Below the pieces are notes generated by a model that was given only the letters and a program-made list of their open reading frames with translations, did not search any database and was not told where the DNA came from. The position numbers and the translations under genes were made by a program. A stretch of 64,000 nucleotides of DNA from Chloroflexota bacterium (GTDB lineage: Bacteria > Chloroflexota > Dormibacteria > Dormibacterales > Dormibacteraceae). This document shows positions 1 to 64,000 of this stretch, in pieces; the first letter of the stretch is position 1; each line of letters opens with the position of its first letter. The stretch is taken from NCBI GenBank assembly GCA_005881825.1, contig VBEO01000058.1, positions 1 through 64,000 of the forward strand. Direction: 5' to 3'.

Positions 1-145
1 CGGTGTCCAGCCCGCACAGCCAGTACTGGTCCTCGATCCGGGAGACCAACAGCCCGTCCAGCCCGCGGGCGGCCAGCTCGGCGCGCACGCGAGCCTGGCG
101 GTCCGCGAACTCCTCCAGCGAGAAATGAACGTAGGGCTTGGGCAT
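1..145 (-). CDS. M24/creatinase-family peptidase, N-terminal fragment
   Basis: The reverse strand opens with an ATG at 145 and stays open to the window edge (48 residues visible). The peptide contains the segments FADRQARVRAELAARGLDG and EDQYWLCG. This is the start of the N-terminal creatinase/prolidase domain of M24 proteins, where an alternating helix is followed by a 'YLTGY'-like strand. The catalytic pita-bread domain lies outside the window, so peptidase, creatinase and ectoine-hydrolase-like roles cannot be separated. It lies 10 bp downstream of the VOC gene on the same strand and is probably co-transcribed with it. A complete M24 gene occurs at 37970-39145. Confidence 0.7.
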   Translation of the reverse strand, partial: MPKPYVHFSLEEFADRQARVRAELAARGLDGLLVSRIEDQYWLCGLDT

Positions 146-155
146 GGTCGCGATG

Positions 156-650
156 CTATCCGGCGAAGCGCTCGGCCGCCGCGAGGACGCTGTCGAGGGG
201 ACCCTGCCGCCAGGACGCGTCCTGCTCCGCCTGCGGCAGGCTCGACTGCCCGAGCTGCACCAGCAGGCGGGAGCCGTCCAGCCCGGCGCTGAAGAACGCC
301 TCCTGCCAATGCGGGTCCGAGTAGTCCTCATCCAGGATGCGCACGCCGGCGGCGCGCAGCCGCGCCACCTCTGCGCGGAGGTCGGCGCTGATAAAGGTCA
401 GGTGGTGCACGCCTTCGCCCTGCCGCTCCAGGAAGCGCACCAGGAACCCGCTCCGGTCGGAGGCCGGCGTGAGCAGCTCCACACGGCCTCCGGCCGGGTA
501 CTCGAACTGGAAGACGCTGAAACCTTTGTGATCGGCCACGCCCTGCCGGTACTCGCCGCCCAGGAGCTCCGACCACAGCCGCGCGGCCGGGCGCAGCTTC
601 CAGACCGCGATGCCGACGTGGTCGAGCCGCAAAGCCACGGCGTTTAGCAT
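156..650 (-). CDS. VOC-family protein (methylmalonyl-CoA epimerase-like)
   Basis: This 164-residue protein begins MLNAVALRLDHVGIAVWKL, the typical first beta strand of a vicinal-oxygen-chelate domain with the metal-binding His in DHVGIAV. A second module follows (GVHHLTFISADL), then a Glu/Gln-containing end (SRLLVQLGQ). The open frame runs upstream, but the ATG at 650 gives the expected family N-terminus and abuts the divergent gene at 658. Its length and two-module layout resemble methylmalonyl-CoA epimerases and 4-hydroxyphenylpyruvate-dioxygenase-like VOC proteins. The substrate is not determinable. It is probably in an operon with the M24 gene that follows. Confidence 0.75.
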   Translation of the reverse strand: MLNAVALRLDHVGIAVWKLRPAARLWSELLGGEYRQGVADHKGFSVFQFEYPAGGRVELLTPASDRSGFLVRFLERQGEGVHHLTFISADLRAEVARLRAAGVRILDEDYSDPHWQEAFFSAGLDGSRLLVQLGQSSLPQAEQDASWRQGPLDSVLAAAERFAG

Positions 651-657
651 CACCGGC

Positions 658-1605
658 GTGGGGGTGCTCCTGCTCAACCAGGAGGAGGTTCGGCGGCTGC
701 TGGACCTCGACGCGCTGCTGGAGGCTCTGGAGGATGGCTTCCGCGCCATCAGCGAAGGGCGCATCGACGTGCCCCCTCGGGTCGCGGCCAACACGGAGTC
801 CGGCCTGCTGGGGGTCATGCCCGGCTACGGCCAGGGCATCGGCCTGGCCACCAAGCTGGTGTCGGTCTTCCCGGGCAACCACGAGCACGGGCTGCCCTCG
901 CACCAGGCGCTGATCGCCGTCTTCGACCCGGCCACTGGCAGCCCCCAGGCGCTCATGGACGGCACCTACATCACCGCCATCCGCACCGCCGCCTGCGCGG
1001 CGGTGGCGACGCGCCTGCTGGCGCGCCAAGATGCGACGGTGCTGGCCATCATCGGCGCGGGCGTCCAGGGCGGCGCGCACCTCGAAATGTTTCCGCGCGT
1101 GCGCGAATTCCAGGAGATCAGGGTGGCGTCCCGCAGCTTCGAGCACGCGCAGCGGCTGGCCGCCGGGCATCCCCGTGCCCAAGCGGTGTCAGAGATCCGG
1201 GCGGCGGTCTCGGGCGCCGACGTGGTCGCGCTCTGCACGCACTCTGGCGAGCCGGTGATCGAGCTGGAGTGGCTGAGCCCGGGCGCCCACGTGAGCTCGG
1301 TCGGGGTGGCGCCGCCGAACAGCGAGCTGCCGCGCGCGGTGGCCGAGGCGGGCAAGCTGTACGTGGAGTCGCGGGCGGCGGCCTTCCGGCCCTACCCGGC
1401 CGGCTGCATCGAGCTGGCGGGCATGGACCCCGAGGCCGCCGCCGAGGTCGGCGAGGCGCTGTCGGGGCGCCGGCCCGGTCGGGAATCGCCCGAGGAGCTC
1501 ACCGTCTACAAGTCCATGGGCCACGCCATCGAGGACGTGGCCTCGGCGCGGCTGGTCTTCGACGCCGCCCGCCGGCAGGGAGCAGGTACCACCGTCGACC
1601 TCTAG
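658..1605 (+). CDS. Ornithine cyclodeaminase / mu-crystallin family protein
   Basis: This 315-residue NAD(P)-dependent protein has the family order: an N-terminal substrate domain (LLLNQEEVRRLLDLD), a conserved KLVSVFPGN segment, TAIRTAACAAVATRLLA, then a Rossmann motif IIGAGVQGGAHLE near residues 130-145. It ends with KSMGHAIEDVASARLVFDAA, the usual C-terminal signature. Family members are ornithine cyclodeaminases, alanine dehydrogenases, ketimine reductases and EutC-like proteins, so the reaction (amino acid or imine conversion) is open. A GTG at 658 is chosen because translation further upstream would overlap the divergent VOC start at 650; GTG 664 is an alternative. The 3' end overlaps the convergent Nudix gene by 4 bp. 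Confidence 0.85.
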   Translation: MGVLLLNQEEVRRLLDLDALLEALEDGFRAISEGRIDVPPRVAANTESGLLGVMPGYGQGIGLATKLVSVFPGNHEHGLPSHQALIAVFDPATGSPQALMDGTYITAIRTAACAAVATRLLARQDATVLAIIGAGVQGGAHLEMFPRVREFQEIRVASRSFEHAQRLAAGHPRAQAVSEIRAAVSGADVVALCTHSGEPVIELEWLSPGAHVSSVGVAPPNSELPRAVAEAGKLYVESRAAAFRPYPAGCIELAGMDPEAAAEVGEALSGRRPGRESPEELTVYKSMGHAIEDVASARLVFDAARRQGAGTTVDL

Positions 1606-2189
1606 GACCACGTGAAGCGGGGCTGCGCAAAATGCGCCACCCGCGTCGCGCGCCCGTGCTCGATCACCTCTGAGAGCTGGTGCAGGATGGCGGCCGTGGG
1701 CGGGTTGATCACCCGTCCCAAAAGTCGAAAACGCACCGTCGGCCCGGTGTCGACGCTGCCCGGCAACGGCGTGTGCAGGAGGTGCAGCGGCACCCGGTAG
1801 GCCGCGGCCACCTCGTCCGGGTTGGGCCGCAGCCGCGTCACCCGGTCCAGGAGCAGAACCACGGGCGTGATCACGTAGCCCGAGCGCGTGACGTAGTCGT
1901 CGAGCGTTCCCGCGTGCTCTGAAAGCTCGGGCTCGATGCCCACCTCCTCCTGGAGCTCCCGGCGGGCGGCGTCGAGCGGGGTCTCACCGGCGTCCAGGCG
2001 CCCGCCGGGCAGCGCCCACTGGCCGGCGTGCCGGCGCAGGGCGGCCGCGCGGCGGGTGAGCAGGAAGCAGGGCACGCCGTTGCGGTTCGGCAGCAAGGCA
2101 ACCGCGACCGCGGCCGGCACCAAGCCTGAGGCGGACGCCTCGAGCCGCGGGAACGCGGCGAGCCGGGCCCGCACCAGATCAGCCGCCAT
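1602..2189 (-). CDS. Nudix hydrolase, CoA pyrophosphatase type
   Basis: The Nudix box is complete: GGRLDAGETPLDAARREL followed by QEEVGI, giving G-x5-E-x7-REL-x-EE-x-G. Just upstream is LLTRRAAALRRHAGQWALPGG, which matches the LLTxRxxxLrxHxGQxxfPGG signature (UPF0035) of CoA diphosphatases such as NudL. These cleave CoA into 3',5'-ADP and phosphopantetheine. Length (195 aa) fits the family. ATG at 2189 is followed directly by the expected N-terminal helix. A housekeeping or CoA-turnover role fits a neighbourhood rich in acyl-CoA enzymes. It is divergent from the amine oxidase at 2209, with only 19 bp between starts. Confidence 0.85.
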   Translation of the reverse strand: MAADLVRARLAAFPRLEASASGLVPAAVAVALLPNRNGVPCFLLTRRAAALRRHAGQWALPGGRLDAGETPLDAARRELQEEVGIEPELSEHAGTLDDYVTRSGYVITPVVLLLDRVTRLRPNPDEVAAAYRVPLHLLHTPLPGSVDTGPTVRFRLLGRVINPPTAAILHQLSEVIEHGRATRVAHFAQPRFTWS

Positions 2190-2208
2190 GGCTCGCTAGA
2201 CTCGGCGA

Positions 2209-3531
2209 GTGAGCCGGGGGGCGGTAGCCGATGTCGTGATCGTCGGCGCCGGCCTCGCCGGCATGACCGCGGCTCACGAGCTGCGCGACCGCGACCTGGT
2301 GGTCATCGAGAAGGAAGACCGCGTGGGTGGGCGCACACTCTCCGGCCGGCACGGCGAGTACTGGTACAACTCGGGCGCCCAGTTCGTGTGGGACAAGCGC
2401 ACCCTCGCACTCTGCCGCGAGCTGGGCCTCGACGTCATCGACGGCGATGGAGCACGGGCCGCGATCTTCGTGCGCGGGCGCCTGGTCGAAGCGGCCAATC
2501 CCTATGCCCTGCTCGCCAAGATGCCGCTATCGGCGCGCGAGAAGCTCGACTTCGGACTGACCATCCGGCGCCTGCGCCGGCTGGCCGACCGCATGCCGAG
2601 CCTCGACCGGCGCCGCCTCGATGGCCAGTCGCTGGCCGACCTGATGGGTTCGACCACCCCGTTCACCCGCCAGATCCTGGACAACGTGACCGAGAACGGT
2701 GCCGGCCTGGGCATCGACGAGGTCTCGGGCTGGATCGGGCTGGCCTACGCCATCCACCTGTTTGGCGGGGACGTGAACGACACCCTCAAGGCAGTACGCG
2801 GCGGCACCCAGGCGATCACCCAAACGGTGGCCGAGCGGCTCGATCCCGAGCGCCTGGTGCTGGGGGTGGCCGTGACCCAAGTCACGGTGGAGCCCGAGGG
2901 CGTGGCGGTCAGCTACCGCCGCAACGGCGAGGTCGAGACCTTGCAGGCGCGGCACTGCATCCTGGCGGCGCCTGCGCCGGCGGTGCTGGAGATGGTCCCT
3001 GGATTGCCCGCGGACAAGCGCGCGGCGCTGGAGCGCATGCAGCCCTACACCGAGGGCCTGAACGTGGCCTGGATGACCGATGAGTCTGGACCGATGCCCT
3101 GGGACCGGCTGCTGGCGGTGCCGGTGCTGGGAGCCAGCTTCGAGCTCTTCAGCAACAACGCCTACTTTGCGCGCCGCCGCGACGGCGAGCGGCGGCCGGG
3201 CGGCACCTTCGTGACTCTCTCCATCAGTGGCGAGAAGGCGCGCGGTTTCTCGGCGCTGAGCGACGAGGAGATCCGGCGGGCGCAGGTCGCCGATCTCAAG
3301 CGGATGTTCCCGAGCGCGGGCGAGGTGCTGGATCGTGCGCGCGTGCGCGTCGAGCGCTGGCGGGCGCTGCCCCGCTTCCGCAAGGGCTGGCTGGCAGACC
3401 AACAGGTAATCCGCGCGCCGTTCGGGCACCTGCATTTCTGCGGCGACTACACCGCACAGCCGGGCACGCCCGGCGCGGTCGGCAGCGGGTATCACGCGGC
3501 GCAGGCGGTGCGCGCGGCTCTGGAGGCATGA
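2209..3531 (+). CDS. Flavin-dependent amine oxidase (monoamine oxidase fold)
   Basis: This 440-residue FAD protein has the N-terminal dinucleotide motif VVIVGAGLAGMTAAHEL, then the second FAD motif VIEKEDRVGGRT and SGAQFVWD. The C-terminus carries the family FAD-binding end HFCGDYTAQPGTPGAVGSG. These define the amino-oxidase/protoporphyrinogen-oxidase superfamily (PF01593). Expected chemistry is oxidation of a C-N bond with H2O2 release or transfer to another acceptor; the substrate is unknown. The start is a GTG at 2209. The stop overlaps the following SDR start as ATGA, so the two are probably translationally coupled. It is the first of several flavin oxidases in this window. Confidence 0.85.
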   Translation: MSRGAVADVVIVGAGLAGMTAAHELRDRDLVVIEKEDRVGGRTLSGRHGEYWYNSGAQFVWDKRTLALCRELGLDVIDGDGARAAIFVRGRLVEAANPYALLAKMPLSAREKLDFGLTIRRLRRLADRMPSLDRRRLDGQSLADLMGSTTPFTRQILDNVTENGAGLGIDEVSGWIGLAYAIHLFGGDVNDTLKAVRGGTQAITQTVAERLDPERLVLGVAVTQVTVEPEGVAVSYRRNGEVETLQARHCILAAPAPAVLEMVPGLPADKRAALERMQPYTEGLNVAWMTDESGPMPWDRLLAVPVLGASFELFSNNAYFARRRDGERRPGGTFVTLSISGEKARGFSALSDEEIRRAQVADLKRMFPSAGEVLDRARVRVERWRALPRFRKGWLADQQVIRAPFGHLHFCGDYTAQPGTPGAVGSGYHAAQAVRAALEA

Positions 3532-4143
3532 GCATGGATCGAACTCTGGAGGGAAAGGTGGCGGTGATCACGGGCGCCAGCCGCGGGATCGGGGCGGCGG
3601 TGGCGGCCGAGCTGGCGGGCGCCGGAGCGCACGTGATGCTGGGAGCGCGCAGCGAGGATGATCTGCGCGAGGTGGCTTCCAGGCTGGGCGACGCCGCGGT
3701 CGCCGTCACCACCGATGCCACGCGGCTCGATCAGCCTCAACCTGCGGGCCGCCTGGTACCTGTCGAAGCTCTGCCATCCGCACATGAAGGCGCGGGGCGG
3801 CGGCGCCGTCGTGAACATGGCGTCGACCTCGGGCCTGCACCACGACATCGGCCTCGGCATCTACAGCATCAGCAAGGCCGCTTTGATCATGCTGACCACC
3901 GTCTGCGCAAAGGAGTGGGCGCGCGACGGCATCCGCGTCAATGCGCTGGCACCCGGCATCGTGCGCACAGAACTCTCGGTGCCGATGGTGTCCTGGTTGC
4001 AGGAGCATGGTGAAAAGCCGAACGCGCTCAACATGATCGGCGAGCCGGAGGACGTGGCCCGGCTGGTCCGCTACCTGGTCAGTGACGAAAGCCGCTACGT
4101 AACCGGGGACGTGATCCGCATCGACGGCGGAGAGCTGCTGTAG
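3528..4143 (+). pseudogene. Short-chain dehydrogenase/reductase broken by an internal deletion with frameshift
   Basis: The first 65-70 codons from ATG 3528 encode a normal SDR start (GKVAVITGASRGIGAAVAAE). Near 3725 the homologous reading moves to another frame, which continues SLNLRAAWYLSK, then the catalytic YSISKAA segment, VNALAPGIVRTEL and a typical C-terminus ending GGELL at 4143. The stretch that should join them, including the NNAG motif and about 50 residues, is absent. The two parts total about 205 codons against about 250 for the family. Neither frame alone encodes a functional enzyme. This is either a real pseudogene or an assembly deletion of about 150 bp. The gene lies between an amine oxidase and an acyl-CoA synthetase. 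Confidence 0.8.
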
Positions 4144-5699
4144 GCAGGGTCCTGGCCGCGCTGCGCGGCCGCTTTCGGTGGGAAGTTCCGGCACGCCTGA
4201 ATATCGGCGTCCTGTGCTCTGACGCGCAGCCGGCTCGGCGCCTGGCCCTGATCCATCTGTCAGACGGCGGCCGCCGGACGCTGACATTCGGCGAGCTGGC
4301 GCGGCAGTCCAACCGGATGGCCAACGTCTATGCCGACCTCGGCTTGCGGCCGGGCGATCGGGTGGCGGTGGTGCTGCCCCAGGGGCCGGAGACGGCCATC
4401 GCTCACGTCGGCGCCTACAAGGCCGGCTTGATCGCGATGCCGCTGGCCACCCGCTTCGGCGTCGACGCACTGAGGTTCCGGCTGTCGGACAGCGGCGCCC
4501 GGGTGGCGATCACCGACCGCGAGACCGCCACGCGCCTGGAATCGGCGTCCCTGGAGCGGGTTGTGCTGGTCGAGGAGCTGGATTCGCTGCTGGGGGCGGC
4601 CAGCGAACGCTTTCGGTCCGTGGACTCCAGCGCCGAAGACCCGGTCCTGCTGATCTACACCTCCGGCACCACGGGGCCGCCCAAGGGGGTGCTCCACGCC
4701 CACCGCGTTCTGATCGGGCAGGCTCCCGGCTTCCGCCTCGCGCACGAGCTGCTGCCGCAGCCCGGCGACCTGATGTGGACGCCGGCCGACTGGGCCTGGA
4801 TCGGCGGGTTGGTCAACACCCTGCTGCTGACCTGGGCCCACGGCGTGCCGATGGTCTCGGCGCCGCGCCGGACCTTCGATCCGGAATGGGCCCTCGACCT
4901 GATGGCGCGTGAAGGCGTGCGCAACGTGTTCATGCCCACCACGGCGCTGCGCATGCTCCGCGGGTTTCGCGTTCCCCGGGCGCTCCGCCTCCGCAGCCTG
5001 ATGTCCGGCGGCGAGGCGCAGGAGCTGGAACTGGTCGAAGCCACCCGCTCGGCCTTCGGGCTGCCGACCAACGAGTCGTACGGACAGACGGAGGCCGACT
5101 TCGTGATCGGCCACTGCGCGTCCCGCTGGCCGCCCCGGCCGGGCTCGATGGGCCTGCCCTACCCCGGGCACGAGGTCGCGCTGCAGGACGAAGAGGGAGG
5201 CTCAGTCGCAGACGGCGAGGTGGGCGAGGTCGTGGTCCGGGGCCCCGACCCGACCTTCCTGCTCGAATACTGGCGCCGGCCGGACGCGACGGCCGCCAAG
5301 TTCCGCGGCGCCTGGCTGCGCACCGGCGACCTGGCGCGGCGCGACCAGGATGGCTACTTCTGGTTCGAGAGCCGCGCCGACGACGTCATCAAGTCGGCGG
5401 GCTACCGGATCGGTCCCAGCGAGGTCGAGGAGTGCCTGCTCCGGCACCCGGCCGTGGCCGGGGCGGCCGTGATCGGGGTGCCGGACCCCGTCCGCGGCCA
5501 GGCCGTGAAGGCCTTTTTGATGCTGCGGCCGGGCTTTTCGCCCTCGCCGGGCTTGGAAGATTCGCTTCGCCAACTCGTCAAGTCCCGGTTGGCCGCCTAC
5601 CAGCAGCCGCGCCTGTTCGAGTTCCTGGACGAGCTGCCGCTGACCACGTCGGGCAAGGTCGACCGCGGCCGGCTCAGGGCTGTCGGTACACCGACCTGA
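4140..5699 (+). CDS. AMP-dependent acyl-CoA synthetase (medium-chain/ACSM-like)
   Basis: Core motifs of the ANL superfamily are present: the P-loop-like LIYTSGTTGPPKG, ESYGQTE, the adenylate-binding LRTGDLARRDQDGYF, and the C-terminal KSAGYRIGPSEVEE with catalytic Lys in TTSGKVDR. The product would activate a carboxylic acid to its CoA thioester. The first ATG in frame is 4317. Codons upstream to about 4140 encode a family-like N-terminus (FRWEVPARLNIGVL, then TLTFGELARQSNRMAN), so the true start lies before 4317. No ATG/GTG/TTG exists there. Candidates are GTA at 4140 in a GTAG overlap with the SDR stop (GGAG 7 bp upstream), GTC 4149 or CTG 4152. The 3' end overlaps the convergent DUF1989 gene by 26 bp. 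Confidence 0.85.
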   Translation, partial: VGRVLAALRGRFRWEVPARLNIGVLCSDAQPARRLALIHLSDGGRRTLTFGELARQSNRMANVYADLGLRPGDRVAVVLPQGPETAIAHVGAYKAGLIAMPLATRFGVDALRFRLSDSGARVAITDRETATRLESASLERVVLVEELDSLLGAASERFRSVDSSAEDPVLLIYTSGTTGPPKGVLHAHRVLIGQAPGFRLAHELLPQPGDLMWTPADWAWIGGLVNTLLLTWAHGVPMVSAPRRTFDPEWALDLMAREGVRNVFMPTTALRMLRGFRVPRALRLRSLMSGGEAQELELVEATRSAFGLPTNESYGQTEADFVIGHCASRWPPRPGSMGLPYPGHEVALQDEEGGSVADGEVGEVVVRGPDPTFLLEYWRRPDATAAKFRGAWLRTGDLARRDQDGYFWFESRADDVIKSAGYRIGPSEVEECLLRHPAVAGAAVIGVPDPVRGQAVKAFLMLRPGFSPSPGLEDSLRQLVKSRLAAYQQPRLFEFLDELPLTTSGKVDRGRLRAVGTPT

Positions 5700-6492
5700 G
5701 CTGCACCGGCTCCGGTGAGCTCCAGGTTTTCAGCAGCTCCGGATCGAGCTCGTAGACCTCGACTCCTAGAGGCCGGCAGGTCTCCAGGGGGTCTGGACCT
5801 CCGTCTTCGCCCCAACCCCACACCGAGAGGTCGCCGCTGGGGCACACCGAGATCGCGCACAGCAGGTCGATCTCGGCCAGGAACTCGAAGAAGTCGCCCT
5901 TGCGCGCTGGGCTGGGCTCCATGAAGTACATCTCGTGCACGGGGTCGAGGCCGGTGACCTGGAAGACGTTGATGACGTCGTGCACGTCGAGCTCGGTCAG
6001 GTGGTAGGGGGCGATTGCGCGAGAGAGGTTGTTGTGGCAGGTGACGTCGAAGTCGCGGTCGTCCAGCAGCTTGTACAGGTAAGGGTCGCAGCGGGTGCCC
6101 AGGAGGTCGTGGCAGCGGCCGCCATGTTGGGTGGGCTGAGTGGGCAGCGTGTCGTTGGTGATCGTGATCATGGGCCGCAGATAGGGCAGCGTCGACCACA
6201 GCCGGTCGAGGGTGGTGACGTGGGCGCCCTGGAGCTGGCGGGAGCGGCTGGCCCAGAAGCGCTCGCGTGGGTTGTGCAGGTTCCAAAGGTTGAGGTCGCA
6301 CACCTGGGGACCTTCCACGGCCACGATGCGGACCACCTGCCCGGCCTTTGCCGGCCACGCGTAACCCGATCGGATGGGGACGACGTGCTGGTGGACGAGC
6401 TTGCGCCTGTCGGTTTCTTTGCCGATGCGCTGGTAGAGCTCGGTGTCGAAGGCCAGACGTCCGGGCTGGTCGGGGTCGCGGTAGAGCCTCAT
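5674..6492 (-). CDS. DUF1989 / urea carboxylase-associated family protein
   Basis: The 272-residue protein matches DUF1989 proteins in order. These include a pro-cytoplasmic start with no signal peptide, VRIVAVEGPQVCDLNLWN, SRSRQLQGAHVTTLDRLWS and GGRCHDLLGTRCDPYL. Further on are CHNNLSRAIAPYHL, DVHDVINVFQVTGLDP and CPSGDLSVWG, with conserved Cys/His residues that probably bind metal. The family accompanies urea carboxylase and allophanate hydrolase in many genomes, and its biochemical role is unsettled. No urea carboxylase is seen here. It is divergent from the GNAT gene at 6514. Confidence 0.75.
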   Translation of the reverse strand: MRLYRDPDQPGRLAFDTELYQRIGKETDRRKLVHQHVVPIRSGYAWPAKAGQVVRIVAVEGPQVCDLNLWNLHNPRERFWASRSRQLQGAHVTTLDRLWSTLPYLRPMITITNDTLPTQPTQHGGRCHDLLGTRCDPYLYKLLDDRDFDVTCHNNLSRAIAPYHLTELDVHDVINVFQVTGLDPVHEMYFMEPSPARKGDFFEFLAEIDLLCAISVCPSGDLSVWGWGEDGGPDPLETCRPLGVEVYELDPELLKTWSSPEPVQLRSVYRQP

Positions 6493-6513
6493 GGCTCAGT
6501 AGCATCGCCCTTC

Positions 6514-7029
6514 GTGGGCGCGACGGCGGAGGTCACGACCTGGAGCCTGGAGATGCACTCTCCAGGGGACCTGCGGCCGGCGCCGAAACCGGAGCTACCC
6601 GACTTGGTGCTGATGCAGGCTCTGCGGCCGTCGCCCGCGTTTGCCCGCTTCCTGTATGCGACCGTGGGGCGCGATTGGCAGTGGATCGACCGGCTGCCCT
6701 GGACCGACTCGGAGTGGCTGGCGTGGCTCGACCGGCCAGGGGTTGAGACCTGGGTCGCTTACATGGAGGGCACACCGGCCGGGTACTTCCAGCTGGATGG
6801 CGCCAGCGAGCCGGGGTCGGTTGAGATCGCCTACTTCGGGCTGATGCCCGGGTTCATCGGGCAGGGGCTCGGTGGGTGGCTGCTCACAGAGGCGGTGCGC
6901 CGCGCCTGGGCGCTGGGGCCGGCGCGGGTGTGGGTGCACACCTGCTCGCTGGACGGGCCGCACGCGCTGGCCAACTACAAAGCGCGGGGCCTGCGAGTGT
7001 TCAAGGAGGTTGTCGGTGTCACAGGTTGA
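6514..7029 (+). CDS. GNAT-family N-acetyltransferase
   Basis: The predicted 171-residue product has a GNAT core: substrate-side strands (ETWVAYMEGTPAGYFQLDG), the beta4 strand VEIAYFGLMPGFIGQGLGG with the acetyl-CoA Q/RxxGxG/A loop (GFIGQGLGG), then the alpha3 WLLTEAVRRAW and a final NYKARGLRVFKE. GTG 6514 is chosen because it is the last start before homologous sequence and lies 21 bp from the divergent DUF1989 start. The frame is open far upstream, but that is antisense coding. The gene overlaps the RidA start by 14 bp. The acceptor substrate is unknown. Confidence 0.75.
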   Translation: MGATAEVTTWSLEMHSPGDLRPAPKPELPDLVLMQALRPSPAFARFLYATVGRDWQWIDRLPWTDSEWLAWLDRPGVETWVAYMEGTPAGYFQLDGASEPGSVEIAYFGLMPGFIGQGLGGWLLTEAVRRAWALGPARVWVHTCSLDGPHALANYKARGLRVFKEVVGVTG

Positions 7030-7477
7030 GGAGCGCCTGCGGGCGCTCGGGCACGAGGTTCTGGATCCAGGTCCACCCCTGTCGACGCTGGTGCCCGCCG
7101 TGCGCACCGGCAACCTGGTCTTTCTCTCCGGACACGGGGCGCGGATGAACGGGGAGTACACACTGCTCGGGAAAGTTGGGCGCGACCTTGATACGGACAC
7201 CGCGCGCCGGTCGGCCGAGATCACGGTTTTGAACCTGCTGGGCGCACTGCGCAACGAGGTCGGGGATTTGGACCGCGTCACGCGGATCGTGAAGCTGCTG
7301 GGGATGGTCAACTGCACGCCGGATTACACCGAGATGTCACAGGTGATCAATGCGGCGTCGGAGCTCTTGATCGCCGCTTTCGGTGAGCGCGGCCAGCATG
7401 CACGCTCGGCCGTGGGCATGGCGTCGCTGCCGATCAACCTGAGCGTAGAGATCGAGATGATCGCGGAGGTGTCGTAA
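7016..7477 (+). CDS. RidA/YjgF family protein (enamine/imine deaminase-like)
   Basis: This 153-residue RidA-like protein includes VRTGNLVFLSGHGARMNGEY, GALRNEVGDLDRVTRIVKLLGMVN and the conserved end HARSAVGMASLPINLSVEIEMI, where RidA proteins carry the catalytic Arg and Glu. RidA proteins hydrolyse reactive enamine/imine intermediates made by PLP and flavin amino acid enzymes, which suits this window. The start is GTG 7016, with a strong Shine-Dalgarno AAGGAGGT at 7003-7010 inside the end of the GNAT gene. It belongs to the longer atypical RidA subgroup (about 150 aa rather than 128). Confidence 0.85.
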   Translation: MSQVEERLRALGHEVLDPGPPLSTLVPAVRTGNLVFLSGHGARMNGEYTLLGKVGRDLDTDTARRSAEITVLNLLGALRNEVGDLDRVTRIVKLLGMVNCTPDYTEMSQVINAASELLIAAFGERGQHARSAVGMASLPINLSVEIEMIAEVS

Positions 7478-7482
7478 GTCGG

Positions 7483-7935
7483 ATGGACGCTCTCTATCCG
7501 TACGTCAAAACGCTGCACATTCTGTTCGCGATCATTGCGGTCGGATTCAACGCTTCTTACGCGGTGTGGCTCGTGCGCGGGCAACGCGATCCGGCCCACC
7601 TCGCGTTCGCGGTCAAGGGCGTGAAGTTCATGGACGACTACATCGCGAATCCGTGCTATTTGCTGCTGCTTTTGTCGGGGTTGGCGATGGCGTTCGTGGC
7701 CGGCCCTTGGGGTTTTCAGCGCTGGATCGTCGCCGCGTTGATCTTGTGGGTGATCTTGATGGGGTTGGGGTATCGCGTGTACACGCCGACCCTCAGCAAG
7801 CAGATCCGGACGCTGGCTGCAGAGGGGCCGGAATCGGCGGCCTATCAGGCGCTGGACAGGCGCGCAAACGTGGTCGGCGCGGCGCTGGTCTTGATCGTGC
7901 TGGTGATCCTGGTTTTGATGGTGTTCAAGCCCTGA
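7483..7935 (+). CDS. DUF2269-family integral membrane protein
   Basis: This 150-residue protein has four predicted transmembrane helices at about residues 8-28, 56-76, 80-100 and 128-148. The first contains KTLHILFAIIAVGFN, with a His placed as in DUF2269 and CopD-like membrane proteins. Between helices 3 and 4 is a charged cytoplasmic segment. The function is unknown. It lies 5 bp after the RidA stop and is probably in the same operon. Its TGA stop overlaps the likely CTG start of the next gene. Confidence 0.7.
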   Translation: MDALYPYVKTLHILFAIIAVGFNASYAVWLVRGQRDPAHLAFAVKGVKFMDDYIANPCYLLLLLSGLAMAFVAGPWGFQRWIVAALILWVILMGLGYRVYTPTLSKQIRTLAAEGPESAAYQALDRRANVVGAALVLIVLVILVLMVFKP

Positions 7936-8474
7936 CCCTCGAGCTCGAGTTCGAGCACCGCGGGGGACGCGGCACTGTGCGCGCCAGCCTGGAGGTCAAC
8001 CAGGACCCGGTGCGCTGGGGTTATCGAGAGGTGGATTTTGGTGAGCATCTGCTGGGGGTGGTCGGGTTTCCGGTTTGCCAAGCCAAGGTCGAGCATTCGG
8101 CGCACGGATACGCGCGGCTGCTCGGCTGGGTGCAGACCGTATGGACGGACGGCGTGGGCGAATTTGATCCCTGGGCCCCGCTGGACGGCCTGGATGTGCC
8201 GTTCTGCTGGATTGGGTTTTCGCCCGAACTGTTCGACACACCGTGGCGTGTGGATCGTTCGCGGGATCTGGTTTGGGAGGCGCACTCCTGGTTGTGCGGC
8301 CCGCCGGGATCGCTCATCAAACGCGAAGTCCGGATGCTTTGCGGATTTCGATGGGGCTACCGGCTGCGCTCTGGCGAGGTGGAAGTTTGGGGACCGGAAG
8401 CGCTGGAACGAGCAACGTGGGACCGCGATCTGCCAATCCTCCGAGCGGCCTGCCCGTCGTGGACATTCGCGTAA
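7932..8474 (+). CDS. Conserved hypothetical protein (about 180 aa)
   Basis: The frame downstream of the DUF2269 gene encodes a compact protein with many aromatic residues (YREVDFGEHLLGVVGFPVC, WTDGVGEFDPWAPLDGL, RMLCGFRWGYRL). I do not recognise a characterised family. The likely N-terminus TLELEFEHRGGRG begins at CTG 7932, which overlaps the upstream TGA as CTGA. The nearest canonical start in frame downstream is GTG 7977, which would remove 15 residues including this beta-strand-like opening. No signal peptide or membrane helix is visible. The protein is cysteine-containing but lacks a clear metal motif. Confidence 0.55.
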   Translation: MTLELEFEHRGGRGTVRASLEVNQDPVRWGYREVDFGEHLLGVVGFPVCQAKVEHSAHGYARLLGWVQTVWTDGVGEFDPWAPLDGLDVPFCWIGFSPELFDTPWRVDRSRDLVWEAHSWLCGPPGSLIKREVRMLCGFRWGYRLRSGEVEVWGPEALERATWDRDLPILRAACPSWTFA

Positions 8475-8559
8475 CCGCAGGATGTTGATCGTCCGGACAT
8501 TCAACGCATCGAGGGCGCCGGATAGGTTGAAAAGCCGACCATTCACCCGTGCGCCGGCC

Positions 8560-9819
8560 CTACGGGCGCGAGTTCAGCAGCATCCCCTCCACCGGGATGT
8601 CGGTGGGGCGACCGGCGACCAGGTCGGCGGTCAGCTTGCTGGTGCCGCAGGCCATGGTGAAGCCCATGTGGCCGTGGCCGGTGTTGAAGAAGAGGTTTGA
8701 GTGCTTGGCCGTGCCCAGGATGGGCGGCCCGTCGGGCGTCATCGGCCGGTTGCAGGCTCGATAAGAGCCCGCCGAATAATCGGCGGCTTCCGGGAAGAGC
8801 TCGTGCGCCAGCTTCATGATCCCGCGGAAGTCGCGATCGTCGTACGTCGTCTCATAGCCCGTGAACTCGGCGCTGCCGGTCAGGCGCAGGCGATCGCCCA
8901 TCCGGCACCAGGCGACCAGCAGTTGCTCGTCCACCCCGCCCAGGGTGGGAGCGGCCTCTCCCCCGTTCTTGATCGGGAATGTGGCCGAGTACCCCTTCGC
9001 CGGCGCCACCGGGATGCGGACCCCCACGCTGCGCGCCAGCGCGGTGCTCTGCACGCCCGCCGCCAGCACGAAGAGGTCGCCCTCGACCGAGATGCCCTTT
9101 CGGGTCTGGGCGGCGCGCACACGACCGTCAGACGCCACTAACCGGTCGATCGCCATGCCGACGTGGAACTTGACGCCCATCGCCCGGCAGCGGTCGGCCA
9201 GGTCATTGGCCAGCTTCACGCTGTCGCCGCTGGCGTCGGTGACGCCGTAGATGGCGCCCACGATCTTGTCCTTGACAGGGCGGAAGACGGGGTCGGCCTC
9301 CACCACCCCGTCGGGGTCCAGCACCTGCTGCTGCAGGCCCTGGTCGGTGATCAGCTTCATCTTCTTGACGCCCGCCTCGAACTTGGCCCGATCTCGGTAG
9401 ACGTACAGGCACCCCTGGTGGGCATCGTGGTAGTCGATGTTCTCGGCGGAGGTGAGCGCGTCCAGCTGGCCCTGGCTGTACCGGGCCAGCCGCAGCTTGA
9501 CCAAAGTGTTCCTGGTCGCCCGATCGGCGTTGCACTCGCGCAGGAAGCGCAGGCCCCAAAAGAACATGCCTGGCGCCTTGATCGGGTTCACCCGCAGCGC
9601 GGTGTCCTCCACCGTCAGCGATCGCCACAGCTCCTTGGGCGCGGAGGGCGAGGCCCAGGCGAAGGAGTGGCCGGGAGCGATCAGGCCGGCATTGCCTGCG
9701 CTGGCGAGCGTCGCCAGCGCGGGCTCCCGTTCAATGAGCGTCACCTCGTGGCCATCCTTGGCCAGGTAGTAGGCGCTGGTGACGCCGACGATCCCGCCGC
9801 CGATCACGACAGCTTTCAT
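8560..9819 (-). CDS. dadA: D-amino acid dehydrogenase-like FAD oxidoreductase
   Basis: This 419-residue DAO-superfamily flavoprotein starts MKAVVIGGGIVGVTSAYYLA (FAD beta-alpha-beta motif). It has SAGNAGLIAPGHSFAWASP, the DadA-type segment that follows the FAD fold, and ends with CNRPMTPDGPPILG and FFNTGHGHMGFTMACG, both typical of DadA. The likely reaction is oxidation of a D-amino acid (or related amine) to the 2-oxo acid and ammonia, with electrons to the quinone pool. ATG 9819 was chosen over longer upstream frames because it directly precedes the FAD motif. It is divergent from the E1 alpha gene, which could use the 2-oxo acid formed. Confidence 0.85.
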   Translation of the reverse strand: MKAVVIGGGIVGVTSAYYLAKDGHEVTLIEREPALATLASAGNAGLIAPGHSFAWASPSAPKELWRSLTVEDTALRVNPIKAPGMFFWGLRFLRECNADRATRNTLVKLRLARYSQGQLDALTSAENIDYHDAHQGCLYVYRDRAKFEAGVKKMKLITDQGLQQQVLDPDGVVEADPVFRPVKDKIVGAIYGVTDASGDSVKLANDLADRCRAMGVKFHVGMAIDRLVASDGRVRAAQTRKGISVEGDLFVLAAGVQSTALARSVGVRIPVAPAKGYSATFPIKNGGEAAPTLGGVDEQLLVAWCRMGDRLRLTGSAEFTGYETTYDDRDFRGIMKLAHELFPEAADYSAGSYRACNRPMTPDGPPILGTAKHSNLFFNTGHGHMGFTMACGTSKLTADLVAGRPTDIPVEGMLLNSRP

Positions 9820-9838
9820 CTGCCCGAGAATGGCGATT

Positions 9839-10897
9839 ATGGCTGAGACACGGCTGATGACGCTGCAGCCGGACGGCAAGCTCCTCAAGGGCGCGCGCCC
9901 GAGCATGGACGAGGAGTTCCTGCTCGACGCGCTGCGCTGGATGCTCCTGTCCCGGCTCTACGACGAAAAGGTGATCGGTCTCCAGCGGCAGGGCCGCTTC
10001 GGCGTGTATTCGCCGGGGCTGGGCCAGGAGGCCTCCATCGTGGGCTCCTCGATGGCGCTCGACCCCGAGCGCGACTGGATCGTGCCCCAGTACCGGGAGC
10101 TGATGGCGATCGTCCGGCACGGGTACCCGCTCGAGAAGATCACCGCCACCTACATGGGCAAGACCACTGAGGCCACGCGCATCCCCGAGGGCGTCAACGT
10201 GCTGCCCACCCAGGTCGCGCTGGCCGCCCAGCTGCCCCAGGCCGTGGGCCTGGCCTGGGGTCTCAAGCTGCAGGGCAAGGACGCGGTCGTGATGGCCTAC
10301 ATCGGCGACGGCGGCTCCTCCGAGGGCGACTTCCACGAGGCCCTCAACCTGGCCGGCGTGCAGAAGGTCCCCATCGTCTTCTTCATGCAGAACAACCAGT
10401 GGGCGATCTCGACGCCGCGCAGCCTGCAGTCGGCGACGCCGAGCTTCTCGCTGCGGGCGGCCGGCTACGGCTTCCCGGGCGTGGAGGTGGACGGCAACGA
10501 CATCTTCGCGGTCTACCAGGCTGCGGTCGAGGCCGTGCGCCGGGCGCGCGCGGGCGATGGGCCCACCCTGATCGAGTCGGTGACCTACCGGATGGGCTTC
10601 CACAACACCACCGACAACCCCAGCCGCTATGAGGACAAGGAGCAGCGCGCCGACTTCGAGAGGCGCGACCCCATCGACCGCGTGGTGCGCTACCTGCGCT
10701 CGCTGGGCCTGCTCGATGAGCAGCGCGAGGACAACCTGCGCGCCGAGGTGAGCGCCGAGGTCGACCGCGTCATCGAAGCCGCCGCCGCAGAGCCGGGGGT
10801 CCGCCCGGACGGCATGTTCGACAACGTCTACGAGCGTCCGCCGGCGCGCGTGCTCAAGCAGCGCGAGCAGTTCCGGGGGAGCAATGGCAATGCCTGA
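9839..10897 (+). CDS. 2-oxo acid dehydrogenase E1 component, alpha subunit
   Basis: The 352-residue product is a thiamine-diphosphate E1 alpha subunit. It has YSPGLGQEASIVGS, the PQYREL segment, the TPP motif GDGGSSEGDFHEALNLAG ending in MQNNQWAIS, and the phosphorylation-loop-like YRMGFHNTTDNPSRY. YR and FHNTTDNPS resemble branched-chain 2-oxo acid E1 more than pyruvate E1, but the substrate is not certain. ATG 9839 or 9830 may be the start. It overlaps the beta subunit gene by 14 bp. No lipoyl E2 or E3 gene follows. Confidence 0.9.
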   Translation: MAETRLMTLQPDGKLLKGARPSMDEEFLLDALRWMLLSRLYDEKVIGLQRQGRFGVYSPGLGQEASIVGSSMALDPERDWIVPQYRELMAIVRHGYPLEKITATYMGKTTEATRIPEGVNVLPTQVALAAQLPQAVGLAWGLKLQGKDAVVMAYIGDGGSSEGDFHEALNLAGVQKVPIVFFMQNNQWAISTPRSLQSATPSFSLRAAGYGFPGVEVDGNDIFAVYQAAVEAVRRARAGDGPTLIESVTYRMGFHNTTDNPSRYEDKEQRADFERRDPIDRVVRYLRSLGLLDEQREDNLRAEVSAEVDRVIEAAAAEPGVRPDGMFDNVYERPPARVLKQREQFRGSNGNA

Positions 10898-11867
10898 GCG
10901 CAACGTGGTCGAGGCCATCAACAACGCGCTCACCGAGGAGATGGAGCGCGATCCCCGCGTCATGCTCCTGGGCCTCGACGTGGGCCGGCTGGGCGGCGTC
11001 TTCCGCACCACCAGCGGCCTGATCGAGAAGTACGGCGCGTCGCGCGTCGTCGACACCCCGCTGGCCGAGGCCAGCATCATCGGCGCCTCGCTGGGCCTGG
11101 CCGTCTCGGGGATGGTCCCGGTGGCCGAGATCCAGTTCCTGGGGTTCACCGCCCAGGCCTTCCACCAGATCGGTCCCCAGCTGGGCAAGTACCGCCATCG
11201 CTCGCGTGGCCGCTACCACGCCCAGGTCACGATCCGCGCCCCCTTCGGGGGTGGCATCCGCAGCCCCGAGTTCCACTCCGACGCCGTAGAAGCCCAGTTC
11301 GTGCAATCGCCCGGCATCAAGGTCGTTATGCCGTCCAACCCGTACGACGCCAAGGGCATGCTCCTAGAGGCGATCCGCGACCCGGACCCGGTGCTCTTCT
11401 GCGAGCCCGACCGCCTCTACCGCCTCTACCGCATGGAGGTGCCGGACGGTGACTACACGGTGCCCTTCGGCAAGGCCGTGGTGGCGCGCGAGGGCAAGGA
11501 CGTGACGCTGGTGGCCTGGTCGGCGGCGGTCGAGCTCTGCCAGCGGGCCGCTGCCAAACTCGCTGAGGAAGACATCGAGGCCTCAATCGTCGACCTGCGC
11601 ACCCTGGTCCCCCTGGACGTCGAAACGCTGGTCAACGCCGTGGCCGCCACCGGCCGCTGCGTGATAGTCCATGAAGCGCCCCTGTCGGCCGGTTTCGGCG
11701 CCGAGGTGGCTGCGACCCTGGCGGAGGAGGCCTTTTACGACCTCGATGCGCCGATCGCGCGCGTGGCCTCCTGGGACATCCCATTCCCTCCCGCGTCCAT
11801 GGAGCACTGGTACCTGCCCTCGGTCGACCGCGTGGTGGAGGCCGCCAAGCGGACGGCCGCGGCGTAG
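10884..11867 (+). CDS. 2-oxo acid dehydrogenase E1 component, beta subunit
   Basis: This 327-residue transketolase-like subunit has RVVDTPLAEASIIGASLGLA, EIQFLGFTAQAF, RAPFGGGIRSPEFHSD and the C-terminal half LRTLVPLDVETL, which are standard for E1 beta subunits (PDH/BCKDH). It forms an alpha2beta2 E1 with the upstream product and performs decarboxylation and reductive acylation of lipoate. Two ATGs (10884, 10890) lie within the overlap with the alpha gene. The missing E2/E3 must be encoded elsewhere. Its TAG stop overlaps the next gene in the -1 frame. Confidence 0.9.
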   Translation: MAMPERNVVEAINNALTEEMERDPRVMLLGLDVGRLGGVFRTTSGLIEKYGASRVVDTPLAEASIIGASLGLAVSGMVPVAEIQFLGFTAQAFHQIGPQLGKYRHRSRGRYHAQVTIRAPFGGGIRSPEFHSDAVEAQFVQSPGIKVVMPSNPYDAKGMLLEAIRDPDPVLFCEPDRLYRLYRMEVPDGDYTVPFGKAVVAREGKDVTLVAWSAAVELCQRAAAKLAEEDIEASIVDLRTLVPLDVETLVNAVAATGRCVIVHEAPLSAGFGAEVAATLAEEAFYDLDAPIARVASWDIPFPPASMEHWYLPSVDRVVEAAKRTAAA

Positions 11868-12562
11868 CGCTCGTCACCGGCGGGTCGCGCGGCATCGGCG
11901 CGGCCTTCGTGGTGGAGGCGGCTCGGCGCGGCTACCAGGTCGTCTTCAGCTACCGCGAACGGAAGGCGGAGGCCGAGAAGATCTCGGCCCAGACAGGCGC
12001 GGTCGCCGTCCAGGCGGACCTGACGCGCTTCGAAGACATCGAGGCCCTGGCCGCCGCCGCCAAGAAGGCCGGGCCGGTCTCGCTGCTGGTGAACAACGCC
12101 GGCCTGGGCGAGGAGTTCACCCTGCCGGCGATGGGCCGGGAGGACTGGGAGCGGGTGCTGGCGATCAACCTCACCGCGCCTACGTTTCTCATCAAGGAGC
12201 TGCGCGACGAGCTGGTCGCCAACCGCGGCGCCATCCTCAACGTGAGCAGCGACGGTGGGGTGGCGGGGTCACTGCATGGCGCGCCCTACGGCGCCACCAA
12301 GGCTGGGCTGATCGGCCTGACCAAGACCATCGCCCGCGAGCTGGCGCCCCACGTGCGCTGCAACGCCATCGCTCCAGGCCCGGTCGCCACCGAGATGTGG
12401 CACTCCATGGACCCCGCGGTCCAGGAGCACGTCACACAGCGCGAGGTGCTCCTGAAGCGGGTGGCTCAGCCCGAGGACATCGCGCGCGCCGGCCTCGACA
12501 TCGCCAGCTGGCCGGACGCCACCGGGATCGTGGTCGTACTGGACGGCGGCCGGATCATGTAG
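11864..12562 (+). CDS. Short-chain dehydrogenase/reductase
   Basis: A full SDR is encoded: ALVTGGSRGIGAAFVVEAA (cofactor loop), LLVNNAGLGEEF, a catalytic Ser in LNVSSDGGV, YGATKAG with Tyr/Lys, and CNAIAPGPVATEM. It has 232 codons if read from GTA 11864, the normal family length. The first canonical start in this frame is GTG 11909, which would delete the Gly-rich cofactor motif and cannot be right. The homologous sequence begins exactly at the GTAG overlap with the E1 beta stop. The substrate is unknown; position suggests a hydroxy/keto metabolite related to the E1 pathway. Confidence 0.85.
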   Translation, partial: VALVTGGSRGIGAAFVVEAARRGYQVVFSYRERKAEAEKISAQTGAVAVQADLTRFEDIEALAAAAKKAGPVSLLVNNAGLGEEFTLPAMGREDWERVLAINLTAPTFLIKELRDELVANRGAILNVSSDGGVAGSLHGAPYGATKAGLIGLTKTIARELAPHVRCNAIAPGPVATEMWHSMDPAVQEHVTQREVLLKRVAQPEDIARAGLDIASWPDATGIVVVLDGGRIM

Positions 12563-12582
12563 GGGCGGGGCTTGCCCCGCCC
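12561..12582. terminator. Palindromic bidirectional terminator between convergent genes
   Basis: A 9-bp perfect GC stem (GGGCGGGGC at 12563-12571, GCCCCGCCC at 12574-12582) fills the whole gap between the SDR and the convergent PPOX gene. The preceding TAG stop of the SDR is joined to it as TAGGGGCGGGG. No T-tract is present, so it is called a terminator from position and stem strength. A related element occurs at 31828-31868. Confidence 0.6.
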
Positions 12583-12999
12583 TTAGACGTCGGTGTACCG
12601 CACCCGCTCGGCAGAGATCTTGATCAGGTCGCCCGGGCCCGGGTGGCCGCCCTTCATCCAGCGCTCCAGGTAGCGCTCAGCCGCTTCGGCACGCAGGAAG
12701 CGCCTCGCCAGCTCGCTGACCAGCGCGATGCGTTCCTTTTCCTGAAAACGCTCGACCTCGGCACGGCCGGTGACGCTGGCGACCTGGTACGGCGGCTCGG
12801 GCGTGGAGACCGTGAGTGTCGCCCGCGGGTCCGCGCGCAGGGCGCGGCATTTGTAGAGATCGGGCTGGCTGGGCACATGGATCTCGCCGTCGACCAGCGC
12901 GTGCCACACCGGCACCACCCGCGGATAGCCGTCGAGGCCGTAGAAGCCGAGGTTCCCGACCAGCGGCCTGCGCAGCAGCTCCTCGGCCTTGCGGTCCAC
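12583..12999 (-). CDS. PPOX-class flavin/F420-dependent oxidoreductase-like protein
   Basis: The 138-residue protein has the split-barrel FMN/F420 fold sequence pattern. This includes GNLGFYGLDGYPRVVPVWHALVDG, the strand HVPSQPDLYKCRALRADPRATLTV, and VTGRAEVERF. This matches the pyridoxamine-5'-phosphate-oxidase-like family (PF01243 type). It could act as a small F420 or FMN reductase, or as a haem-degrading or storage protein; nothing in the sequence decides. The start is GTG 12999. It is divergent from the dehydrogenase at 13014 by 14 bp, so the promoters must overlap. Confidence 0.7.
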   Translation of the reverse strand: MDRKAEELLRRPLVGNLGFYGLDGYPRVVPVWHALVDGEIHVPSQPDLYKCRALRADPRATLTVSTPEPPYQVASVTGRAEVERFQEKERIALVSELARRFLRAEAAERYLERWMKGGHPGPGDLIKISAERVRYTDV

Positions 13000-13013
13000 G
13001 CCAATAATGTGCC

Positions 13014-14180
13014 ATGCCCACCCCCTCCTCGCCCTTTCTCTCCTTGACCTGGACCGACCCCGTCACCGGCCGCCACGGCTACGTGGTCATCGACCGCCTG
13101 ATCGACGGTGTGGCGGGCGGCGGCACCCGAATGCGAGCCGGCGTCACGCTCGAGGAGGTGGAGCGGCTGGCGCAGACCATGTCGGTCAAGAACGGGGCTC
13201 TGCGCCTGCCGGGCGGCGGCGCCAAGGGAGGACTCGACATCGACCCCCACGACCCCGAAGCCCGAGCTCTGCTCACCCGCTTCGTGAGCGCCATGCGCCC
13301 GGTGCTGGAGAGCTACTGGGCGACCGCGGAGGACATGGGCACCACCCAGGAGCTGCTGGACAGCGTCTTCCAAGAGGTCGGCATGCAGGCCTCCGTGCAG
13401 GCCATGCTGAACCACTCCGGCGACGGCCAAGCCGCCCTGGGCCGGCTGAGCAAAGGGCTCGGCACCAAGGTCGGCGGGATCGGGATGGGCGACCTGGTCG
13501 GCGGCTATGGCGTCGCCCAGGCCGCGATCGCCGCCCTCGAGCACAAGGGCGAGCCGGTCGCGGGCAAGCGCGTCTCGATCCAGGGGTTCGGCGCCATGGG
13601 CGGGTCCACCGCGCGCTACCTCGCCGAAGCCGGCGCGCGCGTGGTCGCGGTCGCCGACGTCCAGGGCACCGTCCACGCCGAGCAGGGCCTCGACGTGGAG
13701 GCCATGCTGGCAGGCCGCACGCCGCTCGGAGATATCGATCGCGCCGGCCTGAGGGCCGAAGAGCTCCCCCGCGACGACTGGCTGGCCGTCGACGCCGAGA
13801 TCCTGGTGCCGGCCGCCGTGGCCGACGCCATCAACGAGTCGAACGTGGAACGGATCCGAGCGCGCTACATCGTGGAGGCCGCCAACATCCCGACCACCGA
13901 AGGCGCCCAGCGCGAGCTGCACAAGCGAGGCGTGGTCGTGGTGCCCGACTTCGTCGCCAATGGAGGCACCAATGCCTGGTTCTGGTGGGTGCTCCTGGGG
14001 CGTGTGGAGTCGGACCCCGAAGCCGCTTTCCAGATGATCCGCGAGTCGATGCAGCGAACCGTCAAGGACCTGCTGGCCCGCTCCGAGCGCGACCGGGTCA
14101 CGCCTCGCGAAGCCGCGACGGCCGTGGCCGAGCGCAACCTCGAGGAGCTCAGCTCCGCTCCGCCCAGTCGCGTGGGTTGA
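13014..14180 (+). CDS. Glu/Leu/Phe/Val-type amino acid dehydrogenase
   Basis: This 388-residue protein carries the ELFV dehydrogenase signature around LRLPGGGAKGGLDIDP (catalytic Lys region), then ATAEDMGTT and a Rossmann domain SIQGFGAMGGSTARYLAEAGARVV. Near the end are EAANIPTTEGAQ and VVVVPDFVANGGT, both conserved in glutamate and leucine dehydrogenases. It should interconvert an amino acid and its 2-oxo acid with NAD(P)(H) and ammonia. Length is shorter than classic hexameric GDH (about 420-450). Its 3' end overlaps the convergent cupin gene by 32 bp. Confidence 0.85.
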   Translation: MPTPSSPFLSLTWTDPVTGRHGYVVIDRLIDGVAGGGTRMRAGVTLEEVERLAQTMSVKNGALRLPGGGAKGGLDIDPHDPEARALLTRFVSAMRPVLESYWATAEDMGTTQELLDSVFQEVGMQASVQAMLNHSGDGQAALGRLSKGLGTKVGGIGMGDLVGGYGVAQAAIAALEHKGEPVAGKRVSIQGFGAMGGSTARYLAEAGARVVAVADVQGTVHAEQGLDVEAMLAGRTPLGDIDRAGLRAEELPRDDWLAVDAEILVPAAVADAINESNVERIRARYIVEAANIPTTEGAQRELHKRGVVVVPDFVANGGTNAWFWWVLLGRVESDPEAAFQMIRESMQRTVKDLLARSERDRVTPREAATAVAERNLEELSSAPPSRVG

Positions 14181-14499
14181 GCACGAAGAAGATCAGCGAC
14201 GGCCGGCGCGCCCGGTAGGTCACGGTCGCGCCCTCGCCGATGAGAATCCCCTCGCCGGCCTGGGCCACGGCCGTCTGCCCGCCGTGTTCCTCCACCTCGA
14301 TCTCACCCTCCACGCAGTAGAGGACCTCGTCGTACTTGAGCGTCCAGCCCGCCAGCTCGCCGCTGCCGTCCATGCGCACCCAGCCGCCGCCGAGCGTGGT
14401 GAAGCCGGCCTGGGTGATGCCGCGCGTGATCTCCATGCCCTGGGTGACCTCGGACCAGGGGACGTCGCTCTGCCGGATGACCGCTGTTCCCGTTCCCAC
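14149..14499 (-). CDS. Cupin-domain protein (EutQ-like)
   Basis: A single cupin barrel is visible: motif 1 region TLKYDEVLYCVEGEIEVEE (His replaced, Glu retained) and motif 2 region AGEGILIGEGATVTY. This arrangement resembles EutQ-type ethanolamine-utilisation cupins and other small sugar/amine-binding cupins. Two GTG codons compete. The second (14499) is preferred because an AGGAGG Shine-Dalgarno lies 8 bp before it, whereas it overlaps the first GTG (14508). The product has 116 residues and no signal peptide. Function is unknown; it sits beside amine-oxidising enzymes. Confidence 0.65.
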   Translation of the reverse strand: MGTGTAVIRQSDVPWSEVTQGMEITRGITQAGFTTLGGGWVRMDGSGELAGWTLKYDEVLYCVEGEIEVEEHGGQTAVAQAGEGILIGEGATVTYRARRPSLIFFVLNPRDWAERS

Positions 14500-14531
14500 T
14501 TGCTCCACCTCCTGAAGCGCAGAATCGCGAA

Positions 14532-15803
14532 ATGAGGCTACGGGATGTGGTGATCCTGGGCGGGGGCCTGGCCGGCCTCACCGCTGCCCTCAAGCTCAAG
14601 CACCTGAACCTCGAGGTCCTCGACGCCGCGAGCTGGATCGGCGGCCGCACCCGCTCTCAGCGCCTGCCCGGCGGCCCCTGGCTGAACTTCGGCGCCCAGT
14701 ACATCACCGAAGACCGGCCGGCCGTGGTCGAGCTGGCCGACAGCCTCGGCGTGGAGCTCATCCACTCGGAGATGTTCGAGGACTACTACAAGCTCTTGCT
14801 CCCTGAAGACGCCCCCACCCGGGCGGAGGTCGAAGCCGGAATCCGGCGTATCGAGGAGGCGCAGTCGCAGCCCCGGCCGGTGACTCTGCCCGAGCTCGAC
14901 GACGTTTCCTTTGCCGACTGGCTGGGCCCCATGTCCGAGGCCGCCGCCGACTACTTCGACCGCATCACGCTGCTCATGAACTGCGCCTCCACCATCGACC
15001 TTTCGGTGGTGGGCGGGCTGTGGGTCTGGGGCGACCAGCGCACCAGTCCCTGGAACACCGACGAGATCCCGCACCACGACCGCGGCGAGCTGGTGGTGGC
15101 GGGCGGCACCAGCGAGCTGGCCGGCGCGCTGGCGGCCTCCATCGGTGGAAGAGTCTCGCTGCGCACCCGTGTGACCTCGGTGACGGAGAACGCCGAGGGC
15201 TACCTGGTGCGTGCTGTGGGGCCAGATGGCGAGCGCACGCTGCACGCCCGGCGCGTGGTCTGTGCGCTGCCGGGTCCGATCGCGGCCCAGGTCTTCCCCG
15301 ACCTGCCGGGCTGGAAGCTGGAGGCGCTGCGCGCCGTGCGCTACGGGCGCTGGATCTCGACGCCGATCGTGATCACTCCTGCCGGCCGGACCGCGCCGCC
15401 CTACCCGCTGACGGCCAGCCGGCCGCTGGTGCGCTACAACGCCGACGGCTTCCTCGCCCGGACCCCTGGCGACTTCGACAACGAGGGCGGCACGTACCAC
15501 TCCTTCATGGCCGACGCCGCCGCGCGGGTGGTGTGGAACGATCCCGACGAGAGCATCAAGAGCGGCGCGCTGCGCATGTTCCTGAAGGAGCACCCGGAGT
15601 ACGCCGACCGCATCGAGCGTGTCGAGCTGCACCGCTGGGAGCTCGGGCATCCGCAGTACGTGCGCGGCCTGATGAAGCACTTCGCGCTGCTCGCCGAGCC
15701 GGTCGGCGGCATCACCTTCGCGGGTGACTACACCTGGCAGGCCAACATGGAGGGCGCCGTGCGCAGCGGCGAACGCGCCGCCCAACAGGTCCTCAGCAAG
15801 TAG
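14532..15803 (+). CDS. Flavin-dependent amine oxidase
   Basis: The 423-residue protein begins with DVVILGGGLAGLTAALKLKH and VLDAASWIGGRTRS, the FAD-binding start of the amine oxidase superfamily. It continues with LNFGAQYITEDRP and ends GGITFAGDYTWQANMEGAVRSGERAA, the typical FAD-covering C-terminus. No Cys flavinylation motif is obvious, so FAD is likely non-covalent. The substrate is unknown. Its TAG stop overlaps the following GTG start (TAGTG), and the gene heads a tight five-gene run of flavin and PLP enzymes ending at 20364. Confidence 0.85.
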   Translation: MRLRDVVILGGGLAGLTAALKLKHLNLEVLDAASWIGGRTRSQRLPGGPWLNFGAQYITEDRPAVVELADSLGVELIHSEMFEDYYKLLLPEDAPTRAEVEAGIRRIEEAQSQPRPVTLPELDDVSFADWLGPMSEAAADYFDRITLLMNCASTIDLSVVGGLWVWGDQRTSPWNTDEIPHHDRGELVVAGGTSELAGALAASIGGRVSLRTRVTSVTENAEGYLVRAVGPDGERTLHARRVVCALPGPIAAQVFPDLPGWKLEALRAVRYGRWISTPIVITPAGRTAPPYPLTASRPLVRYNADGFLARTPGDFDNEGGTYHSFMADAAARVVWNDPDESIKSGALRMFLKEHPEYADRIERVELHRWELGHPQYVRGLMKHFALLAEPVGGITFAGDYTWQANMEGAVRSGERAAQQVLSK

Positions 15804-17032
15804 TGGACGCCGAGGTCCTGGTGGTCGGGCTGGGCTCCATGGGCTCGATGGCGCTCTGGCGCCTGGCCGGCCGCGGCGTCAAGGCGATCGGCTTCGACCG
15901 CTTCACGCCGCCCCACACGCTGGGCTCGCACCATGGCGGCTCCCGGATCATCCGAACCGCCTACTACGAAGCCCCCGAATACGTGCCCCTGGCCCGGCGC
16001 TCCTTCGAGCTCTGGCGCGACCTCGAGAAGGAGACCGGGCAGAGGCTGCTGGTGATGACCGGCGGCCTGCACATGGGGCCGCCCGGCTCGCCCGAGTTCG
16101 ATGGCGCCCTGCTCAGCGCCCGCCAGCACGGAGTCGAGCACGAGGTGCTGGACGCGGAGGAGGTGCGGCGCCGCTTCCCACAGCACGCGCTGCGGCCCGA
16201 CGAGATGGGAGTGCTGGAGACGGATGCCGGCTACCTGCTGCCGGAGGCCTGTATCGCCACCGCACTGGACCGGGCTCAGGACCTGGGCGCCGAAGCCTAT
16301 TTCGACGTCCAGGTCACCGCAGTCGAGCCGGTGGACGGTGGGGTCGCGGTGACCGCGGGTGACCGTCGCTGGACGGCCCGGCGAGCCGTGGTGGCGGCCG
16401 GGGTCTGGAACTCCAAGCTCGAGCTTCCCGACCTGGGCGTGCCGCTCCGCATCAAGCGACAGACCCAGGCCTGGTTTCGAACCTCGCAGCCGGAGCTGCA
16501 CAGCCCGGAGCGGGCGCCGGTCTTCATCCGGCACGGCCTGGAGCCGGGCACGGACCTCGCCTACGGCTTCCCGAGCCTCGACGGCAGCACCATCAAGATC
16601 GGAGTCTTCGAAGCCGTCGAGTTGGAGGTCGACCCGGACACCGTCGATCGCACACCCGGGGCCTCCGACTACGCGGCGGTTTCCAGGTTCGTCAAGGCGG
16701 GCATGCCCGACCTGGACCCCGAGCCCGAGCGAGCGGCGGTCTGCCTGCAGGAGTTCACGCCCGATCACCACTTCGTGGTCGAGCCGCTGCGCGCGGCGCC
16801 GGCCATCACCGTCCTGGTCGGCTTCTCCGCCCACGGCTTCAAGTTCGCCTCGGTGCTCGGCGAGGCCGCCGCCGACTTCGCGCTCGAGGGCGGCACGGAT
16901 CTGGCCGTCGGGCACCTGTCGGCCACCAGGTTCGCACTGTGTTCGAGGCGCGCGACCGGGTGGGCGGGCGCGTGTTCACGATCCGGGATGGGCTGCACGA
17001 CGGCCAGTACGCCGACGTGGGGGCCGAGATGA
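15803..17032 (+). CDS. Sarcosine/N-methylamino-acid oxidase-like flavoprotein, with aberrant 3' end
   Basis: The protein opens EVLVVGLGSMGSMALWRLAGRG, has the MSOX/SolA signature SHHGGSRIIRTAYYEAPEY, and closes with TPDHHFVVEP and GFSAHGFKFASVLGEAAADFALEG, all typical of monomeric sarcosine oxidase and N-methyltryptophan oxidase. Expected chemistry is oxidative N-demethylation or imino/amino acid oxidation. Homology ends at about residue 377 (LSATRF, near 16935), where family members normally stop. The last 32 codons are out-of-frame translation of the next amine oxidase gene. The native stop therefore appears to have been removed with the start of the neighbour. Confidence 0.85.
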   Translation: MDAEVLVVGLGSMGSMALWRLAGRGVKAIGFDRFTPPHTLGSHHGGSRIIRTAYYEAPEYVPLARRSFELWRDLEKETGQRLLVMTGGLHMGPPGSPEFDGALLSARQHGVEHEVLDAEEVRRRFPQHALRPDEMGVLETDAGYLLPEACIATALDRAQDLGAEAYFDVQVTAVEPVDGGVAVTAGDRRWTARRAVVAAGVWNSKLELPDLGVPLRIKRQTQAWFRTSQPELHSPERAPVFIRHGLEPGTDLAYGFPSLDGSTIKIGVFEAVELEVDPDTVDRTPGASDYAAVSRFVKAGMPDLDPEPERAAVCLQEFTPDHHFVVEPLRAAPAITVLVGFSAHGFKFASVLGEAAADFALEGGTDLAVGHLSATRFALCSRRATGWAGACSRSGMGCTTASTPTWGPR

Positions 17033-18087
17033 TCTACCACGGCCAGGACAACATCCTGAACCTGGTGGCCGCCCAGGGATTGGAGCTGACGACCGAGTTC
17101 AGCCTGGGCACCGATACCCCGGACATCATCTTCCACGGCCACCGGCTGTCGAAGGAGGCGAGCGCCGAGCTTGCGCAGGAGCTGCGGGACGGGGTCAAAC
17201 GCACCCCACCCGGCTTCTACGAGACGGTGGCCCAGTGGTCGCGCCGCGCCCGGCTTTCCGAAGACGCGGGCAAGCTGCTGGAGGCTATCGCCCAGGGCAC
17301 CCCGGCCGCGCCGCTGCGGCTGGCCGACTCGCAGGAGCTGAACGTCGAGCTCTCCTGGGGCAAGGGCTACCGCAAGATCAAGGGCGGCAACGACCGCCTG
17401 CCCCAGGCCCTGGCGCGCGGCCTCGACGTCCGCCTGAACCAGCTGGTGCGGGTGATCGGCCACGGGTCCGGCGGCGTCACCGTGGAAACCGAACGCGAGA
17501 CCTTCCACGGCGACCGGGCGCTGGTCACGGTGCCGGGGCCACTGGTGCAGGAGCTGGGCTTCGACCCGGTGCTGCCGGCGGAAAAGATCCAGGCCCTACT
17601 CCAGCTGCGCTACGGCAACGGCACCCGGATCGTGTCGCAGTTCAAGGAGCGCGACCTGGTGCGGGAGGCGATCGGCCTCGGCTGCTTCACCGACCGCATG
17701 CCCGGCTACATCATGGAGCAGACCATGCAGCAGCCAGGCGAGCACGTGGTGATCAGCGGCCTGGCCGCCGGCGACGTGGAGCCCGCGCTGATGACGGAGG
17801 AGCAGATCCTGGACGCTTTCGACGAGACCATCAGCGCGGCCGTCGGCAGGCAGGTGCGCCGGGCTTACGGGTACGTCAAGAACTGGACCCAGGACCCGCT
17901 CACACGATCGGTGGTGCGCGCGCCCCTGGGCGACCAGCGGGAGACCGTGCTGCCGGAGATCAGGCGGCCGGTCGGCGACCGCCTCTTCTTCGCCGGCGAG
18001 TACACCGATGACCGGATCGGACCGGGCGGGATGGAGGGCGCCATCAAGTCCGCCTACCGCGTCAGCCGGGAGCTGCTCGATGGATAG
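16939..18087 (+). pseudogene. Flavin amine oxidase lacking its N-terminal FAD-binding loop
   Basis: From GTG 16939 the frame reads FEARDRVGGRVF, the second FAD motif of amine oxidases, and ends with RLFFAGEYTDDRIGPGGMEG, the normal C-terminus. The first motif GxGxxG and its strand, always about 25-30 residues before this point, is missing. In this frame the upstream bases read only GHQVRT before entering the SolA-like gene. The 382-codon remnant is about 35-40 residues short. A deletion joining the end of the SolA-like gene to codon about 30 of this gene explains both. As it stands the product should not bind FAD normally. It overlaps the next gene by 8 bp. Confidence 0.75.
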
Positions 18088-19192
18088 CGCGGACGAGCTT
18101 CTCCTGATCCCGGGACCGGTCTCGATCGACGACGAGATCCTGGAGGTGCTGGGGCGGCCGGTCATGGCTCACTACGGCGACGCCTGGACCGAGCTTTATC
18201 ACCGCACCGTCGCCAACATGCAGACGGTCTTCCGGACGCGCAACGAGGTTCACCTCGTGTTCGGTCCCGGCCAGGCGGCCATCGAGATGGCGATCGCCAG
18301 CGTGCTCGCGCCCGGCGACAAGCTGATCGCACCCAGCAACGGCCTCTTCGGCGACCGGCTGCACATGGTGGCCAATGCGCACGGCATCGAGGCGGTGCGG
18401 ATCACGCCGCCGCCGCGGGAGGCGGTTTCGGTCGAGTCGGTGCGGGAAGCGCTCGACCAGCATCCGGACGCCCGAGCGGTGGCGATAGTCCACCACGAGA
18501 CCTCGATGGGCGTCATGAACCCGGTGCGCGAGATCGCGGAGCTGGCGCGTGAGCGGGGCGCGCTGACCATCGTGGATGCCGTCTCCTCGGCAGGCGGCAC
18601 CGACCTCGACGTCGACGGCTGGGAGATCGATCTGTGCGTGACCACCGGCAACAAGTGCCTGGCCGGCCCGATCGGAGTCGCCCCGATTGCGATCGGACCG
18701 CGGGCGATCGCCGCCAACGAGGACGGGCGGCCGAAGACGGCGGGCTGGTACCTGGATTTCGCGACCTGGCGGCAGCACGCCGAGATGTGGAAGACCTGGC
18801 ACCCGCACCCGACCACCATGCCCACGAACGTGATCCGGGCGCTCGACGTCTCGGTGCGCCGGGTGCTCGAGGTCGGGCTGGACGAGCACATCCGGCGCCA
18901 GCGCGCGGCCCGAGACACCGTGCGCGAGGGGCTGCGCGAGATGGGCTTCGAGATGATGGTGCCCGACGAGGTCGCCTCGCCGGTGACCACCGCAGCGCTC
19001 GGTCTGCGCGGCATGGACGTTCACGATTACATGCGCTGGTTGCTCGATGAGCACGACCTCCGCATCGGCGGCGGTCTGGGCCCCTGGGCCGACAGCGCGT
19101 TCCGGGTGGGCCACATGGGCCGCGCCAAGGAGCCGGAGGTGGTCGACCGGTACCTGGCGCTCACGCAGGAGTACATCCAGTCGCGGACGTAG
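18080..19192 (+). CDS. Class V aminotransferase (alanine/serine-glyoxylate type)
   Basis: This 370-residue PLP enzyme begins LLLIPGPVSIDDEILEVLGRP, the standard alanine-glyoxylate/serine-glyoxylate aminotransferase opening. It has VHHETSMGVMNPVREIAELA, VDAVSSAGGTDLDVD with the PLP-ring Asp, and the Schiff-base Lys in TTGNKCLAGPIG. The end RIGGGLGPWADSAFRVGHMG is also conserved. It would transfer an amino group to glyoxylate or pyruvate. ATG 18080 overlaps the amine oxidase stop. Its TAG stop overlaps the next FAD gene in the -1 frame. Confidence 0.85.
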   Translation: MDSADELLLIPGPVSIDDEILEVLGRPVMAHYGDAWTELYHRTVANMQTVFRTRNEVHLVFGPGQAAIEMAIASVLAPGDKLIAPSNGLFGDRLHMVANAHGIEAVRITPPPREAVSVESVREALDQHPDARAVAIVHHETSMGVMNPVREIAELARERGALTIVDAVSSAGGTDLDVDGWEIDLCVTTGNKCLAGPIGVAPIAIGPRAIAANEDGRPKTAGWYLDFATWRQHAEMWKTWHPHPTTMPTNVIRALDVSVRRVLEVGLDEHIRRQRAARDTVREGLREMGFEMMVPDEVASPVTTAALGLRGMDVHDYMRWLLDEHDLRIGGGLGPWADSAFRVGHMGRAKEPEVVDRYLALTQEYIQSRT

Positions 19193-20364
19193 TCGTCGTC
19201 GGGGCCGGGATCGTCGGGGTCAGCACCGGCTTCAACCTGGCCCGCCTGGGCGCCGGGAAGATCGTCGTGCTGGAGCGGGAAGGCGTGGCCGCCCAGGCCT
19301 CGCGCCTCTCGGCCGGGCTGGTGCGCACCCACTACTCGAACGCGCCCGAGGCGCGGCTGGCGCTGGCCGGTCTGAAATGGTTCGAGAACTGGGCCGAGCT
19401 GGTCGGCGGCGAGGTCCCGTTCTGGCGCACCGGCCTGCTGAACCCGGTCGCCCGCGAGGACCACGACAAGCTGCGGCGCAACGTGGCCATGCTGCAGGCG
19501 GTCGGCGTGGAGACCGAGCTGATCGGCCCCGAGGAGATGGTCGAGCTGGAGCCGGCCATCCACGCCAAAGAGGACGACCTGGCGGCCTATGAGCCGCGCA
19601 GCGGGTATGCCGACCCGGGCGCGACCACACACGCCGTGGCTGGGGCGGCGCGGCGGCTGGGCGTGGAGATAGCCGAGGGCGTAGAGGTGACCCGGATCCT
19701 GGTCGAGGGCGACCGGGTCACCGGGGTGGAGACCCCGGCCCGACGGGTCGCGGCGCCTGCCGTGGTGCTCGCCAACGGCGCCTGGTCGGTGCCCCTGGCG
19801 CGTGCGGTGGGCGTGGAGATCCCGATCGAAAGCGTCGGCGTGCGCCTCGCCTTCGTGCGCCGGCCGCCCGACCTGCGCCCGGGCTGGGGCGGGCATGCGG
19901 TGGTGCTCGACCGCGCCCACGGCGCCTACACCCGGCCCGAGGGCGCGGACCATAGCCTGCTCGGGCTGTCAGGAGCGCGGGTCCCTCTGACGGCGCCCGA
20001 CCGCTACGACAGCGAGGCGCGACCGGACGCCGAGTTCGAGCAGCTGGCGCGTTCCCAGCTCGCGTTGCGCTTCCCGAGCTTCGCCGAGGCGCCGGTGGTG
20101 GCGCACCGAAGCGGGCCCATCGACATCACGCCCGACCTCTGCGCGATCATCGATCGCGTCCAGCCGGAGGGGCTGTACCTGGCGGTGGGCATGAGCGGCT
20201 CGGGCTTCAAGAAGGGCCCGGCGATCGGGCAGTGCGTGGCCGAGATGGTCTTGCACGGGGAGTCGCGGACGGTGCCCATCCCCGAGTTCCGGCTCAGCCG
20301 GTTCGCCGAGAATGACCTGATTCGGGGCGACGTGTACTCGGGTCCCTTCAACCTCGTGCACTAA
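19180..20364 (+). CDS. DAO-family FAD oxidoreductase (sarcosine oxidase beta-like)
   Basis: Homology begins ADVVVVGAGIVGVSTGFNLARLG (FAD motif), then VLEREGVAAQASRLSAGLVRTHYSN, the SoxB-like segment, and ends AVGMSGSGFKKGPAIGQCVAEM. Product length is 394 if read from GTC 19180. The first canonical start is GTG 19267, which would cut off the FAD motif. GTC 19180 is preceded by AGGAG at 19167-19171 with 8-bp spacing and gives the family-like start 'MADVVVVGAG'. GTA 19189, in a GTAG overlap with the previous stop, is the other option. The likely substrate is an amino acid or N-methyl amino acid. Confidence 0.85.
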   Translation, partial: VADVVVVGAGIVGVSTGFNLARLGAGKIVVLEREGVAAQASRLSAGLVRTHYSNAPEARLALAGLKWFENWAELVGGEVPFWRTGLLNPVAREDHDKLRRNVAMLQAVGVETELIGPEEMVELEPAIHAKEDDLAAYEPRSGYADPGATTHAVAGAARRLGVEIAEGVEVTRILVEGDRVTGVETPARRVAAPAVVLANGAWSVPLARAVGVEIPIESVGVRLAFVRRPPDLRPGWGGHAVVLDRAHGAYTRPEGADHSLLGLSGARVPLTAPDRYDSEARPDAEFEQLARSQLALRFPSFAEAPVVAHRSGPIDITPDLCAIIDRVQPEGLYLAVGMSGSGFKKGPAIGQCVAEMVLHGESRTVPIPEFRLSRFAENDLIRGDVYSGPFNLVH

Positions 20365-20375
20365 GGGAGAAAGGC

Positions 20376-21311
20376 GTGGCGCGCAAGTTCCAGTTCGGCA
20401 TCTGCACCGACCAGAACATGACCTGGGAGAAGACGGTCCAGCGCTGGCAGCAGTTCGAGGAGATGGGCTTCCACAGCGCCTGGCTCTGCGACCACCTGAT
20501 CCAGCCCAGCCGGCCGGAAGGGCCGTACTTCGAGGCCTGGACCCTGCTGGCGGGCCTGGCCGCGCGCACGAAGAAGATCCGGATCGGAGTGCTGGTCACC
20601 TCCAACACGTTCCGCTACCCCTCGGTACTGGCCAAGGAGGTGGTCACTGTCGACCACATCTCCCGCGGACGGCTTGAGTTCGGCTTCGGGGCGGGCTGGT
20701 ACGAGCCTGAGCACCGGATGTTCGGGCTGCCCTTCCCGGAGACGCGGGAGCTGGTGGGGCGCTTCCGGGAGGCGGTGGAGCTGATCGACAAGGCGATGCG
20801 GAATGACGTGAGCTCCTATGAGGGGCGGTACTACCGGACCGAGGGCCTGCGCAACCGGCCGGCGCCGGTGCAGAAGCCCCGGCCGCCATTTCTGCTGGGC
20901 GCCTTCGGGCCGCAGATGCTGAAGATCGTGGCGCGCTACGCCGACACCTGGAACGCCTTCGGGACCCCGCAGGAGATGCGCGAGCGGAACCAGCTGCTGG
21001 ACGAATACTGCGCGGAGCTGGGGCGCGATCCGGAGACGCTCGACCGCTCGCTGTACTACTGGGTGCCCAAGGCCGACCTCGACCCGTGGGCTTCGCCGCA
21101 GGCCTTCGAGGAGGTGCTGGGGCCCTACATCGAGGCGGGGGTCAACCAGTTCCTTGTCGACCAGCCTTCGGACAAGCAGTTCAAGGTGCTGGAGAAGATC
21201 GCGGCCGACCTGGTGCCCCGCCTCCGCCGCCGGAAGCCGCACCCCACGACCCAGGGCGTCTCCATCGACACCAAGACCTGGCGGAAGCCCCAGGACCACG
21301 TGGCGAGCTAA
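20376..21311 (+). CDS. LLM-class F420/FMN-dependent oxidoreductase
   Basis: The 311-residue luciferase-like TIM barrel protein contains FQFGICTDQNMTWEKTVQRW, the TKKIRIGVLVTSNTFRYPSVLAKE strand-helix, and ISRGRLEFGFGAGWYEPEH, where LLM proteins bind the flavin or deazaflavin. The subgroup matches F420-dependent TIGR03560-like enzymes, but cofactor identity is inferred. GTG 20376 follows a GGGAGAAAGG Shine-Dalgarno, which is one of the stronger ribosome sites in this cluster. It ends the plus-strand run and is followed by a palindromic region before the convergent EamA gene. Confidence 0.85.
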   Translation: MARKFQFGICTDQNMTWEKTVQRWQQFEEMGFHSAWLCDHLIQPSRPEGPYFEAWTLLAGLAARTKKIRIGVLVTSNTFRYPSVLAKEVVTVDHISRGRLEFGFGAGWYEPEHRMFGLPFPETRELVGRFREAVELIDKAMRNDVSSYEGRYYRTEGLRNRPAPVQKPRPPFLLGAFGPQMLKIVARYADTWNAFGTPQEMRERNQLLDEYCAELGRDPETLDRSLYYWVPKADLDPWASPQAFEEVLGPYIEAGVNQFLVDQPSDKQFKVLEKIAADLVPRLRRRKPHPTTQGVSIDTKTWRKPQDHVAS

Positions 21312-21323
21312 CTCCTACCCACA

Positions 21324-21373
21324 TCCCGGGATATCGCTCAATCGACGGTCTTTCGATGGGAAATATCCCGGGA
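21324..21373. repeat. Nested inverted repeat between convergent genes
   Basis: TCCCGGGATAT (21324-21334) is exactly complementary to ATATCCCGGGA (21363-21373). Inside is a second stem ATCGA/TCGAT. Each arm is itself palindromic (TCCCGGGA), and the two arm centres lie 42 bp apart. It fills the gap between the stops at 21311 and 21380, so a two-way terminator is the simplest reading; an operator-like pair is the alternative. Confidence 0.6.
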
Positions 21374-21379
21374 CATCGA

Positions 21380-22237
21380 TCAGGGCTCGAAGGGTGGGAT
21401 CGCCTCCCGGCGCCACTGCATGAGGATCACCGCCGCCAGCACCAGCACCGCGCCCACTCCCTGAAAGACGTTCAAGCGGTCGCCTAACAGGGCCGCGGCC
21501 AGGCCCACCGTGACGGCCGGCTCGACCGTGCTCATGATGGCGGCGCGGGTCGCGCCGACACGGGCCAGGCCGGCCAGGAAAAGCGAGATGCCGACCATCG
21601 AGGGCAGCAGCGCGACCGCCGTCACCACCGCCCAGGCGGCCACCGACTGAGGCAGCGTGCGCGGGCCCGCTACCAGCAGCACGGCGACCATCGTGATGGC
21701 GCCACCAACATGCACCAGCACGCTGGAGACCACCGTGGGCACCCCCTTGGTCACCCGCTCGCCCGCCAGGATGTACACCGAGTAGAGGAGCGGAGACCCA
21801 AAAGCCAGGATCAGCGCCCAGCCGGCCCGCAGCTGCACCGCGCCCACCAGCAGCGCCAGCCCCACGAAGGTCGCCACCAGCGCGAGCACGATGCGGCGGT
21901 TCATCTCGCCGCCCACGAAAATCCAGGCGCCGATCGCGACCAGCGCCGGGTAGATGTACGCGATCAGCTCCATCAAGGAGGCGGGCATCACCGTCAACGC
22001 GCTGAAAAAGGCCAGCGCCGTGGCCGCGTAGACCAACCCCAAGCCCGCCACCGGTAGCGAGCGCACAGTGCCCAGCTGCCAGGGGCGCTGGCCGACCGCC
22101 AGCGCGATCACCGAGAGGCCGGCGCTCGCGATCACAAACCGAAAGGCCAGGAGCTGCAGCGGGGTGACGCCGTTGGCGTAGGCGTACTTGCCGAGGATCG
22201 GGATGGTGCCGAAGGCAACCGCGGACGCCAGCACCAT
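21380..22237 (-). CDS. EamA/DMT-family transporter
   Basis: A 285-residue polytopic membrane protein with about ten hydrophobic helices in two repeats of the EamA domain. Repeat 1 begins SAVAFGTIPILGKYAYANG with PLQLLAFRF, and repeat 2 includes GSPLLYSVYILAGERV and STVEPAVTVGLAAALLGDRL, the hallmark end of EamA proteins. DMT transporters export amino acids or other metabolites. Homologous sequence may begin a few codons before ATG 22237, within the 22 bp after the upstream stop. It follows the BBE oxidoreductase on the same strand. Confidence 0.85.
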   Translation of the reverse strand: MVLASAVAFGTIPILGKYAYANGVTPLQLLAFRFVIASAGLSVIALAVGQRPWQLGTVRSLPVAGLGLVYAATALAFFSALTVMPASLMELIAYIYPALVAIGAWIFVGGEMNRRIVLALVATFVGLALLVGAVQLRAGWALILAFGSPLLYSVYILAGERVTKGVPTVVSSVLVHVGGAITMVAVLLVAGPRTLPQSVAAWAVVTAVALLPSMVGISLFLAGLARVGATRAAIMSTVEPAVTVGLAAALLGDRLNVFQGVGAVLVLAAVILMQWRREAIPPFEP

Positions 22238-22259
22238 GGCCGCGCCCGAGCGCGAGAGC

Positions 22260-23567
22260 CTAGGCGTGGGCGGACTCGGCCGGCCGGATGTTCTGGTTCA
22301 GGCGGAGGATGTTGTGCGGGTCGTAGCGGGCCTTCACCCGCGCCAGCCGGTCGTAGATCTCAGGGCCGTAGGCGGCGCGGATGCGCTCCTCGGGCTCGGC
22401 CAGCAGGTAGTTCACATAGGCGCCGCCGGCGAGGTGGGGCTGAATAGCGGCGAAGCTGTCGCGGGCCCAGGCCAGGTTCTCCGCATCGGCCGCCGGGTCG
22501 AGCCACTTGGCGTTGAAGAGCAGGTTGTAGGTGGCGCCGTGGAAGCCGACCGCCGCCGAGGCGGGATCTGTGCGATGGACCTGGCCGTGCAGGTGCTCGA
22601 GCTGGATCTGCGCCAGCGGTGACCGGCGCCCGTCGCAGGACGCGACCAGGACCTCGATGGCCCCGTCGCTGAGCTCGGCCATGCCGTTGGACTTCCAGTA
22701 GTTGCGCTGCCCCCAGGGCGAGATCGCGTCGTATGTGCGCTGAGCCTCGACATACGACCTGCGCACGGCCGCGTCATTGATGGGATTACGCGCGCGCAGC
22801 GCCGCGTAAACGGCAGGCGCGCGGTCCAGGTCGCCGGTCCAGCAGGTGAGCAGCGTGATGCGCGGCTCCCCGTCGGCCCCGCTGCGCAGCAGGAGGTCGC
22901 AGCTCATCTCATCAGGCAGCCCGGCGCAGTACTCGCGATAGAACCTCAGGAACCCGCGCGGATCGTCGTAGGCGAACTCCACCGGGCCCGCCACCACCTC
23001 ACCCTGCGGATAAACGACAAACTCGAAGCTGGTGACGACCCCGAAGTTGCCGCCGCCGCCGCGCAGCGCCCACAGCAGCTCGGCATCGGCGGTCACCAGG
23101 TCGCCGCCCGCGGTGACCATCTCGGCGCCGACCAGGTTGTCGCAGGTGAGGCCGTGCTTGCCCCGCAGCACGCCGATGCCGCCGCCCAGCGTCAGGCCGG
23201 CCAGGCCGGTGCTGGAGACGATGCCGCCTGGCGTCGCCAGCCCGTGCGCCTGGGTGGCGGCGTCGAAGTCGCCCCAGGTGGCGCCGCCGCCGGCCCAGGC
23301 GAGCCGCGAGGCGGCATCGACGCGCACGCCGCGCATGCCGCCCAGGTGGATCACCAGCCCGCCCTCGCAGACGCCGTTGCCGGCCACGTTGTGGCCGCCG
23401 CCGCGCACCGAGACCGGCAGGCCGTCGGAGGCGGCCCGCTCCAGGGCGCGACGCACGTCATCCGCCGTCTCGCAAATCGCGATCAGCGCGGGCCGGCGAT
23501 CGATCATGCCGTTGAAGACGCGCCGGCCCTCGTCGTAGCCGGCGTCGCCGGGCCGGACCAGTCTCAC
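22260..23567 (-). CDS. BBE-like FAD-linked oxidase (PCMH-type FAD domain)
   Basis: This 435-residue berberine-bridge-enzyme-like flavoprotein has the flavinylation site VSVRGGGHNVAGNGVCEGG with His for 8-alpha-histidyl-FAD. It continues GGATWGDFDAATQAHGLATP and GLTLGGGIGVLRGKHGLTCDN, and the BBE C-terminal domain ends YDRLARVKARYDPHNILRLNQNI. The second (cysteinyl) FAD attachment position near GGIVSSTGLAGLTLGGG has no Cys, so FAD is expected to be singly linked. The GTG start overlaps the MFS stop as GTGA. The substrate (sugar, alkaloid-like or other alcohol/amine) is unknown. Confidence 0.85.
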   Translation of the reverse strand: MRLVRPGDAGYDEGRRVFNGMIDRRPALIAICETADDVRRALERAASDGLPVSVRGGGHNVAGNGVCEGGLVIHLGGMRGVRVDAASRLAWAGGGATWGDFDAATQAHGLATPGGIVSSTGLAGLTLGGGIGVLRGKHGLTCDNLVGAEMVTAGGDLVTADAELLWALRGGGGNFGVVTSFEFVVYPQGEVVAGPVEFAYDDPRGFLRFYREYCAGLPDEMSCDLLLRSGADGEPRITLLTCWTGDLDRAPAVYAALRARNPINDAAVRRSYVEAQRTYDAISPWGQRNYWKSNGMAELSDGAIEVLVASCDGRRSPLAQIQLEHLHGQVHRTDPASAAVGFHGATYNLLFNAKWLDPAADAENLAWARDSFAAIQPHLAGGAYVNYLLAEPEERIRAAYGPEIYDRLARVKARYDPHNILRLNQNIRPAESAHA

Positions 23568-24727
23568 GCCGCGGCGGTGGCGGCTCGGGAGCGGACGACC
23601 AGGCGCGGCACCAGCACCCCGAGCACGGCCATCAGTATGCCGCCGCCGATGGAGGGCCAGAAGGCGGTGGTGACCTGGTGCGTGGCGTCGACGAGCGTCC
23701 CCGCCGCCACCGGGCTCGCGAAGGAGAGCAGGTAGCCGAACGTGAACACGATCGCCGAGATCGCGGCCGCGTCCGTCTCGCTGCGAGCCACGAGGGGCGG
23801 CAGAGCCATCGAGCCCACGAAGGCGCCGGCGCACCCCAAGCCGAGCAGAAAGGCGAGCGCCCAGGCCAGGTCGCGCAGGCCGAGGGCCAGACCTGTGGCG
23901 CCGGCGATGGTGAGCAGTCCCATGGCCAGGTACCAGGCCGCCGAGGTCGCGTACGGCCAGGTCAGGGCGGGCAGGACGAACAGGGGCACGATGGACAGGA
24001 AGTTCAGGCAGGTGAAAACGAGGGATACGTAGGCAGGATCCCTGCCCGCCAGCAGGAACGGCAGCCAGGCCGCCGCCCCGAAGTAGGCCAGGTTCTGGAA
24101 CGTGAAGAGTGCGGTCACCTGCCAGGCGCGGGGATTGCGGAGGGCGTCGCGGATGCGCACCTCGGGCACCGGCGAGTCGGCGCGAGGAGTCAGCAACGCC
24201 CAGAGCAGCGCGATCGACAAGGCCAGCGCACCCCACGCCACGAAGCTGCCGCGCCAGCCCACGACCTGCGCCACGAAGGGCGTGGCAGCGGCGCCGATGG
24301 TGCCGCCCATGAGGATGCCGTTGCTGTAGACCGAGGCGGCGCGGTCGAGCGAGCCCGAGAACCAGCGCCGTATAAGCACCGCGATCGCAGGCTGCACCAG
24401 CGACGCCGACAGCGAGAGCAGGATCGTGCCGGCGAAAACCCAGAAGCCCTGCGGCGGCAGCAGGCGCAGCAGAGAGGCGGCGCCGATGCCCGCGGCGGTG
24501 AGCGTGACCACGCGGCGCGCGCCCAGCCAGCGGCCGACCACCGTGCCCGGAATCGAGCCCAGCCCCAGCATCGCGATCGCCGCCGAGGTGAGGGCGCCGG
24601 TGGCGGTGAAGCTGAGCCCAAGCTCGTGGCGGATGTCGGGCAGCACCGGCTGCAGGGCGAAGATGGCCAGCCGCAGGTTGTTGGCGACCAGCCAGAGCAT
24701 CGCAAACACCAACCACTCCCTCTTCAC
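23564..24727 (-). CDS. MFS transporter (CynX/NimT-like)
   Basis: A 387-residue protein with about twelve transmembrane helices. Motif-A-like GSIPGTVVGRWLGARRVV lies between helices 2 and 3. It has LPDIRHELGLSFTATGALTSA at the first loop, as in CynX/NimT-type permeases, and VLIRRWFSGSLDRAASVYSNGILMGG at helix 4-5. These transporters move cyanate, nitroimidazoles or small organic solutes, but no substrate can be assigned here. GTG 24727 was chosen because it begins the first helix; longer starts run into the UroD start region. It is in an operon with the BBE and probably the EamA gene. Confidence 0.8.
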   Translation of the reverse strand: MKREWLVFAMLWLVANNLRLAIFALQPVLPDIRHELGLSFTATGALTSAAIAMLGLGSIPGTVVGRWLGARRVVTLTAAGIGAASLLRLLPPQGFWVFAGTILLSLSASLVQPAIAVLIRRWFSGSLDRAASVYSNGILMGGTIGAAATPFVAQVVGWRGSFVAWGALALSIALLWALLTPRADSPVPEVRIRDALRNPRAWQVTALFTFQNLAYFGAAAWLPFLLAGRDPAYVSLVFTCLNFLSIVPLFVLPALTWPYATSAAWYLAMGLLTIAGATGLALGLRDLAWALAFLLGLGCAGAFVGSMALPPLVARSETDAAAISAIVFTFGYLLSFASPVAAGTLVDATHQVTTAFWPSIGGGILMAVLGVLVPRLVVRSRAATAAA

Positions 24728-24747
24728 CGACAGGCATGCTAGGGGCC

Positions 24748-25743
24748 ATGCCGACCGGACGTGAGCGCGTGGAGACCGCACTCAGGCTGGAGGTCGCCGA
24801 CCACCCGCCGGTCTCGGCCTGGGGCCACGACTACGACCAGGAGTGGGCGATCGACTCGCTGGTGGCGGCGACCGTCGCCAAGACTCGACGCTTCGATTTC
24901 GACTTCGTCAAGCTGCAGATTCGCGCCACCTGCTTCGCCGAGGCCTTTGGAGCTCGGTGGCGCTACTCAGGGTCCGCCGATGCGGAGCCCGTCCTGGAGT
25001 CTGCGCCGGGTGCGCCCGGCGCCTTCAACCCCTCTCCGCTGCGCGACCAGGTCGAGGTGCTGCGCCGGGTGGTGGGCGAGCTGGGAAGCGATGTGCCCGT
25101 GCTCCAGACCGTGTTCTCGCCGGGGATGGTGGCCTGGTTTCTGGCCGAGCGGGACCTGGAGCGGCTGGCGCAGCTCCTGCGCCCCGAGGATCTGGCCCGC
25201 ATCGCAGACGCCCTGGCCTGGTTCATCTCGGAGTCGTTGGAGGCAGGGGCGGCGGGCATCTTCTACGCCATCAATCCGCTGGCGGGCAAGCAGGTGATCG
25301 CGAGCGCCGAATACGACCGGCTGTACCTGCCCAGCGATAGGCAGGCGCTGGTCGCGGCCGAGCGCGGCTGGTTCAACATGCTGCACCTCTGCGGGCCGCA
25401 CGTCGACCCTGAGCTGATCGCGAAGCTGCCCATGCACTGCGTCAACTGGTCGACTCATGACGCGGGCAACCCCGGTTTGGCCGAGGTCCGAGACCGCTAC
25501 CGGGTGGCGGTGGCGGGCGGCCTGCACCGGCAGGCGGCGATTGACCTCACCCCTGACCAAGTCGCCGCCGAGGCCGCCCAGGCGCTGACCGATACGGGCG
25601 CCCGCGGGCACCTGCTGACGCCTGGCTGCTCGACCTCTCCCTGGCACCGTGCCAAACCGGCCGCCCTGGAGGCGCTCGTCAGATCCGCGCGCTCTCCGGC
25701 ACCGGGTTATGGGCGCGTGTCCAGCGAAACACGTCGCTCGTAG
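24748..25743 (+). CDS. Uroporphyrinogen decarboxylase-family (URO-D) protein
   Basis: The 331-residue product starts MPTGRERVETALRLEVADHPPVSAWGHDY, with the usual URO-D family opening. It shows a TIM-barrel pattern with MLHLCGPHVDPELIAKLP and VAVAGGLHRQAAIDL and ends GARGHLLTPGCSTSP. The His and Cys residues resemble zinc-binding members (methyltransferase-like URO-D proteins such as MtbA/CmuA) as much as true HemE. The classic HemE N-terminal RP(V/A)WxMRQAGR is not present. A corrinoid or thiol methyltransferase role is therefore possible. The 3' end overlaps the convergent SDR by 65 bp. Confidence 0.75.
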   Translation: MPTGRERVETALRLEVADHPPVSAWGHDYDQEWAIDSLVAATVAKTRRFDFDFVKLQIRATCFAEAFGARWRYSGSADAEPVLESAPGAPGAFNPSPLRDQVEVLRRVVGELGSDVPVLQTVFSPGMVAWFLAERDLERLAQLLRPEDLARIADALAWFISESLEAGAAGIFYAINPLAGKQVIASAEYDRLYLPSDRQALVAAERGWFNMLHLCGPHVDPELIAKLPMHCVNWSTHDAGNPGLAEVRDRYRVAVAGGLHRQAAIDLTPDQVAAEAAQALTDTGARGHLLTPGCSTSPWHRAKPAALEALVRSARSPAPGYGRVSSETRRS

Positions 25744-26506
25744 CCAGCTGGCCACCGGTCACGTACAGGACGTTGCCGGATACCCAACCGGCCTCGTCTG
25801 AGCAGAGGTAGACCGCGGCCGCGGCCACGTCGTCGGGCTGGCCCACGCGGCCCAGAGGGTAGAAGGAGGCCCGGTCCTGCCGCATCTCCTCGGTCGCCAG
25901 CCAGGGGGCGGTGAGCGCGGTCTCGACCACCCCCGGAGCGATCGCGTTGACGCGCACACGGTCGGGGCCAACCTCATAGCCGAGCACCTTCGTGAGATTC
26001 ACTAGCGCGGCCTTGGCCGAGCCGTACAGCGCCTCGGTGGGCGCCGGAAAGACGGCGTCGATGGAGACGATGTTGAGGATCGCGCCGCCGGTGCCCTGGG
26101 CGCCCATCTGCTTGGCGGCCGCGATGGCGGCGAAGAGCGGCGAACGCACATTCAGCGCGTACATGGCGTCGAAGGCCTCTGGCGAGGTTTCGGCCAGGGG
26201 ACCGAAGTCTCCGGGGACGTCGACGCCCCCGCCGGCGTTGTTGACCAGCACGTGCAGCGCGCCCATGGCCTCGACGCCCTGGCCGACCATGGCGTCCGCC
26301 GCCAGCACATCGCCCAGGTTGGTGGGCAGGACGTACGCCTGCCGTCCGAGGGCCCGGATCTCCTCCGCCACCTCCTCCAGCTGGTCGCGGCTGCGGGCGG
26401 CCAGCGCCACGTCGGCGCCCTGGCGCGCGAACGCGAGCGCGATGGCGCGGCCGATGCCACGGCCGGCGCCGGTGACGAGTGCCTTCTTGCCTTCGTAGGA
26501 GAACAT
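25679..26506 (-). CDS. Short-chain dehydrogenase/reductase
   Basis: A complete SDR of 275 residues: KKALVTGAGRGIGRAIALAF, LHVLVNNAGGGVDV, LNIVSIDAVF (catalytic Ser), LYGSAKAALVNLTK (Tyr/Lys) and VRVNAIAPGVVETAL. The C-terminus is about 20 residues longer than usual (SDVFRWTRAHNPVPESARI) and this extension overlaps the convergent URO-D gene. ATG 26506 directly precedes the first strand. The product likely oxidises a secondary alcohol or reduces a ketone with NAD(P). It is divergent from the FAD oxidoreductase at 26527. Confidence 0.85.
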   Translation of the reverse strand: MFSYEGKKALVTGAGRGIGRAIALAFARQGADVALAARSRDQLEEVAEEIRALGRQAYVLPTNLGDVLAADAMVGQGVEAMGALHVLVNNAGGGVDVPGDFGPLAETSPEAFDAMYALNVRSPLFAAIAAAKQMGAQGTGGAILNIVSIDAVFPAPTEALYGSAKAALVNLTKVLGYEVGPDRVRVNAIAPGVVETALTAPWLATEEMRQDRASFYPLGRVGQPDDVAAAAVYLCSDEAGWVSGNVLYVTGGQLATSDVFRWTRAHNPVPESARI

Positions 26507-26526
26507 CGTCGAGATGCTAGCCTCCG

Positions 26527-27633
26527 GTGGTGGAGCGGGTGGGGACACTCGTCGTCGGCGGCGGCATCGTGGGTGCCGCGGTCGCCTACTACCTGACTCA
26601 GGAAGGCGAGATCGACATCCTGCTGGTAGAGCAGAACGAGCTCGCCAGCGGTTCCACCGGCGGCTCCTTCGGCGGCGTCCGCCAACAGTTCAGCACCCCG
26701 CACGAGATCGAGTTCTCGCGCCGCGGGCTCGAGTTCTGGAAGACCGCGGGCGCCGTGTTCGACACCGCAGTGCCCTTCTTCCAGACCGGATACCTGCTGG
26801 TCACCGGGCAGCCCGAGATCATGGCCAAGCTGCACGAGGCGGCCCAGCTGCAGGCGTCGATGGGTCTGACCGACGTACACATCCTGGACCCGGAGCAGCT
26901 GGACCAGGCGGCGCCCTGGATGAACCCCGAGGGGTTGCTCGGCGGCTGCTGGACCCCCGGCGACGGCCGGGTGACGCCGCCGGACGGCGTGCGCGCGCTG
27001 ATCAACGCGGCTAAAGCCCGAGGCGCCCAGGTACGCGAGCACTGGCCGGTGCGCGAGATCGCCCCTCGCGACGGCCAATGGTTGGTGAGCGGCCCGCAGG
27101 AGGTCGAGGCCCAGCGGGTGGTGGTCTGCGCCGGCTACTGGAGCTCACAGCTGATGCGGCCCTTCGGGCTCGACCTCACGATCCGGCCCTACCAGTTGCT
27201 GGGCGCCATCAGCGAGCCCGCGCTGCCGGGCCAGACGGTGCCGCTGACCATCGACCTCGACACCGGCTTCTGCGTGGAGCGCGAGGGCCAGTCGCTGGTG
27301 CTGGCGATCCTCTACGAGGAGAACCCGCCCGGCTGGAGCCACGAGCGGATGCTTGAGGAGTTCGCCGAGCTGGCCCGGCGCCGGGCACCGCAGCTGAGTG
27401 AGCTCAAGGTCGTCCGCTACACCACGGGCAACGTCGACCTGGGCGGCGACGGGCAGCCTTACGTCGGCGAGGTCGAACCAGGGCTGTGGATGGCGGCCGG
27501 TTTCGGCGGCCACGGGACCATGCACGGACCGGTCGTCGGCAAGCTGCTGGCCCAGCTCATGGCCGGGAGGCCCGACCCCACGCTGGACATCTCCGATCTC
27601 AACCCCCGGCGCGCCCCGGGCGCTGCCGGCTGA
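26527..27633 (+). CDS. DAO-family FAD oxidoreductase (sarcosine oxidase beta-like)
   Basis: The 368-residue protein opens TLVVGGGIVGAAVAYYLTQEG, has the SoxB/DAO segment SGSTGGSFGGVRQQFSTPHE, a central GCWTPGDGRVTPPDG, and ends with GLWMAAGFGGHGTMHGPVVGKLLAQLM. This places it with sarcosine oxidase beta, glycine oxidase and D-amino acid oxidase-like proteins. Start may be GTG 26527 or GTG 26530. The last residues after LNPRR (APGAAG) look unlike the family end, and the next gene appears N-terminally short. A small deletion across this boundary is therefore suspected. Confidence 0.85.
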   Translation: MVERVGTLVVGGGIVGAAVAYYLTQEGEIDILLVEQNELASGSTGGSFGGVRQQFSTPHEIEFSRRGLEFWKTAGAVFDTAVPFFQTGYLLVTGQPEIMAKLHEAAQLQASMGLTDVHILDPEQLDQAAPWMNPEGLLGGCWTPGDGRVTPPDGVRALINAAKARGAQVREHWPVREIAPRDGQWLVSGPQEVEAQRVVVCAGYWSSQLMRPFGLDLTIRPYQLLGAISEPALPGQTVPLTIDLDTGFCVEREGQSLVLAILYEENPPGWSHERMLEEFAELARRRAPQLSELKVVRYTTGNVDLGGDGQPYVGEVEPGLWMAAGFGGHGTMHGPVVGKLLAQLMAGRPDPTLDISDLNPRRAPGAAG

Positions 27634-28652
27634 TCACAAACATCTGCAACGTGGTCGTGCGCCTGCAGACTGACGAGGGCGTCGAGGGCGTCGCCGGCAG
27701 CACCACCTATTTAGGCGCGCAGTCCGTGGCCTCCGCTGTGGCCGAGCTGCGGCCGCTGCTGGTGGGCGAGGACCCGCTGTATCGAGAGCGGATCTGGCAG
27801 CGGCTGATGGAGGTCAGCATCATCGTCTTCCCGCCCCACGCCATCGCCGCCGTCGACTGCGCGCTCTGGGACCTGGCCGGCAAAGCCGCGGGGCTGCCTC
27901 TCTACAAGCTGCTGGGGGCGCAGCGCGACTCCGTCCTCGCCTACGCCAGCACCGGCACCTACGCCAGCCTGGAGGCCTGGCGCCGGGAAGTCGACGCCAT
28001 GCTGGAGCACGGCTTCAGGGCCATCAAGCTCCACTGCTGGGGCGACCCGGATCGCGACATCGAGCTCTTCCAGGCCGTACGCGATCAGGTCGGCCCGAAA
28101 TACCCGCTGATGGTGGACGCGGTGGGCTCCTACAACCTGAGCGACGCGGTGCGGGTGGGACGGGCCCTGGAGCGGCTCGACTACGAGTGGTTCGAGATGC
28201 CGCTGCGCGACCAGCACGTCCAGGCCTACCGGACCCTGGCGGCGGCGCTGGACATCCCGGTGACCTCGGGCGAGGTCCACACCTACGGCTTCCAGGAGGC
28301 CGCCAACTACGTGGGCCAGGGCGCCTGGGATATCGTGCGCATCGACGCCGGCATCTCGGGCGGCATCACCTCGGTCAGGAAGGCCGCCGCGCTCGCCGAA
28401 GCCTTCGGGCTGCGCTGCGAGATCCACAGCCACGGATACACCCTCGCGCAGGCCGCCAACCTGCAGGTGATGGGCTCGATCTCCAACTGCCGCTACTTCG
28501 AGTACCCGATGCCGATCGGCGCCTTCGACGCCGGCATGCGCGACGTCATCGCCTTGCAGCCGGACGGCACCGTCTGCGTCCCCGCCAAGCCTGGATTAGG
28601 TGTGGAGGTCGACTGGGAGCGCATGGACGCGCTCACCGTCGCCCGCTTCTAG
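27630..28652 (+). CDS. Enolase-superfamily (mandelate racemase/muconate lactonising) protein, N-terminus short
   Basis: The protein shows the enolase-superfamily barrel. The capping domain includes AIAAVDCALWDLAGKAAGLPLYKLLG, followed by the catalytic Lys region FRAIKLHCWG, metal ligands PLMVDAVGSYN and YEWFEMPL, and GEVHTYGF. Near the end are DAGISGGITSVRKAAALAEAFG and a His-containing EIHSHGYTLAQAANLQ. Members dehydrate sugar acids or racemise acids. From CTG 27630 (CTGA overlap with the previous stop) the length is 340, about 25-30 residues below normal, and the first capping strand and specificity loop are missing. No close canonical start exists upstream. Either a rare start or a deletion at the junction is possible. 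Confidence 0.75.
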   Translation: MITNICNVVVRLQTDEGVEGVAGSTTYLGAQSVASAVAELRPLLVGEDPLYRERIWQRLMEVSIIVFPPHAIAAVDCALWDLAGKAAGLPLYKLLGAQRDSVLAYASTGTYASLEAWRREVDAMLEHGFRAIKLHCWGDPDRDIELFQAVRDQVGPKYPLMVDAVGSYNLSDAVRVGRALERLDYEWFEMPLRDQHVQAYRTLAAALDIPVTSGEVHTYGFQEAANYVGQGAWDIVRIDAGISGGITSVRKAAALAEAFGLRCEIHSHGYTLAQAANLQVMGSISNCRYFEYPMPIGAFDAGMRDVIALQPDGTVCVPAKPGLGVEVDWERMDALTVARF

Positions 28653-28653
28653 C

Positions 28654-29508
28654 GTGCTTCCGGTGCTCGTCACCGGTGCGACGGGCCGGGTCGGGCGTCT
28701 CGTGGTCGACGAACTCATAGCTGCGGGCGTGCCGGTTCGGGCACTCACGCGCCGGTCCGATGGCGCAGCGAGGCTGCCGCCGAAGGTCGACGTCGTCGTC
28801 GGCGATCTCACCGTGCCGGAATCGCTTGACGCCGCGCTGCGAGGCGTCGGTGCCGTCTTCCTGGTCTGGACCGCACCGCCGGCCACCGCTCCGGCCGTTG
28901 TCGAGCGGCTCGCCACCTACGCGCGACGGGTCGTCTTTCTCTCAGCACCGCACCAGACTCCGCACCCTTTCTTCCAACAACCGAATCCCATGGCGGAGCT
29001 GTACGCGGGCATTGAGCGGCTCATGGCGGCCGCCGGGCTCGCGTCGACCGTCGTCCGGCCGGGGGTGTTCGCATCCAACGCGTTGTTCTGGTGGGCGCCC
29101 GCGATTCGGGGCGACAGTCCCGTGAGGTGGCCGTACGGCGCAGCGGAGACGGCACCCGTCGACGAGCGCGACGTGGCAGCGGTCGCGGCACGGACGCTTT
29201 ACCAGGAGGGTTTTGCGGGAGGCGACTTTGTGCTGACCGGGCCCGAGTCATTAAGCCAGGCAGAGCAGGTGAGCATCATCGGCGACGTCTTGGGGCGCCG
29301 CGTCAAATTTGAGGAGCTGTCGCCGGACCAGTTTCGTAGCGAGGCGGAGGGCTGGCCCCGCCCGGCCGTGGACATGCTGCTCGCCGCGTGGGCCGCGACC
29401 ATGGGCGTGCCGGCGTTCCTCACCTCCACCGTATTCGACATCCTCGGAGCGCAGCCGCGATCGTTTCGCCAATGGGTTGCGGATCACGCCACCGCCTTTG
29501 AGGCCTAG
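28654..29508 (+). CDS. NmrA-like/SDR-type NAD(P)-binding protein
   Basis: The 284-residue product opens VLVTGATGRVGRLVVDELIAAG, the atypical-SDR GxxGxxG motif of NmrA/azoreductase-like proteins. It continues with VRALTRRSDGAARLP, VVVGDLTVPESLDAALRGVGAVFLV and VVRPGVFASNALFW. The active-site Tyr-x3-Lys of classical SDRs is absent. Likely roles are NAD(P)H sensing or quinone/nitro reduction. GTG 28654 is 1 bp after the previous stop. Some codons (AAATTT, ATTAAG) are AT-richer than in the neighbours, a weak hint of separate origin. Confidence 0.75.
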   Translation: MLPVLVTGATGRVGRLVVDELIAAGVPVRALTRRSDGAARLPPKVDVVVGDLTVPESLDAALRGVGAVFLVWTAPPATAPAVVERLATYARRVVFLSAPHQTPHPFFQQPNPMAELYAGIERLMAAAGLASTVVRPGVFASNALFWWAPAIRGDSPVRWPYGAAETAPVDERDVAAVAARTLYQEGFAGGDFVLTGPESLSQAEQVSIIGDVLGRRVKFEELSPDQFRSEAEGWPRPAVDMLLAAWAATMGVPAFLTSTVFDILGAQPRSFRQWVADHATAFEA

Positions 29509-30140
29509 CCGATCCTCAGGGCCCCGTCCAGGATGACCTCGCGCACGCCGTCGGCATCCGCCTCCACCACCTCGTAGAGGTCAGACTCACCCAGCAGCAA
29601 GCGGAGCTTGGCCAGTGCCCCCTCGGGATCGCGGGCGCCCACCACCACCTTGCTCAGCGAGTGCTCGGCGCCCTGCTCGCCGGGATGCGCGCCGGCCGGG
29701 ATGTCCCACTCGATCACGAAGGGGATCACCGTGGCGTCGAGACTCGGATCCAGGTCCTGGGTGCGCCAGCGCAGCTCGGTGCCGTCAGGACGGGGCCGGG
29801 AGCCGGACCAGGCCGGCGGCAGCTCCCAGCCCGCGGTTCGCAGGCGCTCCTGCAGCGCTCCCAGGTCGTCGGTGCGCAGCGCCCAATCGACGAAGGCGCG
29901 ACCCTCGGCGAGGGCCCACTGCACGCGCCGGCCGAGGCGGGACGTGGCGGCCTCGGCCGGGTCCGCGATCGCGATCAGCTCCAGGTACTGGCGGCCCAGG
30001 GGCAGGATCCGGTTGGCCGTCCCCAGGCCAGGGTGCCGGCCGCCGCCCACCACCCTCAGGCCATGCTCCCGCTCCAGCCGCGCGGCGCCCTGGTCCAGGT
30101 CGGCGACGGCCATCAGCACGTGGTCTAGCTCCACGCCCAC
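29505..30140 (-). CDS. Glyoxalase-like (VOC) domain protein
   Basis: The 211-residue protein begins with VELDHVLMAVADLDQGAARLE, then LGTANRILPLGRQYLELIAIADP and later VIPFVIEWDIPAGAHPGEQG. This order fits the Glyoxalase_3 type (PF13468), a VOC variant with one longer module. The metal-binding His of DHVLMAV is present, as is Glu in YLELIA. The catalytic activity of this family is mostly uncharacterised. It converges on the NmrA-like gene with a 4-bp overlap and is divergent from the 3-hydroxyacyl-CoA dehydrogenase at 30161. Confidence 0.75.
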   Translation of the reverse strand: MGVELDHVLMAVADLDQGAARLEREHGLRVVGGGRHPGLGTANRILPLGRQYLELIAIADPAEAATSRLGRRVQWALAEGRAFVDWALRTDDLGALQERLRTAGWELPPAWSGSRPRPDGTELRWRTQDLDPSLDATVIPFVIEWDIPAGAHPGEQGAEHSLSKVVVGARDPEGALAKLRLLLGESDLYEVVEADADGVREVILDGALRIG

Positions 30141-30160
30141 GCCTACGATGATCGCGCGAA

Positions 30161-31018
30161 ATGGTGGCGGTGGTCGGCAACGGGATCATGGGCCACGGCA
30201 TCGCCCAGGTTTTCGCCACCGCCGGCGAAGAGGTGGTGCTGATCGGCCGCAGCCGGCCGAGCCTCGACGCCGCCCTGGAGCGCATCCGCGAGAGCCTGGA
30301 TCTCTTCGAGCGGCACGGGCTGCTGGATCAGTCCGAGGTCGAAGCCGCCCTCGGGCGGGTGCGCCTCTCGACCCGCCTGCAAGGCGCGGCGGGCGCCGAG
30401 CTGGTGGTCGAAGCGGTCCCGGAGGACACCGAGCTCAAGCTGGCGATCTTCGAGCGGCTGGACTCCATCTGCCCGCCCCCCACCGTGCTCGCGTCGTCCA
30501 GTGGACGTCCGGCCTCCAGCCTCGTCGACCGCGTTCACCACCGCGAGCGGGTGATCGCCGCCCACTTCTGGAATCCCGCCCAGCTGCTGCCGCTGGTCGA
30601 GGTCTGCGCTGGGCCGGAAACAGATCCCAAGGTGGTCGACTGGACATGCGAGCGCCTGCGCGCCGCCGGCAAGGCGCCGATCGTGGTGGAGAAGGAGATC
30701 GACGGCTTCATCGGCAACCGCCTGCAGTTCGCGCTCCTGCGCGAGGCCGTGGCGCTCTGGGCGGAAGGCGTGGCCACGCCGGACGCCATCGACACCGCCG
30801 TCAAGGCCAGCTTCGGACGCCGGCTGGCCATCACGGGTCCGTTGGAGTCAGCCGAGCTGGGTGGCCTGAAGACCATGTATGAGTTCTCGCGCTTTCTTTT
30901 CCCGAGCCTGAACACCGCTGCCGAGCCGCCGGCTTTCGACTGGCCGCCGCGGGCAGGCGAAGATCTCCGAGCGGCACGCTATGAGGAGCTCTTCCGCCAC
31001 CTCGGCCGCCGGCCGTGA
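30161..31018 (+). CDS. 3-hydroxyacyl-CoA dehydrogenase family protein
   Basis: This 285-residue protein has the NAD-binding VAVVGNGIMGHGIAQVFATAG, VVEAVPEDTELKLAIF, the HFWNPAQLLPLVEVCAG segment (the family HFFNP motif with the catalytic His, here HFWNP) and EIDGFIGNRLQFALLREA. The layout matches single-function 3-hydroxyacyl-CoA or 3-hydroxybutyryl-CoA dehydrogenases. The Ser of ASSSGRP corresponds to the conserved TSS. The family Lys/Asn contacts for CoA are partly changed, so hydroxyacid dehydrogenases such as L-carnitine dehydrogenase (same fold, HFWNP) are a good alternative. The stop overlaps the hydratase start as GTGA. Confidence 0.8.
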   Translation: MVAVVGNGIMGHGIAQVFATAGEEVVLIGRSRPSLDAALERIRESLDLFERHGLLDQSEVEAALGRVRLSTRLQGAAGAELVVEAVPEDTELKLAIFERLDSICPPPTVLASSSGRPASSLVDRVHHRERVIAAHFWNPAQLLPLVEVCAGPETDPKVVDWTCERLRAAGKAPIVVEKEIDGFIGNRLQFALLREAVALWAEGVATPDAIDTAVKASFGRRLAITGPLESAELGGLKTMYEFSRFLFPSLNTAAEPPAFDWPPRAGEDLRAARYEELFRHLGRRP

Positions 31019-31827
31019 GCGAGGTGGTCCTCTACACGCGGCGCGGCCCGGCCGCCTGGATCACGCTCAATCGGCCCGACAAGCTCAACGCGCTGAACGA
31101 GGCCCTGGTCCGCGGCGTGCGCGAGGCGGTGGCGCGCGCCGCCGACGACGACGAGGTCAGGGTGGTGGTGCTGACCGGCGCCGGGCGCGCCTTCAGCGCG
31201 GGCTTCGACATCGCCGAGGAGGTCGAGCAGAAGCTCGAGTCGGCCCAGGACTGGCACCGCGTGCTGTCCACCGACGTAGCCATGACCATGGAGGTCTGGT
31301 CGCTGCCCAAGCCCGTGATCGCCGCCGTGCGCGGCTGGTGCCTGGCCGGCGGCTGCGAGCTGGCGATGGCCTGCGACCTCATCGTCTGCACCCAGGACGC
31401 GTGCTTTGGCGAGCCCGAGATCCGGTACGGGTCGGGGCCGGTGACGCTGCTGATGCCCTTCGTCCTTGGCCAGAAGAGGACCAACGAGCTGCTCTTCACC
31501 GGCGACACGCTGGGCGCCGAAGAGGCGCTGCAGGCGGGCCTGGTCAATCGCGTCGTGCCCGACGACCGCCTGGAGGCCGAAGTGGACACATTGGTGGGCA
31601 AGATCGCCCCCACTCCGCTGCCGGTGCTCCGCTTCACCAAACTGGCGCTGCAGGCCGCCTATGAGGCCATGGGCATGCGCCAGGCGGTGGCCGCCAACGT
31701 CGGCCTGTCGGCGCTGCTCAACTCGGCCGATACGCCCGAGCAGCGCGAGTTCGACCGCATCGCGGCCGAGAAAGGGCTGCGGGCCGCGCTGGACTGGCGC
31801 GACGCGCGGTACGGCGAGATCTCGTAG
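31015..31827 (+). CDS. Enoyl-CoA hydratase/isomerase family protein
   Basis: A crotonase-fold protein of 270 residues: AWITLNRPDKLNALNEALVR, the oxyanion-hole segment GAGRAFSAGFDIAEE, and GWCLAGGCELAMACDLIVC with the second oxyanion glycine. FGEPEIRYGSGPVTLLMPF and TGDTLGAEEALQAGLVNRVV follow. The pattern fits enoyl-CoA hydratases and related CoA lyases. The catalytic Glu position in PEIRYG is retained, but the second Glu of true hydratases is not clear. Coupled with the preceding dehydrogenase, it probably acts in a short CoA-thioester degradation step. Confidence 0.85.
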   Translation: MSEVVLYTRRGPAAWITLNRPDKLNALNEALVRGVREAVARAADDDEVRVVVLTGAGRAFSAGFDIAEEVEQKLESAQDWHRVLSTDVAMTMEVWSLPKPVIAAVRGWCLAGGCELAMACDLIVCTQDACFGEPEIRYGSGPVTLLMPFVLGQKRTNELLFTGDTLGAEEALQAGLVNRVVPDDRLEAEVDTLVGKIAPTPLPVLRFTKLALQAAYEAMGMRQAVAANVGLSALLNSADTPEQREFDRIAAEKGLRAALDWRDARYGEIS

Positions 31828-31868
31828 GGGCGGGACTCGTCCCGCCCAGGGAGGGGCAAGCCCCTCCC
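31828..31868. terminator. Tandem palindromes between convergent genes
   Basis: Two 9-bp stems lie back to back: GGGCGGGAC/GTCCCGCCC (31828-31847) and GGGAGGGGC/GCCCCTCCC (31849-31868). With flanking bases the whole reads CGTAGGGG...CCCCTACG, so the TAG stop codons of both convergent genes are part of the symmetric element. It fills the entire gap and resembles the element at 12561-12582. Two-way termination is the likely effect. Confidence 0.65.
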
Positions 31869-32831
31869 CTACGTGACGCCGGCCGCCTTCAGCACCTTCC
31901 CGAACTCGCGCACGCTCTCGGCGGTGCCGGGGCTGAAAGCGCAGTGCACCTGGGTGACGCCTGCGGCGGCAAAGCCGCGGAGCGCTTCAGCCATCTCCTC
32001 GGTCGAGCCCCGCAGCGGACGCTCGTGCTGGGGCGGTGTGTAGAGCGAGCCCGGCATCAGCACCCGCAGGCCGACCGTGTGCTCGAGGGTGTCCGACTCC
32101 CGGCCGTGCTTGCGGCAGGCCTCGTCGACGACATCGCGCTCCGCCGGATAAGCCTCCGGCCAGCTGACGCCGTAGGCCAGCCAGCCGTTCCAGACGTCGG
32201 CGTACTGGGCGACCAGCCGCTGCATGCGCGGCCCGGGCCGCAGGGTTCCGATCAGGATCGGCGAGCCGTGGGGACGCGGACCTCGCGGCAGCAGCTCCAC
32301 CTCACGGATCGTGTAGTACTCGCCCTGGTGGTCGATCCGGCCCTCCCGGAGCAGGGTCCGGATGATCTTCAGCGCTTCCTCGAAGCGGCTGACGCGGTTC
32401 TCGACCGGGAACCCAAAGGCCTCGTGCTCGCCCTCGGAGTCTCCGGCGCCCACGCCCAGCGTGAAGCGGCCGTCGCTGATCTCGTCGATGGCGTCGGCGA
32501 TCTTGACCAGCAGCGCCGGGTTGCGATAACCGGTGCAGGCGACCAGGGTGCCGAGCCCCATCCCGGGCATAGCCGCGGCCAGGGCTGAGAGCACCGAGAA
32601 CACCTCCATGTAGCCCTCGGGCAGGACCTCTGCCCCCGGCGGCACCTCGCCGCCGGCCCGGCGCCGGAGCTCGGCGTTGGTGCTCTCCAGGAGCATGTGG
32701 TCGGTCGCCCAAAGCGAGTCGAAGCCCGCCTGCTCGGCGGTCTTGGCGAGGTCGAGCAGGTCCCGCCAGCGCAGCTGGTCGGGAGGTGAGCACCAGGTGG
32801 GCAGGATGAAGCCGGCCTTCAATCTGCCCAC
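31869..32831 (-). CDS. LLM-class F420/FMN-dependent oxidoreductase
   Basis: The 320-residue luciferase-like protein contains AGFDSLWATDHMLLES, the Arg/Asn-flanked strand LVACTGYRNPALLVKIADAIDEISDGR and FTLGVGAGDSEGEHEAFGFP, followed by FEEALKIIRTLLREG. These are the usual LLM motifs for binding the (deaza)flavin. It differs from the LLM at 20376 in most variable loops, so the two are not recent duplicates. GTG 32831 is the start. It follows the LivJ-type gene on the same strand (18 bp gap), although its role in transport-linked metabolism is unproven. Confidence 0.8.
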   Translation of the reverse strand: MGRLKAGFILPTWCSPPDQLRWRDLLDLAKTAEQAGFDSLWATDHMLLESTNAELRRRAGGEVPPGAEVLPEGYMEVFSVLSALAAAMPGMGLGTLVACTGYRNPALLVKIADAIDEISDGRFTLGVGAGDSEGEHEAFGFPVENRVSRFEEALKIIRTLLREGRIDHQGEYYTIREVELLPRGPRPHGSPILIGTLRPGPRMQRLVAQYADVWNGWLAYGVSWPEAYPAERDVVDEACRKHGRESDTLEHTVGLRVLMPGSLYTPPQHERPLRGSTEEMAEALRGFAAAGVTQVHCAFSPGTAESVREFGKVLKAAGVT

Positions 32832-32849
32832 CTTTCGGCGCCTAACGCT

Positions 32850-34043
32850 TTATGACTGCGCCTTCCAGGAGCCGCCCTGGCGAATCGCGATGGGCTGGAA
32901 GGTCGGCGGGTCGCCCGTGGTGTGGACGGCCAGGAAGAGCGGCGCCGGCCGGTCGCCCTTGGTGTCGAACTTGACGCTGCCGGTGGTGCCGTCCATGGAC
33001 ACCGAGTGCAGAGCCGAGTTGATCGACTTGGCGTCGGTCTTGCCGCCGTTGCTCTTCAGCGCCTGCGCGAAGGCCAGCACGCCGTCGTACTCGTACGAGG
33101 AGTAGTCACCGGGCTCGGCGTTGAACTTCGACTTGTAGTTCTTGGTGAAGGAGTCGTTCTTCGAGTTGTGGATGAACTCGGTGGTGGGCAGCGTGTTGAT
33201 CGTGATGCCCTGGTTGTTGAGCGCGGCGCCCGCCACCTTGAGCACGCTGGGATCGACGTCCGCCGAGACGCCGTCCAGCTTGTAGCTCAGGCCCAGGCCG
33301 ACGTACTCCTTGGCCAATAGCCCGAACTCGGGGTAGTAGCCGGTGTACCAGAGGACGTCCGGGTTCGTGGTGCCGATCTTGGTCAGGGCGGAGGTGTAGT
33401 CCTTCTGGCCGGGCGTGATGGCGTCGAAGTAGGTGACCGTCATACCTGAGGAGGTGGCCGCCGCCTTGCCGGCGTCAGCCAGACCCTTCGCGTAGGTGGT
33501 GTTGTCGTGCAGGATCGCGACCTTGTTGCCTTTGAGGAAGTCGTGGATGAAGCTGATGTCCGCGGGTGCCTCGGCGTCGTCGCGGGCCACCATCCGGTAG
33601 ACGTTGTCGTAGCCCTGCTCGGTGAACTTCGGGTTGCTGGAGGCGGCGGTGATGAACGGGATGTCGCCGCTGCGGTGGAAAACGTCGCTCTCGGGAATGG
33701 AGGCGCCCGAGCAGTAGCCGCCGATGTTGATCACGATGCCGTCGGTGAGCAGCTTCTGCGCCGCCTGGGTGCCCTGCTGGGCATCACAGGCGTCGTCCTC
33801 TGCGAAGACCTGCAGCTGGCGGCCATTGACGCCGCCCGCCTTGTTGACCTCGTCGACAGCCATTTGACCCGCATTGCGGATGGCGATTCCGGGGTCGGCA
33901 TAAGCACCCGTGAAGGGGCCGGTGATGCCGATCTTTATCGGCCCCCCGCCGCCACCGCTGGTGCCGCCGCTCGTGCCGCAGGCCATCAGGACGAGGGCTC
34001 CCAAGCCCATCAGGCTGACGCCCACCATGTGCCGTTTCAACAT
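32850..34043 (-). CDS. Branched-chain amino acid-type ABC transporter substrate-binding lipoprotein
   Basis: The ATG at 34043 opens a lipoprotein signal peptide (SLMGLGALVLMACG; lipobox Cys at residue 22) and a Gly/Ser-rich linker. The mature part has the periplasmic-binding type I (LivJ-like) order: KIGITGPFTGAYADPGI, VNKAGGVNGRQLQVFAEDDA, IGGYCSGASIPESDV and EYDGVLAFAQALKSNGG. It should bind an amino acid or related ligand outside the membrane and feed it to the LivH-LivMG-LivF permease at 40.5-44 kb. A Shine-Dalgarno GGAG precedes ATG. A promoter candidate lies at 34081-34108. Confidence 0.9.
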   Translation of the reverse strand: MLKRHMVGVSLMGLGALVLMACGTSGGTSGGGGGPIKIGITGPFTGAYADPGIAIRNAGQMAVDEVNKAGGVNGRQLQVFAEDDACDAQQGTQAAQKLLTDGIVINIGGYCSGASIPESDVFHRSGDIPFITAASSNPKFTEQGYDNVYRMVARDDAEAPADISFIHDFLKGNKVAILHDNTTYAKGLADAGKAAATSSGMTVTYFDAITPGQKDYTSALTKIGTTNPDVLWYTGYYPEFGLLAKEYVGLGLSYKLDGVSADVDPSVLKVAGAALNNQGITINTLPTTEFIHNSKNDSFTKNYKSKFNAEPGDYSSYEYDGVLAFAQALKSNGGKTDAKSINSALHSVSMDGTTGSVKFDTKGDRPAPLFLAVHTTGDPPTFQPIAIRQGGSWKAQS

Positions 34044-34080
34044 TGGCTCTCCTTCCTCCGAACTAGGCCCGATTGCGGGC

Positions 34081-34108
34081 AGAGTAGCACTTGCACAAGC
34101 ACCGTCAA
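34081..34108 (-). promoter_or_regulatory. Candidate sigma70-type promoter for the substrate-binding protein gene
   Basis: On the reverse strand TTGACG (34108-34103) is followed after 16 bp by TACTCT (34086-34081), preceded by TG one base away (extended -10). It lies 38-65 bp upstream of the ATG at 34043. The -10 is a weak match. Confidence 0.45.
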
Positions 34109-34138
34109 GGACAGGAAGCGACGTTAAGCTCACTTCCG

Positions 34139-35326
34139 ATGGCCATATCCGAGGTGGCGATCGTGGGCGGCGGCATTGCTGGCTGCACGATCGCGCGCGA
34201 GCTGGCCCGGAAGGGGGCCAGGGTGAGGCTCCTGGAGCAGCAGTCGATCGCCGCCGGCGCCTCCGGCCGCAACGCCGGGCTCCTGCACGCGGCGGAGGGC
34301 GGTCCCGACGTGGCGCGCATGATGCGCGCCTCCTGGTCCGTCTACGCCGAGCTCGAGGACGGTCCGGTGAACATCGAGAAAGTGACCCTCGACCAGCTCC
34401 TCCTGGCCACCGACCCGCAGCAGTTCGAGGCCGGCAAAACGATCGCTCGCCAGATCGCGGGCGACTCGAGGGGCTTTCGCGTCGACGCCGTCGAAGCTCA
34501 GGAGCTGCGTCGTGAATACCCGCAGCTCAACCCGGACCTGGCAGGCGGCTTCCTGGTCCACGACGTCTGGATGATCGACCCCGCCAGCGCCACCCGCGCC
34601 TTCGCGGAGGCGGCCCGGCTGGCGGGCGCCCAGGTCAGCGCGGGCGAGAAGGTGGGCAAGATCGTCCGCCGCTCAGGCCGCGTCGAGGGCGTGCTCACCG
34701 ACAGCGGGCGGATTGCGGCAGACGTCGTGATCGTGGCCACCGGCTCCCGCCTCACCGATCTGCTGCCATCGATGCCGATCACCGTCGGCCGGGGCTGGAT
34801 GATGCGCATCGGCGGCCTGGACTTCGACCTCCCCGTGCTGGAGGAGATGTCCCGCTCCTGGATCAGCATCGAGGGCCAGGGCACAGCCACCCGGCCGCCG
34901 GCGCTGACCGAGGTGGCCGCCGGCGGCTACGACGTCCCCACCGTGGTGGCCTTCGCCTACCTGCCCAAGGGCAAAGGCGTGGGCATCGTCGGCACCTCCG
35001 TGGCCCGCTCGCTCAAGGACGCGGTCGAGGGGGTGGACATGCCGCAGCGGATCGCCCGCCTGGCGCTGGAATTCGTCCCCGCATTCGCCAAGGCGCACAC
35101 CGAGGCCGCCTGGTTCGGCGAGCGGCCGATGACGCCCGATGGCATGCCCATCGCCGGACCACTCCCCGAGGCGGGGCTCTGGGTCCACGGCGGCCACGGC
35201 ACCTTCGGGATGCTGGCGGCGCCCGCCACCGCCGCCTGGCTGGCCGCCGCGATCGAGGGCGAGCCCGCCTCGCCGCACCTGGCGGCGCTCGACCCCATGC
35301 GCTTCGAAGCGGCGGTCCGGGCGTGA
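34139..35326 (+). CDS. DAO-family FAD-dependent oxidoreductase
   Basis: The 395-residue protein begins EVAIVGGGIAGCTIARELARKGA, then QSIAAGASGRNAGLLHAAEGG, the DAO-type pattern in which the FAD fold is followed by a Gly-rich turn. Its end GERPMTPDGMPIAGPLPEAG and HGGHGTFGMLAAPATA is typical of D-amino acid and glycine oxidases. Substrate is unknown; an L- or D-amino acid or N-alkyl glycine is likely. ATG 34139 directly precedes the first strand. It is divergent from the LivJ-type gene, and its stop overlaps the hydratase start as GTGA. Confidence 0.85.
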   Translation: MAISEVAIVGGGIAGCTIARELARKGARVRLLEQQSIAAGASGRNAGLLHAAEGGPDVARMMRASWSVYAELEDGPVNIEKVTLDQLLLATDPQQFEAGKTIARQIAGDSRGFRVDAVEAQELRREYPQLNPDLAGGFLVHDVWMIDPASATRAFAEAARLAGAQVSAGEKVGKIVRRSGRVEGVLTDSGRIAADVVIVATGSRLTDLLPSMPITVGRGWMMRIGGLDFDLPVLEEMSRSWISIEGQGTATRPPALTEVAAGGYDVPTVVAFAYLPKGKGVGIVGTSVARSLKDAVEGVDMPQRIARLALEFVPAFAKAHTEAAWFGERPMTPDGMPIAGPLPEAGLWVHGGHGTFGMLAAPATAAWLAAAIEGEPASPHLAALDPMRFEAAVRA

Positions 35327-36084
35327 GCAACGGCTACAGCACGCTCGAGCTCCGCCGCTCGGGGCCGGTCCTGACCCTGCTCTTCAACCGGCCGGACCGG
35401 CTCAACGCGATCGACGCGCGTATGCACACCGAGCTGGCGCGGGTGTTCGCGGAGATCGCCCGGGATGCTGAGGCACGCGCCGTCGTCGTGACCGGCGCCG
35501 GCCGGGCCTTCTGCGCGGGCGGCGACATCGACTGGTTCCAGGACATCACGGCAGCCGAAGCCGACCTCCTCTTCACCGAGGCCCGCAGCATCATTCACGA
35601 CTTCCTGGACATCGAGGTCCCGGTGATCGCGGCCGTCAACGGCGCGGCCATGGGGCTGGGCGCCACCCTGGCGCTCTTCTCAGACATCGTGCTGGCGGCC
35701 GAAGATGCGCGGATCGGCGACCCTCACGTTCGGGTCGGGCTGGTGGCCGGCGACGGCGGGGCGGTGATCTGGCCCTGGTTGGTGGGCATGGCGCGGGCCA
35801 AGGAGTTCCTGCTGACCGGCGACAGCGTGACCGGCCGGGAGGCGGCGGGGATGGGACTGGTCAACCGCGCCGTGCCGGCTGATCAGGTGCTGCCCCAGGC
35901 CTACGCGCTGGCGGAGCGCCTGGCGGGCGGCCCGGCGCCGGCCATCCGGGGCACCAAAGCCTCCGTCAACCGGCTCCTGAGGTCGGCGGTGGAGCTGGTC
36001 CTCGACTACTCGCTGGAGCGGGAGCGGGCGTGCTTCACGACGCCCGAGCACCGCGCTGCGGTGCGGGCGTTCCAAGCGCGCTGA
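35323..36084 (+). CDS. Enoyl-CoA hydratase/isomerase family protein
   Basis: This 253-residue crotonase-fold protein includes LTLLFNRPDRLNAIDARM, the oxyanion-hole segment GAGRAFCAGGDIDWF, and NGAAMGLGATLALFSDIVLAAEDARIGDPHVRVGL followed by the GDGGAVIWPWLVGMARAKEFLLTG stretch. The catalytic Glu at the GDGG loop is replaced by Asp/Gly-type residues, as in several non-hydratase crotonases. Its exact reaction is therefore unclear. It starts inside the preceding FAD gene's stop, and overlaps the convergent aminotransferase by 50 bp. Confidence 0.85.
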   Translation: MSNGYSTLELRRSGPVLTLLFNRPDRLNAIDARMHTELARVFAEIARDAEARAVVVTGAGRAFCAGGDIDWFQDITAAEADLLFTEARSIIHDFLDIEVPVIAAVNGAAMGLGATLALFSDIVLAAEDARIGDPHVRVGLVAGDGGAVIWPWLVGMARAKEFLLTGDSVTGREAAGMGLVNRAVPADQVLPQAYALAERLAGGPAPAIRGTKASVNRLLRSAVELVLDYSLERERACFTTPEHRAAVRAFQAR

Positions 36085-37222
36085 GCAGCCGGTCGACCTC
36101 CTCCTCGGTGTTGTAGAAATGCGGCGAGAGCCGCGCCCGACCCTCGCGCACCGCGCAGACCAGGTTCAGGCGGGTGCAGGCCTCGCGAAACCGGTCATCC
36201 GCGACCACCGAGACGATCGGCGAGCGAGCTGAGGCGGCCTGGGCGCCGACCACCTGGTAGCCGTTCTCCTGCATGCCCGCGGAGAGGCGGCCCGCCAGCG
36301 CCAGCACCCTGGTCTCGATCTTCTCGGGTCCCACGTCCAGGAAGAGGTCGAGCACGGCGCCCATCCCGAACAGCTGGGGCAGCGGCGGAAAGCTGGGCTC
36401 GAAGCGCTTGCCGCCAGGCGCCCAGTCGAGCCGGAATTGGAGCACGCGGTCGACGTTGAAGGGGTCGCGGATGCTCTTCCAGCCCACCTGGCCGACCTTC
36501 AGCTCGCGCAGGGCGCGCTCCGACAGGTGGCACAGGCCGACCCCGAACCCGGAGAGCAGCCACTTGTAGCCGTGGGCGGCCACCACGTCGGCGCCCAGGG
36601 TGGCCGCGTCGATGCGCAGCGCACCCGCCGCCTGGACGGCGTCGACCACCAGCCAGATCTCGCGCGCGCGGCAGAGCTCGGCCACGGCCTCGATGGGCGC
36701 CCGGCCGCCGTGGGCGAAGTTGACCAGGCTGAGCGCGACCACCCGCGTGCGCGGCCCCAGCAGCGCCTCCACATCGGCGGCCTCGAAGCCCTGGCGGCCG
36801 CGGTCCTCCACCTTGCGCACCCGCACGCCCTGGTCCTGCAGGTTGAGCCACGGCAGCACGCCCGAGGGATGGTCGAGCTCGTAGACCACCACCTCGTCGC
36901 CTTCCCGCCAGCGCAGGCCCTCGGCGACCAGGTTCTGCCCGTGGCTCGTGCTGTGGATAAAGGTCATCTGCTCCGCCGGGCACTTGAAGAGCCGCGCGGC
37001 CGAGCTGCGGACGCGGTCGGCGCCCTCCTGGCTGAGGCTGAAAAGGTCGGGCAGCCCTTCGGCCGACATCCGCGCCAGCAGCTGGTTGCTGGTCTGCACG
37101 TGGCTGCGAGGGGGCGGGCCGAAGGTGGCGTGGTCGAAGTAGATGCGGCCGCGGGTGATCGGGAACTCTTCGGGATCGATCCCGGGGTCCCCGAGAAATC
37201 GGAGATTTCTTGGGGTGGTCAC
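36035..37222 (-). CDS. Class V aminotransferase / cysteine desulfurase-like protein
   Basis: A 395-residue PLP enzyme: RGRIYFDHATFGPPPRSHVQT at the N-terminus, FIHSTSHGQNLVAEGL, VALSLVNFAHGGRAPIEAVAELC, VVDAVQAAGALRIDA (PLP Asp) and the Schiff-base Lys in AHGYKWLLSGFGVGLC. This layout suits the isopenicillin N epimerase/selenocysteine lyase-like branch. It may act as an amino acid epimerase, lyase or transaminase. GTG 37222 overlaps the previous SDR stop as GTGA on the reverse strand. Its 3' end crosses 50 bp into the convergent hydratase gene. Confidence 0.8.
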   Translation of the reverse strand: MTTPRNLRFLGDPGIDPEEFPITRGRIYFDHATFGPPPRSHVQTSNQLLARMSAEGLPDLFSLSQEGADRVRSSAARLFKCPAEQMTFIHSTSHGQNLVAEGLRWREGDEVVVYELDHPSGVLPWLNLQDQGVRVRKVEDRGRQGFEAADVEALLGPRTRVVALSLVNFAHGGRAPIEAVAELCRAREIWLVVDAVQAAGALRIDAATLGADVVAAHGYKWLLSGFGVGLCHLSERALRELKVGQVGWKSIRDPFNVDRVLQFRLDWAPGGKRFEPSFPPLPQLFGMGAVLDLFLDVGPEKIETRVLALAGRLSAGMQENGYQVVGAQAASARSPIVSVVADDRFREACTRLNLVCAVREGRARLSPHFYNTEEEVDRLLSALGTPAPQRGARAS

Positions 37223-37965
37223 AGGAGCGAGCGCACCAGGCCACCGTCGATGGTGATGGTCTGGCCGGTGATGTAGGCGGCCTGGCTGGAGCAGAGGAAG
37301 GCGCAGAGCGCGCCCACCTCGGCCGGCTCGGCCAGCCGGCCCACCGGCACCGACTCGGCCGCGCGCGCCAGCTGCTCGGCGTTCATGCCGTTGCGCACGG
37401 CGTCCGTGAGCACCCAGCCGGGCGCGATGTTGTTGACGGTGACGCCCTGGCGCGCGACCTCGGCCGCCACCGTCTTGGCCATGCCGGTCACCGCCGGGCG
37501 GTAGGTGTTGGAGAAGAGCCGGCCGTCCAGCGACCAGCGCGCCGACATCGAGGTGATGTTGACCACCCGGCCCTGGCCCGACTCGGCGAGCGCAGGCAGC
37601 GCCGCCCGGATCAGGGTCGCCGCACTCAGCAGCGTGAGGTGGTAGGCACGGTCCCAGGTCTCCCGCTCGGCGCTCTGGAAGTCCCCCGACGGCGGATCGC
37701 CGGAGTTGGTGACCAGGATGTCGAGGCCGCCCAGGCGCCGGATGGCGGCCGCCACCAGCTGCTCGGCCTGCTCGGGGTCGGCGAGGTCGGCGGCCTGGAA
37801 GCCGGCGGCCCCGATACGGGCGGCGGAGACCGCCAGCACGCCCTCGTCGCGGGCGGCCAGGAAGACCTGCGCGCCCTCGGCGGCGAGCACCAGCGCGCAG
37901 CCGAAGCCGATGCCCCGGCTGGAGGCCGTGACCAGCGCGCGGCGGCCAGTCAGCTCGAGATCCGT
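37219..37965 (-). CDS. Short-chain dehydrogenase/reductase
   Basis: The frame encodes DLELTGRRALVTASSRGIG (cofactor loop TASSRGIG), GALVLAAEGA-type helix, DILVTNSGDPPSGDF, NITSMSARWSL, NTYRPAVTGMAKTVA (Tyr and Lys spaced as Y-x6-K, atypical) and VTVNNIAPGWVLTDA. It is a 248-codon protein if begun at ACG 37965, which has AAGGA 8 bp upstream and gives the family-like MDLELTGRRALVT. CTG 37953 is the alternative. The first canonical start is 37890, which deletes the cofactor loop. It follows the M24 peptidase gene by 4 bp. 3-Oxoacyl-ACP reductase-like or sugar dehydrogenase roles are possible. Confidence 0.8.
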   Translation of the reverse strand, partial: TDLELTGRRALVTASSRGIGFGCALVLAAEGAQVFLAARDEGVLAVSAARIGAAGFQAADLADPEQAEQLVAAAIRRLGGLDILVTNSGDPPSGDFQSAERETWDRAYHLTLLSAATLIRAALPALAESGQGRVVNITSMSARWSLDGRLFSNTYRPAVTGMAKTVAAEVARQGVTVNNIAPGWVLTDAVRNGMNAEQLARAAESVPVGRLAEPAEVGALCAFLCSSQAAYITGQTITIDGGLVRSLL

Positions 37966-37969
37966 TGGT

Positions 37970-39145
37970 TTAGTCCTTGACGAACAGCTGGCGCGGGAAC
38001 CGGGTCAGCGACTCGGCGCCGGTTTCTGTTACGCGGAAGGTTTCGCTCATCTCGAAGCCCCAGCCGTGCATCCACATCCCCAGCATCAAGTGGAAGGTCA
38101 TGTTGGGCTCGAGCACGGTCTTGTCGCCGGGCCTCAGGCTGGCCGTGTGGTCGGCCCAGTTGGGCGGGTAGTTGACGCCGATCGAGTACCCGATGCGGGA
38201 CGGCTTCTCCAGCCCGTAGCGGGCGATGGTCTGCTTCCAGGCCGCGTCGACGTCCTCGCAGACGACCCCCGGCTTGACCGTCTCCAAGGCTGCCTCCAGA
38301 CCCTCGCCGGTGGCTTTGGCTACGTCCAGCATCTGGGGCGGCGGCTTGCCCAGATACACCGTCCGCGACATGGCCGCGTGATAGCGGCGCCGGCAGCCGC
38401 TGAGCTCCAGGCAGGTGGCGGTGTCGGGCAGGAACGGCTCGTCGGTCCAGGCGGCGTGCGGCGTGGCCGAGTTCTCGCCGCTCAGGATCGAGGGCGGGTT
38501 GGCCGGACTGTCGCCGCCGAACGCGGGCGTGCCCTCGATCTGGGCGTAGGAGATCCGAGCCGCGGCATCGCACTGGCGGCGTCCCACCTGGACGGCGTCG
38601 ATGGCCACCCACATGGTGTGCTCCACGATCCGCGCCGCCTGCCGCATGACCTCGATCTCGGCGTCTGATTTGACCGTGCGCACCCAGTTCACCAGCAGGT
38701 AGGCGTCGACGAACTCGGCCTCGGGCAGGTTCCCGCGCAGCACCTCCAGCCAGCGCGCCGCGAAGAAGTAGGCGTCGCCCTCGTAGCCGATGCGCCCGCC
38801 GTCCCAGCCGCGCTCCTTGAGAACCTGGGCCACGTGGGCCATCGGGTGCTTGGCCGGGTTCTCCACGTAGTCGTCGGCGTAGCTGAGGATGCTGGCGTCC
38901 GAGAGATAGGTCGTGATGCGGGTGCTCACCGAATCCATGCCCCGGCCGATCCAGACGGGCTCCTCGTCCGCCGCCGGCACCACCAGGACCTGGGGCACGT
39001 AGAACGACCAGGCGTCGTAGCCGCAGAGGTAGTTCATGTTGTCCGGGGCGCTGACCAGCAGGAGGTCGAGGCCGGCCTCCGCCATGCGACGCCGGGTGCG
39101 CGCGAGGCGGTCTGCGTACTCGGACTGCGGGAAGGCTGGGCCCAT
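37970..39145 (-). CDS. M24-family peptidase/hydrolase (Xaa-Pro dipeptidase, creatinase or ectoine hydrolase-like)
   Basis: The 391-residue protein has the N-terminal creatinase domain (RMAEAGLDLLLVSAPDNMNYLCGYDAWSF) and a pita-bread catalytic domain with SDAEIEVMRQAARIVEHTM, SYAQIEGTPAFGGDSPAN, CLELSGCRRRYHAAMSRTVYLG and RIGYSIGVNYPPNWADH. Several usual metal-ligand Asp/His positions appear changed (ELSGCRRRYHAA instead of DxGxxxxGYxSD-type), so it is closer to creatinase/ectoine-hydrolase-like members than to metallopeptidases. A hydrolytic C-N cleavage of a small compatible solute or amino-acid derivative is plausible. It is divergent from the M20 gene. Confidence 0.75.
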   Translation of the reverse strand: MGPAFPQSEYADRLARTRRRMAEAGLDLLLVSAPDNMNYLCGYDAWSFYVPQVLVVPAADEEPVWIGRGMDSVSTRITTYLSDASILSYADDYVENPAKHPMAHVAQVLKERGWDGGRIGYEGDAYFFAARWLEVLRGNLPEAEFVDAYLLVNWVRTVKSDAEIEVMRQAARIVEHTMWVAIDAVQVGRRQCDAAARISYAQIEGTPAFGGDSPANPPSILSGENSATPHAAWTDEPFLPDTATCLELSGCRRRYHAAMSRTVYLGKPPPQMLDVAKATGEGLEAALETVKPGVVCEDVDAAWKQTIARYGLEKPSRIGYSIGVNYPPNWADHTASLRPGDKTVLEPNMTFHLMLGMWMHGWGFEMSETFRVTETGAESLTRFPRQLFVKD

Positions 39146-39172
39146 CGCGTAGCAGCGTACCCTCGCCTCTCG

Positions 39173-40447
39173 ATGGACGTCCTCGAGCTCTGCCGGGACC
39201 TGCTGCGCATCGACACCAGCAACCCCGGCTCCGATGAAGCGGCGGCGGCCGAGTACGTGGCTGACCGGCTGCGCGCGGCAGGCATCGCTTACGAGCTGTT
39301 GGAGCCCGCGCCCGGGCGCGTGAACCTGGTCTCGGTGATGCCCGGCCGGGAACCAGCGCTGCCGCGGCTGGCGCTGCACGGCCACCTCGACGTGGTGCCG
39401 GCCGATCCGGCCGGCTGGTCGCATCCCCCCTTCGCCGGCGAGATCGCGGAGGGGATGCTCTACGGCCGCGGCGCCGTCGACATGAAGGGCTTCGTGGCCA
39501 TGATGCTCGGCCTGCAGCTGGAGCTGGCCGAGCACGGGCGGCCACGACGCGATCTCGTCTTCTGCTACTTGGCCGACGAGGAGACGGGCTCGGTGCTGGG
39601 CGCGCGCTGGCTGGCCGAGAAGCGGCCCGAGCTGCTCAGCGGCGTCGCCGAGGCGATCGGGGAAGTCGGCGGTTTCTCGGTCGCGCTGCCCGGCGGCGGC
39701 AGGGCCTACACCATCCAGACCGCCGAGCGGGGAAGCCTGTGGTTCTCGATTCGGGTGCCGGGCGTGGCCGGCCACGCCGCCCTCTCGGGAACCGCCAACC
39801 CGGTGCGCCGGCTGGGGCCGCTGATCGAACGCATCAACGCGCTGCGCGTGGAGGAGGAGCCGCCGGCAGCGTTTCGAGCCCTCTGCACGGAGGTGGCCCG
39901 GCTGACCGGCGGGCCCGAGGACGACCCCGAGCCCCTGCTGGCCCCACTCGGCGTCTTCGGCCAGGCTGCACTGCGCGGGCGGCGCACCGACTTCGTGCCG
40001 ACCCAGACGCTGGCCGGCCGCGCTCCCAACTACAACGTCATCCCCGAGGTGGCCGAGCTCGGCGTGGACTGCCGCTACCTGCCGGGAGGCCGGGAGCGCG
40101 CCCGGACGGCGCTGGAGTCGGTGCTGGAGCCGGACATGACATATGAGATGCCGGCCAGCACGCTGGAGGCGGAGGCGCCGGTGGTCGGTCCGCTGCTGGA
40201 GGCAGCGCTGGCCGCGATCCGGGGCCACGACCCGGAATGCCGCGGGCTGCTGCCCTACGTGATGCCGGCCGGCACCGACGCCGCGGCGCTCTCGACCCTC
40301 GGCATCCACTGCTACGGCTTCACGCCGCTGCCGCTCCCCGACGGCTTCGATTACCCAGCCATGTTCCACGCGCGGGACGAGCGCGTGCCGGTGGAGTCGC
40401 TGCGCGGAGGCATGGAGATCCTGTTCAGGCTGGCGACCGACTATTAG
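39173..40447 (+). CDS. M20-family metallohydrolase (ArgE/DapE/carboxypeptidase G2 type)
   Basis: Motifs of dinuclear zinc M20 hydrolases are present: LALHGHLDVVPADPAGW (His/Asp ligands), GRGAVDMKGFVAMMLGLQ, and YLADEETGSVLGARWLAE with the catalytic Glu pair. The C-terminal His ligand lies within MFHARDERVPVESLRGG. The 424-residue length fits N-acyl-amino acid deacylases. It would release free amino acids from N-acyl or peptide substrates. ATG 39173 is used. It precedes the LivHMGF-type transporter, suggesting that imported substrates are acyl amino acids. Confidence 0.85.
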   Translation: MDVLELCRDLLRIDTSNPGSDEAAAAEYVADRLRAAGIAYELLEPAPGRVNLVSVMPGREPALPRLALHGHLDVVPADPAGWSHPPFAGEIAEGMLYGRGAVDMKGFVAMMLGLQLELAEHGRPRRDLVFCYLADEETGSVLGARWLAEKRPELLSGVAEAIGEVGGFSVALPGGGRAYTIQTAERGSLWFSIRVPGVAGHAALSGTANPVRRLGPLIERINALRVEEEPPAAFRALCTEVARLTGGPEDDPEPLLAPLGVFGQAALRGRRTDFVPTQTLAGRAPNYNVIPEVAELGVDCRYLPGGRERARTALESVLEPDMTYEMPASTLEAEAPVVGPLLEAALAAIRGHDPECRGLLPYVMPAGTDAAALSTLGIHCYGFTPLPLPDGFDYPAMFHARDERVPVESLRGGMEILFRLATDY

Positions 40448-40473
40448 GATGCGCCCAGGGAGACCTGGGGCAG

Positions 40474-41373
40474 ATGGGGCCGTTTCTCCAATACACGATC
40501 AACGGGCTGACAGTGGGCTCGTTCTATGCCCTGGTGGCGCTCGGCTACACGATCGTGTACGGGATCATCCGGCTGATCAACTTCGCCCAGGGTGACCTCA
40601 CGGTCGTCGGCATGTTCCTGGGCTGGTCGCTGCTGACGCAGTTCGGCATCCGGCTGCTGCCGCTCCCAGTGGCCCTCTTCCTGGCCTTCCTGATCCCGAT
40701 GCTCGGAACGGCGGTGACCAACGTGGTGATCCTGCAGCTGGCCTACAAGCCGTTGCTCAAGCGCTCACTGCTGGCGATCCTGATCACGGCCCTGGGCGCC
40801 TCGCTGGTGCTGCAGAACGTGGTCCGCCTGATCTTCGGGCCCCAGATCCAGGCCTACCCCGACATCGTCCCGCTGAACGGGTTCGGGATCGGCCCCGCCC
40901 ACGTCTCCTACCTGCAGGTGGTGCTGTTCGCGGCCAGCATCCTGCTCATGCTCGCGCTCTACCTCTTCACCCAGGGCACCCCCGTGGGCACCGCCATGCG
41001 GGCGCTGGCGGTCGACCATGACGCGGCGCGCCTGATGGGCATCAACGTCGACCGCGTCATCCAGATCGCCTTCGTGGTCGGCGGACTGCTGGCCGCCGCG
41101 TCCGGCGTGATGCTCGGGATCTACTACATCCAGATCCAGTTCAACAACGGCTTCCTGCTCGGGCTGCGGGCGTTCACCGCGGCCGTGCTGGGCGGCATCG
41201 GCAACATCCCGGGCGCCATGGCGGGGGGCATGATCATCGGCCTGCTGGAGTCCTATACCGCCGGCTACATCTCCAGCAAGTGGCAGGACGTGGTCGTCTT
41301 CGGAGTCCTGATCCTGGTCCTGGTCATCCGGCCCATGGGGCTCTTCGGCGAACGCGTCGCGGAACGGATGTAG
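40474..41373 (+). CDS. livH: Branched-chain amino acid-type ABC transporter permease (LivH-like)
   Basis: A 299-residue inner membrane protein with about eight hydrophobic helices. It has GLTVGSFYALVALGYTIVYGIIRLINFAQGDL at the N-terminus, and the conserved EAA-like loop MRALAVDHDAARLMGINVDRVI, both hallmarks of LivH. GGIGNIPGAMAGGMIIGLLE is also standard. It pairs with LivM to form the channel. ATG 40474 is preceded by AGGGAGACC. The neighbours at 41390 and 43345 supply the second permease, both ATPases and complete the core transporter. Confidence 0.9.
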   Translation: MGPFLQYTINGLTVGSFYALVALGYTIVYGIIRLINFAQGDLTVVGMFLGWSLLTQFGIRLLPLPVALFLAFLIPMLGTAVTNVVILQLAYKPLLKRSLLAILITALGASLVLQNVVRLIFGPQIQAYPDIVPLNGFGIGPAHVSYLQVVLFAASILLMLALYLFTQGTPVGTAMRALAVDHDAARLMGINVDRVIQIAFVVGGLLAAASGVMLGIYYIQIQFNNGFLLGLRAFTAAVLGGIGNIPGAMAGGMIIGLLESYTAGYISSKWQDVVVFGVLILVLVIRPMGLFGERVAERM

Positions 41374-41389
41374 AGGTGCCGCAGCTCTA

Positions 41390-43344
<1,955 letters not shown>

Positions 43345-43345
<1 letters not shown>

Positions 43346-44070
43346 TGCTGCTCGAAGTCGCCGACCTGCACGTCTACTACGGCAATATCGAGGCTCTGAA
43401 AGGGATCACCCTGGGCGTCGATTCCGGTGAGATCGTGGCCGTCCTGGGCAGCAACGGCGCCGGCAAGACGACGACGCTGAAGACGATCTCCGGCCTGCTC
43501 CGTCCTCGTTCGGGAACAGTCACTTTCAACGGCGCCAACATCGTGGGCCGCAGCGCGCACGAGGTCGTGGCGCTGGGACTCAGCCAGGTGCCCGAGGGCC
43601 GGCGGATTTTCAACGTGCTCACAGTGGACGAGAACCTGAGCCTTGGCGGGTACCTGATCCGCCGCCACCGCGATCTCCAGCGCAAGCGGCGAGACAGTGT
43701 GTACCAGACGTTTCCGCAGCTGGCGGCGCGGCGCAAGCAGCTGGCGGGCACCCTCTCCGGCGGTGAGCAGCAGATGCTGGCGATCGGCCGGGCGCTGATG
43801 TCCGAGCCCAAGCTGCTGATGCTCGACGAGCCTTCACTGGGGCTCTCGCCGCTGCTCTCGCGGCTGCTGCTCAAGATCGTGCGCCAGATTTCCAACCAGG
43901 GCACGGCCGTGCTGCTGGTGGAGCAGAACGCCCGCCAGGCGCTGGCCATCTCCGACCGCGCCTACGTCATCGAGACCGGCAGCATCGCACTGAGCGGCAA
44001 GGCCTCACAGCTCGCCGCCGACGAGCGGGTGCAGAAGGCCTACCTGGGAGGCTATGAAGCAGTTAGCTAA
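43345..44070 (+). CDS. livF: Branched-chain amino acid-type ABC transporter ATPase (LivF-like)
   Basis: The 241-residue protein contains Walker A GSNGAGKTTTLK, LSGGEQQMLAIGRALMSEPKLLMLDEPSLGLSP (signature plus Walker B) and VEQNARQALAISDRAYVIETG, which together are diagnostic of LivF. It energises import with the LivG domain. ATG 43345 shares its first base with the last base of the fusion gene (TGATG overlap). The stop overlaps the next lipoprotein gene. Confidence 0.9.
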
Positions 44071-44578
44071 AGGCTTCCTGCTGGCCCTCCTCCTGCTCGG
44101 ATCCGCTTGCAGCTCAACTTCGGCGCCGGCCCAGACGGCCTCGCCCGCACTCTCTCCCAGCTCGGCCGCGACTCCCGCTGGCCTGCCAACTGCTGCTGCC
44201 TCGGTCCCGTCTGGCGCGCCGGTAATCGTTTCGGCCAGTTCGCGATACGGGCAGATCGTGGTCGACGCCGGCGGCCGCACCCTGTACCTGTTTGACGCCG
44301 AGGCCGGGGGCAGCCCCCGATGCTATGGCGCCTGTGCCGCGGCTTGGCCACCCCTGCTGACCAGCGCGGACCCACTGGCCGGCGCGGGCCTCACCTCCGA
44401 CCTGGCCGGCAGCGTCCTGCGTAGCGATGGCGCGCGGCAGGTGACGTACAACGGCCACCCCCTTTACTACTACGCCGGCGATCGGGCGCCGGGCGAGATC
44501 CGCTGCCAGGCTGCGGTCGAGTACGGGGGTGGTTGGTATGTGCTGGACAGCGCCGGCCACGAGGTCAGCCGGCCCTGA
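44054..44578 (+). CDS. COG4315-type secreted-repeat lipoprotein
   Basis: ATG 44054 opens a lipoprotein signal (KGFLLALLLLGSACSS; lipobox Cys at 19) and a Ser/Ala/Pro-rich linker to about residue 55. The mature domain has GRTLYLFDAEAGGSPRCYGACAAAWPPLL and TYNGHPLYYYAGDRAPGEIRC, matching the 'secreted repeat of unknown function' family (YxFxxD motif, paired Cys). Function is unknown. It overlaps the LivF stop by 17 bp, and its 3' end crosses 14 bp into the TetR gene. Confidence 0.8.
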   Translation: MKQLAKGFLLALLLLGSACSSTSAPAQTASPALSPSSAATPAGLPTAAASVPSGAPVIVSASSRYGQIVVDAGGRTLYLFDAEAGGSPRCYGACAAAWPPLLTSADPLAGAGLTSDLAGSVLRSDGARQVTYNGHPLYYYAGDRAPGEIRCQAAVEYGGGWYVLDSAGHEVSRP

Positions 44579-45209
44579 TCTCCCCGCCGAAGATGGACAG
44601 GTGCCAGGCCCGCGTCACCACCTGAGCCGCTTCTTCGACGCTGACTTCGCGTTCCGCCAATGCCTCCTGAGCCCACCACAGATATGCCGATTGTTCGACC
44701 ATGCAGGCCATCGCTTCGACCACGGTTTCGATTTCGACGCCGTCGATCGTGCGGCGTCCGTGCACTCCCCGGGCGGCCTTGGCAAAGCGCATCACATGAC
44801 GTCGGCGGGCGCGCCAGAACATCTCACGAAAGCGCGGGTCGACGGCGACTGCTTCGACAAACGCACGCATCACGTCACGGTTGGCGTGATACACGCGCAG
44901 ATAGCCTAGATTGGCTTCGAACAGTGCCTCGTAGGGGTCGGTCGCGAAATGGTGCGTGGTGTGTCCGCTGGCGTCGTAAAGCTGCGCGATCAGGTCGGCT
45001 ATCAGCGCAGAAAAGACGTTTTCCTTGTCCGTGAAATAGCGATAGAGGCCGCCCACCGACAGCTGCGATCCCGCGGCGATGTCGCTCATCTTGGCTTCCA
45101 CGAATCCATCGCGCGCGAACACGATGCGAGCAGTGTCCAGGATGCGCGCGCGCGTGCGCACGCCTTTGGCTGTGGCCGGGGCGAAGGAGGCTTCGCGGAT
45201 CGCGGCCAT
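44565..45209 (-). CDS. TetR-family transcriptional regulator
   Basis: The 214-residue protein has an N-terminal TetR helix-turn-helix: TRARILDTARIVFARDGFVEAKMSDIAAGSQLSVGGLYRYFTDKENVF (residues about 18-65). The C-terminal ligand domain is mostly helical. It is divergent from acetate kinase and converges on the lipoprotein. The ligand and targets are unknown; the shared 46-bp gap makes control of itself or the ackA-xfp operon possible. Confidence 0.85.
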   Translation of the reverse strand: MAAIREASFAPATAKGVRTRARILDTARIVFARDGFVEAKMSDIAAGSQLSVGGLYRYFTDKENVFSALIADLIAQLYDASGHTTHHFATDPYEALFEANLGYLRVYHANRDVMRAFVEAVAVDPRFREMFWRARRRHVMRFAKAARGVHGRRTIDGVEIETVVEAMACMVEQSAYLWWAQEALAEREVSVEEAAQVVTRAWHLSIFGGEIRAG

Positions 45210-45255
45210 CTCGGGCAGAGTCTAAGACGCTCGCGGATTGTGGGAGGATCGGAAC

Positions 45256-46359
45256 TTGCGCGTCTTGGCCGTCAACTCAGGCAGCTCCAGTCTCAAGCAC
45301 CTGCTGGCCGAGGTTGACCGGGACCTCCGGATCCGCGAGCGGCTTTCCGAGGGCAAGGTCGAAGCCGGCTCTGGCCGGCACCCGGTCCAGGACCTAATGG
45401 CCGATCTCCGGCAGCGAGGCTTGCTGGATGGCCTGGAGGCGGTCGGGCACCGTGTCGTGCACGGGGGCGATCGTTTCGTCGACCCGGTGGCGGTCGATGA
45501 GCGGGTGCTGGCCGACCTGGACGCCCTCTCTGAGCTGGCGCCGCTCCACAACCCGCCCGCCGTGGCCGGCATTCGCGAAGCTCTGGCCGCTTTGCCCGGT
45601 GAGCCCGAGGTGGCGGTCTTCGACACCGCCTTCCACGCCCGCATGCCGCCGACCGGCGCCCTGTATGCCGTGCCCCGGGACTGGGGCGTGCGCCGTTACG
45701 GATTCCACGGGCTCGCCCACCGCTGGCTGGCGGAGCGCTACGCCGAGCTGAGCGGGCGGCCGCTTGCCGAGCTGCGGCTGATCACCCTCCAGCTCGGCTC
45801 CGGCTGCTCGGCCGCGGCCATCGCCGGCGGTCACTCGATCGACACCTCGATGGGGCTCACCCCCACCGAAGGTTTGGTGATGTCCACCCGCAGCGGTGAC
45901 GTCGATCCCACCCTGGTGCAGTTCGTGAGCCAGCACTCCGCCCGCTCGCCCGAGTCGGTCGTCGAGGACCTGAACGAGCGGTCCGGTCTCCTCGGGCTGA
46001 GCGGCAGCGCTGACATGCGCCAGCTGCTGCGTGCGACAGGCGCCCAGGCTCGAGAAGCCATCGAGGTCTTCACGTACCGTGCGCGGAAGTACGTGGGCGC
46101 TTACATGGCGGCGCTCGGCGGTCTCGACGCCGTCGTCTTCGGCGGCGGCGTCGGCGAAGCCGCACCGGACATCCGCCGCCGGATCCTGGACGGAATGGAG
46201 TGGCTGGGGATCGAGCTGGACGCGGCGCGGAACCAGGCGCGCACATCCGGCGAGGGCGTGATCAGCGCCGCGGGTTCCGCGGTCGCCGTGCACGTGATCC
46301 CGGACGACGAGCAGGCCCTCATCTGCCGCGACACCGCGGCGTTGGTGCGGAAGCGGTGA
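45256..46359 (+). CDS. ackA: Acetate kinase family protein
   Basis: ASKHA-fold kinase of 367 residues: [66 protein letters not shown] and [28 protein letters not shown] 45256 is the start because a GGGAGGA ribosome site lies 7-8 bp before it. The segment normally HLGNG (His and Asn near the phosphate) reads QLGSG at about residues 179-183, a change seen in a subgroup of acetate/propionate kinases. It would make ATP from acetyl-phosphate formed by the next gene's product. The two genes overlap as GTGA. Confidence 0.9.
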
Positions 46360-48764
46360 CCGGCCGCGAGCTGGAGCTGATGAACGCGTACTGGCGCGCC
46401 GCCAACTATCTCTCGGTCGGCCAGATCTATCTCCTCGACAACCCCCTGCTGCGCGAGCCGCTGCGCCTGGAGCACGTCAAGCCGCGGCTGTTGGGGCACT
46501 GGGGCACGACTCCCGGCCTCAACTTCGTCTACGTGCACGCCAACCGCGTGATCAAGGCCCGCGACCTCGACGCCATCTACGTGCTGGGGCCCGGCCACGG
46601 CGGGCCGGCGGCCGTGGCCAACGCCTACCTGGAGGGCACCTACAGCGAGGTCTACTCCGAGATCGGCCAGGACGAGGATGGACTGCGCAAGCTGTTCCGC
46701 CAGTTCTCCTTCCCGGGCGGGATCCCCAGCCACGTCGCCCCCGAGACGCCAGGGTCGATCCACGAGGGCGGTGAGTTGGGCTACGCCCTCACCCACGCCT
46801 ATGGCGCCGTCTTCGACAATCCCGGGCTGACCGTCTTCTGCGTGGTCGGCGACGGCGAGGCCGAGACCGGCCCGCTGGCGGCGAGCTGGCACTCCAACAA
46901 GTTCCTGGATCCGGCCCAGGACGGCGCCGTGCTGCCGATCCTGCACCTGAACGGTTACAAGATCGCCAACCCGACGGTGCCAGCCCGGATCCCCGAGTCG
47001 GAGCTGCGCGCACTGCTGGAGGGCTACGGGTACGCCCCGGCTTTCGTCAGCGGCAGCGACCCCGCGCGCATGCACCGATCCATGGCCGCCGCCCTGGACC
47101 GGGCCCTCGACGAGATCGCGCGTATCCAGTCCACCGCCCGCCGCGGCCGCCTCCGCTCGCGGCCGCGCTGGCCGCTGCTCGTGCTGCGCAGCCCCAAGGG
47201 CTGGACCGGGCCGCGCAAGGTCGACGGCCTCCAGGTCGAGGGCACCTTCCGATCCCACCAGGTGCCGGTTGCCGACCTGGCCTCCAAGCCGGCGCATCTG
47301 AAGATCCTCGAGCGCTGGCTCCGCAGCTACCAGCCCGACGAGCTGTTCGACGAAAAGGGCCGGCTGCGGCCGGAGCTGGCCGAGCTGCCCCCCAAAGGCC
47401 GGCGCCGGATGAGCGCCAACCCGCACAGCAACGGCGGCGAGCTGCTGCGTGACCTGCACCTGCCGGACTTCCGCGACTACGCCGTGGAGATCCGGGCCCC
47501 CGGCCGTGCCAAGAGCGAGGCGACCAGGGTGCTGGGTGGCTTCCTCCGCGACGTGATCCGTGCCAATCCCGACAACTTCCGGCTGATGGGGCCGGACGAA
47601 ACGGCGTCCAACCGCCTGAGCGCCGTCTTCGAGGCCACCGACCGCGCCTGGGATGCGAAGACGGTGCCGGGCGACGACCACCTGGCTCCGGACGGACGCG
47701 TGATGGAGGTGCTGAGCGAGCACCTCTGCCAGGGGTGGCTGGAAGGCTATCTATTGACCGGTCGGCATGGCCTCTTCAACTGCTACGAGGCCTTCATCCA
47801 CATCGTCGACTCCATGTTCAACCAGCACGCCAAGTGGTTGAAGACGTCGCGCGGCATCCCCTGGCGGCGGCCCCTGGCGTCGCTCAACTACCTGCTCTCC
47901 TCGCACGTCTGGAGGCAGGACCACAACGGGTTCTCGCACCAGGATCCCGGCTTCATCGACCACGTGATGAACAAGAAGGCGGAGGTGATCCGCGTCTATC
48001 TGCCGCCTGACGCCAACTGCCTGCTCTCGGTCGCCGACCACTGCCTGCGCAGCCGCCACTACGTGAACGTGATCGTGGCCGGCAAGCAGCCCGAGCTCGA
48101 CTACCTGGAAATGGAATCCGCCGTCATCCACTGCACGCGCGGCGCCGGCATCTGGGACTGGGCCAGCAGCGACGGCGACGGCCTGCCCGACGTGGTGATG
48201 GCGTGCGCGGGGGATGTCCCGACGCTGGAAACGCTGGCCGCGGTGTCCCTGCTGCGCGAGCACTTGCCGGAGCTCAAAGTGCGCACCGTCAACGTCGTCG
48301 ACCTGATGAAGCTGCAGCCGCCGAGCGAGCATCCGCACGGCCTTTCAGATGCCGAGTTCGACGCGCTCTTCACGCGTGACCGGCCGGTGATCTTCGCGTA
48401 TCACGGTTATCCCTGGCTGATCCACCGCCTGACCTACCGGCGGCACAACCACGCGAACATGCATGTGCGCGGGTACAAGGAGGAGGGCACCACCACGACA
48501 CCCTTCGACATGGTGATGCTCAACGACCTCGACCGCTTTCACCTCGTCATGGACGTCATCGATCGGGTGCCCGGACTCGGCGCGCGCGCGGGACATCTGC
48601 GCCAGCGCATGGAGGACGAGCGCCTGCGCTGCCGCCAGTACACGCGGGACCATGGCGAGGACGCGCCCGAGATCGAGGATTGGGTCTGGCCCGACCGGCC
48701 TAGCGGCGCACCCGGCGCTGCTCACCCTCCAGCAGCCGGTGCACGTCGTCGGCGCCCAGCGTGA
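46356..48764 (+). CDS. xfp: Xylulose-5-phosphate/fructose-6-phosphate phosphoketolase
   Basis: This thiamine diphosphate enzyme (802 codons) has [23 protein letters not shown] motif [51 protein letters not shown], and the terminal [39 protein letters not shown]. It cleaves xylulose-5-P or fructose-6-P with phosphate to acetyl-phosphate and a triose/tetrose phosphate. GTG 46356 overlaps the ackA stop. Native length ends near the DWVWP segment; the last about 20 codons run antisense through the end of the KDG kinase gene. Confidence 0.95.
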
Positions 48765-49665
48765 AGAGGTCGCCGTGCAGCGTCATTTTGAGGGCGGCCA
48801 TGGCCACCCCACGGTCCAGGCCCATCGGCAGCGAGTCCTCCAGCCAGCCCCACAGCAGGCCGGCCGCAAAGGCGTCGCCCGTGCCGATGCGATCGACCGC
48901 CTGCACGCGAAATGCCGATCTCCGCATGACCGAGCCGCCCTCGGCCAGGGCCGCGCCCTCGGCGCCCAGGGTGAGCGCGACCGCCGGACACTCGAGCTCT
49001 GACTGGAGCCCGCGGGCCAGGTCCTCCGGCTCGCCTTGCAGGCCGAACACGTCGCGGGCGTCCTCCGCCGTGCAGATCACCAGGTCGCACGCGCCTCGCT
49101 GCTCGCGCAGTGCCGCGGCCGCAGCCGCGGGCGGCCAGAGCAAGGTCCGGTAGTTGACGTCGAGGCTGACCCGGCAGCCGCGGCGCCGGGCCTCCGCGAT
49201 CGCGCGCCGGGAAACCTCCAGCGTGCCCGGCGAGAGCCCGAAGGTGATGCCGCTGACGTGGACGATGCGCGCGGCGCAGACCAGATCCCAATCGAAAAGG
49301 TCGGGGGTGGCCGCGCAGATCGCGGAACCCGCGCGATCGTAGACGATTGAAGGTCCGCGGGGCTCGGTGGCCAGCTCGACGAAGTAGGTGCCGACCCTGC
49401 CCGAGTTGGTCCAGACCACGCCGGAGAGGTCGACGCCGCCGGCCCGCAGGGTGCCGGCGATGCGCTCGGCCAGCCGGTTGCGCGGGAGCACGGACGTCCA
49501 GGCCGAGCGCGCCCCGACCTGCGCCAGCGCGTACGCCACGTTGGCCTCGCTGCCGGCCACGTGGACCTGGTAGGCGGGAGCGTCCAGCAGCCGGTCCCCC
49601 GGGCGCACCGAGAGCCGCAGCATCGCCTCGCCCAGGGTGGAGACATCGAAGCGGCGCTCAGGCAC
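48700..49665 (-). CDS. PfkB-family sugar kinase (2-dehydro-3-deoxygluconokinase-like)
   Basis: The 321-residue ribokinase-fold protein has [15 protein letters not shown], the N-terminal GG/anion motif [17 protein letters not shown], and the C-terminal active site [19 protein letters not shown] with the catalytic Asp of GTGDAF. Position directly after a KDPG/KHG aldolase gene supports 2-dehydro-3-deoxygluconate or related keto-acid kinase. GTG 49665 overlaps the aldolase stop by 8 bp. Its 3' end overlaps the phosphoketolase gene by 65 bp. Confidence 0.85.
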
Positions 49666-50293
49666 GGGCGGCCGCCGCAACCGCGCGGACCAGCTCGGCC
49701 GCCCGTCCGCGGACCTGGGCCGGATCGCCGTCGGTGAGCCAGCCGCCGACACCCACGGCCACGGCACCGGCTTCCAACCATTCGCCGGCGTTGGCGGCGG
49801 TGATGCCGCCGGTCGGTATGAGGCCGGCCTCCGGCAGCACCGTACGCACCGCTTTCAGGAACTTGAGGCCCAGGACCTCGGCCGGGAAGAGCTTGACCAG
49901 GTCTGCGCCCGCCTCCAGGGCGGCCAGCACCTCGGTCACCGTGGCCGCGCCGGGCAGGGCGGCCGCTCCCAGACGGCGGGCGCAGGCGATCACCGCGGGC
50001 ACCACGGCCGGCGAGACCAGGAAGCGGGCGCCGGCGGCCACCGCCTCGGCGGCCTGGCGCTCGTCGAGCACCGTGCCGGCGCCCAGCAGCGGCGGCTCCA
50101 CGAGCACCGCCGTCTCGGCGGCCAGCTGCCGGATCGCGGCCGCGGCGTCGGGCGTCGTGTAGGCCACCTCGAGGACGGTGACGCCGCCCGCCAGCGCGGA
50201 TCGGGCCGTCTCCACGGCGGCCGCCGCCGAGGAGGCGCGGATCACCGCCAGCAAGCGGCGCTGGGCAATCAGTGCGGCCGCCGGGTGGCTCAC
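49658..50293 (-). CDS. eda: Bifunctional KDPG/KHG aldolase
   Basis: A class I aldolase of 211 residues: LLAVIRASSAAAAVETARSALAGG, VLEVAYTTPDAAAAIRQLA with the catalytic Glu, GAGTVLDERQA, FLVSPAVVP, LPGAATVTEVLAAL and ADLVKLFPAE with the Schiff-base Lys, then PTGGITAAN. It cleaves 2-dehydro-3-deoxy-6-phosphogluconate (Entner-Doudoroff) or 4-hydroxy-2-oxoglutarate. It overlaps the GNAT stop (ATGA) and is followed by a KDG-type kinase, so a hexuronate/gluconate degradation module is likely. Confidence 0.9.
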   Translation of the reverse strand: MSHPAAALIAQRRLLAVIRASSAAAAVETARSALAGGVTVLEVAYTTPDAAAAIRQLAAETAVLVEPPLLGAGTVLDERQAAEAVAAGARFLVSPAVVPAVIACARRLGAAALPGAATVTEVLAALEAGADLVKLFPAEVLGLKFLKAVRTVLPEAGLIPTGGITAANAGEWLEAGAVAVGVGGWLTDGDPAQVRGRAAELVRAVAAAARA

Positions 50294-50751
50294 AGCCGTT
50301 TTTCCATGCAGATGCTTGACGGCGAGGTCGCGTACTCGCCCCAGCAGGCGACCTGGCTGAAACCGGCCCGCCGGTAGAGCTCCAGCGCGGCCTGCTGGTG
50401 CACGCCCGTTTCCAGCACCAGCCGCCGCGCGCCGTGCTCCCGGGCCGCGGCCTCCAGCGCGGCCAGCACCGCCCTCCCCACACCCTGGCCGCGGAGATCC
50501 GGCTCGACGTACATCCGCTTGGCCTCCGCGGTGCTGTCGTCGAGCACGCGAATGGCACCGCAGCCGACCGCCCGACCGTCCCGGCGGGCGACCAGGAACA
50601 CACCGCGACCGGGATCCAGGTGCTCGGCGCGGAGGTTCGGCCCGAAGCGCTGCTCGGGCGGATAGAACTGGGCCAGGTGCGCGTCGAGCGCGGCCACCAG
50701 CCGCCGCGCGTCCTCGGAGTCGAACGGTTCGGCGGCGACCGTCAGCTGCAT
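50290..50751 (-). CDS. GNAT-family N-acetyltransferase
   Basis: The 153-residue protein has GNAT strands GVFLVARRDGRAVGCGAIRVLDD, the acetyl-CoA loop KRMYVEPDLRGQGVGRAVLAALEA (RGQGVG) and LELYRRAGFSQVACWGEY at the end. The region FYPPEQRFGPNLRAEHL resembles MarR-linked and small-molecule GNATs. It is the first gene of the eda-kdgK unit on the reverse strand. Two palindromes lie just upstream. The substrate is unknown. Confidence 0.8.
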   Translation of the reverse strand: MQLTVAAEPFDSEDARRLVAALDAHLAQFYPPEQRFGPNLRAEHLDPGRGVFLVARRDGRAVGCGAIRVLDDSTAEAKRMYVEPDLRGQGVGRAVLAALEAAAREHGARRLVLETGVHQQAALELYRRAGFSQVACWGEYATSPSSICMEKRL

Positions 50752-50770
50752 CAGCGGCCGGAGCTCGCCA

Positions 50771-50822
50771 GTGCCGGCACTCGATCGCAGGAGACCGGCT
50801 TTGCCTGCGGATGTGCCGGCAC
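50771..50822. promoter_or_regulatory. Pair of identical palindromes upstream of the GNAT-eda-kinase operon
   Basis: The 10-bp perfect palindrome GTGCCGGCAC occurs at 50771-50780 and 50813-50822, with centres exactly 42 bp apart (about four DNA turns). The first extends to 12 bp (AGTGCCGGCACT). Both lie within 75 bp upstream of the ATG at 50751. This is the layout of a two-site operator. The remaining bases to 50972 show no gene that I can support. Confidence 0.6.
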
Positions 50823-50972
50823 TTGAGGTGAGGGGCGCGCGTTCAGGCGGCGATCATATGCCGCCGCCAAATCTCCTCTTGCACACCGCAGGCCAGCGCG
50901 GACCTGGCGACCGCGTGTGGCGGGACTGGACCTACACGGTCGCGGCCGGACGCTCTTCCCGCGATCTCCCGC

Positions 50973-51269
50973 TCAGCGCGGTGGCCCGCCTGCGCGGCGC
51001 GCTGCCAGCCAGTCGATGAGGGGCTGAAGGCCGGGCGGCAAGGCGCCGTCAAAGGCCGTCGTGCGCTGCACGCGGCCGCCCCGCTCCACCTCGAGGTCGT
51101 ACTGGAAGCGGTCCGCGCCGCGTGTGGGCGGTGGCGTGCTGCTCAGGTCGGCGGCGCCCAGCAGGCGCTCGAGGTGGGCGCGGTCGGCGGGCGCCAGCTG
51201 CGCGCTGTCGACCTCGGAGCGAACGGTGAAACCCGCCAGCCCGCCGCTGCGCTGCAGGCGCACCAGCAC
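50973..51269 (-). CDS. Emfourin-type protealysin inhibitor
   Basis: The 98-residue protein reads VRLQRSGGLAGFTVRSEVDSAQLAP near its start, DRAHLERLLGAADLSS, and a core RFQYDLEVERGGRVQRTTAFDG. This matches emfourin-like inhibitors that are encoded next to protealysin-type M4 proteases. GTG 51269 is the start; longer frames run through the protease gene. It sits 4 bp after the M4 gene on the same strand. It is cytoplasmic (no signal), as is the protease. Assignment rests on the family pattern plus location. Confidence 0.75.
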   Translation of the reverse strand: MLVRLQRSGGLAGFTVRSEVDSAQLAPADRAHLERLLGAADLSSTPPPTRGADRFQYDLEVERGGRVQRTTAFDGALPPGLQPLIDWLAARRAGGPPR

Positions 51270-51273
51270 CCGC

Positions 51274-52329
51274 TCAGGGGACGGTGACGCCAACCTGGTT
51301 CCAGGCATCCCGCACGGCATTGCTGACCGGTCCACTGCCGAACCGGTGCTGGGCCGCGCGCACGGTGACCTGCGCGAAGTCGTGGAAGGTGGCATTGGAA
51401 CGCAGGCCCGGGTCGCGCAGGGTGTCGTACCAGACCGGCCCAGCGTGGTCCCAGGAGCGCCCTCCCAGCTCACGCGCGACCAGGTAGAAGGCGTGGTTGG
51501 GGATGCCGGAATTGATGTGGACGCCGCCGTTGTCGGAGACGGTGTGGACGTAGTGCCGCATCTCGGCTGGCTGCGGGTCGCCCTCGAAGGCAGTGCCGGG
51601 CGCCGCCATCGAGCGCAGAGCCTTGCCGTGGAGGGCGGGGCCCACGATGCCTTCGCCGATCAGCCAGTCCGCCTGCTCCGAGGTCTGGCCCAGCGCGAAC
51701 TGCTTGACCATGGAGCCGAAGACGTCGGAGACGCTCTCGTTGAGCGCTCCTGACTGGCCGAGATAGGTGAGGTTGGCCGTGTGCTCGGTGACGCCGTGCG
51801 TGAGCTCGTGGCCGATGACGTCGATGGCCGCGGTGGTCTGCAGGAGCGTGTAGCCGTCGCCGTCTCCGAACACCATGCGGGCGCCGTTCCAGAAAGCGTT
51901 GTCGTAGTGGTCGCCGTAGTGCACGACACCGTCGAGAGGCAGGCCCTGGTCGTCGATGGAGTTGCGGTGGAAGACGTCCCAGTAGAACTGGTAGGTGGAG
52001 CCCAGCCCGTCGTAGGCCTGGTTCACGGCCTTGTCGCCGACGGCGGGCTGGCCCTCCCGGCGGACCACGTCGCTGGCTTCGGCGTCCTGCTGCTGGTGGG
52101 CGTCGTAGATGGTCCGCTTGGGATGCCCGCCAGGCGCCGGAGACAGGGGCTGCCTGGCCCGGCCGCGGTCGCGCAAGACCAGCGCGTTGTGGATGCGCTG
52201 GGCCCGGATCGAGTGGTCGTCGAGCAGCGTGGCCAGCGCCCACTCCCGCTGCTCGGGAGTGCCGTCGCGGATCACCCGCTCCAGCACGAACGGAGGCACG
52301 ATGAAGCAGGCCCCCACGCACCTCGCCAT
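51274..52329 (-). CDS. M4-family metalloprotease, protealysin type (no signal peptide)
   Basis: Thermolysin-like motifs: HELTH at residues 174-178 in IDVIGHELTHGVTEH, the third zinc ligand Glu in GALNESVSDVFGSM, and DNGGVHINSGIPNHAFYLVA. The N-terminus MARCVGACFIVPPFVLERVI is the short protealysin-type propeptide with a PPxxL-like motif in place of a long thermolysin prosegment, and no signal peptide is seen. The protein (351 aa) is thus probably intracellular or leaves by an unusual route. The adjacent emfourin-like gene would restrain it. It is divergent from the DNA ligase by 23 bp. Confidence 0.9.
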   Translation of the reverse strand: MARCVGACFIVPPFVLERVIRDGTPEQREWALATLLDDHSIRAQRIHNALVLRDRGRARQPLSPAPGGHPKRTIYDAHQQQDAEASDVVRREGQPAVGDKAVNQAYDGLGSTYQFYWDVFHRNSIDDQGLPLDGVVHYGDHYDNAFWNGARMVFGDGDGYTLLQTTAAIDVIGHELTHGVTEHTANLTYLGQSGALNESVSDVFGSMVKQFALGQTSEQADWLIGEGIVGPALHGKALRSMAAPGTAFEGDPQPAEMRHYVHTVSDNGGVHINSGIPNHAFYLVARELGGRSWDHAGPVWYDTLRDPGLRSNATFHDFAQVTVRAAQHRFGSGPVSNAVRDAWNQVGVTVP

Positions 52330-52352
52330 GGCCGCTATATCGTGGCACGGCG

Positions 52353-54092
52353 ATGGCGATGACCTTTGATCAGCTGGCGGCCTACCTAGACCAGCTAGAG
52401 GGCACCCGCAGCCGCAACGAGCTGGTGCGCATCCTGTCCGAGCTTTACGGCGCCGCGGCGCTCGAGGAGCTGGAGCCCGTCACGTACCTGATCCAGGGCC
52501 GCCTCGCGCCCTTCTTCGTGCCCGTGGAGATCGGGCTGGGCGAGCGGCTCCTGGTCACGGCCGTAGCCATGGCGTACGAGCGGCCGAAAGAGGAGGTCGC
52601 CGCCTCGGCTCGCAGCCTGGGCGATCTGGGTCTGGCCGCCCAAGCCGTTGCCCACGAGGTGACGGGTGACGCTCCGGCCGTGGTCGAGGTGCACCGCCAG
52701 CTGTCCGAGATCGCCGCCCAGAGCGGGACCGGCAGCCAGACCTCGAAGCTGGAGCGCTTCTCACGCCTGATGTCCGACCTGGGCCCGGCGGCGGCCAAGC
52801 ACCTGGTCCGGATCACGATGGGCAAGATGCGCCTGGGCATCGGCGACCCGACGGTGCTGGACGCGCTCTCGATCGCTCAGCAGGGCGACCGCAGCCTCCG
52901 GCCGGTCCTGGAAGGCGCTTACAACCGGACCTCCGACCTGGGCCTGATCGCCCGCACCTTGCGAGCCGCCGGCGTGGAGGCGCTGGATGAGCTGAAGGTG
53001 ACCGTGGGCAAGCCGCTGCGCGCGCAGCTGGCCGAGCGGCTTCCCAACCCGGAGGCGGTCATCAAGAAATTGGGCCTGGTGGGCGTGCAGCCGAAGTACG
53101 ACGGCCTGCGGGTCCAGATCCATCGCCACGACGGCGAGGTGAGCATCTTCTCGCGCAACCTCGAAACCATGACCGACATGTTCCCGGAGCTGGTGGAAGC
53201 GGCCCGCCGGCTGCCGGTCGAGAACGTGATCCTGGACGGCGAAGCCATTGCATACGACCCGGCTTCCGAGGAGTACGTGCCCTTCCAGGAGACCACCTCC
53301 CGGCGCCGCAAGGAAGGCATCGCCGAGGCCGCGGCAGCTGCGCCGCTGCGGGCCTTCGTGTTCGACATCATGTTCCGCGACGGCACGGACCTGACTCCGC
53401 TGCCCTACGAGCAGCGCTTCCAGGTCGTCGACAGGCTGCTTGCCGGCGGCGACACCCTGGTGCCGGCGCCGCTCACCAAGACCGACTCGGTCGAGGTGCT
53501 GACGCGCGAGCTGCTCGACTACATCAGCCAGGGACTCGAAGGCGTGGTCGTAAAGCGGCTCGATTCGCCTTACCAGGCAGGCGCGCGCAACTTCAACTGG
53601 GTGAAGTTGAAGCGCCACACCAGCGGCGAGCTGAGCGACACCATCGACGTCGTCCTCCTCGGCTACTACCGGGGCAAAGGCAAGCGCGCCGAGTTCGGCG
53701 CCGGCGCCCTGCTGGCCGGCGTCTACGACAGCGACCGGGACGAGTTCGTGAGCATCAGCAAGCTGGGCACCGGCCTCTCCGACGAGGGCTGGCGCGAGAT
53801 CCACCAGCGCGCCAACCCGCTGGAGGTGGCCGAGAAGCCTGCCCGCGTCAACTCCGTGCTGGTCCCCGACACCTGGCTGCGGCCCGAGGTCGTGGTCGAG
53901 GTCCTGGCCGACGAGATCACGCCCAGCCCTCGACACACCGCCGGCCGGTCCGGCGACCAGCCGGGCTTCGCGCTCCGTTTTCCGCGGATCGTCTCGGTGC
54001 GCTCGCTGGACAAGCGGCCTGAGGACGCCACCAGCGTGCGCGAGATCCGCGAGATGTACCAGCAGCAGCGCCAGCGCCAGGTTCGCGGCTAG
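52353..54092 (+). CDS. ATP-dependent DNA ligase
   Basis: The 579-residue ligase has an N-terminal DNA-binding domain (FSRLMSDLGPAAAKHLVRITMGKMRLGIGDPTVLDAL), the nucleotidyltransferase motif I with adenylated Lys near residue 248 (VQPKYDGLRVQIH), motif III ILDGEAIAYD, motif IV FVFDIMF, motif V GVVVKRLDSPYQAG...WVKLK and an OB fold (LLGYYRGKGKR). It seals nicks using ATP. Length is in the LigB/archaeal-type ligase class. Two ATGs (52353, 52359) are possible starts. A promoter for the following gene lies in the 50 bp after its stop. Confidence 0.9.
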   Translation: MAMTFDQLAAYLDQLEGTRSRNELVRILSELYGAAALEELEPVTYLIQGRLAPFFVPVEIGLGERLLVTAVAMAYERPKEEVAASARSLGDLGLAAQAVAHEVTGDAPAVVEVHRQLSEIAAQSGTGSQTSKLERFSRLMSDLGPAAAKHLVRITMGKMRLGIGDPTVLDALSIAQQGDRSLRPVLEGAYNRTSDLGLIARTLRAAGVEALDELKVTVGKPLRAQLAERLPNPEAVIKKLGLVGVQPKYDGLRVQIHRHDGEVSIFSRNLETMTDMFPELVEAARRLPVENVILDGEAIAYDPASEEYVPFQETTSRRRKEGIAEAAAAAPLRAFVFDIMFRDGTDLTPLPYEQRFQVVDRLLAGGDTLVPAPLTKTDSVEVLTRELLDYISQGLEGVVVKRLDSPYQAGARNFNWVKLKRHTSGELSDTIDVVLLGYYRGKGKRAEFGAGALLAGVYDSDRDEFVSISKLGTGLSDEGWREIHQRANPLEVAEKPARVNSVLVPDTWLRPEVVVEVLADEITPSPRHTAGRSGDQPGFALRFPRIVSVRSLDKRPEDATSVREIREMYQQQRQRQVRG

Positions 54093-54105
54093 TCTCAAGC
54101 CGGGA

Positions 54106-54142
54106 CCGATTAGTTTCCGGGCCGCCCCCGGTCTGTACAGGT
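54106..54142 (+). promoter_or_regulatory. ECF-type promoter of the hydrolase-sigma unit
   Basis: CCGATTA (54106-54112), 17 bp, then GGTCTGTA (54130-54137). From GTCT to the ATG at 54143 is 8 bp. The same two boxes, spacing and distance to ATG recur twice at 56173-56257. Transcription would start at or next to the ATG, giving a leaderless mRNA. Confidence 0.65.
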
Positions 54143-54994
54143 ATGGAAGCTGCTGCGACTATGCGATCGGAAACCCTGGAAGTGCCCGGCGCCAGCCTCT
54201 ACTACGAGGTTCGGGGCTCGGGTCCGGTCCTGCTGATGATGCCGGGCGGACCGGCCGACGCCACCACCTTCCGCCGCATGGAGGAGCGGCTGGCCGCCGA
54301 CTACACGGTGGTCACCTATGACCCCCGCGGACTCTCCCACAGCACCGAGCACGAGCCGCTGGACGACTCCCGGATGGTGGAGATCTACGCGGACGATGCG
54401 CACCGCCTGCTGGCCGCGGTGGGCGGCGGCAAGGCTGACGTGTTCGCCAGCAGCGGGGGCGCCGTGATCGCGCTCGAGCTGGCCAAGCGCCACCCCGGGC
54501 AGCTGGCGACCGTCGTCGCCCACGAACCGCCCTCACCCTGGCTGCTGCCCGACAGCGAGCGGGTGCTGGCGGCGATGGAGGACGTCTGCGACACCTGCGC
54601 CAGCGCCGGTCTCTTTCCCGCCATGCAGAAATTCATGACGCTGGTGGGCATCGAGGGCGGGCCGCCGCCGGCATCCGAGGGCGAGCCCAGCCCGGAGGCC
54701 AGGGAGGCGATGGCCATGATGCAGAAGAACTTCGAGTTCTTCTTCGGCCGCTACATCCGCAACCTGGCGCGCTACCGGCCCGATGTGGCGGCCCTAAAGG
54801 ATTGCCCGTGCCGGATCGTGCCCGCGGTGGGCGCCGACTCGGCAGGTCAGCTCGCGCATCGCGGCGGGCTGGGCCTGGCCCAGGCGCTGGGCACCGAGGC
54901 CGAGGTCTTCCCCGGTGACCACGGTGGCTTCGACGGCCGGGCCCCGGAATTCGCCGAGAAGCTCTGCGCTGTCCTGGAGGCCGGGCGGGGCTAG
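54143..54994 (+). CDS. Alpha/beta hydrolase
   Basis: The 283-residue protein has an oxyanion-region PGGPADATTFRRMEERLAADYTVVTYDPRGLSHS, a nucleophile elbow read as FASSGGAVIALELA (GxSxG variant SSGGA with Ser), and a C-terminal His in FPGDHGGFDG. It fits the haloperoxidase/epoxide-hydrolase-like group. Substrate is unknown. It lies 26 bp before the ECF sigma factor and shares its promoter, so it belongs to the same regulon. ATG 54143 is supported by the promoter distance. Confidence 0.8.
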   Translation: MEAAATMRSETLEVPGASLYYEVRGSGPVLLMMPGGPADATTFRRMEERLAADYTVVTYDPRGLSHSTEHEPLDDSRMVEIYADDAHRLLAAVGGGKADVFASSGGAVIALELAKRHPGQLATVVAHEPPSPWLLPDSERVLAAMEDVCDTCASAGLFPAMQKFMTLVGIEGGPPPASEGEPSPEAREAMAMMQKNFEFFFGRYIRNLARYRPDVAALKDCPCRIVPAVGADSAGQLAHRGGLGLAQALGTEAEVFPGDHGGFDGRAPEFAEKLCAVLEAGRG

Positions 54995-55020
54995 TCAGCG
55001 CCCAACCTAGAATCCGACTG

Positions 55021-55998
55021 GTGCAGGAAACGGCCGTCGCCAACCGGCCCGAGTTCGGCGAGCTCGAGCAGCACCGGCAGCAGCTGACCGCCTACTGCTA
55101 CCGGATGCTCGGCTCGCCGTTCGACGCCGAGGACGCGGTGCAGGAGACCCTGGTCCGGGCCTGGCGCGGCGCCGACCGCTTCGCCGGCCGGGCCGCGGTG
55201 CGTTCGTGGCTGTACAGGATCGCGACCAACGTCTGCCTCGACATGCTCAAGAGCTCGCAGCGCAGGGCCCGGCCCATGGATCTGGGGCCGGCCAGGGAGC
55301 CGGTGGAGTCCAACCTCTACATCCCGGCAGAGGCACGCTGGATCGAGCCCATCCCGGACACGATGGTGGCCGGCGACGATCCGGCGGAGACCGTGATCGC
55401 CCGGGAATCCGTCCGGCTCGCCCTGGTGGCGGCGCTCCAGCGCCTGCCCGCCCGGCAGCGGGCGGTGCTGATCCTGCGCGAGGTCCTGCGCTGGGAGGCG
55501 ACCGAGGTCGCCGAGCTGCTGGGGACCACCGTCGCCTCGGTCAACAGCGGACTCCAGCGCGCCCGGGCCACCCTGGCCCAGAGCCAGCAGAGCGTCGCCG
55601 AGACCCGCCAGCCGCTGAGCGAAGGAGACCGCCGCCTGCTCGAGCGCTACGTGGCCGCCTTCGAGCGCTACGACCTGGCGGCCCTCACCTCCCTGATCCG
55701 GGAGGACGCCAGCCAGTCGATGCCACCGTTCGACATGTGGCTGCACGGCCGCGACGACATCTTCACGTGGTGGTTCGGGCCGGGCATCGGCTGCCAGGGC
55801 TCGCGGATGCTGCCGACGGTCGGGGCCAACGGCTGCCCCGCCTACGGCCAGTACAAGCCCAGCCCCAACGGTGGCTACGAGCCCTGGGCGCTCCAGGTGC
55901 TGGAGCTGTCAGGCGGGCGGATCGCCGAGCTCACCTTCTTCCTCGACACCGAGCGCCTCTTCCCCCTCTTCGGCCTCCCCGCGAGACTCGACGGCTAG
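55021..55998 (+). CDS. ECF-type sigma70 factor with SnoaL-like C-terminal domain
   Basis: Region 2 is at residues about 18-85 (QQLTAYCYRMLGSPFDAEDAVQETLVRAW...FAGRAAVRSWLYRIATNVCLDML) and region 4 at about 135-185 (ALQRLPARQRAVLILREVLRWEATEVAELLGTTVASVNSGLQRARATL). A SnoaL-type domain fills residues about 200-325 and may control activity in place of an anti-sigma factor. This matches the SigX5-like group (TIGR02960). GTG 55021 follows the hydrolase. The 3' end overlaps the antisense STAS gene by 90 bp. Confidence 0.9.
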   Translation: MQETAVANRPEFGELEQHRQQLTAYCYRMLGSPFDAEDAVQETLVRAWRGADRFAGRAAVRSWLYRIATNVCLDMLKSSQRRARPMDLGPAREPVESNLYIPAEARWIEPIPDTMVAGDDPAETVIARESVRLALVAALQRLPARQRAVLILREVLRWEATEVAELLGTTVASVNSGLQRARATLAQSQQSVAETRQPLSEGDRRLLERYVAAFERYDLAALTSLIREDASQSMPPFDMWLHGRDDIFTWWFGPGIGCQGSRMLPTVGANGCPAYGQYKPSPNGGYEPWALQVLELSGGRIAELTFFLDTERLFPLFGLPARLDG

Positions 55999-56175
55999 GA
56001 CGCCGGCCAGGCCGGCGAAGTCGATGAGCTCCCGCAGGCCGGCGCTCGGGTTCGCCAGCCGCAGCTCGCACTGAGCTCGGCGCAGGCGCAGGCACAGCTG
56101 GGCGAGGCCGTCCAGCTGTTCGGCGTCCGCATGCGGCAGCGCCGAGCAGTCGAGGACGAAGGTGTGCCGGCCCAT
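55909..56175 (-). CDS. STAS-domain protein antisense to the sigma factor 3' end
   Basis: The 88-residue protein reads TFVLDCSALPHADAEQLDGLAQLCLRLRRAQCELRLANPSAGLRELIDFAGLAGVL, the STAS fold of anti-anti-sigma and MlaB-like proteins. The phospho-Ser motif (DxSG) is not conserved (CSALPHAD). The remaining acidic C-terminal tail is translated from the reverse strand of the sigma gene. ATG 56175 is chosen over TTG 56178 because the promoter at 56184-56212 has the same distance to it as in two other genes. Convergence on the sigma gene hints at joint control of the sigma system. Confidence 0.7.
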   Translation of the reverse strand: MGRHTFVLDCSALPHADAEQLDGLAQLCLRLRRAQCELRLANPSAGLRELIDFAGLAGVLAVESRGEAEEGEEALGVEEEGELGDPPA

Positions 56176-56256
56176 CAATGCTTAGACGCCGGGGCCCCGG
56201 CAAATTCATCGGATGGAAGCCGATGAGTCTTGAGCTGGTTGGTCGTCTAAGCAGGC
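56176..56256. promoter_or_regulatory. Divergent twin ECF-type promoters forming a perfect inverted repeat
   Basis: To the right CCGATGA (56220-56226), 17 bp, CGTCTAAGC (56244-56252), with 8 bp from GTCT to ATG 56257. To the left the same boxes on the reverse strand (56212-56206 and 56188-56180), the same 17 bp and 8 bp to ATG 56175. The boxes are identical, so the gap is a nested inverted repeat. Both mRNAs would be leaderless or nearly so. Confidence 0.75.
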
Positions 56257-57672
56257 ATGAAGACCAACTCACGCTGGATTTCGCTGCTCGTCCTCTGCAC
56301 CGGGTTCCTGCTGATCGTGGTGGACATGACGATCGTCAACGTCGCCCTGCCTACGATCGGCCGCGACCTGCGCTTCACCCCCAGCGGCCTGGCCTGGGTG
56401 ATCAACGGCTATCTGGTCGCCTTTGCCGGCCTCCTGCTGCTGGCCGGCCGGCTGGCCGACCTGGTGGGCAGCAAGCGCGTCTTCCTGCTGGGTCTGGGGA
56501 TCTTCACCGCCGCCTCCCTGGCCTGCGGGCTTTCGACCTCGCAACCCGTTCTGATCGGCGCCCGCTTCATCCAGGGCGTCGGCGGCGCGGCCAGCTCGGC
56601 CGTGATCCTGGCCATGATCGTCGCCCTCTTCCCGGAGCCCGAGGAGCAGGCCAAGGCCTTCGGCGTCTTCAGCTTCGTGGCCTCCGCGGGGGCCGCGGTG
56701 GGGCTGCTGGCCGGGGGCGTGATCACCCAGGTCGTGAGCTGGCACTGGATCTTCTTCGTCAACGTGCCCATCGGGATCGCCACCGCCGTGCTCGGCTACC
56801 GGCTCCTGCCGGCGCGGCCCGGCCTGGGATTGGCCGAGGGCGCCGACGTCCTGGGCGGCGCGCTGGTTACCGCCTCTTTGATGCTCGGCGTCTACGCGAT
56901 CGTGTCCGGGTCCAGCCTCCACGGGCTGCTCGCGGTCGCGCTGCTGGGCGCCTTCCTGGTCCGCCAGGCCCGCGCTCGCAAGCCGATGCTGCCGCTGCGG
57001 CTGTTCGCCTCGCTGCGGCTGTCAGGCGCCAACACGGTGCAGGCGCTGATGTCGGCCGCCTTCCTGAGCTTCTTCTTCCTGGCCTCGCTCGACCTGGAGC
57101 GGGTGCTCGGCTACGGGCCGCTGGCGTTGGGCCTGGCGTTCCTGCCGGTGGCGGTCGTGATGGGCTGCTTCTCAATTCGCTTTGCGGCGGCGCTGGTCAT
57201 GCGCTATGGAGCCTTCCGGGTCCTGGTGGCCGGCCAGCTGGTGGTCATGGCGGGCCTGCTGGCCGTGGCCTTCGGGCCGGAGCGCGCCGCCTACGCGCGC
57301 GACCTGCTTGTGCCCATGGCCCTGCTGGGCCTGGGCGGCGGGCTCTGCTTCCCTGCCCTGACCCTGATCGCGATGTCGGAGGCGCCGCCGGCGGACTCCG
57401 GGCTGGCTTCAGGACTCCTCAACACCACCGGCCAGGTAGGCGGCGCGCTCGGCTTGGCCGTGATGGCCACCGTGGCTGCGGCCCGGAGCGCCGCGCTGAG
57501 CGGCAGCGGAACCCCGGACCTGTCCGCGCTGGCGGGCGGCTACCACGCCGCCTGGCTGGTTTCGGCGGCCATCGTGCTGGTGACCCTCGCGATCACGGTC
57601 GCGACCCTGAGGCCGCGGGCGACGGTGGCCCTGGCGCCGGCCGTCTACGAGGAGGAGGAAGCAGCGGCCTAG
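56257..57672 (+). CDS. MFS drug/solute exporter (DHA2 family, 14 helices)
   Basis: The 471-residue protein has an N-terminal helix with DMTIVNVALPTIGRDL, motif A in LLLLAGRLADLVGSKRVFLLG, motif C-like GAAVGLLAGGVITQVVSWHWIFFVNVP and about fourteen helices, all typical of the EmrB/QacA (DHA2) drug:H+ antiporters. It probably exports toxic compounds. The ATG at 56257 is fixed by the upstream promoter. It is placed in the presumed sigma-factor regulon by that promoter. It is followed by a small ORF and converges on YjbR. Confidence 0.9.
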   Translation: MKTNSRWISLLVLCTGFLLIVVDMTIVNVALPTIGRDLRFTPSGLAWVINGYLVAFAGLLLLAGRLADLVGSKRVFLLGLGIFTAASLACGLSTSQPVLIGARFIQGVGGAASSAVILAMIVALFPEPEEQAKAFGVFSFVASAGAAVGLLAGGVITQVVSWHWIFFVNVPIGIATAVLGYRLLPARPGLGLAEGADVLGGALVTASLMLGVYAIVSGSSLHGLLAVALLGAFLVRQARARKPMLPLRLFASLRLSGANTVQALMSAAFLSFFFLASLDLERVLGYGPLALGLAFLPVAVVMGCFSIRFAAALVMRYGAFRVLVAGQLVVMAGLLAVAFGPERAAYARDLLVPMALLGLGGGLCFPALTLIAMSEAPPADSGLASGLLNTTGQVGGALGLAVMATVAAARSAALSGSGTPDLSALAGGYHAAWLVSAAIVLVTLAITVATLRPRATVALAPAVYEEEEAAA

Positions 57673-57773
57673 CGCCGCTAAAGGTGGATCAATTCGGCCA
57701 GGTGCGTGCTTGACTTCCCCGTCGAAATGCGCACCTGGCAGGAGCTGGACCCGGGCACGACCTCGACCTCTTC

Positions 57774-57890
57774 ATGTCGTCGCTGACGGCCACCCTCGCG
57801 GTGCTGCTGACGGTGAACATGATCATCGAGCGGCGCGAGTTCCTGACCATGCTCAACGAGCTGGAGGCCGCCCGGGCGCCGGCAGACTGA
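57774..57890 (+). CDS. Possible small protein (38 aa)
   Basis: ATG 57774 to TGA 57890 encodes a 38-residue peptide with a hydrophobic stretch (LTATLAVLLTVNMII) followed by charged ERREFLTMLNELEAAR, an arrangement seen in small single-helix membrane proteins. The frame is also open upstream, so it may be the end of a decayed gene. It overlaps the convergent YjbR gene by 38 bp. No homology is claimed. Confidence 0.3.
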   Translation: MSSLTATLAVLLTVNMIIERREFLTMLNELEAARAPAD

Positions 57891-58275
57891 AACGAGCCGG
57901 CGCGCACACGCGCCAGGCCTCGGCGATCGCCGCCTTCAGGTTGCGCCGGCTCACCACCTCCAGTTCGAGCAGCACCGCCGGGTAGCCGCGGAAGTGCTCG
58001 ATGTCGAAGAAGCCGGGGGGCGGGTCCAGGAGCAGCACTTCCTTTTCCTCCAGGTTGGCCACCCGCACTGCCAGCAGCGGGCCCTTCGGAGGTGGCTGGC
58101 CGCCGAGGCGCCTGAGATCAGCCTTGCTCAGGGGCCGCTCCCAGGCGAACGCCTTGCCGGCGGTGAACCAGGTGCGGTTGCCGTGGCGCACGCCCTCGGT
58201 GACCTCGGGCAGCGCACGGGCCAGCTGCGCCGCGTCTTCCAACGTCAGCGGCCGGCTCCCACCATGCCCGGCCAC
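57853..58275 (-). CDS. MmcQ/YjbR family protein
   Basis: The 140-residue protein has LEDAAQLARALPEVTEGVRHGNRTWFTAGKAFAWERP, GPLLAVRVANLEEKEVLL and PPGFFDIEHFRGYPAVLLEL, characteristic of the YjbR/MmcQ CyaY-like fold often described as DNA-binding. Role is unknown. GTG 58275 is chosen as a start because homologous sequence begins there, preceded by GGGGTAGG. The 3' end overlaps the small ORF. Confidence 0.7.
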   Translation of the reverse strand: MAGHGGSRPLTLEDAAQLARALPEVTEGVRHGNRTWFTAGKAFAWERPLSKADLRRLGGQPPPKGPLLAVRVANLEEKEVLLLDPPPGFFDIEHFRGYPAVLLELEVVSRRNLKAAIAEAWRVCAPARFSLPAPGRPPAR

Positions 58276-58781
58276 CCTACCCCGATGAGAGCCGGGCGAG
58301 TCCTTCAGACCTTGGGTGAACCGCACCAAGCGAAGGGGCGATCGTCCCATTGCGTGGTTTCGACGTCGCTCTAAGCTCGGCTATCAGATAGACAGAATGC
58401 TGAATCCCGGGACTCGCGTAGTCGGCGTCGGCCTTACTGGAAGGATCGAGTCGACGTGGTGCGCTTTGGACGCTCGAGCCACCGACCACGTACGCGTGTA
58501 CCTGGATGCTCCGCTGAACGGTTCGCCGTGGCTGGTCACGCCCGCCAATGCCTGGCTTTGTGAGGAGCGCCCGCAGCCTTTGCCCGGTGGGTGGCGACTG
58601 GAACCAGGATCGCTTCCTAGCCTGCGGCGATTGCCAGGACGGATTACTCATGGACAGTTGCCTATCGATATCGCAACTTAGCCTTGGGGCGACTCTCTCG
58701 CCTCTCCCGAGGAGGGCGGCCGCCAATTAGTTGGTCGGTCGCCCTCTGATGCGTCTGACGGCGACCTGGCCCATGCCGAAA
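58276..58781. other. 506-bp stretch with no gene I can support
   Basis: The region is less GC-rich than neighbours. A plus-strand frame (58316-58681, 121 codons) reads VVGVGLTGRIESTWCALDARATDHVRVYLDAPLNG and PWLVTPANAWLC. It could be a small hypothetical protein, but it matches nothing I know and has no clear ribosome site. An antisense frame covers the same span. No tRNA, repeat or insertion sequence end is visible. Confidence 0.35.
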
Positions 58782-59159
58782 TCAGCTGTCGCGCTCGGCC
58801 TCGCTTAGCGAGCCCTCGAGGCGCACCAGGTGCTCGATGGGAATCGGCGCATCCTCAAGCCAGCGGAAGAGGATGTCGGCCAGATGCCGCCAGTAGCTGA
58901 CTTGCCGCTCCATGGTGCGGCCCCAATAGGCTTTGGACCACCCGGCGGAGCCAAGCCAACCGGCGATGGCGCAGCAGAAGACGCCCGTGGCCACCTCTGC
59001 CGACGTTTCCCAGATCACCGGGTGCGCGGCATGAATCAGAAGTCCCGCACCGAGGAGCAGATTCACACTGGCGAGCCCCGGCAGCACCAGCCGGAAGAAC
59101 TGGGACGAAGAGCCAGCAGAACGCTTGCTCAGCCTCGACCGCCCGTCTTGCTTGTCCAT
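58782..59159 (-). CDS. Small two-helix membrane protein
   Basis: From ATG 59159 the 125-residue product has a charged N-terminus (DKQDGRSRLSKRS), a helix at about 19-42 (FFRLVLPGLASVNLLLGAGLLIHA), a second at about 50-70 (AEVATGVFCCAIAGWLGSAG), and a soluble C-terminal tail with WRHLADILFRWLED and acidic end. No family is recognised. Longer frames upstream are less likely since they lack hydrophobic or conserved sequence. It is divergent from the histidine kinase region. Confidence 0.55.
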   Translation of the reverse strand: MDKQDGRSRLSKRSAGSSSQFFRLVLPGLASVNLLLGAGLLIHAAHPVIWETSAEVATGVFCCAIAGWLGSAGWSKAYWGRTMERQVSYWRHLADILFRWLEDAPIPIEHLVRLEGSLSEAERDS

Positions 59160-59447
59160 GTCGGTGCAGGCTCGCACGAGAAGACGTCCCGGGCGCATAG
59201 GACTTCTGCCCCGGATCTCGAAATCTCTCAAACCGCCAGGTTGGCGCAAGGCCGTCCTTCACCCGGCATTCGACCAAGGGCGCCTCAGGCGGCTGGGAGG
59301 AACCCATTTGAATTCGGGAGAGTGGCTACCGGCCCAATTACCCTGATAGCCCGCAACCCCGTTTCTAAACAGGCAGGCCTTCACTCTTCCACCTGCAACG
59401 AGACGTCGTCGGGACAGCCGGCGTGTATATCGTGTGAAAAATTTCTC
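59160..59447. other. Intergenic region upstream of the signalling operon
   Basis: About 290 bp of non-coding sequence with lower GC toward its end (TATATCGTGTGAAAAATTTC). A GTCGGGAC box lies at 59408-59415, 32 bp before the promoter -35. No gene, repeat family or RNA is recognised. Confidence 0.5.
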
Positions 59448-59476
59448 TTGACTTTGAAATCCCGAGGACCTAGCTT
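59448..59476 (+). promoter_or_regulatory. Sigma70-type promoter of the histidine kinase operon
   Basis: TTGACT (59448-59453) and TAGCTT (59471-59476) with a 17-bp spacer, in a locally AT-rich setting. Transcription would begin near 59483, leaving a leader of about 100 bases before GTG 59581. Confidence 0.6.
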
Positions 59477-59512
59477 TTCGCCTGGGGCATTTAGCGGCCC
59501 CTCCGGGACCTA

Positions 59513-59535
59513 AGAACCCCGCAGCCTGGGGTTTT
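59513..59535 (+). promoter_or_regulatory. Leader stem-loop before the histidine kinase
   Basis: AAGAACCCC (59512-59520) pairs with GGGGTTTT (59528-59535) across a 7-base loop, including four GC pairs. It lies between promoter and start codon. It may be a weak attenuator or an RNA stability element; the short T-run is part of the stem rather than after it. Confidence 0.4.
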
Positions 59536-59580
59536 CGGACTGGAGGCGGGCCGGATCGTCACGACATAGGGAGAGATTGG

Positions 59581-60270
59581 GTGGGAGAGAGGCCATTGGG
59601 GTTGGCTACTGCATTTCCGGTCGCGCCGGCTGAGCCCGTCGAACCGGACGGGCACCGTTTGCTGCGTGCTGAACTGGCGCGCGAACTTCACGACGAGGTC
59701 GCTCAGACGCTGACCACGATGGTCGTGCAGATGGAGAACTTCAAGGCCATCCAGTACGGCCGTGAGTCCGTGATCAGGCAGCTGGACAGCTATCAAGAGA
59801 GCACACGCGATGTGCTGGGCAACATCCGAAGGCTGCTCTTCGATCTCCGCGGCGAGCCGGCGGAAGCGATGGAATTCGTGCCGAGGCTCCGCCGGCGCTT
59901 GCGCGAATACGAGAGTCGCTACGCGATCAGCGCCACTTTGCGGGTTTCCGCCAACTGGCCCAGGCAGCTGGCCGCCCAGGCAGCCATCCATCTCTCCAGC
60001 ATCGTGGAGGAGGCGCTGTCCAATGCACGCCGGCATGGCGGAGCCAGTCGCGTGAACGTCAGCCTCAGCGTGGCCGTGGGCCAGATCGCGGTGCTGACTG
60101 TGAAGGACAACGGCCGGGGCATGGAGCTCCTTTGGGGCGAAAGCGCCGGGCTCGGCATCATCGGCATGCGGGAGCGTGTGCTTCTGCTCGGGGGGGAGTT
60201 GCAGGTGCTACCAACAACGCCGCGGGGCACTGTTCTGAAAGCGGCGTTTCCCAAGGAGAGGCTCATATGA
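59581..60270 (+). CDS. Cytosolic NarL-type sensor histidine kinase
   Basis: The 229-residue kinase has no transmembrane helix or sensor domain. The HisKA_3 helix carries ELARELHDEVAQTL with phospho-acceptor His37. The ATPase domain follows, with N-box IVEEALSNARRH (Asn148), G-box VKDNGRGM and GLGIIGMRERV. An input signal must come from another protein or through the short N-terminus. GTG 59581 is the start. The stop overlaps the regulator's ATG as ATGA, so the two form a pair. Confidence 0.9.
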   Translation: MGERPLGLATAFPVAPAEPVEPDGHRLLRAELARELHDEVAQTLTTMVVQMENFKAIQYGRESVIRQLDSYQESTRDVLGNIRRLLFDLRGEPAEAMEFVPRLRRRLREYESRYAISATLRVSANWPRQLAAQAAIHLSSIVEEALSNARRHGGASRVNVSLSVAVGQIAVLTVKDNGRGMELLWGESAGLGIIGMRERVLLLGGELQVLPTTPRGTVLKAAFPKERLI

Positions 60271-60923
60271 ATTCCGTAACCGCCGTGGTCCGTTTGGCAG
60301 TCGTCGACGATCAGACGCTGTTCCGGACCGGGTTGACCAGGATGCTCGACGAGGATCCACGCGTAGAGATCGTCGGTCAGGCTGCAAACGGCCAGGCTGC
60401 CATCCAAATGGTGGCCAGCACCCATCCCGACGTTGTGCTCATGGACGTGAAGATGCCGTTGCTCGATGGCGTCGAGGCAACGCGCCGGATCGTGGCCGAG
60501 CATCCCGACACGAAGGTCTTGATCCTGACCACCTTCGACGCCGACAGCTACGTCATCCAAGCGTTGAAGGCCGGAGCCTCAGGTTATGTGCTCAAGGACT
60601 CACAGCCAGAGGCGATCATCACGAGCGTTCTCGCGGTCGTGTCCGGTGAACGCGTCATGGCCAGTGCGGTGGCCAATCGCGTGCTCGACATGCTTACAGG
60701 GACCACCACCCCCAAGGAGTTTTACGACGGGCTCACGGCTCGCGAGATCGAGATCCTGCGGCTGCTGGCCAGCGGCATGGCCAACAAGCAGATCGCTTAC
60801 CGTCTGAAGATCAGCGAAAAGACGGTGCGCAACCACGTCAGCAACATGTACGCCAAGCTGGAAATCTACGATCGGGCGCAGGCCGTCTTGTACGCGGTGC
60901 GCAAGGGACTGGTCGAGGTCTAG
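60267..60923 (+). CDS. NarL-family response regulator
   Basis: The 218-residue protein has an intact receiver: acidic pair Asp14/Asp15 (AVVDDQTLFR), phospho-acceptor Asp60 (VVLMDVKMP), conserved Lys110 (GYVLKD), and a LuxR-type helix-turn-helix (LTAREIEILRLLASGMANKQIAYRLKISEKTVRNHVSNMYAKL). It should dimerise and bind DNA after phosphorylation by the coupled kinase. AAGGAG lies before ATG 60267. GTCGGGAC boxes upstream of each transcription unit in this region are candidate targets. Confidence 0.9.
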   Translation: MNSVTAVVRLAVVDDQTLFRTGLTRMLDEDPRVEIVGQAANGQAAIQMVASTHPDVVLMDVKMPLLDGVEATRRIVAEHPDTKVLILTTFDADSYVIQALKAGASGYVLKDSQPEAIITSVLAVVSGERVMASAVANRVLDMLTGTTTPKEFYDGLTAREIEILRLLASGMANKQIAYRLKISEKTVRNHVSNMYAKLEIYDRAQAVLYAVRKGLVEV

Positions 60924-61037
60924 GCCTCAGCCGCGGCGGATGCCGGTCGGAAGTTTCCGGCCGGCATCTCTTGTCCTTGATGGTCGGGACGACTATCCCA
61001 TTACGCTCGCCACACCTGCTGGCCTACATTCCCGATC

Positions 61038-61766
61038 GTGCTCCTGGTTCCCCGCGGCGAGCTGCATCCACCGGTTCCTCCCGGTCACGCGCGGATCGCG
61101 GTCGTCCACAGCCGGCGCCTCTACCTGGCGGCGCTCGCGGAGCTGCTCACCGCACCTCCTCTCGAAGCGACGGTGAGCTCCTTCACCCGCTCCGACGAGG
61201 CCCTGGAATCAGTCCGCGATGGCTGCTACGACGTGCTTCTATGCGGGTTGCGGTGCGAGCCGCTGTCGGGCATCGAGATCGCCCGCCGGATTCGCGAGGA
61301 GGGTGGACCTCCTGTTGGACTGATCGCGGATGCGGAAGATGCCGAACGTGCGCTCGACGCTCTGCAGACCGCCGATGGCGTGTTCACGGCAGACATCTCG
61401 CATGAGGAGTTCGCGGCCGGGGTCGATGCCATCATGCGGGGCCACTATGTGATGTCCGCCACGCTGGCCAACCGGACATTGGAACGTCGCTCACAACCAT
61501 TCGAGGGATCCCCGGCATCGTCTGCGTACCGCCGGCTGTCGGCAACGGAACGCGAGATACTCCTCGCGCTCGGGACGGCGATACCGATCGAGTCGATCGC
61601 CGCCAGTCGCGGTATCACCAAAAAGACGGTGCGCAATCACGTCGCGAGCATCTATCACAAGCTGCGCCTCCAGAGTCGGGCGGAAGCGATCCTGTGGGTG
61701 GCCCGGATGGGCCTCTCCGACGACATGCACGGCGATCCAGCGAAGGTGGAGGCCGCCTCCGCTTGA
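61038..61766 (+). CDS. Degenerate receiver-LuxR regulator
   Basis: The 242-residue protein is related to NarL regulators but lacks the receiver active site. The acidic pair is replaced by His24/Ser25 (VVHSRRLYL), the phospho-Asp by Gly70 (DVLLCGLRCE) and the Lys by Ala118 (GVFTADIS). The LuxR-type HTH at the C-terminus is intact (LSATEREILLALGT...SIAASRGITKKTVRNHVASIYHKL). It is likely phosphorylation-independent, possibly binding another signal or a partner protein. GTG 61038 is the start; it immediately precedes pilB. Confidence 0.8.
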   Translation: MLLVPRGELHPPVPPGHARIAVVHSRRLYLAALAELLTAPPLEATVSSFTRSDEALESVRDGCYDVLLCGLRCEPLSGIEIARRIREEGGPPVGLIADAEDAERALDALQTADGVFTADISHEEFAAGVDAIMRGHYVMSATLANRTLERRSQPFEGSPASSAYRRLSATEREILLALGTAIPIESIAASRGITKKTVRNHVASIYHKLRLQSRAEAILWVARMGLSDDMHGDPAKVEAASA

Positions 61767-61775
61767 ACTTGGGCG

Positions 61776-61802
61776 GGTTGTCCCGACCATGTCGGGACAA
61801 CC
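61776..61802. promoter_or_regulatory. 12-bp inverted repeat spanning the pilB start codon
   Basis: GGTTGTCCCGAC (61776-61787), CAT, GTCGGGACAACC (61791-61802). The ATG (61789-61791) sits in the loop and first stem base. The stem could hide the start codon in mRNA, terminate the upstream gene, or be an operator for a dimeric regulator. It contains two GTCGGGAC half-sites. Confidence 0.65.
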
Positions 61803-63420
61803 TGCCCGCCACGTATTGCATTTCCCATTACGCACGCGCGCGCTAAGGGACATCATTCCGACCGTGGCCGCAGACTTGAGTTTGACCGTTGACGGCAGCG
61901 ACGGAGAAGAGGACCTGGTTGCGCCGGTAATCGACCTGGATGCGATTCAGAGCGACCGGGAGGCACTGCTGCTGATCCCTGAGAGCTACGCCCGAGAGCG
62001 AATCGTGATCCCTGTGCGCTCCGAGGCCGGCACCCTGCTGATCGCTTGCGAAGACCCCGACGACGCCACGCTCCTTTCCGAGGTCGGACTCCTCGCCCGG
62101 CGCCGCGTCACCGCCGCGGCCGCTCCCCGTGCGGCGATCCTGAGCGCCATCCAGCAGCGTTATTCGGCGATCGCCGATGTCGATCGCCACGTGCGCGAGT
62201 TCACTGAACTCAGGCCGAGCGTATCTGCCGAAACCAACCAGCTCGTCAACCTGGACGAGCGCTCTCCGGTCGTCGAGATCGTGAACCTGATGATCTCGCA
62301 AGCTCTGCGGGATCGTGCTTCGGACATCCACATCGAGCCGCAGCAGGAACGGGTCCGCATCAGGTACCGGATCGATGGGCTGCTGACGGACGCCCTCACG
62401 CTGCCCAAATCGATGGCCGCGAACCTGACCTCGCGCATAAAGGTCATGGCCAGCATGGACATCGTCGACCGCCACCGCGCCCAGGACGGCCAGATGCGGG
62501 TTGAGCAGAACGGCGCCAAGGTGGACGTGCGGGTCGCGACCACCGAAACCATCTGGGGCGAGAAGGTCGTTCTGAGAGTGCTCGACCAATCCCGGGTGGT
62601 GCTTGACCTCGATCAACTCGGACTGAGCGAGTCCGGCTATCAGCGGCTGCGGGGTTTGCTGCAGTCGCCCTACGGAATGATCGTCGCCAGTGGTCCCACC
62701 GGCAGTGGGAAGACCACGTCGCTGTACGCCGCCATCAAGGAGATCGACGCAGCGACCAAGAACATCATGACGATCGAAGATCCGGTCGAATACACGTTCG
62801 AGAACATCAATCAAATTCAGATCCGAAAAATGGCGAACCTCACGTTCGCCAACGGCCTGAAGGCAATCCTCCGCCAGGACCCGGACGTCATCCTGGTCGG
62901 AGAGATTCGCGACCAGGAGACGGCTGAGATCGCGATCCAGTCGGCGCTCACCGGGCACCTGGTGCTGTCGTCGCTGCACGCCACCGATTCCGCAGGCGTG
63001 ATCCAGCGATTCATCGAGATGGGCATCGAGGGCTTTCTGCTCTCATCCGCTTTGATCGGAGTGCTTGCCCAGCGCCTGGTGCGGCGCATCTGCACTCAGT
63101 GCCGGATCGACTATCAGCCGAGCCCCGACGAGATGGCGCTTTGGGCAGCGCACAGCCGCGGCGCGCCCCGGCGGTTCGCGCGCGGACGCGGCTGCGCGCA
63201 CTGTGCGGGCACCGGCTACCGAGGCCGTGTGGGCGTCTTCGAAGTCCTGACGGTGACGGATGAGATCAAACGGCTGATCAGCTCTCGCGCATCGGCCCAG
63301 CCGATCCGCGAAGCCGCAGTTCGCGAAGGCATGAGGAGCATGCGGCAGGACGCGATCGACAAGGTCGCCGAGAACGTGACCACTCTGGCCGAGGTCATTC
63401 GGTGCGTGTGGTCTAACTGA
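61789..63420 (+). CDS. pilB: Type IV pilus assembly ATPase PilB/GspE
   Basis: The 543-residue protein has an N-terminal MshEN/GspE-N-type domain (LIPESYARERIVIPVRSEAGTLLIACEDP), the NTPase core with SDIHIEPQQERVRIRYRIDG, Walker A GPTGSGKTTSLY (about 302-313), the Asp box TIEDPVEY, Walker B DPDVILVGEIRDQET and the His box TGHLVLSSLHATDS. A tetracysteine zinc motif (CTQCRIDY and CAHCAGTGYRGRVG) follows. It drives pilus or pseudopilus extension. ATG 61789 lies in an inverted repeat; GTG 61864 is an alternative start. Confidence 0.9.
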   Translation: MSGQPARHVLHFPLRTRALRDIIPTVAADLSLTVDGSDGEEDLVAPVIDLDAIQSDREALLLIPESYARERIVIPVRSEAGTLLIACEDPDDATLLSEVGLLARRRVTAAAAPRAAILSAIQQRYSAIADVDRHVREFTELRPSVSAETNQLVNLDERSPVVEIVNLMISQALRDRASDIHIEPQQERVRIRYRIDGLLTDALTLPKSMAANLTSRIKVMASMDIVDRHRAQDGQMRVEQNGAKVDVRVATTETIWGEKVVLRVLDQSRVVLDLDQLGLSESGYQRLRGLLQSPYGMIVASGPTGSGKTTSLYAAIKEIDAATKNIMTIEDPVEYTFENINQIQIRKMANLTFANGLKAILRQDPDVILVGEIRDQETAEIAIQSALTGHLVLSSLHATDSAGVIQRFIEMGIEGFLLSSALIGVLAQRLVRRICTQCRIDYQPSPDEMALWAAHSRGAPRRFARGRGCAHCAGTGYRGRVGVFEVLTVTDEIKRLISSRASAQPIREAAVREGMRSMRQDAIDKVAENVTTLAEVIRCVWSN

Positions 63421-63422
63421 CC

Positions 63423-64000
63423 GTGGCCAATTACACCTACGTCGCCTACGACTCCATGGGCAGGCGGAGCAGCAACGTCCTCACGGCCGCGTCTGTCGAG
63501 GAGGTCAAGCGGCAGCTGTGGCAGCGGGGCCTGCACATCGTCGCGATTCGGACACCGAGGCGCGCTCCGACCCGCTACGAGCTCATGCCGTCGATCTTCC
63601 GTGTGACGCGCGCGGAGGTGATCCTTTTCACGCGACAGCTGGCGACCTTCGTTCGGGTCGGCATGCCGATCCTGGACGGCCTTGCGGTCCTCCGGGACCA
63701 GGCCGGGTCCCAGCCGATGCGCCATGCGCTGACGGAGATGATCAGAGACCTCGGGACGGGCTCGAGCCTGTCCGGCGCGATGTCGAAGTTTCCGCTGATT
63801 TTCTCGAGGCTCTACGTCGACATGGTCCGTTCGGCGGAGGTCAGCGGCAACCTGGACGAGGTCCTCAAGCAGCTGGCGTTGTATATGGGCCGGGAGGAGA
63901 GCGCGCTTCGCAAGGTTCGAAACGCGCTCATCTATCCGGCCATCGTGATCGCACTGGCAATAGCAGTGATCGGGGTCCTGATCGGCTTCGTCCTGCCTGC
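63423..64000 (+). CDS. pilC: Type IV pilus inner membrane platform protein PilC/GspF (partial)
   Basis: From GTG 63423, 2 bp after the pilB stop, the frame runs off the window end (192 residues visible). It begins YTYVAYDSMGRRSSNVLTAASVEEVKRQLWQRGL, then the first T2SF domain RAEVILFTRQLATFVRVGMPILDGLAVLRDQ and YVDMVRSAEVSGNLDEVLKQLALYM, entering a helix PAIVIALAIAVIGVLIGFVLP. The product works with PilB as the assembly platform. Confidence 0.9.
   Translation, partial: MANYTYVAYDSMGRRSSNVLTAASVEEVKRQLWQRGLHIVAIRTPRRAPTRYELMPSIFRVTRAEVILFTRQLATFVRVGMPILDGLAVLRDQAGSQPMRHALTEMIRDLGTGSSLSGAMSKFPLIFSRLYVDMVRSAEVSGNLDEVLKQLALYMGREESALRKVRNALIYPAIVIALAIAVIGVLIGFVLP

Follow-up and report, generated by a model that had tools for sequence, protein, structure and literature searches.

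A FAD-dependent oxidoreductase gene lacking a canonical start codon, and candidate near-cognate initiation at stop codons in a Dormibacteraeota family

How is translation of a gene initiated when its reading frame offers no ATG, GTG or TTG ahead of the conserved domain? This question is raised by a putative FAD-dependent oxidoreductase gene in the window studied here, a stretch of 64,000 nt (contig VBEO01000058.1, positions 1 to 64,000) from a Chloroflexota bacterium of the Dormibacteraceae (GCA_005881825.1). Within the source MAG, which comprises 3.09 Mb in 158 contigs and is 92% complete, the window corresponds to contig 42. The initial annotation had proposed a start at GTC or GTA, and a relaxed use of start codons at the stop codons of preceding genes as a trait of the lineage. 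Table 1 lists the features discussed.

Table 1. Genes, candidate start codons and related signals at junctions lacking a canonical start (window coordinates unless a locus is given).
Feature	Position	Strand	Remark
Class-V aminotransferase ORF	18008..19192	+	PF00266; ends with TAG 19190-19192
AGGAG, Shine-Dalgarno-like	19167..19171	+	8 nt before GTC 19180; doubles as Gln-Glu codons of the aminotransferase
FAD-dependent oxidoreductase, DAO superfamily	19180..20364	+	PF01266 and orthologue in G013; no canonical start before the domain
GTC, second candidate start (M-ADVVVVGAG)	19180..19182	+	coding onset by codon statistics
GTA in GTAG with the upstream TAG, favoured candidate start (M-VVVGAGIVG)	19189..19191	+	ACGTAG setting as in the DUF72 gene of the same MAG
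GTG, first canonical in-frame start of the FAD gene	19267..19269	+	would cut off the FAD-binding loop
Acyl-CoA synthetase, GTA in GTAG overlap	4140..5699	+	first canonical start 4317 falls within the AMP-binding domain
Unassigned ORF with CTG in CTGA overlap, weak case	7932..8474	+	open frame
Short-chain dehydrogenase SDR1, GTA in GTAG overlap	11864..12562	+	downstream of a transketolase-like gene; canonical starts in the orthologues, which are a few codons longer
Short-chain dehydrogenase SDR2, ACG at 37965 just after TAA	37219..37965	-	ten orthologues have ATG/GTG/TTG at exactly this place
DUF72 gene of the source MAG, GTA in ACGTAG	G000:C70:14256; L189:14256-14960		start setting same as in the FAD gene

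The oxidoreductase gene and its junction with the aminotransferase

The frame of the oxidoreductase gene is open from TGA 19048 to 20364, and its earliest in-frame ATG, GTG or TTG is the GTG at 19267. The Pfam model DAO (PF01266) matches over its full length (profile positions 1-353 of 353, E = 2.8e-61) from GAC 19186 onwards, including the N-terminal dinucleotide-binding loop, so that no canonical codon lies between the TGA and the start of the domain. Since the match begins with profile position 1, a start at 19267 would delete the ADVVVVGAGIVG loop, as the initial annotation had argued. Codon statistics place the coding onset at 19180. Among the named DAO equivalogs (sarcosine oxidase, N-methyltryptophan oxidase, ThiO), none scores above its curated NCBIfam cut-off; the best, soxB, reaches 116.7 bits, where the cut-off stands at 529.

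The preceding aminotransferase, whose best NCBIfam relative is pyridoxamine-pyruvate transaminase with a score far under the cut-off, lies on the same strand, and the oxidoreductase gene sits in its -1 frame. The AGGAG ahead of GTC and the GTAG shared by GTA and the aminotransferase stop (19189-19192) are both present in the sequence as first described, and GTC lies 10 nt before the stop. This is the placement of a termination-reinitiation pair.

Of 110 genomes in the class, a single one has a close orthologue. This orthologue is 65-67% identical and belongs to Candidatus Dormibacteraeota S106_Bin_1 (G013), a member of the same family whose operon is the most similar to that of the window, with the same order of amine-oxidase-like gene, aminotransferase and FAD gene. 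The orthologue starts with a GTG in a GTGA overlap and has the N-terminus M-RNS-ADVVVV, which indicates that the gene normally has a canonical start and has none here. Judged by N-terminal length in this single close orthologue, its GTG pairs with GTA 19171, close to but not at 19180 or 19189. An orthologue beginning further downstream, which had been named as a possible refutation of an early start, was looked for and not found; the G013 protein begins slightly upstream. Between the motifs GAGTAC and GCGGAC, the G013 junction is 42 nt longer than that of the window (counted on both sequences). Either the lineage of the window has reshaped its junction, or the contig has lost sequence.

Missing starts in the window and in the source MAG

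The four further sites that the initial annotation had named as similar cases (4140, 7932, 11864 and 37965) are also present in the sequence, with the codons GTA, CTG, GTA and ACG, respectively. The one at 7932 lacks support beyond its open frame, as it has no Pfam match and one distant partial homologue. Relatives of the acyl-CoA synthetase carry longer N-termini, and the peptidase upstream of SDR2 is intact. It is correct that four of the five sites lie in the -1 frame of the preceding gene; this is unremarkable, because 233 of the 422 closely spaced same-strand pairs in the genome are -1 as well, and a special preference for this frame was therefore rejected. Just upstream of the acyl-CoA synthetase gene, at 3528-4143, an SDR gene is split between two frames, one matching PF00106 1-63 and the other PF13561 101-234, and lacks about 37 residues. 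It is a case of deletion plus frameshift, natural or made by the assembly.

We scanned 1.09 Mb of the MAG by codon usage for genes in which coding clearly extends upstream of the first canonical start. Under strict settings, 34 of 764 genes (4.5%) were found, against 3 of 596 in pooled controls (Fisher p = 2e-6), these being 1 of 208 in the relative G006, 1 of 180 in G013 and 1 of 208 on a closed Azospirillum plasmid of similar GC. A laxer scan yielded 42 raw candidates. At least seven candidates represent an internal deletion plus frameshift, and several others look antisense. In 18 candidates, about 2.4% of the genes, a conserved domain or N-terminus precedes the first canonical start. Compared with the two relatives alone, the excess is modest (18/764 versus about 4/388). 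Missing canonical starts are real and in excess in this MAG.

The 18 homology-supported cases were classified by hand after the scan. A coupled junction is found in 15 of them, compared with 42% of other genes; the enrichment is confined to this subset and is absent from the full set of 42. As a class, missing-start genes show no enrichment of Shine-Dalgarno motifs at their near-cognate codons. Single cases are convincing, such as the CTG of a methylthioadenosine-phosphorylase-like gene (MTAP; L156:6106, minus strand), located 7 nt after AGGAGG. This case and that of a response regulator (L107) are mostly confined to the source MAG, and most relatives have ATG, GTG or TTG nearby. GTAG as a special tetranucleotide is only suggestive, with 4 of 12 GTAG junctions lacking a nearby canonical start. 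The scan also picked up prfB (L075:14194) with its programmed frameshift site, a natural positive control.

In the DUF72 gene, SDR1, SDR2 and the MTAP gene, changes before the first canonical codon fall mainly at third positions, which argues that translation covers these stretches in the frame claimed. Comparisons for the FAD gene (codons 2-29 against the orthologue, 28 codons in all) and for the acyl-CoA synthetase, each with few sequences, point in the same direction.

Sequence errors were considered as a source of lost starts. In-frame coding-stop-coding events other than ordinary tandem genes are very few, and with nonsense codons this rare, base substitutions fail to explain the eighteen lost starts. 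At L157:12402, a transporter-like frame with coding on either side is broken by a single TAG, a possible nonsense mutation or error. Deletion-plus-frameshift breaks affect Nfo (L103:5122), methylmalonyl-CoA mutase (L104:2162), EF-G (L185:2457), PEP carboxylase (L090:11814), zwf (L176:1998), thiolase (L072:777) and TauE (L081:2920). Such internal breaks, often of about 100 nt, suggest gap-joining errors in the assembly. A homology-based deletion rate against G013 and G006 amounts to one event in 108 comparisons, with few shared genes.

The DUF72 gene across the family

The DUF72 gene was compared between the source MAG and 15 other genomes of the family (L256-L270), which represent several genera. 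It mostly follows an RlmN-like gene, named by eye from its C-terminus. In 8 of the 16 genomes, no ATG, GTG or TTG occurs from the in-frame stop to codon 25-30, and the near-cognate codons mostly overlap the upstream stop: GTA in the source MAG, ATA in G013 and G022, ATC or CTG in G003, CTG in G016 and G004, and ACG in G002 and G015. ATA makes up about 0.1% of codons in the source MAG. In four genomes (G007, G010, G018, G020), an ATG, GTG or TTG stands no more than a few codons from where the gene is expected to begin. In G006, G008, G014 (ATA) and G017 (ATC), the only canonical codons lie either 17 or more codons ahead of this point, where they overlie the preceding gene, or deeper in the reading frame.

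Relative to the upstream stop, most genomes have the gene in the -1 frame, G003 has it in-frame, and G002 and G015 show another relation, while the canonical start stays missing. Since no fewer than half of the related genomes examined, all of them independent assemblies, share this peculiarity, sequencing error alone is an unlikely cause. The pattern across genera fits what a relaxed start at stop codons would predict, and this junction is probably the most suitable one on which to test reinitiation at near-cognate codons.

Reinitiation at the preceding stop and its alternatives

From these comparisons, we consider it probable, at roughly 60%, that the FAD gene uses a near-cognate start at the preceding stop and is one case of a wider tolerance in the family. 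The oxidoreductase gene would then be the second of two genes coupled in translation: a ribosome that completes the aminotransferase at TAG 19190 would begin anew in the -1 frame, from a non-canonical codon on or beside this stop, and the protein is presumably made. For the codon itself, GTA 19189 is the most likely candidate and carries about half of our confidence; GTC 19180 follows with about a third, and GTA 19171 comes last. GTA and GTC are poorer start codons than CTG or ATA. The family as a whole would tolerate CTG, ATA, ATC, ACG and GTA as starts, mostly where a preceding gene ends, and the terminating ribosome would accept such codons often enough for them to persist, which would be a new step. 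A stronger version, to which we give slightly less than even odds, holds that NTA over TAG or TAA (ATAG, ATAA, GTAG) as well as CTG, ATC and ACG are selected reinitiation codons in this family, the DUF72 gene being the example across genera, so that restart at a stop can proceed without NTG. A lost IF3 and an unusual initiator tRNA were both rejected as causes. The two components look ordinary, with an intact IF3 and a tRNA-fMet that carries the C1-A72 mismatch as well as three G-C pairs.

The main rival for the FAD gene is the loss of a short stretch from the contig. Here, an assembly deletion or recent decay would have removed tens of bases, including the end of the aminotransferase and a GTG or ATG, and the GTC or GTA start would be an artefact. 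Since the only close orthologue has both a GTG and 42 additional nucleotides, and since the MAG contains other small deletions (at least seven deletion-plus-frameshift genes in 1.09 Mb, EF-G and zwf among them, and the broken SDR at 3528-4143), this particular junction may not be natural. Against a deletion, we estimate that about 2 lost starts would be expected in 764 genes at the observed deletion rate, whereas 18 were found. Upstream genes at coupled missing-start junctions end between -32 and +20 nt from the coding onset, while a frame broken by an internal deletion mostly runs on for tens to hundreds of nucleotides; this argument carries little weight for the FAD gene taken singly, because a stop within 20 nt in the frame concerned is expected by chance in 36% of cases. 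The aminotransferase moreover terminates near the conserved end of its family, and the DUF72 pattern repeats in independent assemblies. On balance, a deletion appears unlikely, and it deserves the most attention among the alternatives.

It is less probable still that no special start is involved, with a shortened protein made from GTG 19267 or the gene decaying as a pseudogene. That GTG is indeed the earliest canonical start, but its use would sacrifice the GxGxxG loop at the beginning of the DAO domain, and the frame is otherwise intact with the third-position bias noted above over its 28 compared codons. The least credible alternative is frameshifting or readthrough near the aminotransferase stop, which would give a fusion protein and make a second start unneeded: several cases do show a tight -1 overlap, but inspection by eye revealed no slippery sequence common to the four -1 sites, and the DUF72 frame relation varies between genomes while the canonical start stays missing, which counts against a programmed event with a constant frame relation and signal (for the FAD gene, two junctions were compared and the signal was judged by eye).

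Taken beyond this gene, near-cognate initiation at stop codons looks like a lineage trait. The excess in the strict scan, the coupling of homology-supported cases and the recurrence at the DUF72 gene speak for this part of the initial proposal. The proposal as a whole is partly supported, with the reading of the FAD junction and the choice of its codon tentative and the site at 7932 left unsupported. For the FAD gene itself, near-cognate initiation is likely but unproven.

Termination-reinitiation at overlapping stop and start codons is established, the known overlaps being NTGA and TGATG with NTG starts (PMC6728339, PMC12548453). The junctions described here resemble this coupling in that the downstream gene begins at or a few nucleotides from the upstream stop, in another frame and co-directed. 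They differ in their overlapping codons, which include GTA and ATA (NTAG/NTAA) and CTG, and in that some starts are ATC or ACG. In E. coli, CUG initiates weakly, with 0.86% of the AUG output, and it accounts for 0.024% of bacterial start codons (PMC11497404). CUG can start translation, whereas homology-supported missing starts here amount to about 2.4% of genes. A literature search found no paper treating Dormibacter together with the start codon. Gene finders limited to ATG, GTG and TTG would shorten a few per cent of the proteins in such genomes or place their starts wrongly. If the proposed reading is true, a natural lineage exists in which termination-coupled initiation needs no canonical start codon, and reinitiation at AUA, GUA, CUG and ACG could readily be tested at the DUF72 junction.

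Non-canonical starts are familiar from other settings. Baudet et al. in 2010 reportedly found unexpected non-canonical initiation codons in Deinococcus deserti by proteomics; there, the starts of a bacterium were shown by peptides, whereas ours come from comparative sequence analysis and lie mostly at the stop of a preceding gene. The odd start codon of infC serves autoregulation by IF3. It shares with our cases a near-cognate start conserved within a lineage, and differs in that the genes described here are unrelated enzymes at coupled junctions. Within the class, infC appears to start with ACG after a strong Shine-Dalgarno sequence in family f3 and with ATC in others (L190, L197, L199). In G006, a sigma-factor-like gene, named by eye, has an apparent ATC start after AAGGAG (C7 near 113389, in L115, minus strand).

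Follow-up and report, generated by a model that had tools for sequence, protein, structure and literature searches.

The locus described here raises the question of whether three promoter-like boxes lying around the gene of an ECF sigma factor with a SnoaL-type tail are read by that sigma factor, and whether transcription from them begins at the start codons. The locus lies in a 64,000-nt stretch of the genome of a Chloroflexota bacterium (Dormibacteraceae; contig VBEO01000058.1, assembly GCA_005881825.1), which was analysed as a whole and is called the window below. A sequence-only reading of the window had proposed a self-activating local regulon made up of the sigma factor's own operon, an exporter and a STAS gene, with leaderless mRNAs in all three cases. 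The comparative data support such a regulon, with the adjoining sigma factor as its likely reader: positions 54106-56259 very probably hold the promoters from which a stress-type sigma factor of the SigG type activates, in this soil bacterium, its own operon, a drug-type exporter and a small STAS protein. The leaderless part of the proposal fared differently for different genes, as discussed below.

Table 1. Predicted promoters and genes of the locus (window coordinates)
Feature	Position	Strand	Details
P1, promoter of the hydrolase-sigG operon	54106..54134	+	-35 CCGATTA (54106-54112), 17-bp spacer, -10 core GGTCT (54130-54134)
P2, promoter of the STAS gene	56184..56212	-	-35 CCGATGA, -10 core CGTCT(AA); PWM score 29.1
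P3, promoter of the MFS gene	56220..56248	+	-35 CCGATGA, -10 core CGTCT(AA); PWM score 27.0
Alpha/beta hydrolase (promoter-proximal gene of the sigG operon)	54143..54994	+	PF00561, 48.7 bits
SigG-type ECF sigma factor	55021..55998	+	sigma2, sigma4, C-terminal SnoaL_2
Short STAS-domain protein	55909..56175	-	PF01740, 32.8 bits (cut-off 22.6)
DHA2-type MFS efflux transporter	56257..57672	+	PF07690, 162 bits

The initial gene calls (a hydrolase-sigma unit with a SnoaL-tailed sigma factor, a STAS gene and an MFS gene) were borne out by Pfam and NCBIfam profiles. All domains of the sigma factor scored over the cut-offs (PF04542, 76.7 bits; PF08281, 48.8 bits; PF12680, 29.3 bits), and among the NCBIfam models it matched TIGR02960 with 404.9 bits (cut-off 264.75) and PRK08241 with 438.9 bits (cut-off 240). 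The predicted protein is thus a member of the SigG-type family (TIGR02960, ECF56-like), into which SigG of Mycobacterium tuberculosis presumably falls as well. Its closest named relatives, at 70-75% identity, come from soil Chloroflexi MAGs; the closest relative with a solved structure is PDB 7QH5. We rejected membership in ECF41, the other group with SnoaL tails. The SigJ profile PRK09636 gave 113 bits against a cut-off of 271, inspection of the sigma translation found neither the linker motif YVGPWLPEP nor the tail motif NPDKL, and the window promoters carry CCGATKA, whereas ECF41 promoters have TGTCACA separated by a 16-bp spacer from CGTC (TGTCACA-N16-CGTC; PMC3426412).

The hydrolase gene ends 26 bp before sigG, and hydrolase orthologs 61-62% identical to it adjoin sigG in two related loci (L033, L037). 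An in-frame alternative start, ATG 54161, exists in this gene. The STAS gene converges on sigG and overlaps its 3' end by 90 bp; its start is not unique, because an in-frame TTG (56178) lies 3 nt upstream of the ATG. The transporter scored 201.9 bits against TIGR00711, under the cut-off of 230.2, and its orthologs (∼65-70% identical) are divergent from the STAS gene in nearly all Chloroflexi relatives. On the other side of the operon a putative ATP-dependent DNA ligase gene (52353-54092) ends just before P1, and beyond it, on the other strand, lies a thermolysin-like metalloprotease gene (51274-52329, minus strand); both were named by eye.

A pattern search for CCGATKA-N17-SGTCT returned exactly three matches in the window, P1, P2 and P3, with a chance expectation of 0.02; three matches were reached in none of 100 dinucleotide shuffles. 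At all three boxes the gap between GTCT and ATG is 8 bp (ATG at 54143 on the plus strand, 56175-56173 on the minus strand and 56257 on the plus strand), and the distance from GTC to the start is 9 nt. Written in the form used below, P2 and P3 are CGATGA-N18-GTCTAAG and P1 is CGATTA-N18-GTCTGTA. Pattern search and sequence reading thus agree with the first description of the boxes, including the 17-bp spacer and the 8 bp to ATG. A search for housekeeping-type promoters in the region found none. Between the -35 and -10 boxes of P2 lies a perfect palindrome of 14 bp, GCCGGGGCCCCGGC, at approximately 56188-56201.

The genome-wide view was obtained by pattern searches of a draft genome. CCGATKA-N17-SGTCT had no match beyond the three places anywhere in the assembly, which comprises 158 contigs and 3.09 Mb. 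A broad pattern, CGATKA-N17..19-GTC-N7..12-RTG, gave 36 matches versus 6 in the control; we discarded it as too loose, since its matches mostly end in GTG and appear by eye to be coding. Most of them dropped out when RTY was demanded after CGATKA: CGATKARTY-N14..16-GTC had seven matches, and its reversed control had none. Two SigG-type boxes elsewhere in the genome precede an LLM-type oxidoreductase-like gene with a VOC-like ORF nearby (C102:14483-14509, minus strand; L184) and a short ORF beginning 'MTTDATPRGRG...' (C111:13284-13310, plus strand; L185). We considered both as further leaderless members and rejected them, as each has a leader with a Shine-Dalgarno-like sequence.

The motif had been picked after the sequence was seen, and the P2 spacer is a GC palindrome; one could argue that the boxes are chance, protein-coding or repeat sequence of a GC-rich genome. 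To that argument can be opposed, besides the shuffles, evidence drawn from other loci. We built a PWM on 86 sites taken from the 80 named sigG loci, leaving out those of the window. Its seeds were occurrences of CGATKA-N18-GTC with a start codon behind them, which makes the PWM independent of the window sequence, though not of the idea of the motif. In a scan of both window strands the top three scores belonged to P2, P3 and P1 (24.5 for the latter), and the next score was 7.3. When the spacing x in CGATKA-Nx-GTC was varied over the same 80 loci, the counts peaked at x=18, with 41 sites in Chloroflexi, 40 in other and 39 in Streptomyces loci; the remaining spacings mostly had fewer than 15 sites, and Streptomyces loci showed a second rise of 24-28 sites at x=22-23 (28 at x=23). 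Sites with x=18 and an RTG 7-10 nt behind numbered 36, 15 and 35 in these three groups versus ∼0.5 in dinucleotide shuffles. The spacing and PWM scans rule out the boxes as chance, and conservation across genomes speaks in the same direction; we regard this explanation as having a negligible probability.

A strict form, CGATKARTTT-N13..15-GTCTRA, had 38 matches in 61 related genomes, and its reversed control had none. Of 41 genomes whose SigG exceeds the family cut-off, 25 contained it, versus 2 of the 20 genomes lacking such a SigG (Fisher p=2e-4, relatedness uncorrected); the two motif-bearing genomes with no detected SigG are both 82-84% complete. Nearly all fetched matches lie directly before an ORF (MFS, STAS, hydrolase, DHFR-like and others), so that the numerous random matches unlinked to start codons, which the sequence-only reading had named as a possible refutation, did not appear. 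The boxes are also kept in orthologous loci, as seen in the comparison of related genomes it had suggested; the hydrolase gene, for instance, is preceded by an orthologous promoter in relative genomes G002 and G015 (loci L033, L037, L165 and L166). In three relatives (L159, L164, L170) a SigG-type box was found 40-70 nt upstream of a conserved gene, 'MS.VRVLVGTRKGAFVLSSD', which is a probable further member of the regulon.

A convergent STAS gene with a SigG-type promoter was detected by an automatic criterion in 60 of the 80 named sigG loci, a few of which are probably wrong frames (e.g. L077, L110 and L129). This arrangement extends over Chloroflexi, Thermoleophilia-like MAGs and Streptomyces. 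In 54 of these 60 loci the STAS start follows GTC at a distance of 8-10 nt (9 nt in 36, 8 nt in 14, 10 nt in 4); many Streptomyces use GTG as the start codon. All 13 aligned STAS members match STAS_2; in the Chloroflexi forms the domain is missing its N-terminal portion, and inspection showed no conservation of the serine that usually serves as phospho-acceptor. The promoters P2 and P3 point away from each other, their CGATGA boxes 9 bp apart (56206-56226). The same 9-bp gap, with varying sequence, was observed in 13 of the 17 Chloroflexi or near relatives of the named set that have both sites. With such a geometry simultaneous binding at P2 and P3 may be sterically hindered.

Transcription by ECF sigma factors usually starts ∼6 nt after an element such as GTCTAA. 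As the start codon here follows GTCTAA after ∼6 nt, the STAS and MFS mRNAs, and in this genome the hydrolase mRNA, would be leaderless. For the STAS and MFS genes the predicted leaderless geometry is well supported: the -10 element sits too close to the start (∼10 bp) for a Shine-Dalgarno site to fit in between, and the spacing is conserved across genomes, with the MFS start 8-10 nt after GTC in Chloroflexi loci and the N-terminus MKNSRW of the transporter conserved from its ATG. For the hydrolase-sigma operon the leaderless claim does not generalise. In orthologous operons the hydrolase or DHFR-like gene starts 30-50 nt downstream of the box and is preceded by a Shine-Dalgarno sequence; because the orthologous operons have leaders, the leaderless start of the hydrolase gene looks like a local variant of this genome.

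It could also be that the promoters are SigG-dependent with starts elsewhere or with short leaders, so that 'leaderless' is wrong for at least one of the three. Besides the leadered sigG operons of relatives, this is consistent with distant MFS orthologs that likewise have 30-50 nt and a Shine-Dalgarno sequence (L088, L093, L150, L154), with the second possible start of the hydrolase and with an estimate that only 4-6% of genes in Chloroflexi are leaderless (PMC3160421). Yet the tight spacing behind GTC recurs in diverged loci, for STAS in two phyla, and the conserved MFS N-terminus fits the ATG at the promoter; we consider a misassigned leaderless start unlikely.

The boxes themselves are not novel, although the sequence-only reading knew of no published promoter with them. 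In 2013 Gaudion et al. proposed CGATGA(N18)GTCNNTA as the M. tuberculosis SigG promoter, on the basis of overexpression, mutant and 5' RACE data, with the start of Rv0887c mapped (PMC3776920). The window boxes have the same -35, spacing and -10 core, P1 matching except for CGATTA. This identity bears on the question of which sigma factor reads the promoters. CGTC-type -10 elements are common to ECF groups, including ECF41 (PMC3426412), and the genome has 23 matches to the sigma-70 family profile at E<=0.001, nearly all of them weak; the promoters might be real and read by one or more other ECF sigma factors, with SigG a mere passenger. But motif and SigG go together across genomes as well as loci, CGATGA-N18-GTC equals the motif assigned to M. 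tuberculosis SigG, and the -35 of ECF41 is a different one, all of which makes another reader improbable, even more so than an error in the leaderless assignment.

Under the preferred model, in which SigG reads all three promoters, free sigma factor with RNA polymerase core would bind CCGATGAgTTT (-35) and CGTCTAA (-10), with 18 bp from CGATGA to GTC. At P1 it would activate its own hydrolase-sigG operon in a positive feedback, at P3 the MFS exporter and at P2 the short STAS gene that runs towards sigG and overlaps its 3' end. Judging by gene types, the exporter and the hydrolase may deal with a toxic small molecule. The STAS protein would build up in proportion to SigG activity and could feed back on SigG, either as a protein or via antisense transcription into sigG. 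What the comparative data show is the boxes, how they are conserved and spaced, and their association with gene starts and with genomes that have this sigma factor; the reading by this sigma factor, self-activation in vivo and the transcription start at the start codon we infer, and the STAS feedback is a hypothesis.

Self-activation is implied because this Chloroflexi clade has the motif in front of its sigG operon. The motif stands ahead of the operon in the window and likewise in several relatives from Chloroflexi and actinobacteria; the gene next to it is then either a co-directional one upstream of sigG (hydrolase, DHFR-like) or sigG itself (L089, L090, L099, L100). Streptomyces loci of the named set showed no strong site upstream of sigG in the PWM scan. 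Against self-activation one can cite SigG of M. tuberculosis and SigG1 of S. tsukubaensis, both reported not to activate their own genes (PMC3776920, PMC7730460).

One could speculate that SigG and the short STAS protein encoded opposite it are a pair linked by feedback and kept in different phyla, from Chloroflexi to Streptomyces: SigG would drive a leaderless STAS gene, and the STAS protein, in which no phospho-acceptor serine is obvious, or the antisense transcript would tune SigG. We offer this tentatively, with somewhat more doubt than belief. We rejected an RsfG-type anti-sigma factor as the identity of the STAS gene: RsfG matches no Pfam domain, and its gene is transcribed together with sigG1. 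Among the papers covered by our literature search, none combined an ECF sigma factor, a STAS domain and SnoaL, none dealt with a Streptomyces SigG with a convergent STAS gene, and none treated PDB 7QH5; an earlier mention of the STAS neighbour elsewhere is possible. If true, the pair would give an ECF sigma factor a STAS partner outside the SigB/SpoIIA partner-switching scheme.

For SigG-type SnoaL-tailed sigma factors both the targets and the sensed signals are poorly known. The feature described here is real and well conserved, and it is most likely a SigG-regulon promoter set. The comparison extends a single putative M. tuberculosis motif, built from two promoters, to a consensus with support from two or more phyla, and it outlines a core regulon that comprises, besides the sigma factor's own operon, the genes of the MFS exporter and of STAS as well as DHFR-like, VOC-like or hydrolase genes. 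With its predicted leaderless SigG-type promoter, the conserved convergent STAS gene opens the feedback loop to direct tests, also in Streptomyces that can be cultured.

Among known systems, ECF41 (SigJ; Wecke et al. 2012, PMC3426412) resembles the locus in the SnoaL-like tail, the upstream metabolic gene in the same operon, the CGTC -10, a promoter common to operon and target gene, and a small local regulon; it differs in the -35 (TGTCACA), the 16-bp spacer, the COE gene targets and mapped transcripts having 22/23-nt leaders with a ribosome-binding site. The ECF56 pair SigG1-RsfG of S. tsukubaensis (PMC7730460) shares the ECF core with a SnoaL_2 tail and has an MFS gene among its ChIP peaks; unlike the window it has a co-transcribed anti-sigma factor and no autoregulation, its ChIP motif is CCG-N17-CCCTCC, the -10 of which the window promoters do not match, and the available text does not mention a convergent STAS partner. 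The third system, M. tuberculosis SigG (PMC3776920), is a SigG-type sigma factor with the same boxes and spacing and a small stress or detoxification-type regulon. The accessible part of that report describes no STAS/MFS promoter pair, and SigG there is in an operon with Rv0181c-Rv0180c, has the targets Rv0887c and Rv0911 and is not autoregulatory. The promoter class is therefore already published, while start codons at the transcription start combined with a conserved opposed STAS gene were not found described. The architecture of the module is a new variant on this published class, the new elements being the motif at the sigG operon in the Chloroflexi clade, the SigG-type promoter of the convergent STAS gene and the fixed 9-bp gap between the STAS and MFS promoters.
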